Source: a virus
Virus record (IMG/VR): IMGVR_UViG_3300049596_000150
Span: 1-33,241 of that record
Length of the DNA stretch: 33,241 nucleotides
Reading direction: 5' to 3' (one strand)
A program made the position numbers and the translations under genes. This document shows, piece after piece, positions 1 through 33,241 of the stretch; within the stretch, counting starts at the first letter, position 1, and every line of letters starts with the position of its first letter. A model generated the notes under the pieces. It made no database searches and was not told where the DNA came from. It worked only from the letters and a program-made list of their open reading frames with translations.

Positions 1-1360
1 GGTTAATTGGCTTGCTCATCTCCCTGTATGTAATTCTTGCTTGAGCGTAAGACGGAGAAATAGTGTCCAAAGTAGTATCAAAACGATTAAGAAGCGAAGT
101 TAAAATTCTTTTGTTATCGCTTCCTGGCGTCGCGGCCTGAACCATATCAGACAAGGCTTTTCTGGTGTAATGCAGACCCTGCACAGAACCGCTTGCACTA
201 AGAATCTGACCCTTTAAATTAGGATCGTTTGCCATCATATTTCTTGCTTCATCGGCCGCAGATTTTAAGGCCGGAGTATTCATTAACTTATTTATTTCAC
301 CAAATCGACCAGCTTGCTGCGCTTTTGATAGTGTTTGTCCTGTCGTAGCATCAACAGTGAGATCAATACCAGTCTTATAAGCATCTTTGTATAAAGCATC
401 AGCCGCAGAATTCCTTGCTGCTGCGTAGAATTCTCTCTCGCCGCCAGTTCCAGCCATCTCTCGAAGTGATGCAACCCTTGCTTCGTTTTGTTGTGCTGCC
501 CTAGTTGCATAAGATTCAGGATCAACTGCTGCTGCCGCACGCTGCATTGCTGCAATTCCACCAGAATTTGCAACCTCTGCCGCTGTTGGCGCAGATCCCG
601 GAACAAGCTCTGCCGCGCCGCGCATTCTTTGCGCCACAATATCAGCATTTTCCCCAGCAGAAGCTCTAAGAGCGCGAGCAAGAATCTGTTGGCGCCCACC
701 TTCATATAGCGGTTCTATTGCGGCTTTTGCACCCTTAAACCCCATTCCCAAAACAGGAACCAATGCACCGCCAGTCCCACCAATGGCTGCATTTCCTAAT
801 CTGCTTTCTCCTGTGGCCACTGGTTGCAATGCAGCTTGAGCCGCGCCCATGCCGCTTTGTACCGCTGCCCCTCCAAGTGTTGCAGGTGAAGCCAAAAGCA
901 TTTTTCCACCAGCAGTTAGTGCCGTTTGACCAATAGCTTTGCCGGCGCCAACCACACCCAACCCTGGAAGAATAGATGTCGCAATGTTTCCAGCAATGTT
1001 GCCAGCCATACCAGCGCCAGTATTCATTAGCGCAGCATCTCTAGCCTTTACTTCATCGACTTCTTTTTGTATTTCAGCAGCTCTTGATTGAGATCTTGGA
1101 GAAACGTAATCAGCAACGCTTGCCCCTATTTGGCGGGCGCCTAATCCTAAATCGTAAACTGCTTTTCCTGCTCCGGCGGCAAACTTCTGAAAGCCGGTCA
1201 TATCTTTGGTCGGATCTAGTTTTTCGCTAAAATCAATGGTATTCATAAACTGGCGATAAGGAATATCAGAATAAAATTTCTGATGAATTCCTTTCACAAG
1301 TTCTATGTCATTGACATCTTTATATTCTGGAAACTTAGCTCTAACTTCTGAAATATTCAT
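1..1360 (-). CDS. Partial (N-terminal) large structural-type protein, candidate ejected/internal virion protein
   Basis: An open minus-strand frame starts at ATG 1360-1358 and runs off the left edge after about 453 codons. A GGAG ribosome binding site lies upstream in the end of the preceding gene. The N-terminus is charged. It is followed at about residues 90-190 by long Gly/Ala-rich stretches typical of membrane-penetrating phage ejection proteins, then by an Ala/Arg-rich helical region. The frame ends at the window edge in ...REMSKPIN. The fragment at 32791-33241 reads like the continuation of the same protein. The gene lies downstream of the tail genes and, if the ends join, before the tail fibre, which suits an internal virion protein. 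Base composition is AT-richer than the capsid genes. I do not recognise a named family; the role is inferred from position and composition. Confidence 0.75.
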   Translation of the reverse strand, partial: MNISEVRAKFPEYKDVNDIELVKGIHQKFYSDIPYRQFMNTIDFSEKLDPTKDMTGFQKFAAGAGKAVYDLGLGARQIGASVADYVSPRSQSRAAEIQKEVDEVKARDAALMNTGAGMAGNIAGNIATSILPGLGVVGAGKAIGQTALTAGGKMLLASPATLGGAAVQSGMGAAQAALQPVATGESRLGNAAIGGTGGALVPVLGMGFKGAKAAIEPLYEGGRQQILARALRASAGENADIVAQRMRGAAELVPGSAPTAAEVANSGGIAAMQRAAAAVDPESYATRAAQQNEARVASLREMAGTGGEREFYAAARNSAADALYKDAYKTGIDLTVDATTGQTLSKAQQAGRFGEINKLMNTPALKSAADEARNMMANDPNLKGQILSASGSVQGLHYTRKALSDMVQAATPGSDNKRILTSLLNRFDTTLDTISPSYAQARITYREMSKPIN

Positions 1361-1365
1361 GGATT

Positions 1366-2787
1366 CTATCTCCGCAATCCCAAAGGATCTGAAGGATCTG
1401 TTTGACCTGGTTGTTTGCCTTGTTTTTGTGATAATGCGTTTCCAGATGCAAATGCAATATCATTTTCGGCCCTTGCTCTCATCCTTTTTTTCTGTGCAAT
1501 AGTTTCTGGCTTATCACCAAGCTGCGGGAAGAATGTAGCAATATTTGATGCTACTTCTGCAGGGGTTGATGCTGCTCCGGTCTTAAAGCGAAGGAATGAC
1601 TCGGCCCATTGCGATTGCGCCTGTTTTGCCCTTTGCGCGTTTTCGCTAATCAGCATATTTCCACGACCGCCGGCTACTGCTGTTTCTGCTTGACTAAAAC
1701 CGCTTTCAGGATTGTATCCTGGAATCAATGCAAGTTCGTCCGTAGCGCCCCGCATTTGCGATTCAAAAACAGCAGCTTTAGATTGTGATTCAGTAAGCGG
1801 TTTACTTTTTGGGCTAAGTGGCTTGCCGCCCTGAGTAGCCGGAGTAAACACGCCAGTGTCTACGTTAACCACGCCACCTCTATCTGCGTCATAAACAGAT
1901 CGGTCGCGTTGAGCAGCAGGCGTTCTCCCAGCAATTTTTTGATTTATTATAAATTGATCAATGCCCATAGGCACCTTGCCAGCGGCTTTTTGTTGTTCAA
2001 CATATAAGTTATAAACAGCAAGATCGCCAGTAGCGCGTTCAGGAATAGCAACGAGCTTAGTTCTATCTACTGTGCCATCAGCATTCATCGCTGCCTGCAC
2101 GCTGGCTGGCGTGAATTTTTCTAAGTTAATCTGTGCAAACGGTGACGGCAACGGTTTTGGCATACCTCTTGCAACAGCAACTGGTGCGCCCCCGCCTACC
2201 TGCGGCTGGAACCTAGTTTCTTCTGCACCGAGGTTAAACGCAGCAGGCAGTTCACCCTGCTTCAACATTGACGCCAATGCCATCCGTTGCATTTCTGGGG
2301 TTGTGAATTGCCCAATCATTGACGGATCAATTTGCCCACGCATCCGAGCAGCAACCGGAGCAACAGCCGGAACCATGCCCTGCTCGTTTACGTTGAAATC
2401 CGGCGCACCTCCCATCGCTCGATCTTCGTAATCTGCTACCGTAGGCGTAAACGCATCTTGTCCTTGAACAGCAGCAACAGCAGGACGCCCTGCCATTTCT
2501 GCGTATCGCATCATGTCGTCCATGCTTTCCCGCCGATACCTCTCACCTAGCGCCTTTTCTTCCTCCCGCGCCTGTCCCTGCAAATATGCCCCGCCAAAGC
2601 CCTGTAGCAGCTTTGCCAGCCCCGCGGTTGCGGGTGTGCGTGCCTCTATGCCTTTATAGCTAAAACGCTCTGTGGGCTGCTGTGACTGCGCCTGCAGCAT
2701 CTGCGCCATGCGCTGCTGGTCGGCAATCCTCGACAGCTCAGATTGATACGGGCTGGGCAAGTTGAAGTTGTATAGCTTGTTTTCGGC
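1366..2787 (-). CDS. Uncharacterised virion-type protein, Gln/Ala-rich N-terminus
   Basis: An open frame of about 474 codons reaches a start at 2790-2788 (MAENKLYNF), preceded by an AGAGG ribosome binding site. The first 90 residues are rich in Gln, Ala and Arg (MAQMLQAQSQQP) and include a Gly-rich segment, LLQGFGGAYLQG. The middle is Pro/Ala-rich and irregular. The C-terminal 130 residues are predicted helical with charged repeats and end in DPLGLRR. It is followed after 5 bp by the large partial gene at the left edge and preceded by a small Met/Gly-rich gene, within the leftward virion operon. Proteins of this kind in short-tailed phages are often internal or ejected virion proteins; that role is inferred from position only. 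The 5' part of the gene is GC-richer than the 3' part. Confidence 0.75.
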   Translation of the reverse strand, partial: AENKLYNFNLPSPYQSELSRIADQQRMAQMLQAQSQQPTERFSYKGIEARTPATAGLAKLLQGFGGAYLQGQAREEEKALGERYRRESMDDMMRYAEMAGRPAVAAVQGQDAFTPTVADYEDRAMGGAPDFNVNEQGMVPAVAPVAARMRGQIDPSMIGQFTTPEMQRMALASMLKQGELPAAFNLGAEETRFQPQVGGGAPVAVARGMPKPLPSPFAQINLEKFTPASVQAAMNADGTVDRTKLVAIPERATGDLAVYNLYVEQQKAAGKVPMGIDQFIINQKIAGRTPAAQRDRSVYDADRGGVVNVDTGVFTPATQGGKPLSPKSKPLTESQSKAAVFESQMRGATDELALIPGYNPESGFSQAETAVAGGRGNMLISENAQRAKQAQSQWAESFLRFKTGAASTPAEVASNIATFFPQLGDKPETIAQKKRMRARAENDIAFASGNALSQKQGKQPGQTDPSDPLGLRR

Positions 2788-2799
2788 CATTTTGGGCCT

Positions 2800-3066
2800 C
2801 TAGTAAGTTGACGGCGTGAAGTTCTGCGAACTCGGATCGTATTGCGTAGACCGATCCTCAACCGGCGCACCAGGCTGCGTCCCGTTCATCTTCTTCTGCA
2901 TCATTTTCTTCATCATCATGTCGTTAAAGGCGCCCATGCCGCCGCCGGACCCACTAGGCGCCCCCAGGGGGCCACTATATTTACGGTAAGGCTGCGTCTG
3001 ATCTTGCAGCAGCGCGGCAAGCTGCATACGTTTTTCGTCTGGATTAAAGTTGTATGAGGAATTCAT
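2800..3066 (-). CDS. Small Met/Gly-rich protein in virion operon
   Basis: This 88-residue protein starts at ATG 3066, 16 bp after the upstream gene begins its 3' leader. A GGAT-type weak ribosome binding site precedes it. The N-terminal third resembles the start of the next gene's product in carrying short Gln/Ala-rich stretches. The middle has a Gly-rich segment followed by a run of Met and Lys (MMMKKMMQKKM). The C-terminus is Ser/Pro/Thr-rich. No domain is recognised. It lies between two virion-type genes in a compact operon, so it is probably a minor virion or assembly protein; this is inference from context. Confidence 0.6.
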   Translation of the reverse strand: MNSSYNFNPDEKRMQLAALLQDQTQPYRKYSGPLGAPSGSGGGMGAFNDMMMKKMMQKKMNGTQPGAPVEDRSTQYDPSSQNFTPSTY

Positions 3067-3085
3067 TTAATTAATCATCCCGTAG

Positions 3086-3988
3086 TTAACCATATTTCAT
3101 TATTCCAGCAGCGCCGCCAGCGCCAAGAAGTGAATAAAGCCCTGCATTTCGAGCATTGACATTGGACGACGCGATCCCAAACCGATCCATGTCGCTTGCC
3201 CCTTGCGCTTGCGCCCCGGCAAATACCGGAGCAGGAGCAATACTGGTTGGTGAGTAACCCTGAAATTGAGGCATCTGAATTTGCGATCCAGACATCAAAC
3301 CAGTAATTTCGTTCAACGGCTGCTGGCGTAAAAATGCTTGCCGCTGCAACTCGGCTTGTAGTGCGGCGTTTTGTGCGGCCATTTCTGAACTGGCTTCGTT
3401 GAATCCTTGCGCTCTGGCGCCGGTATCTAGCTGAATTCCTTGTATCGCAGCCTGCGACAACAGATCATTCTTTTGCTGGTTTTGGCTGATCATGGCGTTT
3501 TCGTATGCCTCGCCGCCAGGCACCAATCCTTGATTGATTAACCGTTGCCGAGTTGCCGCTTCTTGTCTTTCAAGCTGCGGCGCCAAACGAGCCATAATTG
3601 CTTCCTGCCCGGTAGTCCCGGCATTGACCGGCATTCTGGCAAGATTGGACTTATCAATATTGGTCTGCAATGCTTGGCTGTTTGGGGAAAACTGATTAAC
3701 TAAAACGCCCCGCGCTGTTCCAATACCTTGTTCGCCCAAATTGGCAAGTGATCGCTGTACGCGCTGTTGTGCCTCTAACGTTGCTTGAGCGTCAGGCGTC
3801 AACGTTTGCGTAATCGTTGGCTGATCGCCTTCTCCAAAACTAACCGTCTGCCCACCCAGTGGGCCAATTACGTTTGGATTGTTGAGGCGACCTTGCAGCC
3901 TGGCTGTAGCCTCGTTTGCTGCGCCTTGCTCTCTAGCTGCGCCAGCGTAGTCCGGTGGCGGCGGTGCTGATGGCGATGACTTACCCAT
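3086..3988 (-). CDS. Conserved phage structural-type protein, Gln/Ala-rich and helical
   Basis: This is a 300-residue protein starting MGKSSPSAPPPPDYAGAA. The Pro-rich start followed by a long Ala/Gln/Asn-rich helical region (residues 20-240) is a pattern I associate with a conserved podovirus protein located just after the tail connector genes. The C-terminus is Gly/Ala-rich (LLGAGGAAGIMKYG) and could insert in a membrane. The start ATG at 3988 overlaps the end of the acetyltransferase gene by 8 bp and is preceded by AAAAGGATC, a good ribosome binding site. Likely a minor tail or internal virion protein. No catalytic motif is visible. Confidence 0.7.
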   Translation of the reverse strand: MGKSSPSAPPPPDYAGAAREQGAANEATARLQGRLNNPNVIGPLGGQTVSFGEGDQPTITQTLTPDAQATLEAQQRVQRSLANLGEQGIGTARGVLVNQFSPNSQALQTNIDKSNLARMPVNAGTTGQEAIMARLAPQLERQEAATRQRLINQGLVPGGEAYENAMISQNQQKNDLLSQAAIQGIQLDTGARAQGFNEASSEMAAQNAALQAELQRQAFLRQQPLNEITGLMSGSQIQMPQFQGYSPTSIAPAPVFAGAQAQGASDMDRFGIASSNVNARNAGLYSLLGAGGAAGIMKYG

Positions 3989-4412
3989 GATTGATCCTTT
4001 TGCTATATCGTTGGCCTAAAAATCGGCAGTTGTCGCGGTGCAACGTATAAAACACAATGTCGCCATGCGGTCGTCCTTCTTTAATCCTGCCTTCTTCTGT
4101 GAATCCCATGTTTTTCACCACTTTGGCACTTTCCTCGTTATCGCTGCCAACCGGCACAATGATCTTTTCGACCTGACAAAAGTTAAACGGATAATCAAAT
4201 ATTGCCGCCAAATAAGCCGGCGTTAACTGCCCCTCAATAGCGAAATGGCACCAAATGCTTTTGTGGTTCCAGTTTTCATAAATGACGCCGGCAATAATCT
4301 GATCATTTCGTTTTAACCCTAAAGCGGTCGATCTGCCCTCAAAAAAGCCACCGTCCACGCGTTTTGCAACCCAGTGGCCGATCTCCGGCCCTGATACTAT
4401 ATTCCTGCCCAT
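3981..4412 (-). CDS. GNAT-type N-acetyltransferase
   Basis: This 143-residue protein has the layout of a GNAT acetyltransferase, which moves an acetyl group from acetyl-CoA to an amine. The N-terminal half has alternating beta strands (ALGLKRNDQIIAGVIYENW, residues 30-48). An acetyl-CoA-binding region follows with VPVGSDNEESAKVVKNMGF (86-104), the usual N..A..hhxxxGF pattern, then EEGRIKEGRPHGD. Its length is typical for the family. It overlaps the 3' end of the tail protein gene by 16 bp and the next gene by 8 bp, so it is translated within the virion operon. Similar acetyltransferases are commonly found next to tail genes of short-tailed phages; the substrate is unknown. Family assignment is fairly sure, function is not. 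Confidence 0.8.
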   Translation of the reverse strand: MGRNIVSGPEIGHWVAKRVDGGFFEGRSTALGLKRNDQIIAGVIYENWNHKSIWCHFAIEGQLTPAYLAAIFDYPFNFCQVEKIIVPVGSDNEESAKVVKNMGFTEEGRIKEGRPHGDIVFYTLHRDNCRFLGQRYSKRINHG

Positions 4413-5950
4413 CCGGTCTGGTAAACAACGTCAGTGGACGCCCATTCAATTTGCAGCCCGGAGCTGTTACTTTTTAGCTGAATTCCTCCGCAATACCCGA
4501 TGCCCGTAATGCCCTGCCAGTTGTTCGTGATCTGAAGCCCTGCGCCCCATAATCCCGTATCCCAAAACGCTGCATCCCATAACCCCACAGTAACCGGTGA
4601 GAATGACAAGCTGGCCGTAGTATCTGCAGTGTCAAAATCAACGTTCATTCCGACAAAAACAGCCGGTGTGCCATCGGTAAATATGCTCGGCCGAGCGCGA
4701 GTGAAATACTTTTTTACGCCGCGGCTTTCGTAATAATTAAACGCTTGCAGCACAGTCGTTTGGATATTTGATGTGCCATCGATATACCCATCATCCCAGG
4801 CTTTGCACACCACGCCGTTGCCGCCGAAATAAGGATTATCGTTAAAGGTTTCAAAACAGTTGGCCGCCCAGCCGGTAAAGTTGCACCAGCTTTTGGTGAT
4901 GTTGTTCATCACATACTGCTGCTGCTGCCCCTCTGAAACCGGCACATTTATCCACAAGGCATTGTTTTTAGAGGAATAAAGTATTTCCCAGCCAAAATTT
5001 GATCCGTAATTAACCGTTGCAGTAGTAATGGCGCCCTGAATTTTATTACTCAAAGCCACCCGCGGATCTAGCCGCGAGCTTTGCAGAGCAGAAGCCAGCG
5101 GCAAAAGACCGTCAAGTGTGATTATCAGCAAGTCGCCGGAATATTTCATCATGCATCGTTTGCCGACCGGCGCACCCAGCTTCCACACGCCAGAAAGCGC
5201 CCAAGTTGCATCACTTGCCGGATCTGTGCCGCGCCAGACAATCACCTCGCCGTTGCTGGTCACAAACACCAAATTATCGTCGGCGCCATAACCCGCATCC
5301 AGCGTCCAGGTATCCAGATCCACCAAAGTGCCGCCGTATTTGGCGATCTGGCTCATATCCAGAACCTGCGCTGCCCCGCCAACGGCTCCAGTGGGCAGAT
5401 ACCAAGCCTTGAGCGTGTCTTTTTGGATAAACCAGACGCGGTTTTTAAACAACGAAATATTGCTTAAAGTTGTCGTTGTCACGCCGGTAATTGCGATTGT
5501 GGAGATTCCGGTAATGCTTTCCCACGTTGAATTGTCGTAGAGCAACGGAGCATCAACACCGTTTACTGCATAAAGGTAGCTGCCCGCCGCGGTCGTGACG
5601 TTGATGTGCTCCCACTTTGCATTGCTCAATCCAGTGACTTCTGCGGCGCCAACAGCGCCTTGCGCTGTAACATCAAAAACTGAAGAACCTGCCCAAGCGA
5701 ACAACTTGTTAGCAACACCGGTCGAATAATTGACTAGCGACTGCACCTGACCACTGATGCCAGTTGCCCAATTCTCAAAGCCGCCACGCAGCACTAAATT
5801 GCTTACACTAGGGAAAAAATTGGTTAGTTGATACGCATCGGCCGGATCCATGTTGGCTATGGAATCTCGCGCATTCCAGCCGCCAACCGGCGCCGGAATT
5901 GACGCCACGCGAGCTGCGTTGCGTTGCACCAATTGGTTAATTTGAGCCAT
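4397..5950 (-). CDS. Tail protein, probable beta-propeller-like tail nozzle/stabilisation protein
   Basis: This is a 517-residue, beta-rich protein. Residues 15-60 (PAPVGGWNARDSIANMDP, ending in a FFPSVSNLVLRGGF-type segment) match the start seen in podovirus tail proteins that sit below the connector. Repeated short strands with Trp, Gly and Asp follow and suggest a propeller-like fold. Near the C-terminus are repeated LWDAAFWDTGLWGAG elements. The gene begins 1 bp after the stop of the adaptor-like gene (TAGCATG), placing it directly downstream of the connector. A role in the distal tail tube or in holding packaged DNA is inferred by analogy with T7 gp12 and P22 gp10-type proteins; I cannot confirm homology. 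Confidence 0.7.
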   Translation of the reverse strand: MAQINQLVQRNAARVASIPAPVGGWNARDSIANMDPADAYQLTNFFPSVSNLVLRGGFENWATGISGQVQSLVNYSTGVANKLFAWAGSSVFDVTAQGAVGAAEVTGLSNAKWEHINVTTAAGSYLYAVNGVDAPLLYDNSTWESITGISTIAITGVTTTTLSNISLFKNRVWFIQKDTLKAWYLPTGAVGGAAQVLDMSQIAKYGGTLVDLDTWTLDAGYGADDNLVFVTSNGEVIVWRGTDPASDATWALSGVWKLGAPVGKRCMMKYSGDLLIITLDGLLPLASALQSSRLDPRVALSNKIQGAITTATVNYGSNFGWEILYSSKNNALWINVPVSEGQQQQYVMNNITKSWCNFTGWAANCFETFNDNPYFGGNGVVCKAWDDGYIDGTSNIQTTVLQAFNYYESRGVKKYFTRARPSIFTDGTPAVFVGMNVDFDTADTTASLSFSPVTVGLWDAAFWDTGLWGAGLQITNNWQGITGIGYCGGIQLKSNSSGLQIEWASTDVVYQTGWAGI

Positions 5951-5951
5951 G

Positions 5952-6863
5952 CTAGTTTGGCCCGTATCCAGAATCCGGGATATTGTCGTAGCCGATCAGG
6001 ACAGTGCCAGGCCGCGGTGCAAAGCTCAGGTTAGCAGACGACATGTCCAGCGCCATTGCCGCTTCAAGTTCGTACATGTAATTTCGATACATCGCCGTAG
6101 TGTCAAAGCCTTTTGCCTCAAAATACTTGAGCTTGGTTGAGAGCACCATCAACCGGTCAGGGTAGATTGTCGTGTCGGTGTCTACCGTAAAGCTGGTCTT
6201 TACGGCGCCACTGGCGTCCTCTACCCAGCCGTTAGACCTGTATTCAAAACCTAGATATTCAGCGGCAGAAGTGCCTGGCCATATCTGGAAATAAGAACCT
6301 AGCAGGCGCCAGCGGATTCGCGGTCCGGTGCTGATGTAGCCTGAGAGCAGCCATTCCCACTGCTGGGCGTCCTCTGGTCCAAGCATCTCCCAATGCTTTG
6401 ACTTGTCCCACATGGTGCGCGGCACCAGTGCCTCGTAGTCGCTGGGCAAGTCATATTTCATTTTCTGGAAATAGGCCGTTGCCGCGGTGCCGCCTGCTGC
6501 GGCAAAGTCTTGATCAACAGTAACCTGTGTTCCGCTGTCAACAGACGCTATAAACGTATTCTGGTTAATGCCGGTCCCCTGCACCTGGTAGGTCGTGTCC
6601 AACCCTGCGGTGCTGGGAATGCCGGTAATCGTCCTGGCTGCGGTTGTCCAGTTGCCGGTCGTGGTCAGAAACTCAGTATAAAAAGCCTTTTGCTTGGTCA
6701 TCGCGCGCCAGTTGTGCCGGCGCAGCAGCTCGTAGCCCGTCGCGTTCATTAGCGCCAGGATCTGAATAACGTCTTGATTCGTGTTGCCAGCAACCGAAAC
6801 AGGCGTCGAAACGCCTAGTTCGTTTGTGACCTGCTGCACTAACTGGAGCATTGTGCTCGACAT
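5952..6863 (-). CDS. Head-tail connector/tail adaptor-like protein
   Basis: This 303-residue protein starts MSSTMLQLVQQVTNELGV, followed by a helical stretch with ILALMNATGYELLRRHNW (residues 32-49). That N-terminal pattern is typical of podovirus adaptor proteins (tail tubular protein A / T7 gp11-like) that bind below the portal. A beta insertion follows at about 70-130. It is followed by a conserved-looking PSDYEALVPRTMWDKSKHWE segment and a C-terminal helical region. An AAAGGTTG ribosome binding site precedes ATG 6863. The next gene begins 1 bp after its stop. Its place between capsid and tail genes supports a connector role. Confidence 0.72.
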   Translation of the reverse strand: MSSTMLQLVQQVTNELGVSTPVSVAGNTNQDVIQILALMNATGYELLRRHNWRAMTKQKAFYTEFLTTTGNWTTAARTITGIPSTAGLDTTYQVQGTGINQNTFIASVDSGTQVTVDQDFAAAGGTAATAYFQKMKYDLPSDYEALVPRTMWDKSKHWEMLGPEDAQQWEWLLSGYISTGPRIRWRLLGSYFQIWPGTSAAEYLGFEYRSNGWVEDASGAVKTSFTVDTDTTIYPDRLMVLSTKLKYFEAKGFDTTAMYRNYMYELEAAMALDMSSANLSFAPRPGTVLIGYDNIPDSGYGPN

Positions 6864-6875
6864 AATTCAACCTTT

Positions 6876-7418
6876 CTATGATGCTTCAGCCTCTTTGCGC
6901 GGTCTGCCCAGCTTTTTGGGTTCCATCAGGATGGCCATCTGCTCTTGCAGTTGTTTCAACTGTGCGCGAGTTTCTTCCAATTCTATGTCACTCTTTGATT
7001 TGTTCTTGCTAGTAATATATAGACGCGCCTTTTCGCGCAAGCCCGTGGCGCCCATTCCTATGCGCTGCAATTGGGAGTCAGTGGCAGTGGCGATCTGCTC
7101 AACCGTCTGGAATTTAAGAATTTGCAGCTCTGCCATCTGGTGTACGTTAAATTCCTCAGAGTTGTCAGCGTTCCACTGCGACAACGGTGTTCCGATCTCA
7201 GATGCGTCTGTGTTCTGCATCTTCCAGTACAAGTATTGACGGGGGAAACGCTCTTTGTGGTCATCCCTGACCGGCTGATCAACGACATTGGTCTTGTCAC
7301 CAGGCACAATGATCCGCACAAATTCTTTTGGATTTTCTTTAAATTTGCCTTCTTCATTTAAATAAAATTCAACATGCAAGTGCGAGTCTGCGTTGTAAAT
7401 GTCGCTGTCTAAAGCCAT
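6876..7418 (-). CDS. Conserved virion-operon protein with helix-hairpin-helix-like segment and coiled coil
   Basis: This 180-residue protein has a beta-rich N-terminal half (ADSHLHVEFYLNEEGKF) followed by TDSQLQRIGMGATGLREKAR (about residues 113-132), which resembles a helix-hairpin-helix. A coiled coil (about 145-165) leads to a basic tail, KKLGRPRKEAEAS, resembling an AT-hook. AGGAG precedes ATG 7418. It sits between the decoration-like pair and the adaptor gene. I recognise it as a type found in the head region of other short-tailed phages, but no function is established to my knowledge. DNA contact is a possibility suggested by the GRPRK tail. Confidence 0.65.
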   Translation of the reverse strand: MALDSDIYNADSHLHVEFYLNEEGKFKENPKEFVRIIVPGDKTNVVDQPVRDDHKERFPRQYLYWKMQNTDASEIGTPLSQWNADNSEEFNVHQMAELQILKFQTVEQIATATDSQLQRIGMGATGLREKARLYITSKNKSKSDIELEETRAQLKQLQEQMAILMEPKKLGRPRKEAEAS

Positions 7419-7437
7419 TTTTGTTCTCCTGTGGGGA

Positions 7438-7803
7438 TTAAGTTCTTGCGCCTGTCAAGCTGTACCACTTTGCTGCAGATACCGCAAAAAATATACTGCT
7501 GAAATTGCTGGCAACTGAAGCTGACGATGTTTGGTTGATCGTCGTTGCGGCCTCATACGGATAGACGCTAATTGTGTTAGCGCCGGAATTGGCAATATAA
7601 ATCACTGCGCCCATTTGTGTAGGGGGTAGCAAAACGCCAGTGCCAGAAGCCGCGGTATTTACAGAGTTATAAACCTTTGTCAATTGCAACGCATCTGCGC
7701 GAGTAGTGCCGGCCGCAGTCAAGCCGTCAACGCCATCGCCACAAATGGCAACGGTCATCAAGGATGAGGCGCCGGCACCCAAAACCCGCGAAGGGATTGT
7801 CAT
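7438..7803 (-). CDS. Small virion-type protein, second copy of a tandem pair
   Basis: This 121-residue protein is read from ATG 7803, which overlaps the stop of the upstream gene as TAATG. A longer frame upstream to 7827 exists but the coupled start is better. The sequence MTIPSRVLGAGASSLMTVAI is clearly paralogous to its upstream neighbour: both share IPSRV, ICGDG, GTTxADALQL, VYNS/VWNT, TGVLLPPT and TISVYP/TITVYP in the same order. It is rich in Ala, Ser and Thr, with predicted short beta strands. It lies among head genes, which suggests a capsid decoration or fibre protein; this is inference. Confidence 0.75.
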   Translation of the reverse strand: MTIPSRVLGAGASSLMTVAICGDGVDGLTAAGTTRADALQLTKVYNSVNTAASGTGVLLPPTQMGAVIYIANSGANTISVYPYEAATTINQTSSASVASNFSSIFFAVSAAKWYSLTGART

Positions 7804-8162
7804 TACGCAGTCAGAACCGATGCCCAAGTGGTGGCACTGGTGGCAAACAGAATGACTGTTTTCGCCGTTGCGACAGACAAAGTTGACGCGGCAGCGTTGA
7901 TCGTAGATCCCGATTTTGGGTAAACAGTAATCGTCTGGCCGGAATCATTACGGATGCCGATCATGGCGCCCACTTCGGTTGGCGGCAAAATAACGCCGGT
8001 CGACGCCGAGCTGGTGGTGATCGTGTTCCAGACCGCCGACAGTTGCAGCGCGTCAGCAATAGTGGTGCCAACGGCAACCAAGCCGGTGGCGCCGTCGCCG
8101 CAGATGCTGGTAGTCGCAAGGCCAGAATTACCGGATGCTTGAACGCGTGAGGGAATAGCCAT
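7803..8162 (-). CDS. Small virion-type protein, first copy of a tandem pair
   Basis: This 119-residue protein starts at ATG 8162 with an AAAGGATAT ribosome binding site. It begins MAIPSRVQASGNSGLATTSI and shares an ordered set of motifs with the next gene (ICGDGATGLVAVGTT, ADALQLS, TGVILPPTEVGAM, TITVYP). It is low in charge and rich in Ala, Ser and Thr, as expected of an exposed beta-structured virion protein. It starts 1 bp after the MptE-like gene ends and is coupled to the following copy by TAATG. Decoration/head-fibre role is inferred from location only. Confidence 0.75.
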   Translation of the reverse strand: MAIPSRVQASGNSGLATTSICGDGATGLVAVGTTIADALQLSAVWNTITTSSASTGVILPPTEVGAMIGIRNDSGQTITVYPKSGSTINAAASTLSVATAKTVILFATSATTWASVLTA

Positions 8163-8163
8163 T

Positions 8164-8958
8164 TTATATCCTTTGAGTTAATGGAAAAGTCATGGCTTTC
8201 GCCATTGCATACAATAAACCGGGACCGCAGACTTCAATTACGACATCTTCCTGCGCGAATTCACGGGCAAGGTTTTGAAAGTCCCGCACCTGCTGGCACA
8301 TCCACGGGGCAGCCTTGTATTTTGTTTCGTGGATTGTTGCCGTAATTACGTTTTCACCGTCGTTAGATTCCTGCTCGTAAACGTGGTGTTCGCCATCTGA
8401 ATAGCTGGAATCCATGCCAAACAGGTAGATCTGCCGATAACCCTTTAGCTTGGCCAGAATCATGGCCAACATGCCAACGGTCGTGAAACCGCCCATAAGA
8501 TGCACAGGGCGCTCGCGTTCGCTCTCAAGATACTCGTAGACACCCTCGGTCTGGACGTGCACCAGGTCCACTTTAAAGCCCTCTAAGGCATCAAATACGC
8601 AGGGATCACACTGGCTGGCTACGTAAAACTGAGTTTCCAGCTTGGGATTCTGCACAAACCGCACATTTTCCGGCCTGGCGTCGAGCATGACATGCCCATC
8701 AGGGACAATCCCGCGGGCAAGCAACCAATCATAGGACCCATTGACAGACCAGATCTTGGCGCCGTTCTGATGCCGAATCATTAGCTGCTGGACCGACTGG
8801 TTTAGACTTGGAGCACCCCCAACGATGCAGATGCTTTCTTGGTTAGATTCCTCACTGAAATCAAACCAAGAAAGCTGCCTTTTGCAAGACAGCTCCACAT
8901 TCCCCAGCATTACGCTGGGGAGTGTGTTTCCAACAACGTCTAGAACTGCATCAACCAT
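8164..8958 (-). CDS. MptE-like / DUF115-type protein (Maf-related fold)
   Basis: This 264-residue protein resembles the MptE-like (DUF115, PF01973) family, which includes 6-hydroxymethylpterin diphosphokinase and the motility accessory factor Maf glycosyltransferases. Visible motifs are CIVGGAPSLNQSV (44-56), a nucleotide-binding-like Gly loop; IWSVNGSYDWLLARGIVPDG (69-88); VMLDARPENV (90-99); and GGFTTVGMLAMILAKLKGYR (156-175) followed by IYLFGMDSSYSDGEHHVYEQ (177-196). The start ATG 8958 overlaps the stop of the upstream gene as TAATG. Position inside the head operon suggests it modifies a virion or host-surface component, or a nucleotide. Substrate is unknown. The family call is fairly secure, the reaction is not. 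Confidence 0.75.
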   Translation of the reverse strand: MVDAVLDVVGNTLPSVMLGNVELSCKRQLSWFDFSEESNQESICIVGGAPSLNQSVQQLMIRHQNGAKIWSVNGSYDWLLARGIVPDGHVMLDARPENVRFVQNPKLETQFYVASQCDPCVFDALEGFKVDLVHVQTEGVYEYLESERERPVHLMGGFTTVGMLAMILAKLKGYRQIYLFGMDSSYSDGEHHVYEQESNDGENVITATIHETKYKAAPWMCQQVRDFQNLAREFAQEDVVIEVCGPGLLYAMAKAMTFPLTQRI

Positions 8959-9509
8959 TAGGTAATTTGGCTTTGCAGGTGCGGACGGTTAATCGTCACC
9001 GTGACCGTCGAAGTGCCGGCAGCAATCGTGGTCAGGTTTGCCGAACGAGCTGCGACAACTTGCAGACCCGCAGAGGCAAGAACCTTAATACGACCGGCAG
9101 TCGCGGACAGGAATACGGTCACTTGCGGGGTAACCGCAACTGCCGTTTTCTTGATTACCGCATTGCCAGCGATTTGATACCAGCCAAACGTTCCAGCCAG
9201 GTTAGCCGACATCGCAACCGCTACCGGACAAGCCTGGTTGCCGGTATTCGGGACCAGCACCGTTTGGTAAGTCGTTGCGTTGTAAGACACCAACGAACCG
9301 ACCACCGTGGAAGCCACGCCCACCAGCATGATGAACTCGCCCTCGCCAAAGGTCGGATCGTCAGCACGCACGATCTTGCCCAGGACGTTCGGCGGCGTCG
9401 GAATGACAGAAGTGCTGCCAGTCGAAACGCCACTAGGAGAAGTCACCCCAGTGTCAATGTTTGCGATCTGCAAAAGACCGCTTTGATTTTCAGCAAAAGT
9501 ATAAGCCAT
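8958..9509 (-). CDS. Capsid decoration-like protein
   Basis: This 183-residue, beta-rich protein begins MAYTFAENQSGLLQIANIDT. It contains LGKIVRADDPTFGEGEFIML (43-62), VASTVVGSLVSYNATTY and PVAVAMSANLAGTFGWYQIA (95-114). This ordered pattern is common to a small protein encoded next to the capsid gene in many short-tailed phages and often annotated as head decoration. AAGGAG precedes ATG 9509. The stop overlaps the next start as TAATG. It lies 12 bp downstream of the second exon of the capsid gene. Decoration or capsid-stabilising function is inferred. Confidence 0.7.
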   Translation of the reverse strand: MAYTFAENQSGLLQIANIDTGVTSPSGVSTGSTSVIPTPPNVLGKIVRADDPTFGEGEFIMLVGVASTVVGSLVSYNATTYQTVLVPNTGNQACPVAVAMSANLAGTFGWYQIAGNAVIKKTAVAVTPQVTVFLSATAGRIKVLASAGLQVVAARSANLTTIAAGTSTVTVTINRPHLQSQIT

Positions 9510-9521
9510 TATCCATTCTCC

Positions 9522-10762
9522 TTAAGCGATCAACACGCCGCTAAACTGCGGGCCGCTGGCGCAGAGATTGCCCGCCCACCCAATCAACTTAACAATCATT
9601 CTGTTACTTTCAGCCTTTCGGCTTACTGACCATCTTTCGATGGCGGGGGGACCGCTTCGGATCTCCCTCACTGGCTTCAATAAAGTTATACCAGTGTTCA
9701 GACTATCGCATACACCCTTCGGTGTCCCTCTCACTTAGTCGTTCACGCTGCTTTCGCTTGCGCCCTGTCGCCCGCTTCCGGGCTTCCAAGTCAATCAGAG
9801 AAGGTTTAAAGACGCCATTAATGCAAAGTAGGTTTAGCGTCTTGGTTAACGGCTTGCCGTTCGCCGCCAATCGGCACGAAATTCCGGTCAACGTGCGGCC
9901 GGAAGAAAATGTATTTCGTGTTCAGGAAAAACATGTGATTAGCCGTTGCTGCGCTGCCGATACCGCCGTCAAGCACAACATCGGATGCCATGCCCGCGCC
10001 GTAATACTTCAGCGAGGCAAAGCCAGCACCAGCAGACGAATTGCCACTATCCGAAATGCGCTGGATCGACTGCAACGATTGCAGATACAGACGATAGTAG
10101 TTATTGTCGGCAACGATCAGATCCGGCTTGTCGGTCCCGCGGATGAGCTGAACAGCGATCGAATCCATATACTGCTGGATGTTGGAAGCAGTAACAGCAG
10201 AACCGCCGTCAGTGGTTCCAGAGTAAGCAACAGAGCGCCAGAACGAGAACGTTGCCCGGTTGATACCGCCGTAGGTGCCAGACGAAGGAGCATCCGGCAC
10301 AGCAGCACCGAGTCCGGTGATGTTCTTGCCAGAGTTGCCGGTGCCGTCCAGGTAGATGTCAGAACCGATACGGTTCATCAGTTGCGCCTCGGCAACGTTC
10401 ATGCGACCGTCCAGCAGGTCGATAATCGCTTCCTTGCCGCTGTTCTGAATCATCTCCAGACCGCTGATCGATACCGCGGCAGCGTACTGGGTAATGCCGT
10501 ATTGAGCAGCCGAAATCGGGCTGTTCTGGCTGACGTTCAACACTTCATATCCGCTATAGCTGTTGGTGTTGTTGGTCGTGGTGTCGTTGTACATAACCTC
10601 TTGCAGGATGACGTTACCGCCGGAGAACGTTTTAACGTTTCCGCGTTCCTTCAGCCGGCGCAAGAGTGCGTTGTTGTTTGTTACGTTGTCGGCCAGCTCA
10701 CCGCTACGACTTTGAATGTTGGTCGCAATGATGTCGCTGATCGAGCTATTGGCAAAAGCCAT
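9522..10762 (-). CDS. Major capsid protein, interrupted by a group I intron (join of 9836-10762 and 9522-9596)
   Basis: Exon 1 starts at ATG 10762 (AGGAGC ribosome binding site) and encodes 309 residues up to ...QAVNQDA. Exon 2 (9596-9522) encodes IVKLIGWAGNLCASGPQFSG and four more residues before TAA. Together they give a 333-residue HK97-type capsid protein, preceded by scaffold and followed by decoration-like genes. Without splicing the frame reads KPTLH and stops at 9818, losing a C-terminus whose QDA-[VI]-KLIGWAGNL join is typical of such capsid proteins. The N-terminal MAFANSSISDIIATNIQSRS and the IGSDIYLDGTGN and VDRNFVPIGGER motifs are also typical. An annotation that ignores the intron would show a truncated 314-residue protein. 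Confidence 0.88.
9597..9835 (-). ncRNA. Group I self-splicing intron in the capsid gene (239 nt, no ORF)
   Basis: Exon 1 ends in AAGACGCU (9843-9836), which pairs over 8 bp with the intron guide GGCGUCUU (9816-9809), including the required U-G at the splice site (P1). UAAU (9820-9817), just 5' of the guide, pairs with the first bases of exon 2, AUUG (9596-9593), as P10. GACUA (9740-9736) pairs with UAGUC (9705-9701) as P7. P5 is GCCCG/CGGGC (9783-9779/9774-9770) and P8 is ACACC/GGUGU (9725-9721/9716-9712). P9 is CACUGG/CCAGUG (9696-9691/9674-9669). Two GAAA-capped hairpins follow (9643-9630 and 9623-9612). The last intron base is G9597. The intron carries no homing endonuclease. Subgroup not assigned. 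Confidence 0.92.
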
Positions 10763-10787
10763 TTTTTAAGCTCCTAATAAAAATTAA

Positions 10788-11789
10788 TCAGAGTCGGTCG
10801 CTCATATTGTCGAATTGTTCGGCAAGTAAAGCCCGACGATCTTGCGCTTTGGTATTCGTAACGGTTCCGGGTGTGGAGCCTTTGACGCTCACCGCTGCCG
10901 CCCTTGCCCGTTTTGCAGCAGTATTTGCTGCTGCTCGTTTTGTTGCGTCCGATTCGGCTTGTCGGCCACTTTGGACAGCATCAAAAAGTTCAGGGTTTAA
11001 GCGTATTGCTTTTTCGTATGCTTCATCGAGATTGGCCGCCATGCCGCTTTGTAGAAGCTGAATCATGGCCGGTCTTGCTTCCTCGAAGTGTTCGGCCTTC
11101 TGGCTAAAATTGTTGATCTCACCCAACAAGGCTTGATTCTGCTGCTGTTCTTGTGCCTGCTTCCAACCCTGCACCTCTCCACGAACGTTATTGAGCTCGT
11201 TTTGAAGTGCATAAATGGTCGGATCAGTGGGCGCCAATTGTGGCTGGTCACCCATATCAGATAAATTTACGCCGTAGCTTTGTGCAAGTCTAGCAAAATA
11301 TTGACGTTTTTCCTGCGGATTACTGTAGCGCAGGGCGTGATCGGCCTCCATCAGGGCTTTGACTGCACCAGGCGCGTCAATGCCCAGCCCCTGTATTGTG
11401 TTCATGTAGGGGTTTAAAACCTCCTGCATTTGGTCGGCAAACTGAGCTTTTGAGATCAGCGGCTCGACACCGGCCTTCATCTCATTTTCACGCTGCCAAG
11501 CATATTCCTGAACCCGCGCCGGCGCCGCCTTCCAATCCTCGTGGTAGTCCTTTTTCCAGCTCGCCGGGGGGCGCTTCCAAAGTGGCTCCTCAACCGGCTC
11601 GGCTGAATCTGCGGCCGCCTGACCTGACTGCTTGGCATACTTGCCAGCCTCATCCCGCGGACTTTCAGCCCTTGCTGGCTCGGCCTTTGGCTCTGGCGCT
11701 GCCTCGGCTGCTTCGTCAAATTGCTGGGATAACAGATCCCGGCGGCTGTCTGGGTTTTCTACCGGCACAATTTCATTTAGGTCGGACAT
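10788..11789 (-). CDS. Scaffolding protein
   Basis: This 333-residue protein is highly charged and helical. It begins with an acidic, Pro/Ala-rich disordered region (residues 20-70), followed by WKRPPASWKKDYHEDWKAAP (72-91), a segment typical of podovirus scaffolds. A long helical region with Gln-rich coiled coil (WKQAQEQQQNQALLGEINNF) and a basic C-terminal tail follow, then RRALLAEQFDNMSDRL. The C-terminal basic helix is the usual capsid-binding part of scaffolds. A GGGAGC ribosome binding site precedes ATG 11789. The gene lies directly upstream of the capsid gene, the standard order. It guides capsid shell assembly and leaves the mature head. Confidence 0.88.
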   Translation of the reverse strand: MSDLNEIVPVENPDSRRDLLSQQFDEAAEAAPEPKAEPARAESPRDEAGKYAKQSGQAAADSAEPVEEPLWKRPPASWKKDYHEDWKAAPARVQEYAWQRENEMKAGVEPLISKAQFADQMQEVLNPYMNTIQGLGIDAPGAVKALMEADHALRYSNPQEKRQYFARLAQSYGVNLSDMGDQPQLAPTDPTIYALQNELNNVRGEVQGWKQAQEQQQNQALLGEINNFSQKAEHFEEARPAMIQLLQSGMAANLDEAYEKAIRLNPELFDAVQSGRQAESDATKRAAANTAAKRARAAAVSVKGSTPGTVTNTKAQDRRALLAEQFDNMSDRL

Positions 11790-11810
11790 TATTGCTCCCT
11801 GTGGGGGTGT

Positions 11811-12140
11811 TTAACTACGGGTAAAACGAATATCGTCGCGCAGCTTGGCCAGCACGCGGTTTGCCTGGTCATGCGTCATACCGGCCACCTGCTCCCTCAA
11901 AACCTCGCGCCGAGTGTCTTTTGCAACCGGCGCCCGGTTTTCCATTTTTTCGTTGCCAATCTCAATGCAATTGTGTTGCCGCAGATGTTCGCGGTGATGG
12001 CTGCGGCTGGTAATCATCGTGCCGTCAGCCATTGATTGATAAGGCTGAATATCAGGCATGATGTCTGGCGCCACTTGTTCTCTGTATCTTCTTGATTTTT
12101 CAACCAATTCGCCGTCAACGTATATATATGTTTTTCTCAT
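11811..12140 (-). CDS. Small conserved protein between portal and scaffold
   Basis: This 109-residue protein begins MRKTYIYVDGELVEKSRRYR and contains a MADGTMITSRSHHREHLRQH segment and IEIGNE, followed by a basic helical C-terminus. I recognise the overall arrangement (an N-terminal VDGELVEK strand pair, then a DG.....SRS.HR..L...NC.EIGNE core) as a small protein found between portal and scaffold genes of other phages. Its function is not known to me. Its start overlaps the stop of the preceding gene as ATGA, so it is probably coupled to it. Confidence 0.65.
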   Translation of the reverse strand: MRKTYIYVDGELVEKSRRYREQVAPDIMPDIQPYQSMADGTMITSRSHHREHLRQHNCIEIGNEKMENRAPVAKDTRREVLREQVAGMTHDQANRVLAKLRDDIRFTRS

Positions 12141-12481
12141 ATCAGTGTCAAAACATCCTCATCGTCAAGTTCAATGTGGGTATCCCAGATCCGTTGCACC
12201 CTGTCCAAATCGGCCAACATCATGTCGTAATTAATAGCCGGTTCAGTGCTGGCCAGTTTCTCCATGAAAGGCTTGGCAATCTCTGCCGCCACCTCCGGCC
12301 TGCCTTCCACAATTCGCTCAAATGCGTAAACAATCTCAGACTTGCGTCGGGCTGCGTCGGCAACTTCCTTTGCAAACTTCTTTTTAAGGTAGTCGCCATC
12401 ATGCGTGTCGAATTCGACGATTGGGGCTACATAATCCCAAGTCGTTGAATCCCACGCCCCTGTGTCCCAATAGCCGTCCAT
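12137..12481 (-). CDS. Small acidic protein downstream of portal
   Basis: This 114-residue protein begins with MDGYWDTGAWDSTTWDYVAP, a Trp/Asp-rich strand-like start. The remainder is helical and acidic, ending in IELDDEDVLTLI. No known domain is seen. ATG 12481 overlaps the portal stop as TAATG, and its own stop overlaps the next start as ATGA, so it is an integral part of the head operon. It may be an assembly or connector accessory protein; this is inference from context. Confidence 0.6.
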   Translation of the reverse strand: MDGYWDTGAWDSTTWDYVAPIVEFDTHDGDYLKKKFAKEVADAARRKSEIVYAFERIVEGRPEVAAEIAKPFMEKLASTEPAINYDMMLADLDRVQRIWDTHIELDDEDVLTLI

Positions 12482-14835
12482 TACTGAACAATCTCAACTC
12501 CAACAGCTTTGCCGTCAGGACCGCGCACAATACGCTTGGGCGCCATCAGTGCAGACAGCGCCTGCTTTACCTGTTGCAGCGATTCGTCGTGCTTGTTGGC
12601 CATATCCGCGTGCAGGACGGTTACCTGGTTGAGCGCATTTGACACTCCGGCGCCCAGCTCCTGCGCCACCCGGTCGGATGCCGCCTGCGCCGCTTCCGCT
12701 GTCGGCAGATCCACGCCAGGATTCGCCCCTATGCGAGCAACCATAATTTTTGTTGCCGCCTCCAGCTCGGACTTCCAGCGATTGAAGTCATCAAGAGATT
12801 TTGCTTCCTGCGCCTTCATTTCCATTTCGTGCAGCATTTGCTGATCGGCGATCTGCGCTTTCATCTGCTCCAGTTGCATCTCAGCTTCGATCTTGTTTTG
12901 GTGCATCTGAGCATCGAGCTGCGCCTTCATCTGCGCGGCTTGCGCGTCAGCCTGCACCCGCATTTGGTCAGCCTGGGCGGTTGCTTGCATCTTTGCCTGC
13001 TCCAGTTGCTGGGTAGCCTGGATCTTCATCATTTCAGGGTTTGGCGGCGCCGGCTGCGGATTGGCTGCGGCTTGCTGTTGTTTTTGCTTCATCTGCTCCA
13101 GCGCCGCGTCAAGCGAACCTTCAATAGACTTTGCCTGCTTAAATCCACCAATGCCGAATTTCATCAACTCAACCAACATCGGGATCAGTTCTGGCGAGGA
13201 TTGGCCAACCGGCAGGGCTTCTTTCAATAGCCCGCCAAATGCCGTCAGGAATTCCACCCGGTCGCGTTTGTTCTGCTGCTCATCCAACTGCACCAGGCTG
13301 TCTGCGTCAACCTCGATGCGAAAGTTTCGCAGCGGCTTGTTTTGCAAAAGCTGGATGGCTTGCGGGATCATCTGCTGATCTTCGGGACTCATCTGACCGG
13401 CTGCGGCATAAAGCAGGATCGTTTGCGGCTGGAATTTGCTGCATACGACTTGCGCCTTCAGCCGGATCAGCTCACTGGCAAACAGCGCCACCTCCTCCTG
13501 CATGGATCTAAGTCGCAGGCCGGCATACTGGCCCTTAATCTGCTGCGCGGTCGCGGTTTCGGATGCTGCTGTGGCGCCGCGGATGATGTCGCTGATGCCG
13601 GTAATTTCGTAGATCTGCGCCTTGATTTCAGTGCGCGCGCGGTAGCAGTTCAGCAGCGCATTCGCCAGGTCGTCAATTGGCAGGATGTCGATGCTGCCTT
13701 TCAGCCCGCCCTTTTCGCTAAATGCCATCCATTTGTCGACCGGGATCAGCGTGTTGTTGTCGCCCTCGGTCAGCAGCCGTTGCAGCGCCGGCTGGCTGGC
13801 GTCGTAAACGCCGCGGATTCTGAGTGCTTTGACCAGCCCATCAATCCGGTCGGACAGGATGTCCAGCTCGTTAGCCTGGTCCTGGTAGAGCACGAAGTCA
13901 GGGACCGGAATCAGCGTGTCGCTCGTCGTGGTGCTGTAAAGCGGCCGCGAGCATGGGAAAAAGCCTTCAAGCTCCAGCGGATCGTCGCGCTCGTCGATTA
14001 GCTCGCCGTAGTTCTTGGTAAACCAGTAGACCTTGCCGGTTTCCTTGTCCCACATTTCGCAGATCTTGGCGCGGGTGCGTTCCTTGTTGCTCTGGCCATA
14101 GGTTTTGAGCGTTTCCGGCCCTGAATCCAGCGGGATTTTCTTCGACATCTTTTCGCCGAATCGCTCGGTCAGTGCCTCCCGCGTCAGGTAGACCCAGCGC
14201 CAGACGCAGGTCACTTCCTCCCAAGTGCGCGCGACAGAGTGGCCAAAATCCTTCCAATGAACGTAATCGGTAGGGGCGCACTCGTATTCAATTTCTTCTT
14301 GCGGCTCGGTTTCGGCGCCTGCGGTGTAGTCCTGATTCTCGGAATTCTCGGCGCCTTCGGAGGTTTGGCCTTCAGCTCGCTCATTTTCGATGTCCTCAGT
14401 GATTTGCAAACCATCTTCGGGTATATCAAGCGTGCGAACGTGCGGCTCGTAGCGCACCCAGGCGCTGCCGCGGCCACCGAGGAACCGATCCTCAACGGCA
14501 TAACGCATGGTCGACCTGAAATCAGGATAGTGTTCAATCTCAAAGTCCAATGCCCGTTCAATCAACTGGCCGGCCACGCGGCCGACCGGATCGTTGTCAC
14601 CAAACCGGCGCTCGGCCACCGCTTTCGGCAGCTTGGCGTAAACAGCAGGGATCAACGTCTGAACGTTCGACCAAAGAATGTTGAATTTCGCGGTTTCGTT
14701 TGTGTGCTGGCTGCGATTGTCGTCGCGGTAGCGTTTGACGATCTTTTCCGCGCGCGCTTCCCACTTCTTGAATTCGTTGTCGTACTGGCTGACGATAGCC
14801 AAGTATTTCTGCACGCCGGTGCTGGTGTGTTCCAT
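12481..14835 (-). CDS. Portal protein
   Basis: This 784-residue protein is the portal, the dodecameric ring through which DNA enters and leaves the head. The N-terminal region (MEHTSTGVQKYLAIVSQYDN, then KRYRDDNRSQHTNETAKFNI and WSNVQTLIPAVYAKLPKAVA) is typical of large P22-like portals. The middle has RFLGGRGSAWVRYEP and an IYEITGISDIIRGATAASET segment (about 410-430) matching the conserved TGIsDIiRG motif. The C-terminal 200 residues are a Gln/Met/Ala-rich helical barrel-like extension with heptad-like repeats. It lies between an unknown AT-rich gene and the small/scaffold genes, the expected order after terminase. Confidence 0.93.
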   Translation of the reverse strand: MEHTSTGVQKYLAIVSQYDNEFKKWEARAEKIVKRYRDDNRSQHTNETAKFNILWSNVQTLIPAVYAKLPKAVAERRFGDNDPVGRVAGQLIERALDFEIEHYPDFRSTMRYAVEDRFLGGRGSAWVRYEPHVRTLDIPEDGLQITEDIENERAEGQTSEGAENSENQDYTAGAETEPQEEIEYECAPTDYVHWKDFGHSVARTWEEVTCVWRWVYLTREALTERFGEKMSKKIPLDSGPETLKTYGQSNKERTRAKICEMWDKETGKVYWFTKNYGELIDERDDPLELEGFFPCSRPLYSTTTSDTLIPVPDFVLYQDQANELDILSDRIDGLVKALRIRGVYDASQPALQRLLTEGDNNTLIPVDKWMAFSEKGGLKGSIDILPIDDLANALLNCYRARTEIKAQIYEITGISDIIRGATAASETATAQQIKGQYAGLRLRSMQEEVALFASELIRLKAQVVCSKFQPQTILLYAAAGQMSPEDQQMIPQAIQLLQNKPLRNFRIEVDADSLVQLDEQQNKRDRVEFLTAFGGLLKEALPVGQSSPELIPMLVELMKFGIGGFKQAKSIEGSLDAALEQMKQKQQQAAANPQPAPPNPEMMKIQATQQLEQAKMQATAQADQMRVQADAQAAQMKAQLDAQMHQNKIEAEMQLEQMKAQIADQQMLHEMEMKAQEAKSLDDFNRWKSELEAATKIMVARIGANPGVDLPTAEAAQAASDRVAQELGAGVSNALNQVTVLHADMANKHDESLQQVKQALSALMAPKRIVRGPDGKAVGVEIVQ

Positions 14836-16455
14836 TTATTCTTGTCCTGTGTCATTTGCAACTGCAAGACCGGCACCTGCCGGTGACATATTTGCGCCCA
14901 AATGCGATTGCCCTAACAGGTATTTATCTCGTACTGTTTCTGGTTTTTGACCTGTTTTTGCAGCATATCTTTGGATCAAATCTGTAATTAGTTCTAATTT
15001 TGGCGCACCAATTTTTGTTTTTACTCCAGTCTGTGGCGCAAACATTCCCCATCCTACAGCTTGCCCAGGCACTGCTTGCAATCCGACTTCATTGGAAATA
15101 TCCCTCCACCACGGAGTCAAATGTTGTAATTCTGGCGTTGTAACTGATGCGTCAAAACCTTTGTTTGTTCTAACATCTGCCAAACCTATGCCACGAGAAA
15201 AATGCGCGTCTCCAACTGGCACATTTGTTTGAAATCCAGTTTCTGGTGTTCCAGATGCGGATATATATAGCGGGGCTTTTGGCGAATCCATACCATGCTC
15301 ACCTGTCTCAACTACCCTACGTTGTGCATTTGCTGCTCTTGTATGCCCAACTCGACCAGGTAAATTTCCTAATTCCGGCACCAACCCTTTGGCAACTCTG
15401 TAGTCATAGGGCAATCCACCGTATTTTGCCCAATCCTCAAATTTTCCTGACTCATTCATAAAGTTTGCAGCGGCGGCCCTTCTTGATTCGTCGACAACGT
15501 TCATATTTGGAGACTCAATTCCACCAAATTTGTTTAACCGATCAAATCGTAATGTTGCTTCTTCCGGCCCGACCAATTCTTTAAGTCTTTGCCACATAGG
15601 ATCTAAAACATACCATCCCTTCATGCCACGGTATAAATTAGGCGCCTGCGTTTCTGCCGCCTTTAATGTTTCAATTAGTCTTTCTGTGTTTCTTGGTGTA
15701 ATTATATTTCTAACAGCTTCGCTTCCGGTTTGTTTAGCTGATGCACTTGGTATTAATTGCATGATTGGATCTGCAATTGTTCCTGCTCTATTTGCAATGT
15801 TTGATAAATCTCCGCGATCTACATTCCACAATTGTTTCATCATTGGATTTTCGCTGGCTACCATTGCTTCCGATTCTCTTGCAAGATCCGCGTAGGGCTT
15901 ATAAATACCTGGGCTAGTTAATTGATTAACATTTTTGACGGTTGGGCTTATGCCCAAAACATCTTTAATTGTTCTTGGCGAATATTCAGCCAGTTTGGTT
16001 GCTTGTGCATTAAAATTTATTACTGGATGTTCTCTGGCGCCCATACCCAATGACGCTGCCGGTCTAGTGGCACCAATCCCACCGCCCATCATATTCATGG
16101 CAAAGTTCGCCGCTTCTTCTTCTGGGTTAAAGGTTGGATCGCTGCCGCTTAAGGCACGACCTGGCGCAGTAAACGCGTTGACAGCACCAGCAACAATGCC
16201 CGGCAACGCCAGGCTACGCTTGTTCATCACTGACCCCGGCAGCGTGTCCTGAAACGGCAAAAAGGTTGCCCGGCCTTCCATTGGTAGGGCTTCACCAGAC
16301 CACTTCCCAGATTGACTTGGCAATGCCGCGGCAAAACGATTGCGTGAGCCAACGCCCTGCGCCGCCATGTTAGGGTTCATGGTCGCCGGCCGTTGTGCCT
16401 CCTCCAGCTCCTGCTGGTAGCGCAGTGCGGCAGCCAGGCGATCTGGTTCGGCCAT
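14836..16455 (-). CDS. Unknown phage protein of about 539 residues, AT-richer than neighbours
   Basis: The start at ATG 16455 overlaps the upstream stop as TGATG; a GTG one codon earlier is possible. The first 90 residues are Ala/Gln/Pro-rich and GC-rich in codon use. From about residue 100 to the end the DNA is visibly AT-richer than the portal and the gene upstream. The middle and C-terminal parts contain globular motifs such as YRGMKGWYVLDPMWQRLKEL, LNKFGGIESPNMNVVDESRR and DRYLLGQ-like endings, with SGKFEDWAKYGGLPYDYRVA. These suggest a folded enzyme-like domain, but I do not recognise it. It ends immediately before the portal ATG with no gap. It could be an internal head protein or an accessory enzyme. 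The function is unknown. Confidence 0.7.
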   Translation of the reverse strand: MAEPDRLAAALRYQQELEEAQRPATMNPNMAAQGVGSRNRFAAALPSQSGKWSGEALPMEGRATFLPFQDTLPGSVMNKRSLALPGIVAGAVNAFTAPGRALSGSDPTFNPEEEAANFAMNMMGGGIGATRPAASLGMGAREHPVINFNAQATKLAEYSPRTIKDVLGISPTVKNVNQLTSPGIYKPYADLARESEAMVASENPMMKQLWNVDRGDLSNIANRAGTIADPIMQLIPSASAKQTGSEAVRNIITPRNTERLIETLKAAETQAPNLYRGMKGWYVLDPMWQRLKELVGPEEATLRFDRLNKFGGIESPNMNVVDESRRAAAANFMNESGKFEDWAKYGGLPYDYRVAKGLVPELGNLPGRVGHTRAANAQRRVVETGEHGMDSPKAPLYISASGTPETGFQTNVPVGDAHFSRGIGLADVRTNKGFDASVTTPELQHLTPWWRDISNEVGLQAVPGQAVGWGMFAPQTGVKTKIGAPKLELITDLIQRYAAKTGQKPETVRDKYLLGQSHLGANMSPAGAGLAVANDTGQE

Positions 16456-16742
16456 CACTTATTCCTTTTCGATATTGCTGCGGCTTTACTCTTAGCGTCA
16501 GCCTTGCTGGATGCGCCCCACGCCCGCAGCGCCAGTGCCAACCTGGTCGGCTCGCCGTTCTTTTCCATCGGCCCCGGCATGTTGCCCATCCTTGCAAGAA
16601 AGCTGGCCCGCCGCGGGTTGTCGCCGGCCTTGACCGGCGCCTTCAACGTGCCGCCTGTCTCGGCCTTGTAGCTCGCTCGGCCTGCGGCGTTCAGTCCACC
16701 GGCAGGATTCTTCCCTTCTTTTCGTGTCCAGGCTGCGCTCAT
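16455..16742 (-). CDS. DUF6321-type small basic protein
   Basis: This 95-residue basic protein starts MSAAWTRKEGKNPAGGLNAA and continues GRASYK..TGG.LKAPVK.GDNPRRASFLARM, a pattern I recognise from small phage proteins placed in the DUF6321 family. The C-terminus is Ala/Lys-rich. Its role is not established. It overlaps the start of the following gene (TGATG) and the end of the methyltransferase gene by 4 bp (ATGA), so it is a coupled member of the head operon. The positive charge could suit DNA or capsid-interior binding; this is inference. Confidence 0.75.
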   Translation of the reverse strand: MSAAWTRKEGKNPAGGLNAAGRASYKAETGGTLKAPVKAGDNPRRASFLARMGNMPGPMEKNGEPTRLALALRAWGASSKADAKSKAAAISKRNK

Positions 16743-17347
16743 TTTGTGAATATCACATCCCTGTTAACCCGGTCGGCTATCCGGTAGCCCATGTCGGCCA
16801 GTAGGTTGATCGTGTCCATGTCGGTGTAGCCGTATCGCTCACCGTGACCTTTAAGCTCCAGCGTGATGACCGGCCAGCTCGCCTCTATCGTTGCAATGGC
16901 GCCCAGAATCGCCTGGTGCTCAGATCCCTCAACATCGAGCTGCAGCAGGTCGCAGTCGGTCACGCCCAGGCTGTCAATCGGCAGAACGTCAAACTCGTTG
17001 CCCTCCTTGATCTGGTGGGCGCCAATGTTGTCGGGATAAATCTGGTCAATTGCTGCCTTGCCGTAATCCTGCCCAAACGCCGCCCTGCGGATGATCACTC
17101 GCGGCTGGCTGGCGGTATTGATGGCCAGCGCCTCGTAGTTTGCTGCGTCCGGCTCGACGGTGTATACACGCTCAAACTTCTGCGCCAGCGCCATCGGGTA
17201 CACGCCGACATTGCCACCGGCCTGTATTGCGGTCCTGAACTGCCGGCACAGATCCAAACTGACGCCTAAATCCGACACCTCGGCCAACACCGCCTGGATG
17301 CAGTGTTCATCCCTTTCAGGAACCGCCCAGCCGCTATGCTGACGCAT
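16739..17347 (-). CDS. FkbM-type SAM-dependent methyltransferase
   Basis: This 202-residue protein matches the FkbM methyltransferase family, which methylates hydroxyl groups of sugars or related compounds using S-adenosylmethionine. Visible motifs are IQAGGNVGVYPMALAQKF (41-58), the SAM-binding Gly loop; VYTVEPDAANYEALAINTAS (61-80), with an acidic residue for the ribose; FDVLPIDSL (119-127); and LLQLDVEGSEHQAILGA (134-150), the characteristic family signature. The length is shorter than many bacterial FkbM proteins but the core is complete. It overlaps the glycosyltransferase gene upstream by 14 bp. The pairing suggests glycan building and capping during infection; the acceptor is unknown. 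Confidence 0.85.
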   Translation of the reverse strand: MRQHSGWAVPERDEHCIQAVLAEVSDLGVSLDLCRQFRTAIQAGGNVGVYPMALAQKFERVYTVEPDAANYEALAINTASQPRVIIRRAAFGQDYGKAAIDQIYPDNIGAHQIKEGNEFDVLPIDSLGVTDCDLLQLDVEGSEHQAILGAIATIEASWPVITLELKGHGERYGYTDMDTINLLADMGYRIADRVNRDVIFTK

Positions 17348-17930
17348 ATTGCACCCTAGTCTGCTCCCACGGGCGCGGCTTGCCGTGAAACGCGATCAGG
17401 CGATCCTCGGCCTGCACCCCGTTCGGCAGTATGTCGACCTTGAATGACTTGATGCCGGGCGTAATGTCCTGCCAGTATTTTACCGGCTGGTCACGCAGCG
17501 CCCATTCCAGATAGACCTGATCACCCCCTTCGCAGTAGCGGTCGCCCGCCTTGAATGCGTCATAGATAAACTCATGCGGCTTTGACCACCACATCAGGCT
17601 GGATTGCATTGCCCGCGGGTTGGCGGCGCCGCGGTAAACATCGCGCATGATCACAAAGTCGTGCGGTCGCGCGGCCTCCAGCAGCTCGGTGCAGTCGCCC
17701 ACCAAAACGGTATCAAGATCCATGTACAAAGCTGTCGGCAGCCGGAAAAGCTCAACCTTCGACCACCAGCCCGGCCAGTCGTGTGCAAGCTGCAGCGTCT
17801 TGCAGTCCAAATCCATGTCGGTCAGGCAGATAAACTCCTCACCTGGCAGGAAGCGGTCGCACATCTCCTGCAGCGCGTAGACATGCGCCGGCAGGAATTC
17901 ACCGCCCGACTTTAAGACGCAGGCAATCAT
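17334..17930 (-). CDS. Putative glycosyltransferase, GT8-like
   Basis: This 198-residue protein has the layout of a small nucleotide-sugar glycosyltransferase. An N-terminal beta-alpha start (MIACVLKSGGEFLPAHVYAL) leads to YMDLDTVLVGD (69-79), where DLD is a DxD metal/nucleotide-sugar motif. EGGDQVYLEWAL (134-145) resembles the D-Q-D region of GT8-like enzymes. FHGKPRPWE (181-189) resembles the C-terminal HxGxxKPW motif. It starts at ATG 17930, overlapping the small upstream gene as ATGA, and overlaps the FkbM gene by 14 bp. With its methyltransferase neighbour it probably modifies a virion glycan or host surface sugar. Donor and acceptor are unknown. Confidence 0.8.
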   Translation of the reverse strand: MIACVLKSGGEFLPAHVYALQEMCDRFLPGEEFICLTDMDLDCKTLQLAHDWPGWWSKVELFRLPTALYMDLDTVLVGDCTELLEAARPHDFVIMRDVYRGAANPRAMQSSLMWWSKPHEFIYDAFKAGDRYCEGGDQVYLEWALRDQPVKYWQDITPGIKSFKVDILPNGVQAEDRLIAFHGKPRPWEQTRVQYASA

Positions 17931-18085
17931 TTTTTGTCTGGCTTTGCCGTCTTTGCTGATTCGCGGAATGCGGTAGCAGTAGGCGCACCAGGTGAGCCTG
18001 GCTTACGCATACGCTCGCCCGACCCTGCCTTGATGCGTTCCTGCTTGGCAAGGATGTTTGCGTACAGACCGGGCTTGTTCATCAT
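17927..18085 (-). CDS. Small basic conserved phage protein (52 residues)
   Basis: This short protein starts MMNKPGLYANILAKQERIKA and continues GSGERMRKPGSPGAPTATAF, ending in RESAKTAKPDKK. I recognise the pattern KPGLYANI.AK..RI..GSGE.MRKPG..GAPT...F..SAKTAK from many phage genomes, where it lies near the terminase. Its function is unknown. The first ATG (18085) overlaps the upstream stop as ATGA, and the stop overlaps the glycosyltransferase start as ATGA. That coupling at both ends and the conserved pattern make it a real gene despite its size. Confidence 0.82.
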   Translation of the reverse strand: MMNKPGLYANILAKQERIKAGSGERMRKPGSPGAPTATAFRESAKTAKPDKK

Positions 18086-18405
18086 GCGCTAAAAATGCCA
18101 ACGGCCATTACTTCAGAACCGGCGCCGGTTGTGATCTTCCAAGCGCCGTCCTTGCTAACCACATTCAACTCAACGTTATAAACGCCAACCCCACCGCCGA
18201 CCGCATTGGGCAAAATGGTGTGCGTCAGGATGCCTGTGCCGCTGCCATCAACAACTTGCACAAGGCTGCTTGCAGCCGTGGCCACTGTAATGACAATACG
18301 GTGCAGGTAGTCACCGACCGCGCCAGTGCCACCCAAAACCTGCGCCGATTGGGACGCAGCAACGTGCTCATATTGATACCGATACGGATTGTTTACGCCA
18401 CTCAT
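18082..18405 (-). CDS. Small beta-rich protein after terminase, possibly virion-associated
   Basis: This 107-residue protein begins MSGVNNPYRYQYEHVAASQS. The start at 18405 overlaps the terminase stop as ATGA; a longer frame to 18441 overlaps terminase more deeply and is less likely. The body is low in charge, Gly/Val/Thr-rich and beta-structured (VGDYLHRIVITVATAASSLV, then DGSGTGILTHTILPN). Such small proteins near the terminase of short-tailed phages are often minor head or fibre proteins. No family name is recognised. Confidence 0.68.
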   Translation of the reverse strand: MSGVNNPYRYQYEHVAASQSAQVLGGTGAVGDYLHRIVITVATAASSLVQVVDGSGTGILTHTILPNAVGGGVGVYNVELNVVSKDGAWKITTGAGSEVMAVGIFSA

Positions 18406-19739
18406 AATCTGCCCCTCTTGGTTGTTTTCATCGTTGCCCACATGTCGTTCAAAGTTACTGTGTTGTCCGGCCCGACCAGCAGCGGTTTAACCCTGTCCGG
18501 CGGCTTGACGGTCGGCTCGGCTCGCCAGGCTATGGCAAGCATACGCATGGCGTCTGCCGGGTGCGAGCACCAATCGTGCCGCGGCGTCTGCCGGAATGCC
18601 TTTTTGTCCTCGTCGAATTCTCTTTGATACTGGCGCAGCGCCTCGATGCCCTCGGCGCAATGCTCCACGTGGAACCAAGTGTTCGGCAGCATCTGCCGCA
18701 CCGCTTGGATGCCGTCCTGCACACTCAAGTCCGGCACGATGGCCATGTTGTTGATGCCCAGGTATTCAGCCATCTGCTCAATGATCGACTTGCCCTGCGC
18801 GGCCAGCGTTTTGGCGCGTGCGTCGTGCGGCAGGTAGTGCTTGCCGTACTTGTAAGGCTTGCCGTTGACCACTGCGGCCAGCTCCGCAATGTTGGCGCCC
18901 GACACCGCGTAGTAATCAATTACGTGGATCTCGCCGCGGATGACCTGGTAGAACCAGATCGCGGTATCGTCCCGGTAGCCCAAATCCCACGCGGTATGCA
19001 CCGGCACTTCGGGCTGGTAGTCGACCTGGCAGATCCGGCCTTCCTCGGTCGCCTCGCGCATCTCTGTGCCGTAGAAGGCGCCGAGGATCGCGGCCTCAAA
19101 GCTGCACTCGTATTCCTGATCGAACTGGTCTTTGCTCAGTTGCGACCTGGCGGCATCCAGCTCGGTGGCCGGCAGCAGTCCCGACCTACTGGCTGGCAGC
19201 TCGAGCAGAAACCAGTCCGCGGTTTGCTTGGCGGCAGTCTGCCGGATGTCGTAGAACTGGTTTTTGCCCTTCGGTGTGCCGCCAAACACGCACCAGCCCT
19301 GCTTGTCCGATAGTGCCGGTCTGACCACGTTACCCCAGACGCTAGGCTTGAAGTCGCCGAATTCGTCCAGGTAGACGCCGCTAAACCCCAGCCCGCGCAT
19401 GGCGTCGGCGTTGTCGGCGCCAAACAGCCGGATCTTGCTGTTGTTGAGCAGCGTGACGGTCAGCTCGGCCTCGTTCGCCTCTTTGCTAATTGGTCTGCTG
19501 TAGTGCTTCAAGTAATCCCAGACCACTGACTTGGCCTGGCTGCGATAGGGCGCCACGTAACCGTAAAGCGGCATCGAGTCTTTGCTTGTGAAGGCAGCGC
19601 GGATCATGTCGTTGATAGCCGCCACGGTCTTGCCGGCGCGTCGGTGCGCGACCAGACAGGCCCAGCGGTGCGTCCGGTTGTGGAATGGCATAAACGCTTT
19701 GCGCGGCGCATAAGGGATTTCGACCTTGACGATGCTCAC
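18402..19739 (-). CDS. terL: Terminase large subunit
   Basis: This 445-residue protein is the DNA-packaging motor ATPase and nuclease. Walker A is AHRRAGKTV (31-39), Walker B is GVYLDEFG (121-128) and the coupling motif is GGTPKG (153-158). The RNase H-like nuclease has WDLGYRDDTA (251-260), PHDA (304-307) and HPADAMR (393-399) as acidic metal-binding positions. Length and order are standard for podovirus TerL. Its ATG 19739 overlaps the TerS stop by 4 bp (ATGA), the usual coupled pair. It cuts concatemeric DNA and drives it through the portal at 12481-14835. Confidence 0.96.
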   Translation of the reverse strand: MSIVKVEIPYAPRKAFMPFHNRTHRWACLVAHRRAGKTVAAINDMIRAAFTSKDSMPLYGYVAPYRSQAKSVVWDYLKHYSRPISKEANEAELTVTLLNNSKIRLFGADNADAMRGLGFSGVYLDEFGDFKPSVWGNVVRPALSDKQGWCVFGGTPKGKNQFYDIRQTAAKQTADWFLLELPASRSGLLPATELDAARSQLSKDQFDQEYECSFEAAILGAFYGTEMREATEEGRICQVDYQPEVPVHTAWDLGYRDDTAIWFYQVIRGEIHVIDYYAVSGANIAELAAVVNGKPYKYGKHYLPHDARAKTLAAQGKSIIEQMAEYLGINNMAIVPDLSVQDGIQAVRQMLPNTWFHVEHCAEGIEALRQYQREFDEDKKAFRQTPRHDWCSHPADAMRMLAIAWRAEPTVKPPDRVKPLLVGPDNTVTLNDMWATMKTTKRGRL

Positions 19740-20017
19740 TCTGTAATTCGCCAGGTCGCTTCAACGACCTGCGGCCCGCCGTCTGGTCCGCTGACCTCTG
19801 ACCGCGCCAGCTTCGGGATATGGTATTCAATGGCCTTCAGGTACAGATCCGCGGCCTTGCCGGGATCTTCCAAAGCCACCTCACCAAGCCATTGGGCAAA
19901 GTTGCCCGCGTTATTTTGAGCGATCAGCGCAATGGCATTACGCACATCGACCGTGGTCTTGTTACCGACCCCGGCCTTGCGCCCGCCTGTTTTTGGTATT
20001 CCTTTAGGTCTTGCCAT
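19736..20017 (-). CDS. terS: Terminase small subunit-like protein
   Basis: This 93-residue protein starts MARPKGIPKTGGRKAGVGNK, a basic N-terminus followed by a helical body (DVRNAIALIAQNNAGNFAQW), with YLKAIEYHIPKLARSEVSGP near the end. This KG.PK.GGR..G..NK start is typical of small phage TerS proteins that recognise phage DNA. It directly precedes TerL with an ATGA overlap. There is no clear Shine-Dalgarno directly before ATG 20017. An array of TAAGTG repeats lies just upstream (20032-20073). Confidence comes from position and pattern together. Confidence 0.85.
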   Translation of the reverse strand: MARPKGIPKTGGRKAGVGNKTTVDVRNAIALIAQNNAGNFAQWLGEVALEDPGKAADLYLKAIEYHIPKLARSEVSGPDGGPQVVEATWRITE

Positions 20018-20031
20018 TTCTGTTTTAATCT

Positions 20032-20073
20032 TAAGTGGATACTCACTTACATTGTAAGTGGTCGCTTACTTAC
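20032..20073. promoter_or_regulatory. Operator-like alternating TAAGTG/CACTTA repeats upstream of the terminase operon
   Basis: Within 42 bp there are TAAGTG (20032-20037), CACTTA (20044-20049), TAAGTG (20055-20060) and two further CTTAC half-sites (20065-20069, 20069-20073). They form two small inverted repeats, AAGTG-CACTT and GTAAG-CTTAC. They lie 15 bp before the TerS start, at the head of the late operon. A regulator binding site is the simplest reading. I do not see a convincing -35/-10 pair here. Confidence 0.4.
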
Positions 20074-20108
20074 GTTCCATATACTGCATTGCAACAACCA
20101 GTCATTAC

Positions 20109-20399
20109 TCAATTAAACTTATAATTTAATCCAACCCCATATTGCGGATTGAATTTGTTAATTTTGAAATCGCCTTGCGGTGTCGGCACTTTACCTATTG
20201 CCCCGCCACCCCCAAAATAAGGCGATACGGTCAAGCGATTAGTCACGGGAATATCAAGCGTTGCCCGGCCACCACCATCTAGCAATCTAGCGCCGCGAGA
20301 ATTGTCATAGCCGCCGTCGCCTTCTATTCTCATTTTCATTGCGCGATCTTGATTTTCTGAAACCATCAATCCAGCTATCAGTTTTTCAATGTCAGTCAT
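20109..20399 (-). CDS. Small Gly-rich protein with outer-membrane-like beta C-terminus
   Basis: This 96-residue protein starts MTDIEKLIAGLMVSENQDRA, with a helical N-terminus and no signal peptide. The remainder is beta/Gly-rich: LDGGGRATLDIPVTNRLTVS, then PYFGGGG, ending in YGVGLNYKFN, a terminal aromatic pattern like that of outer-membrane beta barrels. Four or so amphipathic strands can be drawn, too few for a full barrel by itself. ATG 20399 overlaps the upstream stop as TAATG. It lies just before the terminase operon. I have seen similar small proteins in podovirus genomes without known function. Confidence 0.65.
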   Translation of the reverse strand: MTDIEKLIAGLMVSENQDRAMKMRIEGDGGYDNSRGARLLDGGGRATLDIPVTNRLTVSPYFGGGGAIGKVPTPQGDFKINKFNPQYGVGLNYKFN

Positions 20400-20764
20400 T
20401 ATTTCAACTCACGCAGCTTGTAACATGTGGAGTCCAGCAGCTCGCACAGCTCGTCGATGATGTTCATCAATTGGCTGTCGTCGGGCAGCACCTTACGCAT
20501 TCCGTCAACAAAGTCTTTGATCTTCTGAATGTAAGTCAACGGCACTTTCGCAATATGGAAATCAGCCGGGTAAGTATCGATCACATCGTATGCACCTTGA
20601 TACGCTTCGGCCCAGCGGTCAGCAATATCGACCACGGCTTCATAATAACGCCCCAGCGCCTTGTGCTCAGAATAGCTTTTCGTCTGCAAGTGCATGAAAT
20701 GGGCGTTCGTGCCTGAGTGCAACAAGACAGAAACAAACAGCGCGGCATTTTTCTGATGATTCAT
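20399..20764 (-). CDS. DUF5856-type protein, ferritin-like helical
   Basis: This 121-residue protein is helical, with LHSGTNAHFMHLQTKSYSEH (15-34) followed by KALGRYYEAVVDIADRWAEA and YQGAYDVI. The pattern of a helix with AHxxHLQT and later HKALxxYY resembles the DUF5856 phage family, in which His and Glu positions suggest a ferritin-like bundle. No function is established. An AAAGGGCAGC ribosome binding site precedes ATG 20764. The leader carries a strong stem-loop (20784-20827) and mini-ORFs, so its expression may be controlled after transcription. Confidence 0.7.
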   Translation of the reverse strand: MNHQKNAALFVSVLLHSGTNAHFMHLQTKSYSEHKALGRYYEAVVDIADRWAEAYQGAYDVIDTYPADFHIAKVPLTYIQKIKDFVDGMRKVLPDDSQLMNIIDELCELLDSTCYKLRELK

Positions 20765-20783
20765 GCTGCCCTTTCAAATAGGC

Positions 20784-20827
20784 AACGGCGACCAATTGGT
20801 GAGCGCCCGCATCGCTCAGTCGCCGTT
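20784..20827 (-). promoter_or_regulatory. Strong stem-loop in the leader of the DUF5856-type gene
   Basis: AACGGCGAC (20784-20792) pairs with GTCGCCGTT (20819-20827), and inside it TGAGCG (20800-20805) pairs with CGCTCA (20813-20818). This gives 15 bp in two helices, with a one-sided CAATTGG bulge. It has no following T-run, so it is not a standard terminator. It lies about 20 bp before ATG 20764 and overlaps a short frame, MRALTNWSPLPI, preceded by two other mini-ORFs (MGVGSTP and MRVFP). A translational leader or structured RNA is possible. Confidence 0.5.
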
Positions 20828-20907
20828 TACGGGAATACGCGCATCAAGGAGTCGAACCGACGCCCATTTATCTTAGTCCTCAATAATTCTGCGTGCAAGC
20901 ACAAAAA

Positions 20908-21216
20908 TCAGGATAAATCCACAATTCGCTGCACGTAACGGCCTTTTGCGTTTTTCCTCCAGCCGTGGATCTCAACCCGGACCCCGGCCTCGCGCACCCG
21001 GCCGATGGTGTCGGAGTCCGTAACCTTTGCCACCCGGTTGGCTACGGCCTCGGCCGTGACCTGGACCGCGAGCACCTCACCGCGCCGGATGGCCAGCAGG
21101 TCGGCCCAGCCCCAGAGATCCTTACGCGTTCGGGTAAAGCTGTTCCATTTCTCGACCACTTCGACCAGGTAGCCGAGTTCCCGTAAAGCTGCCAGGCTGC
21201 GTTGTGTTGGTGTCAT
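20908..21216 (-). CDS. Small PD-(D/E)XK-like nuclease-type protein
   Basis: This 102-residue protein is read from ATG 21216, which has a good AAGGATTAAG ribosome binding site; the longer frame to 21252 would begin inside the repeat array. The sequence has TRTRKDLWGWADLLAIRRGE (about 29-48) followed by VLAVQVTAEAVANRV (49-63). The D-(x)n-QVT arrangement is like the PD-(D/E)XK nuclease core, with Gln in the usual E/K-side position as in Holliday-junction-resolvase-like proteins. VRVEIHGWRKNAKGRYVQRI follows. It follows the primase gene and repeat array, fitting a replication or repair role. Catalytic activity is uncertain. Confidence 0.68.
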   Translation of the reverse strand: MTPTQRSLAALRELGYLVEVVEKWNSFTRTRKDLWGWADLLAIRRGEVLAVQVTAEAVANRVAKVTDSDTIGRVREAGVRVEIHGWRKNAKGRYVQRIVDLS

Positions 21217-21234
21217 CTTAATCCTTAGTTGTTT

Positions 21235-21445
21235 TGCGCCAATGTGCGCCATAGTGCGCCAATGTGCGCTATCTTAAACATTGGCGCACATCGCCGCAGC
21301 CGGTGCGCCAATGCGCCGAAGCGCGGCGGGGGGGTATGGGGGGAGGAGCGCGGCGCACTTTTTAACCTCTTTGGCGCACTTTTGTTAGTTCTCACTAACA
21401 TATCAATTATCCTCCTTTTCTTCTTTTCCTGGCTGCATTGGCGCA
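21235..21445. repeat. TGCGCCAA/TTGGCGCA repeat array, candidate replication origin or operator
   Basis: Direct copies begin at 21235, 21245, 21255 and 21265 (TGCGCCAA, TGCGCCAT, TGCGCCAA, TGCGCTAT), exactly 10 bp apart, about one helical turn. Further copies follow: TTGGCGCA at 21281 (inverted), TGCGCCAA at 21304, TGCGCC at 21312, GGCGCA at 21352 and TTGGCGCA at 21371. One more at 21438 lies inside the 3' end of the primase gene. The array fills the 186-bp gap between the primase-helicase stop and the nuclease-like start. Iterons near a primase gene suggest an origin. Confidence 0.6.
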
Positions 21446-23496
21446 CTTCCGACCACAAACACCTCACGCATTTTTCGGTCTTTGGTGCGGAAAACGGCCC
21501 GATATATCTGGCCCTCGGCTTGCAATTCGGCCAGCAAATCCATCAGGTCGGATGCCGTTTTGACGGACTTCGGGAACCCTGCACGCTTGCTCAATAGGTG
21601 CCAAACCGAGAATCCGCCGGTATTGGATGTGGTTACTGTTTCGCCCCGATTGTTAAAGTCCTGAATCATTGAAACCAGAATTACCTTTGCCGCATCATTG
21701 GAGCGCGCGCGCTCGGCTGACACAAAAGCGGCCGCGGCAGCGGCGCCGGCGTCGGTAAATGTCCCATCCTGCAACGGCACGCCGTCATGCCAGCGCAGGC
21801 GCACCGGCTTTGCCCGCGGCCCCAGATTGGCCTTCTGGTGCTCGATGGTCAGGCAATCCTCGTCCTTTTCGACGTTTAAAGACAGGCGCGAGCGCACCGA
21901 GTTGTGCCAGGCAGTGGAGCCGGAATAATCCTCTTTGCCAGCCTCCCTGCCCGAAATTGCTGAAACCTTGTTAACGTGAGCGAGCAGCAGGACAGCGCGT
22001 CCTGGTCGGGCGATACGGGAGCGCAGGGACCGGACAAACTGGCGCACTCGAGCGCGTTTGATTTCGTCATCGTCAAAGGTGTCGCTGGCGTTATCGACCA
22101 CCACCAGGCCGATATTGCGTCTGGCAACCAGCTCGGACAGGGCGCCAAGTAGCTTGGTTTCTGTCACGCCGCGCGCGTCGCGGTGCAGCGCCGGATCGAT
22201 GTCGGAGGCGTCCAGGAGCAGCAGCTTGCCATTCAGCTCGGCTGGCGCCACGGACAGCGCCTTACATAGACTATGGAAGCGCCGCAAAATGACCTGTGCG
22301 CCGTCCTCGCCGCTAAAGAACAGGACAGACGCAGCCACGGTGTCCAGACCGCAGAACGGCCGTCCTAAAGCCACGTGAATGGCTAAAGACATGGCCACAT
22401 ACGATTTACCGCTGCCGCCGTGACCAGCCAGCAGCGTGACTTCGTTGTGCGGTATCCAGCGGTCAACGAAATGCGGTATTACCGCAAATGGATCGGCAAA
22501 TGAGTCAAAATTCAATAATTGCTTTTCAAGATCTGAAATTGTGACTTCCGGTTCTGGTGTTGCGGAGCTGGTGCCTGACATGGGGTTTTTCCATCCTGCC
22601 GCCTGTGCGCGGGAAAATAGGGTTTTTATCGTCACGCCAGCCGCCCGCTTGGTCGAAAAAGACAGCCACTTTGCCCGTTGAATCTTGTGGTCAAACTTAC
22701 CCGACCGGCCTGACCAATCCACCCATACTTGGTAAGCCAGGTCGCCCAGCCCGGTTGCGTGCAGCGCCATGCCCGCCTCAATCCACTGGTGATAGTCCTC
22801 GGCATCGAGCACCGTCAGCGCGTCAGCGGCCTCGGCGAGCTGCACCGGCAAGGTGTAATTGCCGAGATTGGGAGAGCTGGGCCCCCCTGTTTCCGATGCT
22901 GGCTCCATGAGCAGTCGTTCCAACCAGACCGGTGCGCGGGCCGGTGTGAACCCGGCCAGCAGATCTAACCCGTCATCCCAAGCATACCGGCGCCCGGAAT
23001 GGTGGATGGATGGCTCGGCAACGATATAACCGTTGGCCTTTACGTCAATACCCTGCGCCAGCTTGCCACGGCAGCGTTTGACAGCCTCGGCATCGATCCT
23101 GAACAGGTAGTGCCACCCGTTACCGCTGCGCTGCGTGGGAGTCTCTGGTAGCGCCCCGTTAGCCTGTATCAGCGCGTCCCAGCTCAAATGCCCAAGATTG
23201 CGTGTATCGACATCGAGCGCCACGCAGCCGGCGTCGCCCATAGCCAGCCCGATGTTGGCGGTCGGCCACTTGCTCCACCAACCGCGAATGGTCATCTCGT
23301 CGGCGCTGGCCTCGGTTGCCCCATGTGCGGTCAGCGGGTGCTTGCCGGGTGATCGGCAGTCAGTATCGCCGCAAGTGCACACACCGGCGCGGATGCTGTT
23401 TAACGGCAGAACACGAAAGCCGCGGAGCGCGTATTTCAAGGCGGCATCCAGTAGCACTTTGGGATGCAGCTCGACAACGGGATCATTTTCAGTCAT
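21403..23496 (-). CDS. Primase-polymerase / RepA-like helicase fusion protein
   Basis: This 697-residue protein joins an N-terminal bifunctional primase-polymerase domain to a C-terminal AAA ATPase. Primase motifs are CVALDVDTRN (91-100), a metal-binding DxD; QRSGNGWHYLF (122-132); and GIDVKANGYIVAEPSIHHSG (149-168). A PriCT-2-like linker follows, with DYHQWIEAGMALHATG and YQVWVDWSGRSGKFD. Walker A is GHGGSGKSY (358-366), Walker B is GLVVVDNA (463-470), and LLLAHVNK (503-510) resembles the RepA/DnaB-type sensor. It makes primers and unwinds DNA at the phage fork. It is the main replication gene here; no DNA polymerase gene is recognised, so host polymerase is probably used. The stop lies 186 bp before the next gene. 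Confidence 0.92.
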   Translation of the reverse strand: MTENDPVVELHPKVLLDAALKYALRGFRVLPLNSIRAGVCTCGDTDCRSPGKHPLTAHGATEASADEMTIRGWWSKWPTANIGLAMGDAGCVALDVDTRNLGHLSWDALIQANGALPETPTQRSGNGWHYLFRIDAEAVKRCRGKLAQGIDVKANGYIVAEPSIHHSGRRYAWDDGLDLLAGFTPARAPVWLERLLMEPASETGGPSSPNLGNYTLPVQLAEAADALTVLDAEDYHQWIEAGMALHATGLGDLAYQVWVDWSGRSGKFDHKIQRAKWLSFSTKRAAGVTIKTLFSRAQAAGWKNPMSGTSSATPEPEVTISDLEKQLLNFDSFADPFAVIPHFVDRWIPHNEVTLLAGHGGSGKSYVAMSLAIHVALGRPFCGLDTVAASVLFFSGEDGAQVILRRFHSLCKALSVAPAELNGKLLLLDASDIDPALHRDARGVTETKLLGALSELVARRNIGLVVVDNASDTFDDDEIKRARVRQFVRSLRSRIARPGRAVLLLAHVNKVSAISGREAGKEDYSGSTAWHNSVRSRLSLNVEKDEDCLTIEHQKANLGPRAKPVRLRWHDGVPLQDGTFTDAGAAAAAAFVSAERARSNDAAKVILVSMIQDFNNRGETVTTSNTGGFSVWHLLSKRAGFPKSVKTASDLMDLLAELQAEGQIYRAVFRTKDRKMREVFVVGSAPMQPGKEEKEDN

Positions 23497-23512
23497 CTCG
23501 ACACCCTCATAT

Positions 23513-23938
23513 TCATGTCAAACTTTCAAATTCGTCGATGGGAATTTCATACGCCGGGCTTTGGTCCTGCCAATCACCACGATCCTGCCTGCCGCAAAAC
23601 TTTATTGGATAGGCTTTCTTAAAATTCAGAAAGGCAATATCTCCAGCCCACGACACGACCAACAAAAAAGGCAACCCAGTTTCATGTGCCAATTGTTTGC
23701 CAAACATTGCTTTATCAACGTTGAAAAAATAAGTCGGATATTTATCACGCGGCACTGCTCTGCTCTTAATTTCAACCCAAGCTAGGCACATGCTGTCTTG
23801 TGTAAAAATGTAATCCATAGGATACATTTTCGGCAGCTTGACCATTACGCCACCCCACTGGTCAGCAACATGCTTAGCTATCCCTTGCTCATTTTTTAGC
23901 TGTGTTTGGGTTTCGTAAATAGGGCGAGCGTGTTGCAT
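23513..23938 (-). CDS. PD-(D/E)XK-like phage nuclease
   Basis: This 141-residue protein is read from ATG 23938 (MQHARPIYETQTQLKNEQGI), 1 bp after the upstream stop; a longer frame to 24016 overlaps that gene and is unlikely. YPMDYIFTQ (about 39-47) followed by CLAWVEIKSRAVPRDKYPTY (about 51-70) gives the D-(x)n-ExK arrangement of a PD-(D/E)XK nuclease. VVSWAGDIAFLNFKKAYPIK is a beta-hairpin-like segment. It lies 16 bp upstream of the primase-helicase gene, consistent with replication or recombination use. Substrate is unknown. Confidence 0.72.
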   Translation of the reverse strand: MQHARPIYETQTQLKNEQGIAKHVADQWGGVMVKLPKMYPMDYIFTQDSMCLAWVEIKSRAVPRDKYPTYFFNVDKAMFGKQLAHETGLPFLLVVSWAGDIAFLNFKKAYPIKFCGRQDRGDWQDQSPAYEIPIDEFESLT

Positions 23939-23939
23939 G

Positions 23940-24104
23940 TCACTTCCCCACCTTCCGGCGCCCTCGCTCCATCGCCAGGAACGCCTTGTCAGCGATAACA
24001 ACCCGCCGCCCTGCAAGGATAGCGGTACTAATTTTCCCGTTATTTATCAATGTGTTGACCCATTGTCGACTGACTTTTAGCCTCGCTGCAGCCTCTTTCA
24101 CCAT
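23940..24104 (-). CDS. Small helix-turn-helix DNA-binding protein, excisionase/AlpA-like
   Basis: This 54-residue protein is read from ATG 24104: MVKEAAARLKVSRQWVNTLI, then NNGKISTAILAGRRVVIADK and AFLAMERGRRKVGK. The V.EAA.RL.VSRQWV..LI..GKI pattern is the MerR/excisionase-type winged helix used to read DNA, with a wing-like GRRVVI. A GTG four codons earlier is an alternative, and GGGAGGG lies just upstream. It is the first gene leftward of the divergent control region, so it may regulate early transcription. Although excisionase-like, no integrase is seen in the window, so a regulatory role is more likely. Confidence 0.72.
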   Translation of the reverse strand: MVKEAAARLKVSRQWVNTLINNGKISTAILAGRRVVIADKAFLAMERGRRKVGK

Positions 24105-24259
24105 TATGTACACAAACCCTCCCAGTTGACCAAAAGACAATAATCGCACAATACCACAAATAATTTGCGTGTTGTTGTTGACACCGCGTAAACACCGGAA
24201 TAATATCTGTTTCAGCAGGTGCAGCAAAACAACCGACCAACCGACCTAAAGTAAAGAAA
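24105..24259. promoter_or_regulatory. Divergent early control region
   Basis: This 155-bp AT-rich segment separates the leftward and rightward early genes. It contains the rightward promoter, a short palindrome CAAATAATTTG (24157-24167) that could be an operator, and the start of the CCGACCAACCGACC leader. No convincing leftward -35/-10 pair was found. The helix-turn-helix protein encoded next to it is a candidate regulator. Confidence 0.6.
24178..24206 (+). promoter_or_regulatory. Near-consensus sigma70 promoter for the rightward early operon
   Basis: TTGACA at 24178-24183 is a perfect -35 element. It is separated by 17 bp from TAATAT at 24201-24206, which differs from TATAAT at two positions but retains a typical -10 composition. 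It drives the genes from 24260 onward, with a start point near 24213 and a leader of about 45 nt. Host RNA polymerase would be expected to use it soon after infection. Confidence 0.8.
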
Positions 24260-24418
24260 ATGAAAACATTACATGATTCTCACGTTGTTGCTTTGGCTCA
24301 ATACGAAGAAGAAATGGATGCCATCGCATGGGATGAATCGTGCGAATTAATGAACGAAGCAGAAGGCCGTTGGGTTGATAACGGTTGCTCAAACATAGAA
24401 AATTACGATTACGAATAG
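24260..24418 (+). CDS. Small acidic early protein (52 residues)
   Basis: This 52-residue acidic protein starts MKTLHDSHVVALAQYEEEMD and ends in NIENYDYE. It is the first gene after the early promoter. Its leader contains CCGACCAACCGACC and a weak AAAG-type ribosome binding site. No domain is recognised. First genes of phage early operons often encode small host-takeover proteins, and an acidic protein of this size fits that class; this is inference. A GC-rich hairpin follows directly. Confidence 0.65.
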   Translation: MKTLHDSHVVALAQYEEEMDAIAWDESCELMNEAEGRWVDNGCSNIENYDYE

Positions 24419-24427
24419 TCTTATAAC

Positions 24428-24445
24428 GCGCCCCTCCGGGGGCGC
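24428..24445 (+). other. GC-rich hairpin after the first early gene
   Basis: GCGCCCC pairs with GGGGCGC around a TCCG loop, a 7-bp stem located 10 bp after the stop of the 52-residue gene. It is not followed by a T-run, so it may be a pause, processing site or weak terminator rather than an intrinsic terminator. The CCAACCGACC-type leader of the next gene follows at once. Confidence 0.45.
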
Positions 24446-24478
24446 ACCCAACCGACCTACCAACCGAAAGCAAATAAA

Positions 24479-24853
24479 ATGCAAACACCCGAACGCTGCA
24501 ACTGTGGTGCCACTGATTGCAATCGCTGCTATCCCGGCAATCGCCCTGAGCCACTCGATCGCCATCTGAAGTATGCGCTTGAAGCAGTAGTTGAGGCCGT
24601 TATGGACCACGGCCAGTGGCCCGTCAACGGTAGAGCGCAATTCAGCATTTACGATTTTCTGCTTAACGAGCGCGACCCGTCTTTTCCGCTTGAGCTTTAT
24701 GTGGCTGCAATGTCATCTGGCACAGAGGCATTTGCAGACCGTATTGAACGCGAGCGCAAGACCGTCGAAGCGATGCTGATTGACCACCTGTCCGATTCTG
24801 ACATCGTGTACGACCTTGCTTGCGAATACGCTGCCGAGGAGGATGAAACGTGA
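24479..24853 (+). CDS. Early protein of unknown function with Cys-rich N-terminus
   Basis: This 124-residue protein starts MQTPERCNCGATDCNRCYPG. The CNCGATDCNRC cluster could bind a metal ion. The rest is helical and acidic and ends in VYDLACEYAAEEDET. The leader before ATG 24479 again carries ACCGACCTACCAACCGAAAG. The stop overlaps the next gene's GTG start. No family is recognised. It may be a host-takeover or regulatory protein; this is inference from early position. Confidence 0.68.
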   Translation: MQTPERCNCGATDCNRCYPGNRPEPLDRHLKYALEAVVEAVMDHGQWPVNGRAQFSIYDFLLNERDPSFPLELYVAAMSSGTEAFADRIERERKTVEAMLIDHLSDSDIVYDLACEYAAEEDET

Positions 24854-24933
24854 GTATTTCTGAAGTTTCCTTTTGGGCTTGCGTCGTCGGCGGAGTGATT
24901 GTTTTTGCAATATTAATTTTTGGAGAAAAATAA
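24850..24933 (+). CDS. Tiny single-pass membrane protein (27 residues, GTG start)
   Basis: GTG 24850 overlaps the upstream stop (GTGA) and the stop at 24931-24933 overlaps the Sak4-like start (TAATG). The product MSISEVSFWACVVGGVIVFA then ILIFGEK is one hydrophobic helix with short ends. The coupling on both sides and the clean transmembrane profile support a real gene. Function unknown. Confidence 0.6.
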   Translation: MSISEVSFWACVVGGVIVFAILIFGEK

Positions 24934-25691
24934 TGGCTATCAATTTACAAGCAATATCCCGCAACATTAGCATCCAGCCGCCGCGCATCATGGTCTACGG
25001 ACCGCATGGCCTCGGCAAAACCACGTTCGGCGCCAGTGCGCCTAACCCGATCTTCATCCTGACCGAGGATGGCCTCGGCCGATTGGAAGCGGATCACTTC
25101 CCGGTGGCCAAAAGCTACAAGGATGTGCAGGAGGCATTGGCGTCCTTGAAAGGCGAGCACGACTTCCAGACCGTCGTAATCGACAGCCTGGATTGGCTGG
25201 ATAACCTGATCTGGGAACAGATCAACACCCAGTACGAAGCCAAAGACCTGGCCTACGGCAAGGGCGCCGTGATCGCCGCAGATCTCTGGCGCAAGATCCT
25301 TGATGACCTGACCGCCCTGCGCGCGATGGGCATGGCCAGCATCCTGCTGGCGCATTGCGAGATTAAACGGTTTGACAGCCCTGAAGTGGAACCATATGAA
25401 CGTTACCAGCCTAAGCTGCAGGCCAGGTCATCTGCCTTAGTGCAGGAATGGTGCGACATCGTTGGCTTTGCCAATTACAAGACGATCGTCAAATCCAGCG
25501 ATGTGGGCTTCAACAATAAAGTCAGCCGCGGCATCAGCACCGGCGAGCGCCTGCTGCATACTTCTGAGAAACCGGCCTACCTTGCCAAGAACCGCTACTC
25601 ATTACCGGAATCACTGCCACTGGACTGGTCAGCTTTGGCAGACGCAATGACGACCACAACCGCACCAACCAACCAACCCAAAGGAAAGTAA
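24933..25691 (+). CDS. Sak4-like RecA-fold ATPase
   Basis: This 252-residue protein has a single RecA-type ATPase domain: Walker A GPHGLGKTT (23-31), Walker B VVIDSLD (81-87) and SILLAHCEIKRF. The length and the neighbouring DUF669 gene are typical of phage Sak4-like single-strand annealing/recombination ATPases. ATG 24933 is coupled to the tiny membrane gene (TAATG). The encoded protein would act with the DUF669 protein and the exonuclease at 26356 in phage recombination or replication restart. The C-terminus is Thr/Pro-rich. A longer frame to 24873 has no support. Confidence 0.88.
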   Translation: MAINLQAISRNISIQPPRIMVYGPHGLGKTTFGASAPNPIFILTEDGLGRLEADHFPVAKSYKDVQEALASLKGEHDFQTVVIDSLDWLDNLIWEQINTQYEAKDLAYGKGAVIAADLWRKILDDLTALRAMGMASILLAHCEIKRFDSPEVEPYERYQPKLQARSSALVQEWCDIVGFANYKTIVKSSDVGFNNKVSRGISTGERLLHTSEKPAYLAKNRYSLPESLPLDWSALADAMTTTTAPTNQPKGK

Positions 25692-25693
25692 TC

Positions 25694-26182
25694 ATGGCCT
25701 CACTTAATTTCAACGCAGCAGAAGTGGAACCGCAGCAGACGTTTGACGCATTGCCCGCTGGCAGGTACGAAGTCATTATCACTGACAGCGAGATGAAGGA
25801 AACGAAAGCCGGGACCGGCGAGTATTTGATGCTGACGTTTGAAGTGGTCGGCGACACCAAGCACACCGGCCGCAAGCTGTGGACCAGGCTGAATTTGGTT
25901 AACAAAAACGCGACCGCGGTCCAGATTGCCGAGCGCGAGCTGTCTGCCATCTGTCACTGCGTCGGCATCTTGGCGCCGTCCGACAGCGAGGAATTGCACA
26001 ACGCCCCGCTGGTGGTTGATGTCGTTCAAGAGCTAAACCCGTCTAGCGGTCAGATGACAAATCGCATCAAGGGCTACAGCCAGGCGGACGGCACCCCGGC
26101 GCCGAAAGCCAAGCCCGCGGCACCGGCAGGGTTTGCGACCGGCAAAGTGGCCGGCGCAGCGCCCTGGTCAGCTCGTAAGTAA
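25694..26182 (+). CDS. DUF669 protein, single-stranded DNA-binding-like
   Basis: This 162-residue protein matches DUF669: MASLNFNAAEVEPQQTFDAL, PAGRYEVIITDSEMKETKAG, then GEYLMLTFEVVGDTKHTGRK and LWTRLNLVNKN. This OB-like family is usually found next to Sak4-type ATPases and is thought to bind single-stranded DNA. The C-terminal 35 residues are Pro/Ala-rich and end in PWSARK, which resembles the flexible tail of such proteins. AAGGAAAG precedes ATG 25694, 2 bp after the Sak4-like stop. Confidence 0.88.
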   Translation: MASLNFNAAEVEPQQTFDALPAGRYEVIITDSEMKETKAGTGEYLMLTFEVVGDTKHTGRKLWTRLNLVNKNATAVQIAERELSAICHCVGILAPSDSEELHNAPLVVDVVQELNPSSGQMTNRIKGYSQADGTPAPKAKPAAPAGFATGKVAGAAPWSARK

Positions 26183-26355
26183 AAGAAATGGGAGTAACAC
26201 CGCAGGCTGATGCGAATTAATATTTCATAAATTCTAATAGATGGATCGAAATTAAGCTTTTAGAGGCGACCCGCATAATATCTAAATATTTGGCGGCTCC
26301 ACGTTAGAAAGCCGGAGATCAGCACCGGCAGCCCACCCTTACTATCGGAGGAATC
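26183..26355 (+). ncRNA. Candidate structured leader RNA with kissing loops, before the exonuclease gene
   Basis: The 173-bp gap contains two hairpins whose loops match. CGCA-GGCTGA-TGCG (26201-26214) has loop bases GCTGA. GCCGG-AGATCAGCA-CCGGC (26311-26329) has loop bases TCAGC, the exact complement. Between them is an AT-rich segment. A mini-ORF MGVTPQADAN begins at 26188. The strong GGAGGA ribosome binding site of the exonuclease follows at 26346. This could be a cis-regulatory RNA; no known riboswitch is recognised. Confidence 0.45.
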
Positions 26356-27492
26356 ATGGCAGAACTACCAGAACCGCAGAACAGCACTAGAACCGCCATT
26401 TTCAAGCACTACGAGCAGACCGCCGACCGGCAGGGGCGGCCCCACCTGGGCGCCAGCGAAATCGGCCACGAATGCGACAGGTACTTGTGGCTGTCCTTTC
26501 GCTGGGCAAAACCGGCAGAATTTGACGGTCGGATGCTGCGTCTGTTTGACAGCGGCAACCACCAGGAACCGCGCCTGATCGCGGATCTGCGCGCGATAGG
26601 TGTGGAAGTGTGGGACAAGGATCAGGATGGCAACCAGTGGCGCTATAAGGCCGCTGGTGGGCATTTTGCCGGCAGTCTCGACGGTGTTGGCTTGGGCTTG
26701 CCAGAGGCGCCCAAGACGCCGCATTTACTGGAATTCAAGACCGCGAACGCTAAGTCGTTTGCCGCGATGTCGAAAAATGGGGTAAAGAAGTCCAAGCCGC
26801 AACACTGGGTGCAGATGCAAGTCTATATGGGCTGGGCTGGTCTGACTAGAGCCATGTATCTTATGGTTAACAAGGACACGGACGAGATTCACGCCGAGCG
26901 CCTTGAATTTGAGAAAGACGCATTTGACCGGGCAATCCAGCGTGCCGAGCGCATCATTACGGCGCCAGAACCCGCGGTCACGTTGGCCGACGATGCTACG
27001 AATCTCACCTGCAAGTTCTGCCACTTTAAGCACCACTGCTACGGCACCGAGGCGCCCGCGGTGAGCTGCCGCACCTGCGCCCACAGCACCCCGGAGATGG
27101 ATGGGGACGGGCGCTGGAGCTGCGCGCAGGCTAAACCTGACATGGATGTGGCCGCCCAGCGTGTCGGTTGCGGTGAGCATCGGCATATCCCAACCCTGCT
27201 AGGGCGTTTTGCCGAGCTGATGGATGCCAGCGCCAACAACCTGCTGACCTACCGCCACAAGCTGACCGGCGCCGAGTTCCAGCAGCCGGTATACAGCAGC
27301 CAGGATATTACCAACTTGGCCGACAAGACCATGCTGGGTGACGCTGGCCTGACGAACCTTAAGACGGAGTTTGACTGCGACATCCAGCCGGCCGCGCCAA
27401 CCGATTATTTCAAGGATCTGGTGGACGATCTGCCGTGGGAAAAAGACGCCGCACCTAAACGTGCAAAAAGAGGCAAAAATGGGATCGCATAG
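26356..27492 (+). CDS. Cas4/RecB-like PD-(D/E)XK exonuclease
   Basis: This 378-residue protein has the PD-(D/E)XK nuclease core FAGSLDGVGLG (104-114) followed by HLLEFKTANAK (123-133), giving D109, E126 and K128, then QHWVQMQVYMGW (149-160), a typical motif. C40 in SEIGHECDRYL and a later CKFCHFKHHC group (219-228) look like the Fe-S-binding cysteines of Cas4-like nucleases. A second Cys cluster (SCRTCAHS, then SCAQ) is present. GGAGGA precedes ATG 26356. It would resect DNA ends for the Sak4-like/DUF669 recombination pair. Confidence 0.87.
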   Translation: MAELPEPQNSTRTAIFKHYEQTADRQGRPHLGASEIGHECDRYLWLSFRWAKPAEFDGRMLRLFDSGNHQEPRLIADLRAIGVEVWDKDQDGNQWRYKAAGGHFAGSLDGVGLGLPEAPKTPHLLEFKTANAKSFAAMSKNGVKKSKPQHWVQMQVYMGWAGLTRAMYLMVNKDTDEIHAERLEFEKDAFDRAIQRAERIITAPEPAVTLADDATNLTCKFCHFKHHCYGTEAPAVSCRTCAHSTPEMDGDGRWSCAQAKPDMDVAAQRVGCGEHRHIPTLLGRFAELMDASANNLLTYRHKLTGAEFQQPVYSSQDITNLADKTMLGDAGLTNLKTEFDCDIQPAAPTDYFKDLVDDLPWEKDAAPKRAKRGKNGIA

Positions 27493-27661
27493 CATTCCGC
27501 AGTATGTGCAGCAGTTGTACGCTTACTTCGGCATACCCGCATCCGAGTGGGGTGAGCACTTCACACAAGACCGAAGTGTGCGGAATGGCCTACGCCCTGA
27601 AGTGGCGCGGGTGTATTCGATGCTGTTCTGTGAACTGCAACAGGCCGGGAGAATCAGATGA
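27479..27661 (+). CDS. Small early protein (60 residues)
   Basis: This protein starts MGSHSIPQYVQQLYAYFGIP at ATG 27479, overlapping the exonuclease stop by 14 bp. It continues ASEWGEHFTQDRSVRNGLRP and ends in FCELQQAGRIR. No family is recognised. Its stop overlaps the next start as ATGA. The coupling at both ends and an AGAGGCAAAA ribosome binding site support it. Confidence 0.6.
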   Translation: MGSHSIPQYVQQLYAYFGIPASEWGEHFTQDRSVRNGLRPEVARVYSMLFCELQQAGRIR

Positions 27662-27888
27662 AACCATACGTGATTGACGGCAGCATCATGATCAAGCGCA
27701 TGGCCGTGGTGCTGGTCGCAGGGCTGTTTGTTGGCGCTGCTGCGGGTGCGGTGGGGTATCGTGTAAATGAAGTTGAGCCTGCCGCGCAGAAGGTGGCGCT
27801 CTCTGTATGCCCCTTGCCCCAGACTGAGGGGGAGATGACGATCTACGTTGTCGAGGGCGGAGTGATCAAGTGTTGGAGATGGAAATGA
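27658..27888 (+). CDS. Small membrane protein (76 residues)
   Basis: This 76-residue protein has one transmembrane helix (MAVVLVAGLFVGAAAGAVGY, residues 15-34), a short basic N-terminal side, and a 40-residue C-terminal part ending in VVEGGVIKCWRWK. ATG 27658 overlaps the previous stop (ATGA), and its own stop overlaps ATG 27885. Function unknown; small membrane proteins like this are common among phage accessory genes. Confidence 0.6.
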   Translation: MKPYVIDGSIMIKRMAVVLVAGLFVGAAAGAVGYRVNEVEPAAQKVALSVCPLPQTEGEMTIYVVEGGVIKCWRWK

Positions 27889-28184
27889 TTACCCCTAAAC
27901 AGTTACGCAACGCCGCGCGGTTCGGTCAGCATCTTCGGCCTGAGACATTGGAGTGGCTGGCGGATCAGGTTGAGCGATTGAAAAAGATTGACGAGGTGCA
28001 GGTGCCGGATGAACCGGGACGCGAACTCGCAGAAACTAAGCGGCTGCTGGTGGAGGCGCGAGAAAAAGGAAGGCAAGCGGGGCTGCGGGAGGCGGCGAAA
28101 CTGCTAGAAAATTCTTGGCTTAGAACGCAAGCAGACTGTATTGAGGCAATCACCCGCGCTGCGGAGGAGAAGAACAATGGATAA
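27885..28184 (+). CDS. Small helical coiled-coil protein (99 residues)
   Basis: The start ATG 27885 (MITPKQLRNAARFGQHLRPE) overlaps the upstream stop (ATGA) and has GGAG 7 bp before it; GTG or ATG codons a few positions earlier are alternatives. The protein is almost entirely helical and charged, with heptad-like Leu and Ala spacing (AETKRLLVEAREKGRQAGLR). It ends in RAAEEKNNG. No known domain is recognised. Confidence 0.62.
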   Translation: MITPKQLRNAARFGQHLRPETLEWLADQVERLKKIDEVQVPDEPGRELAETKRLLVEAREKGRQAGLREAAKLLENSWLRTQADCIEAITRAAEEKNNG

Positions 28185-28350
28185 ACTTAACGCCGCCATT
28201 GCGTACCTGCGTGAACGCAATATATATCTTATCGAGAACAAACTTTTTGTGCCAACCAATGCAGCAACCACGGACGTTGCCGCCACGATCCGGCGCTACC
28301 GGCAAAAAGTGCAGGGCGTTTCGGCCATCATCCAAGCTGTTAAAAAATGA
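28177..28350 (+). CDS. Small basic early protein (57 residues)
   Basis: This protein starts MDKLNAAIAYLRERNIYLIE at ATG 28177, with GGAG 9 bp upstream, and overlaps the upstream gene by 8 bp. It continues NKLFVPTNAATTDVAATIRR and ends in AIIQAVKK. The basic helical pattern suggests nucleic-acid or protein binding, but no family is recognised. Its stop overlaps the next start as ATGA. Confidence 0.62.
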   Translation: MDKLNAAIAYLRERNIYLIENKLFVPTNAATTDVAATIRRYRQKVQGVSAIIQAVKK

Positions 28351-28892
28351 CGCTATTGGCCGAAACCCCCTACACACCCTGCTACGTCAGAAACGAGTTT
28401 TTGTTTGACGAACAGAAGGGGCATGGAGAGTTTACAAAAGCGGTGGTGTTTGCTTTTCGTGCCGAGCCAGCGCGCGCGCCGATGTTTCAGGTGATGCTGG
28501 ACTCCGGCGCGTGCTGGGCAAGAGTGCCGATCCACATGATTTGCAGCAAACCGTGCGACCCGCTGCCGCTGCAACAGTCGTCCTGGTGGGATAGCTACGG
28601 CTACGAATTTACGGTCGTCGCCTTGCCGTTTTTGAAGGGCCACGCGGTGACCGCGTTGGGCAGGGATGGGCAGATTCGGAAAGGCAATTACCTGTTTACT
28701 GTGGATTGGATGAAAACCGGCTGGAGTGAAGTGCCTGACCAGCACAAAAACCATCATTTTATTGCGCTGGATTCGGGGCCGTGGATCTCGTACCCCAACA
28801 ACAGGCTGGTCTGGCACGACCCGTCGTGGATTACGCCAGCGCCGGACAGGGAGTGGAAAACGCCCTCCCGATTCTATTCGGTGGAAGGTTAG
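28347..28892 (+). CDS. Unknown phage protein, last gene of the rightward operon
   Basis: This 181-residue protein starts MTLLAETPYTPCYVRNEFLF. It contains beta-rich, Trp-rich segments such as DSGACWARVPIHMICSKPCD and SSWWDSYGYEFTVVALPFLK, and later FIALDSGPWISYPNNRLVWH. I recall similar proteins in other phages without known function. It is coupled to the previous gene (ATGA). Its stop lies directly against the stop of the opposite-strand endolysin, with no gap. Confidence 0.68.
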   Translation: MTLLAETPYTPCYVRNEFLFDEQKGHGEFTKAVVFAFRAEPARAPMFQVMLDSGACWARVPIHMICSKPCDPLPLQQSSWWDSYGYEFTVVALPFLKGHAVTALGRDGQIRKGNYLFTVDWMKTGWSEVPDQHKNHHFIALDSGPWISYPNNRLVWHDPSWITPAPDREWKTPSRFYSVEG

Positions 28893-29330
28893 TTACGCAT
28901 AAGGCCGAGTACCGGCCTTGTCGATAATTAGCGCCTGCCCTCTTGGGCTGAAATTAATGCTATTCGGGATGCTGATATGCGTCCAGCGGTCAAATTCCCG
29001 GATAACCTGATCGTAGCCAATGCCGCTGGCGACGATGGCCTTCACTACTTCGTCGGGAGTCATTCCCGGCACTTTAAAGTCGGCAGCGCAGCCAATTCGG
29101 TGCTGGCTGGTGTCCTTAGACCCTACCGCGTCATTAACCTTTTTTGTCCGCAAGCCCGACGAGATCATAATCGGCTTCCCGGCCAGCACTTCTTTTACCT
29201 GCTCGAGAAACTCAGCCAGGCGCACTAGGTTGGCTAGTTCCTGATCGTTAGGGCTGTTATCCCACCCGTTGCGCTCGGCGGTTTCTGAGGCTGTCAGTTC
29301 TTCTAGGGTGAAATGTGGTGTCAAATTCAT
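28893..29330 (-). CDS. Endolysin, peptidase M15-type
   Basis: This 145-residue protein is a peptidase M15-like peptidoglycan hydrolase that cuts peptide cross-links at lysis. The zinc-ligand pattern is visible as SQHRIGCAADFK (75-86, H77 and D84) and RWTHISI (115-121, H118). ISSGLRTKKVNDAVGSKDTS (56-75) is the conserved segment before the first His. The N-terminus HFTLEELTASETAERNGWDN is typical. No signal peptide is present, so release depends on the holin. It overlaps the holin gene as ATGA. Confidence 0.9.
   Translation of the reverse strand: MNLTPHFTLEELTASETAERNGWDNSPNDQELANLVRLAEFLEQVKEVLAGKPIMISSGLRTKKVNDAVGSKDTSQHRIGCAADFKVPGMTPDEVVKAIVASGIGYDQVIREFDRWTHISIPNSINFSPRGQALIIDKAGTRPYA
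28901..28919 (+). terminator. Hairpin at the convergent end, possible terminator
   Basis: AAGGCCG (28901-28907) and CGGCCTT (28913-28919) form a 7-bp stem with an AGTAC loop, just downstream of the rightward operon's last stop and inside the 3' end of the endolysin frame. No T-run follows on the plus strand, so it may be only a weak or Rho-assisted stop. Confidence 0.35.
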
Positions 29331-29818
29331 TTTGACGCCTTTGAGAGTAGATCCGTTTTTGCCTGTGAGCCAGCAGACGAGCCAAAGTAATACGCAATAA
29401 TCCCCGTCCAGGCGGTGCCTAGACTGCCCAACATCATCAGGATTGCCGGGTTGCTGCTGTCAATTTGATTGAAAAACATCATGCCCATGATGCCGAAGAA
29501 TCCAACGGTGACTGACCCTGCTAGGATTGGCGGCATCATCGAGCGAGTAGTAGCCTGCATTTCTCTGGCCGACTTTCTATCCTCGACCTCAAGTTTCTCG
29601 AAGTTTAGCCCCAACTCTTGAGCCTGCTTTTGTAGTTCAATCTCGGCAATCTTGACCTGTGCAATCTGCTCGGCTGACAGCTTGTTATTGGCTATCAGGT
29701 CGCCCACTTTGGCCTCGTCTACGCCGATGGCCTTAGAGATGGCAGACACGGCCATGCCAGCCAGAGGGCCACCAAGCGCGGTCGCAATCGTCGGGGCAAT
29801 CTGTTTGAGCCAGTCCAT
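29327..29818 (-). CDS. Holin
   Basis: This 163-residue protein has a helical cytoplasmic N-terminal part (charged QKQAQELGLNFEKLEVEDRK at about 64-83) and two hydrophobic segments at about 95-116 (MPPILAGSVTVGFFGIMGMM) and 124-145 (PAILMMLGSLGTAWTGIIAY). This arrangement and the following endolysin gene (ATGA overlap) indicate the membrane-pore holin. The first 30 residues are also moderately hydrophobic and could be a third membrane segment. It sets the time of lysis. Confidence 0.8.
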   Translation of the reverse strand: MDWLKQIAPTIATALGGPLAGMAVSAISKAIGVDEAKVGDLIANNKLSAEQIAQVKIAEIELQKQAQELGLNFEKLEVEDRKSAREMQATTRSMMPPILAGSVTVGFFGIMGMMFFNQIDSSNPAILMMLGSLGTAWTGIIAYYFGSSAGSQAKTDLLSKASK

Positions 29819-30457
29819 TTATTTCACCATTTTTGCTGCGGTGTGATTAAGTATTACCTTTATTGAATTTACATCATCAGGCTTTTTCTTAAAACCAACA
29901 CTGATATAACCAACTAGCTTGCCAATCTCAGGCGGTATGGAGCCTCGGCATACAAACGTCACTTCATTCTTCACAAACCACTCACCCACTTTTGAGGAAG
30001 GCTTGAAGTCCTCGCAAAGAACTTCACCGCTTAACATCGCAACAACGGCCTTGTTCCTGCCGGGGCTTTCGTTAAAGATGCTGGTAACAGTTCCTTCGAC
30101 CGACTTATTCCTGCCGTTCTTGTCTACAGCCATTACAGTAGTTCTTTTGTTAATCATCAGATTGGCTTGGTGAACCACAACAACTTCGCCGCCAGATTCT
30201 TTGATTAGCGCACTGGATATATCCATCAATTCGGAATCAGACTTTAGAGAAGCCAACTTGTCATTAGCGGTAATTGCAGACTTTAAAACTTCCCTGCTTT
30301 CCCAAGCAAAGAAACCGACAAAGAAAAATGTAGAGATAACCAAAAGCGTAAACAGCTTGAACGGGTTATCAACCCACTTAATCAAGCCAATAACCTTGTC
30401 AACAGGGCTTTCCTGCTGAACCGCTTTTACCGCTGCTTTTGGTTTTCTAGCTGCCAT
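29819..30457 (-). CDS. Membrane-anchored protein of unknown function in the lysis region
   Basis: This 212-residue protein has a basic N-terminus (MAARKPKAAVKAVQQESPVD), a transmembrane segment (FKLFTLLVISTFFFVGFFAW, about 33-52) and a soluble domain beginning at about residue 60. The soluble domain is beta-rich (SGGEVVVVHQANLMINKRTT, ending in HTAAKMVK). It lies directly upstream of the holin with no gap and may help lysis or modify the envelope. It does not look like a typical two-part spanin. Function is unknown. Confidence 0.6.
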   Translation of the reverse strand: MAARKPKAAVKAVQQESPVDKVIGLIKWVDNPFKLFTLLVISTFFFVGFFAWESREVLKSAITANDKLASLKSDSELMDISSALIKESGGEVVVVHQANLMINKRTTVMAVDKNGRNKSVEGTVTSIFNESPGRNKAVVAMLSGEVLCEDFKPSSKVGEWFVKNEVTFVCRGSIPPEIGKLVGYISVGFKKKPDDVNSIKVILNHTAAKMVK

Positions 30458-30484
30458 GTTAAAAATCCAACATAAAAAGCTGTT

Positions 30485-30718
30485 TCATTTGTCGGCCTTG
30501 TTTTCAAGTTTCTCAAATATCTTTGCCAGCATACCTTTGATGTCTCGAATGTCATCTTTATAGTCATCTCTTGATACGTATTCTTTCGGCAAGTCCTCGC
30601 GCAGCTTTGCAAGGTCGGCCTTCAGTTCTTTGACTGCCGCCCACAATTCTCTGGCAAACCAGCCAACTACAGTCATGCCTACACCCAAGAACATATTTAT
30701 TACTTGCTGATGTTCCAT
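30485..30718 (-). CDS. Small membrane-plus-coiled-coil protein (lysis region)
   Basis: This 77-residue protein has a hydrophobic N-terminus (INMFLGVGMTVVGWFARELW) followed by a charged helix (KELKADLAKLREDLPKEYVS) and IRDIKGMLAKIFEKLENKAD. A hydrophobic end followed by coiled coil is the layout of haemolysin XhlA-like or holin-accessory proteins. ATG 30718 overlaps the stop of a frameshifted small gene (TAATG). An accessory lysis role is inferred from position. Confidence 0.65.
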   Translation of the reverse strand: MEHQQVINMFLGVGMTVVGWFARELWAAVKELKADLAKLREDLPKEYVSRDDYKDDIRDIKGMLAKIFEKLENKADK

Positions 30719-30821
30719 TACTTAGCTTCCAATGCTTCCACTTTTGCCATCAAAGCCTGAACACAACCATAAAGCGCCGCGCAAGACGCATAAAAAAATC
30801 TGTCATTTCTTGATCGGTCAT
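30718..30821 (-). pseudogene. Small gene (about 34 residues) broken by a one-base frameshift at a T7 run
   Basis: ATG 30821 begins MTDQEMTDFFMRLARRF and then stops. The neighbouring frame, after the seven-T run at 30792-30798, reads YASCAALYGCVQALMAKVEA then LEAK and ends in a TAA that overlaps the next ATG as TAATG. One more T would join MTDQEMTDFF to YASCAALYG. A sequencing or assembly error, a real mutation or programmed slippage can each explain it. Confidence 0.65.
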
Positions 30822-30825
30822 GGCA

Positions 30826-31170
30826 TTAGCCTGAAATTGCTTTCGCGGCAGCGATGGCGGCAGATTCTTTTTCTTTCTGTGCTGCCACTCGCTCCGGCGT
30901 CCACACCATTGCGGCGACCGCCTTGACTTCATTCCACTCAGCGTCAGGGATGGCGGGCCACGGCGCGAACGGGATGCCGCTGTTTACGTCACCGATGTTT
31001 GCCTCAATCGCAGTGCGCCACGAATCAAGGTTTTCGCCCGGTGGCATCGGCGGAAAACAGTGGTAGTGCTGGAAGCCCATTTTGTCGCCATCAAGAATTT
31101 GAAGGGACAGTCGAGCACGAATGTCCTTATCCGGCGTGACTTCAGTTTGCAGCTTGATTACTTTTTCCAT
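30826..31170 (-). CDS. Small tail-associated protein of unknown function
   Basis: This 114-residue protein starts MEKVIKLQTEVTPDKDIRAR at ATG 31170 with an AAAGGAG ribosome binding site; the longer frame to 31227 would overlap the fibre gene and is less likely. It continues LSLQILDGDKMGFQHYHCFP then PMPPGENLDSWRTAIEAN. The C-terminal 35 residues are helical (WTPERVAAQKEKESAAIAAA). It directly follows the tail fibre gene. It could be a fibre assembly or chaperone protein; this is inference. Confidence 0.68.
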   Translation of the reverse strand: MEKVIKLQTEVTPDKDIRARLSLQILDGDKMGFQHYHCFPPMPPGENLDSWRTAIEANIGDVNSGIPFAPWPAIPDAEWNEVKAVAAMVWTPERVAAQKEKESAAIAAAKAISG

Positions 31171-31180
31171 GATTGCTCCT

Positions 31181-32638
31181 TTACACTCTATATGAACCGG
31201 AAATAAGCAGACTTGTTGTAGCGGCAAAATTAGTATCCGTCAAGTTTGCCACTGTAGATGACCCGTTGGGCAGATTTTCTATCCGTATGGTGGCTCCCCC
31301 TGCTATCGAAAGTGCATTTGGAACAGCATCTAGTGCAGCAGCAAACGTATTGCCACGAATACTTGCGCTTGATGTAACTCCCACAGTCTCCGGCAATCCC
31401 GCGATGTCTGCCGCACCAGTAGACGACCCTTTCGATGACAACACAATGAACATATTGAAATACACCATGTTGCCTATCTTGGTGTAATTACCCGTTTGCG
31501 TGGTGTAAGTGATTCCAACAGACAAAGTGCCGAAGCGCAGCACTGGCGTCCAAGTGCCTTCCTCGTAATCGTCCAGCGTGTTTGCATCGCTTTTGGGAAC
31601 TTGAGTCGCAGGGAATGTAATGCCGCTTGATACCTGCACATCACCGCCGTTTGCAGTTGCGGATGCTTTTCCGACCAGCACATTACCGCTGGAGTCGATA
31701 CGCATCCGTTCTGTCGGCACAGTCGGCGCTGTTTGTGACCCAGTTCCAAATTGCAAAGTATTGCCGCTATCCGATGAGATGGAAGCAAGGTTATTAGTCC
31801 CCCCAAAGTTACGGAAAAACATTTGAACTAGACTATCGCCAGTTCTTCCGTTAAGTTGAACATTTTGCCCATTACTGTCAGCCACAACAGACAACGGCAA
31901 GTTATAACTTGTTAGACCAATCCCCAAATGACCAGTGGAGTCAATACGCATCGCCTCTGCGCCACCCGCAGTTATCCCAACAGTATCCGCAGCCGGGAAG
32001 TAAACCCCAGTATTCGTGTCGCCAGTGGTCGTGATTGAGGGTAGTGCGACGGTGCCTGCTGCGAAGGTTGCAACGCCCGTTACACCTAGCGTTCCAGAAA
32101 CCTTTAAATTAGTAAACGAATTGCCGTTTATCAACTGGAATCTGGTCCCGTCGTATTCAACAATTACGACCTGGCCGATAACCATATCGCCAGCTACCAA
32201 CGCGACAGAACCGGTCCTGGTAACCGCTTTGGCGCCAAGACTGTTAATGTTCAAAGTGACCGCTGCGGTATTAGTCGCAGCCACGACAAACGAGAATTGC
32301 TGCCCGGTCGCGTAAGCTGCCAGCGTTGGCGTTACAGTGCCGGTAATGGTATCTGTGCCAGCAGCGGTGATGTAAGTGGTTGTGCCGACGCTTTGAAGCT
32401 GACTAAGCCGCACCGCATCAGTTGTCAACGTACCAGCCGCCAGGCCGGTGATCTTGAAGCCGCCCATCGGGATATTAGCGGTCGGCGTGGTCTGCCCGTC
32501 TTTCGTTATCGCGGTCGTTAGCCCGGTCGCCAGATCGCTGGTCAGTGCGTTAAAAGCTGTTGATGTGATGACGGTGCCGGTAACGACCGGCTGACCCGCG
32601 CTGTTGATGTTAAAGGTACCGCTGCCGTTGTAAGACAC
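31181..32638 (-). CDS. Tail fibre / receptor-binding protein
   Basis: This 485-residue protein starts with GTG 32638 (AAGGATAACACA ribosome binding site). The N-terminal part (about 1-85) has NIPMGGFKITGLAAGTLTTD (55-74), the motif seen in short-tailed phage fibres. The middle is low-charge, Thr/Ala-rich and beta-structured. Repeated MRIDSTGHLGIG (230-241) and MRIDSSGNVLVG (312-323) motifs are typical fibre repeats. A distinct C-terminal region begins with DDYEEGTWTPVL (356-367) and is the likely receptor-contacting end. It is followed by small accessory genes and then lysis genes. Confidence 0.88.
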   Translation of the reverse strand: MSYNGSGTFNINSAGQPVVTGTVITSTAFNALTSDLATGLTTAITKDGQTTPTANIPMGGFKITGLAAGTLTTDAVRLSQLQSVGTTTYITAAGTDTITGTVTPTLAAYATGQQFSFVVAATNTAAVTLNINSLGAKAVTRTGSVALVAGDMVIGQVVIVEYDGTRFQLINGNSFTNLKVSGTLGVTGVATFAAGTVALPSITTTGDTNTGVYFPAADTVGITAGGAEAMRIDSTGHLGIGLTSYNLPLSVVADSNGQNVQLNGRTGDSLVQMFFRNFGGTNNLASISSDSGNTLQFGTGSQTAPTVPTERMRIDSSGNVLVGKASATANGGDVQVSSGITFPATQVPKSDANTLDDYEEGTWTPVLRFGTLSVGITYTTQTGNYTKIGNMVYFNMFIVLSSKGSSTGAADIAGLPETVGVTSSASIRGNTFAAALDAVPNALSIAGGATIRIENLPNGSSTVANLTDTNFAATTSLLISGSYRV

Positions 32639-32655
32639 TGTGTTATCCTTTTTTC

Positions 32656-32808
32656 ATGACTACATTTTTCGCCATGATTCTAAAACCGTTTGCACTTGTG
32701 GCGTTGTTTTTTGTTGCAACGGTGATTGCTTTTCCAATCCGACGGTGGCTGCAATCAAAATTAAAACACGGAAAATTAAAAGATCGTTTGCTATCTCGCA
32801 TCTTGTAA
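32656..32808 (+). CDS. Small membrane protein on the opposite strand (50 residues)
   Basis: ATG 32656 starts MTTFFAMILKPFALVALFFV, then ATVIAFPIRRWLQSKLKHGK and LKDRLLSRIL. It has one hydrophobic helix followed by a strongly basic tail, a layout I have seen in small phage membrane proteins near tail genes. It has no clear ribosome binding site and is read against the surrounding late genes, overlapping the 3' end of the edge gene by 18 bp. It fills the gap before the fibre gene. The call is moderate; the opposite frame has no better candidate. Confidence 0.5.
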   Translation: MTTFFAMILKPFALVALFFVATVIAFPIRRWLQSKLKHGKLKDRLLSRIL

Positions 32809-33241
32809 ACTCACTGCAGTAGAAGTGACCGCCGGCGCAGAAGTCATCCGTAAAATCTCAGCAATTTGAGCAGCTTTTTTATTTGAAATTCCTTTTTTCA
32901 TTAGTTCGGCAGTTGATTTTGGATCAAGCAAGGCTTTTGCTAAAGCCTCCCGCATCCTTTCATCTGTGCCGGAGTAAAGAAAATTTGCAACCCTCCCAAG
33001 CCCCGGAGTATTTATAACTCCGACCGGAATGCCAGATTGTTGCAATAGGTTTGTCATTGACAGTTTTTGGGTAGTATCAGAACCAGCCCCTCTACCTAAA
33101 TCCCTAGCCGCAACAGATCTCGCAAGATCACTTTTTATTGCATTTAGTTTCTGCAATTGTTCTGGCGTCATTGTGTTGGATAGCGTCGAGCCTTTAAAAC
33201 CTGTGGCCCTTGAAGCCATATCGTCCGACAAGTTTCTGGCA
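32791..33241 (-). CDS. Partial (C-terminal) large structural-type protein, probable continuation of 1-1360
   Basis: The minus-strand frame is open from the right edge (ARNLSDDMASRATGFKGSTL) to a stop at 32791-32793. It is not a complete gene, because no start with a ribosome binding site is seen near the edge. The sequence (TPEQLQKLNAIKSDLARSVA, then PSTAELMKKGISNKKAAQIA-like segments) is helical, charged and AT-rich like the fragment at 1-1360. Joining the two edges directly would shift the frame by one base, so bases are missing between them. Confidence 0.75.
   Translation of the reverse strand, partial: ARNLSDDMASRATGFKGSTLSNTMTPEQLQKLNAIKSDLARSVAARDLGRGAGSDTTQKLSMTNLLQQSGIPVGVINTPGLGRVANFLYSGTDERMREALAKALLDPKSTAELMKKGISNKKAAQIAEILRMTSAPAVTSTAVSLQDAR

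Follow-up and report, generated by a model that had tools for sequence, protein, structure and literature searches.

A compact group I intron very likely interrupts a viral major capsid gene and may encode a degron for the unspliced product

Results

In the 33,241-nt stretch of viral DNA analyzed here (the whole of IMG/VR record IMGVR_UViG_3300049596_000150, positions 1 to 33,241; hereafter the window), the major capsid gene is very likely interrupted by a group I intron with exact boundaries at 9835 and 9597, although splicing itself is inferred, there being no RNA data. Read in frame from the upstream exon, the first codons of the intron encode a short tail; we infer, without degradation data, that this tail is a degron that destroys truncated capsid protein made before splicing.

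A capsid gene restored by removal of 239 nt

Ordinary gene calling returns a minus-strand ORF at 10762-9818 that encodes 314 amino acids and ends in NQDA-KPTLH. The original prediction held that the capsid frame stops early while an in-frame C-terminal segment reappears 239 nt later, that removing 9597-9835 gives a 333-residue protein joined at a codon boundary, that the gene encodes a capsid protein, and that standard gene calls would report it truncated; all of these points are upheld. With 9835-9597 removed, 927 nt and 75 nt are joined in phase 0, giving 309 + 24 codons. The restored C-terminus, NQDA-IVKLIGWAGNLCASGPQFSGVLIA (IVKLIGWAGN...), aligns without gaps with the C-termini of intronless homologues (phages BUCT555, ppBjS10J-1, Mx8, ctMlz233, and MT835830) and does not differ from that of contig L009, a close relative in which the protein is uninterrupted. 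Comparison with related capsids confirms the 333-residue end, with 75 of 80 relatives running through the junction.

The gene product matches PHROG 9953 ("major head protein", E 5.5e-98). A structure model of the L009 homologue (pLDDT 77), used in place of an earlier model from a shallow alignment that we discarded (pLDDT 34.7), resembles HK97-fold capsids, with cyanophage A-1(L) and Mic1 as best matches (E 6e-9), and profile searches led to the same two structures. The truncated product lacks both a strand predicted by the structure model at residues 310-322 and the conserved WAGN segment. As a separate observation, a gene at 8164-8958 (minus strand), lying among the structural genes of the window, matches the MptE-like 6-hydroxymethylpterin diphosphokinase family (PF01973, E 1e-21).

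Table 1. Coordinates of the capsid exons, intron, and ribozyme elements in the window
Feature	Position	Strand	Remarks
Capsid exon 1	9836..10762	-	927 nt; residues 1-309; 3' end ...AAC CAA GAC GCU
Group I intron	9597..9835	-	239 nt; final G; without endonuclease ORF; basis: empty-site comparison, structure, covariation
Capsid exon 2	9522..9596	-	75 nt including stop; residues 310-333, IVKLIGWAGNLCASGPQFSGVLIA
In-frame tail at intron 5' end	9818..9835	-	AAA CCT ACT TTG CAT TAA, encoding KPTLH and stop; proposed C-terminal degron
P1 5' strand (GACGCU), in exon 1	9836..9841	-	U·G at splice site
Internal guide sequence, P1 3' strand (GGCGUC; relatives GGUGUC)	9811..9816	-	
P3 5' strand (CCUUCUC)	9798..9804	-	Double changes at 3 pairs
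P4 (CUUG/CAGG) around P5 (GCCCG/CGGGC)	9764..9790	-	
P6 and P6a (GCGC/GCGU)	9745..9763	-	P6 pair C-G/G-C swapped in relatives
P7 5' strand (GACUA)	9736..9740	-	Compensated GACUG/CAGUC in L258
P3 3' strand (GAGAGGG)	9726..9732	-	
P8 hairpin	9712..9725	-	
P7 3' strand (UAGUC)	9701..9705	-	
P9 and three peripheral hairpins (P9.1-P9.3)	9612..9696	-	
P10: first 3 nt of exon 2 (AUU) with AAU (9819-9817) beside guide	9594..9596	-	

Filled and empty sites among relatives

The insertion is exact. Among the 80 nearest IMG/VR relatives, gathered by protein search alone, 75 have an uninterrupted junction and 5 carry an intron at exactly the same nucleotide; pattern scans raised the number of intron copies at the residue-309 site to about 90 in all, a few contigs being counted twice. 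Because an interruption at the same nucleotide recurs in relatives found by protein search alone and across these copies overall, chance can be excluded. Copies with both ends located measure 231-248 nt and contain no endonuclease gene, and exon 2 is in frame in every copy whose 3' junction could be located. One could suppose a genuine truncation of the capsid gene, or else an assembly error, a reading favored by the 314-aa ORF of ordinary gene calling. Against it, the same junction, together with a covarying ribozyme, recurs in roughly 90 copies drawn from many metagenomes, and exon 2 keeps its frame as just described; we regard this alternative as very unlikely.

An empty site is present in the near-identical phage L009, whose exon 1 protein matches that of the window at 100% and whose exon DNA is 98.4% identical, without the intron. 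The two differ at 16 exon positions, five of which, all synonymous, fall in the interval -1 to +18 about the site; there are none in -100 to -1 or in +18 to +83. This cluster resembles a conversion tract and might reflect a recent gain or loss, the direction of which is unknown. On a tree of 134 capsid genes, intron presence requires at least 13 changes, 12 of them forced by well-supported branches, whereas shuffled labels need 38; the intron is thus clustered on the capsid tree yet has been repeatedly gained or lost.

We found no endonuclease ORF in the 239-nt intron, and no HNH_3, HNH, or GIY-YIG domain in the window record. HNH_3 was considered as the mobilizing endonuclease and rejected, being missing from the window and untied to the intron elsewhere (3 of 11 intron-bearing versus 3 of 14 intron-free relatives). 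Two contigs with the capsid gene (L242 and L243; CAIRTT010000545.1 and CAIRTT010000565.1) are binned in an Armatimonadetes MAG and are probably mis-binned phage, and others sit, probably also through mis-binning, in MAGs of several other phyla. As these MAGs span several phyla, we claim no host.

A covarying group I ribozyme without an Rfam match

The intron has the structure of a group I ribozyme, as originally predicted: P1 with its U·G pair, P3 to P9, the P7 pseudoknot, covariation, and the empty sites all support this assignment. In P1, the exon-final U pairs with a guide G, and this U·G is present in 32 of 32 distinct copies; the three pairs of P10 are likewise kept in 32 of 32. The position of the intron-terminal G, at 9597, is fixed by the empty-site comparison. 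The minimum free energy fold of the window intron includes P1, P3-P6, P8, and P9, with a z score of -3.7 and 0 of 200 shuffles as stable, and P7 forms a pseudoknot. Across the 32 copies, 96.0% of cells at 61 pairs are paired and 27 pairs have changed on both sides, with 245 doubly changed cells observed versus 71±8 in shuffled alignments; sliding the partners by 1-3 columns lowers pairing to 45.5% or less. Covariation is present in P3, P5, P6, P8, and P9. P7 is invariant among the 32 copies, and the divergent copy in L258 carries GACUG/CAGUC in place of GACUA/UAGUC.

The Rfam group I model (RF00028) gave no match in the window or in window-type relatives, even at relaxed thresholds. It does match other introns in the same capsid gene of relatives (63.3 and 62.8 bits), and a sub-threshold match occurs at a window-type intron site in L181 (E 7.8e-7). 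Since the model recognizes other introns in the same gene, we do not count its silence here against a group I assignment; RF00028 is a detection tool, not a defining property of group I, and has been described in a published study as incomplete for phage introns (PMC11878797).

Removal of the segment by a group II intron, an intein, or ribosome bypassing is all but ruled out, and we found no supporting evidence for any of them. An intein is incompatible with the stop codons in the frame, all of the structure is of the group I kind, and a 239-nt insert that folds as a ribozyme does not resemble known bypass sites.

The same intron core in other genes and at other sites

The core of the window intron shares 70-81% DNA identity with introns in a P22-like coat gene (MW202674), a ribonucleotide reductase (RNR) gene (CRP-118), and NrdD (SRB7757); only four isolate records match it. 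In MW202674, the coat fragments are annotated apart, and removing 268 nt gives one coat protein; the GenBank record (MW202674.1 16569-18084) lists two "P22 coat protein" genes and a hypothetical protein inside the intron. In IMG/VR, the same core occurs in P22-like and N4-like head protein, portal, tape measure, and RNR genes. In three tape measure genes (L146, L178, and L223), window-type introns lie directly 3' of an exon-encoded ALAA, and the stop codon is formed by the exon U and intron AA. A search with RF00028 of 50 unrelated phage records for an independent intron set found none.

Relatives of the window's capsid gene can carry two or three introns of two core types, at about residues 22-27, 49, 53, 62, 72, 84, and 309. 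Multi-intron relatives include L103 (3940-5900, plus strand), L121, L131, L136, and L099, and the first capsid-gene intron of L103 encodes a GIY-YIG endonuclease.

The read-through tail evolves as coding sequence

At the 309 site, the exon 1 frame continues for five codons into the intron and stops, within its first 18 nt, before the ribozyme core. The tail, given here and below up to its stop codon, reads KPT[L/I/F]H in 88 of 90 copies, KQTLH in one, and RYH in the divergent L258. Among 42 distinct introns, changes in the tail at codon positions 1/2/3 number 2/3/17, so that 17 of 22 fall at third positions, compared with 21/7/138 in the exon and 85/110/113 in the remaining intron (P = 3e-5, or 3e-4 counting distinct tail sequences only). 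The test used a loop-neutral scan pattern, as one with free third codon positions would bias it. Insertions and length changes begin immediately 3' of the tail stop codon. We conclude from the third-position changes, and from insertions starting just past the stop codon, that the tail behaves as coding sequence. Its conservation is shown; degradation as the reason for that conservation is inferred.

A conserved tail peptide might also be expected if the 314-aa form were a functional second capsid isoform translated from unspliced mRNA. This appears unlikely: 75 of 80 relatives make the long form only, the short form is without the WAGN segment and the predicted strand, and tails at other sites are degron-like and of unrelated lengths.

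Degron-like ends across insertion sites

Lon recognizes C-terminal hydrophobic-His ends such as ...RVTLH and ...DLSLH, the final His being decisive (PMC11986505), and in LarA five residues suffice (PMC10665427). KPT[LIF]H fits this motif (as defined in PMC11986505) in 88 of 90 copies. We took tails from all introns collected by core sequence and read them from open frames; 5' sites assigned by best P1 pairing were misplaced for P22-coat and N-terminal capsid sites. Of 28 insertion sites, 7 have hydrophobic-His ends, and these 7 all belong to the 15 sites in virion genes; in the same contigs, 0.8% of ORFs end this way (enrichment P about 1e-11). At each of the seven, a hydrophobic residue precedes His (0.38 expected per site, P 0.001). 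That degron-like ends are enriched is a plain result, but because we drew up the degron classes once the first tails had been seen, and sorted the sites manually, the P values are only indicative.

A second class of ends resembles the tmRNA tag. P22-like coat introns near the gene end encode ECANDQSFALVA, ENANDESFALVA, and NGANDKMFAMVA, each followed by a stop codon, and these tails are the three closest tmRNA-tag matches among 3765 ORF ends; such ends come from only a few contigs. Scanning viral contigs for them otherwise returned almost only short tmRNA-tag-like frames, e.g., ANDESFALAA. The P22-like coat genes of L141 (1761-1794), L186, and L181 have the tails ANDQSFALVA, ANDESFALVA, and ANDKMFAMVA, and the likely guide GUGG overlaps the LVA codons. 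At the P22-like coat FHVD site, the tails YFLLAA, YLLAA, FALTA, STYLH, and STYIH differ in length by whole codons while keeping LLAA/LTA or LH/IH ends. As an outside check, in the two mycobacteriophage virion introns verified by RT-PCR, the read-through tails end in ATAAA in the LittleE capsid gene (L588, JF937101) and in LAAAAA in a Baka tail gene (L589, JF937090); AA ends occur in 2.1% of ORFs. RNR tails (GTNP) are not degron-like, and neither are those of T4 td (ending FLG) and nrdB (ending SFA).

The main objection is that the group I intron is real but KPTLH no degron: an early stop would shield the core, while RNA structure or shared descent would hold the sequence. Phage introns usually have an early in-frame stop. 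The T4 tails also favor this view, as does the C(AYUAA)G hairpin loop that holds the stop codon at 5 of 7 His-ending sites. Set against it are third-position variation in the tail but not in the remaining intron, length changes beginning right after the stop codon, whole-codon variation with kept ends at the FHVD site, and the rank of the ANDESFALVA-type tails as best tmRNA-tag matches; an RNA-only reading must also face the hydrophobic residue before every His and the lack of the loop at both the window site and the residue-84 site. On balance, we lean slightly against this objection. The degron step nonetheless rests on indirect evidence, and RNA constraint through the C(AYUAA)G loop could account for some of what is seen at other sites.

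Discussion

Proposed mechanism and its implications

We propose that, in the pre-mRNA, the exon end GACGCU would pair with the guide GGCGUC to form P1, an external guanosine held in P7 would attack after the exon-final U, and the 3' OH released in this step would in turn attack after the terminal G, joining the exons into a message for the 333-aa capsid protein. These chemical steps, inferred here, are taken from group I introns at large. Ribosomes arriving at an unspliced junction would instead read KPTLH and stop ahead of the core, protecting its fold, and KPTLH would mark the truncated protein, which has lost its final beta strands, as a substrate for a Lon-type protease; that this protein is degraded is likewise an inference. 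In a bolder reading, which we favor by a modest margin, small group I introns of virion genes encode degrons—hydrophobic-His ends for Lon, tmRNA mimics for ClpXP—such that polypeptides made before splicing are destroyed before they poison assembly.

Bacterial ribosomes are already translating while splicing proceeds. Because the two coincide, interrupting the most abundant structural gene should fill the cell with truncated subunits that poison assembly. Degron tails, if real, would explain why phages can live with introns in capsid genes, and a mobile element assumed to be silent would carry a protective protein signal and its own protein quality control. We found no description of intron-encoded degrons in the literature searched, most subscription papers being outside that search. 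As the standard Rfam model misses this intron family, many capsid and coat genes of environmental phages are probably annotated as truncated.

Comparison with known systems

Group I introns in capsid genes are as such already known: RT-PCR showed splicing of one in the mycobacteriophage LittleE major capsid gene (Pope et al. 2013, PMC3706429). The one claim of the original prediction that needs correction is accordingly that a capsid gene is a less usual intron site, given LittleE and the P22-like and N4-like head genes described above. What is new is the recurrence of compact, endonuclease-free, Rfam-silent introns in several unrelated head protein genes. The LittleE intron resembles that of the window in its host gene, the U before the intron, the G at the intron end, and a degron-like read-through tail (WNSVATAAA), but it is about 819 nt long, carries an endonuclease ORF, and lies at another gene position, whereas the window intron has 239 nt and no ORF; we saw no sequence relation between the two.

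The introns of MW202674 coat, CRP-118 RNR, and SRB7757 NrdD share the P3-P8 layout of the window intron and differ in gene and site. That of SRB7757 has an apparent ORF, HNH-like by eye only, unlike the ORF-less window intron, and the RNR intron tails differ from the window tail in not being degron-like. The RF00028-type introns located elsewhere in the same capsid gene (L121, L136, and L103) are of the self-splicing type in the same host gene, with the tails RNLH and VYLH at two sites, but their core sequence differs from that of the window and Rfam detects them (63 bits).

On the protein side, KPTLH resembles RVTLH, a tested end among the C-terminal His degrons of Lon (SulA, LarA; PMC11986505, PMC10665427), and the P22-like coat intron tail ANDESFALVA resembles the tmRNA tag ANDENYALAA and tmRNA-like tags in viral contigs such as ANDESFALAA. 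Unlike these Lon and tmRNA degrons, the tag proposed here would be encoded in cis by an intron and would appear only on the unspliced product.

What the first reader, a model, noticed from the sequence alone, without database searches (positions are those of the whole stretch)
9597..9835. Compact 239-nt group I intron with no homing endonuclease and a traceable core
P1 with the U-G splice-site pair, P10, P7, P5, P8, P9 and two GAAA-capped hairpins can be drawn, and the last base is G. It has no room for an endonuclease ORF, so it either moves with outside help or has lost its ORF. The P10 match (UAAU with AUUG) independently supports the 3' splice site.
Basis: partly seen in the sequence, partly recalled or inferred. 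Interest (0 to 1): 0.75.

Follow-up and report, generated by a model that had tools for sequence, protein, structure and literature searches.

The report
Small self-splicing intron in capsid gene
A freshwater phage's major capsid gene is interrupted by a 239-base piece of catalytic RNA that should cut itself out of the message; it is a real and recently mobile group I intron from a widespread phage family that the standard RNA-family model misses.

Summary
[quoted passage not shown] Removing it extends a truncated 314-aa ORF into a 333-aa MCP matching what 74 of 80 homologous phage contigs encode without interruption; the other six carry the same intron. A contig 97% identical in its flank has the empty site. 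Covariation across 49 relatives supports P3, P6, P7 and P8, including the P3/P7 pseudoknot (99.1% of cells paired; 0 of 500 shuffles). Across 41 capsid-site copies the U·G splice pair is invariant and P10 is always paired.

The same search finds all three T4 introns, so this is a blind spot of the model, not a refutation.

85 capsid loci carry it (231-248 nt, no endonuclease); about 90 other places in phage contigs hold relatives, some with LAGLIDADG or HNH genes. Mobility is recent: an identical 239-nt intron sits in flanks about 85% identical. No endonuclease that would move it was found. Unexpectedly, its first 18 nt read KPT[LIF]H-stop in frame in every copy, varying mainly at third positions. 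Kind: known. Lineage: apparently uncatalogued.

The parts
9836..10762 (-). MCP exon 1 (309 codons)
   Evidence: PHROG 9953 major head protein; 80 homologous loci
9597..9835 (-). group I intron, 239 nt, no ORF
   Evidence: precise presence/absence versus L001; covariation; CM R1 hit 124 bits
9522..9596 (-). MCP exon 2 (24 codons plus stop): IVKLIGWAGNLCASGPQFSGVLIA
   Evidence: identical in position and similar in sequence to uninterrupted homologues; spliced protein reaches PHROG profile position 328/329 versus 305 unspliced
9836..9843 (-). P1 5' strand in exon 1, ending in the splice-site U (AAGACGCU)
   Evidence: U·G 41/41
9809..9816 (-). internal guide sequence, P1 3' strand (GGCGUCUU)
   Evidence: also in the MFE fold
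9817..9820 (-). P10 intron strand (UAAU); partner is exon 2 9596-9593 (AUUG)
   Evidence: 100% paired, one AU to GC compensation
9818..9835 (-). in-frame KPTLH-stop read-through of unspliced mRNA
   Evidence: KPT[LIF]H* in 61/61 alleles, 18 of 22 changes at third positions
9798..9804 (-). P3 5' strand (CCUUCUC); 3' strand 9732-9726
   Evidence: 7 of 7 pairs with changes on both sides
9764..9790 (-). P4 (9790-9787 / 9767-9764) enclosing P5 (9783-9779 / 9774-9770)
9745..9763 (-). P6 and P6a, GAAA-capped
   Evidence: 5 of 6 pairs with changes on both sides
9700..9742 (-). P7 with bulged nucleotide (9742-9736 / 9705-9700), holding P3 3' strand and P8
   Evidence: 100% paired; A-U/G-C beside the bulge and A-U/G-C/U-A at the other end
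9712..9725 (-). P8 hairpin
   Evidence: 4 of 4 pairs with changes on both sides
9669..9696 (-). P9
   Evidence: 5 of 6 pairs with changes on both sides
9646..9667 (-). P9.1 hairpin (provisional name)
   Evidence: 5 of 8 pairs with changes on both sides
9630..9643 (-). P9.2 hairpin, GAAA-capped (provisional name)
9612..9623 (-). P9.3 hairpin, GAAA-capped (provisional name)

Best explanation
[quoted passage not shown] Exogenous guanosine bound in P7 attacks after the U of the conserved U·G pair in P1; the freed exon 1 then attacks after the terminal G, held by P10, and the exons are joined to give the 333-aa capsid protein. The chemistry is inferred from the conserved anatomy; the splice sites and restored reading frame are shown by comparison. 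At the DNA level the intron passes between related phages by recombination at a fixed site, carrying a short stretch of flanking exon with it. This is most simply homing or gene conversion, with any endonuclease supplied in trans by another phage or since lost (inferred).
For: Splicing in silico gives the MCP that 74 of 80 homologous contigs encode uninterrupted and completes the PHROG 9953 profile. Empty allele L001 is 96.7% identical in the flank. Covariation in 49 relatives: 99.1% paired, 211 cells changed on both sides versus 47.5 shuffled, 0/500, and 39-44% paired when slid. In 41 capsid-site introns U·G is 41/41, P10 100%, and P9 and P9.1 are compensatory. MFE z = -3.7. Transfer: L339's intron is 239/239 identical while its flank is about 85% identical; L008's intron has 2 differences with exon 1 at 82%. 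Window versus L001: 5 of 16 MCP differences lie within 19 nt at the insertion (p about 4e-6), and those positions resemble intron-bearing L008. All six intron-bearing alleles found without forcing the exon have GACGCT versus 15 of 74 empty ones (p = 2e-4).
Against: No RNA was examined. Rfam Intron_gpI gives no hit at E<=10. No endonuclease for this copy was identified. The co-conversion argument rests on one allele pair, and its window was set after looking.
Confidence: 0.94

Rival explanations
1. A splicing-dead relic: it folds like a group I intron but no longer splices, and the phage uses the 314-aa truncated capsid protein.
For: No RNA evidence; RF00028 sees nothing; the read-through end KPTLH-stop is conserved.
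Against: Catalytic core, U·G, terminal G and P10 are intact and covarying in 41 distinct copies. Exon 2 stays in frame and encodes the conserved C-terminus in all copies where it could be read.
Confidence: 0.03
2. The insertion is a non-intron structured element (attenuator, programmed translation element or mobile DNA element) that happens to fold.
For: No match in Rfam.
Against: P3/P7 pseudoknot with P4-P6 and P8 in the group I order, bulge in P7 beside an invariant G-C, U·G, terminal G and P10; the same core lies in other phage genes with in-frame junctions, such as a P22-type coat protein.
Confidence: 0.01
3. A true intron, but inherited vertically: high intron identity reflects slow evolution, and empty alleles are losses.
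For: Intron and exon identities correlate (r = 0.85).
Against: At similar exon 1 identity to the window (79-82%), intron identity is 99% (L008) or 84% (L020); L339's intron is identical across an 85% flank; exon differences from L001 cluster at the insertion.
Confidence: 0.07

Closest known systems
ORF-less group I introns of Jug phages (PMC12363816)
   Same: compact (about 206 nt on average), many per genome, in essential phage genes; 37 of 76 checked had splicing support in metatranscriptomes
   Different: different phages and genes; whether they share this core sequence was not tested here
Capsid-gene intron of mycobacteriophage LittleE and the 265-bp tail-gene insertion of BAKA (PMC3706429)
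   Same: group I introns in virion genes, shown to splice
   Different: the LittleE intron is 819 bp with a LAGLIDADG-like gene; no relation to this core was tested
psbA intron of cyanophage S-PM2 with free-standing F-CphI, collaborative homing (PMC6083498)
   Same: ORF-less intron at a fixed site that spreads between phages
   Different: there the endonuclease gene lies beside the intron-bearing gene; none was found here
T4 td, nrdB and nrdD introns (group IA)
   Same: U·G, P7 G-site, terminal G (established knowledge); an early in-frame stop is typical of such introns (PMC3073962)
   Different: T4 introns carry or carried endonuclease genes and are seen by RF00028 (40, 36 and 105 bits), whereas this family is not

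Membership tests
group I intron | P3/P7 pseudoknotted core with P4-P5-P6 and P8 in the standard order | tested here: met
   covariation on 49 sequences with the pseudoknot written in; P4 is invariant except one position
group I intron | guanosine-binding G-C pair in P7 next to a bulged nucleotide | tested here: met
   invariant G-C in 49/49; A-U or G-C covariation across the bulge
group I intron | U·G pair at the 5' splice site | tested here: met
   41/41; also in other host genes
group I intron | last intron base G and P10 with exon 2 | tested here: met
group I intron | exon ligation restores the gene product | tested here: met
   in silico only:
group I intron | match to Rfam Intron_gpI RF00028 | tested here: not met
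   no hit at E<=10. This is a detection model rather than a defining feature: T4 td and nrdB score below its 50-bit cut-off, and the literature calls it incomplete (PMC11878797, PMC6125680)
group I intron | GTP-dependent self-splicing | not testable with these tools
   needs an in vitro transcript
mobile (homing) group I intron | presence/absence at a conserved site among close relatives | tested here: met
mobile (homing) group I intron | encoded homing endonuclease | tested here: not met
   231-248 nt in 85 of 85 capsid loci
mobile (homing) group I intron | co-conversion of flanking exon | tested here: inconclusive
   one clear pair, window versus L001
collaborative homing (S-PM2 type) | free-standing endonuclease gene adjacent to the intron-bearing gene | tested here: not met
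   no HNH_3, GIY-YIG or LAGLIDADG_1 match in the window record; HNH_3 in 2 of 11 intron-bearing and 3 of 7 empty records, none adjacent in the intron-bearing ones
named subgroup (IA1-IE) | subgroup-specific peripheral helices and CM score | not testable with these tools
   GISSD subtype models are not available here; P2 and P7.1/P7.2 were not seen

The most novel reading that the evidence does not exclude
Intron retention makes a second capsid protein. The unspliced message ends in KPT[LIF]H-stop in all 61 distinct alleles, and most changes fall on third codon positions. Selection may therefore keep a 314-residue capsid isoform (or a tail that marks it for disposal), with splicing setting the ratio of two capsid forms.
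Probability: 0.13. Interest if true: 0.8.

Novelty: new member of a known kind. Interest (0 to 1): 0.5.

Why it matters
It shows that a common lineage of phage group I introns is invisible to the standard Rfam model, so intron counts in viromes, and annotations of capsid genes as truncated, are biased; an alignment and covariance model that find them now exist. The capsid site, with empty and filled alleles in near-identical phages and no endonuclease at hand, is a clean natural system for asking how ORF-less introns spread. The conserved in-frame tail gives a testable hint that unspliced capsid mRNA may matter.

Tried and rejected
Rfam at gathering and at E<=10: no Intron_gpI hit; a T4 control showed why this is not evidence against. 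A search for a nearby homing endonuclease in the window (Pfam on most ORFs) and in 17 related records found no consistent candidate. A motif scan of 873 kb found none, but the motif set would have missed the HNH protein of L082, so it is weak evidence. My first exon 2 pattern missed 28 alleles; reading them showed the same intron in more distant MCPs. The reverse-splicing route was considered: the clustered exon changes favour a DNA route but do not exclude it. The bacterial distribution looked poor: 2 of 300 genomes in one order and three real members among 116 genome contigs carrying the motif. L410 was a chance match in another gene.

Full report
What is there. The window is an IMG/VR virus record of 33,241 bases. 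On the minus strand an ORF at 10762..9818 encodes a protein that matches PHROG 9953, major head protein, but stops at profile position 305 of 329. Removing 9835..9597 joins ...GERQAVNQDA to IVKLIGWAGNLCASGPQFSGVLIA and a stop; the 333-aa product matches the profile to position 328. Of the 80 best-matching loci in IMG/VR, 74 encode that same continuous C-terminus and six (L002, L003, L008, L020, L023, L028) carry the same insertion at the same codon.

Is it a group I intron. A pattern scan with part of its core (TTGACTTGGAAGCCC) retrieved 119 stretches of viral DNA, most holding the same RNA. An alignment of 49 diverse cores was tested against an explicit structure with the P3/P7 pseudoknot. 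Of all cells, 99.1% form standard pairs, with 211 cells changed on both sides (shuffled mean 47.5, 0 of 500 as high); sliding the partner by 1 to 3 columns drops pairing to 39-44%. All seven P3 pairs and all four P8 pairs have compensatory changes, as do five of six P6 pairs, including C-G to G-C swaps. P7 has the canonical form: five pairs, a bulge, and one more pair that covaries across the bulge. P4 and P5 rest mainly on conservation in this set; P5 covaries in the capsid-site set. In 41 distinct full-length capsid-site introns the U·G pair is 41/41, P10 is 100% paired with an A-U to G-C compensation, and P9 and P9.1 covary strongly. The window's copy folds with the helices P1, P3-P6, P8 and P9 at z = -3.7. 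Some other host genes show the same logic: a P22-type coat protein (L084) gives an in-frame junction with a U·G-containing P1, and the P22-type coat gene of MW202674 is annotated as two separate coat CDSs around its copy.

Why Rfam misses it. RF00028 gives no hit in the window even at E<=10, nor at its gathering score in 20 family loci. As a control, the same model finds T4 nrdD at 105 bits but td at only 40 and nrdB at 36, below its 50-bit cut-off. Published work says the model is incomplete (PMC11878797) and that no single alignment captures group I diversity (PMC6125680). A covariance model built here, R1, scores the window at 124 bits and finds about 90 strong matches in 100 retrieved loci. 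It finds none in the six larger empty-site relatives and none in the T4 td/nrdB stretch; the only T4-region match, near nrdD, is at chance level (13.8 bits).

Distribution. Scanning for the exon-intron junction found 85 stretches in IMG/VR; 85 loci (61 distinct sequences, including the window's own, some loci overlapping on one contig) could be read through to exon 2. The intron is 231-248 nt in every one, with no ORF-bearing version. The MCPs range from identical to quite distant variants, yet the insertion codon is always NQDA|IV. An independent scan from the 3' junction recovered the same set plus contig-end fragments. In cultured-phage records the family is rare: Roseobacter phage CRP-118 (between two ribonucleotide reductase ORFs), a Desulfovibrio phage entered twice, and the environmental genome MW202674.

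Mobility. The intron itself has moved recently. L339's copy is identical to the window's over 239 nt although the surrounding 4.2 kb is 84.8% identical with the intron included; L008's differs by two bases while exon 1 is 81.7% identical. At similar exon divergence other pairs have introns only 84% identical, so slow evolution does not explain it. Against its empty sibling L001, 5 of the window's 16 MCP differences fall within 19 nt at the insertion (p about 4e-6); those bases resemble intron-bearing L008, whereas distal exon 2 equals L001. That is the footprint expected of co-conversion in homing (reviewed in PMC3984707). No endonuclease was tied to it: the window record has only a conserved PDDEXK_14 phage nuclease (23516-23986), no HNH_3, GIY-YIG or LAGLIDADG_1 match, and HNH genes do not track the intron in relatives. 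Elsewhere in the family, introns carry antisense LAGLIDADG genes in the P6 region or an HNH gene after P7. Loss of such a gene followed by trans help or plain recombination is therefore plausible but unproven.

An unexpected detail. Read in frame from exon 1, the intron begins K-P-T-[L/I/F]-H-stop in all 61 distinct capsid-site alleles. [quoted passage not shown] counting sites only, about 0.01 by hand from the same output). An early in-frame stop is usual and is thought to keep ribosomes out of the intron (PMC3073962), and the stop overlaps the P10 strand; neither explains conservation of the amino acids. A retained-intron capsid isoform is the most novel reading left open; unknown RNA constraint in the P1 loop is the sober alternative.

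Verdict. Observation confirmed, interpretation supported. It is a new member of a known kind (compact ORF-less phage group I introns; compare PMC12363816 and PMC3706429), interesting mainly because the family is common, not matched by the standard model and recently mobile. What was shown is comparative; splicing and transfer chemistry are inferred.

Noticed in passing
window 9818-9835 (minus) and the same site in 61 alleles: The intron's first 18 nt encode KPT[LIF]H-stop in frame with the capsid gene, with changes concentrated at third codon positions.
   Followed up: partly
L339 8541-8300 (minus): A second intron core of the same family lies about 80 nt upstream of the capsid-site intron in the same gene.
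   Followed up: partly
L190, L183, L167, L095: Three family cores within 1-2 kb of one another on a single contig.
   Followed up: no
L115, L120, L126, L140, L143, L158, L176, L185, L192, L197: Family introns with a LAGLIDADG-like gene on the opposite strand inserted in the P6 region (two such proteins were scanned with Pfam, one from L115 and one from L096).
   Followed up: partly
L397 (T4 136000-146000): T4 td and nrdB introns fall below Rfam's gathering score for Intron_gpI, a caution for anyone using that model on phages.
   Followed up: yes
window 8164-8958 (minus): Gene two places downstream of the capsid gene matches MptE-like (6-hydroxymethylpterin diphosphokinase MptE-like, PF01973), unusual company for head genes.
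   Followed up: no
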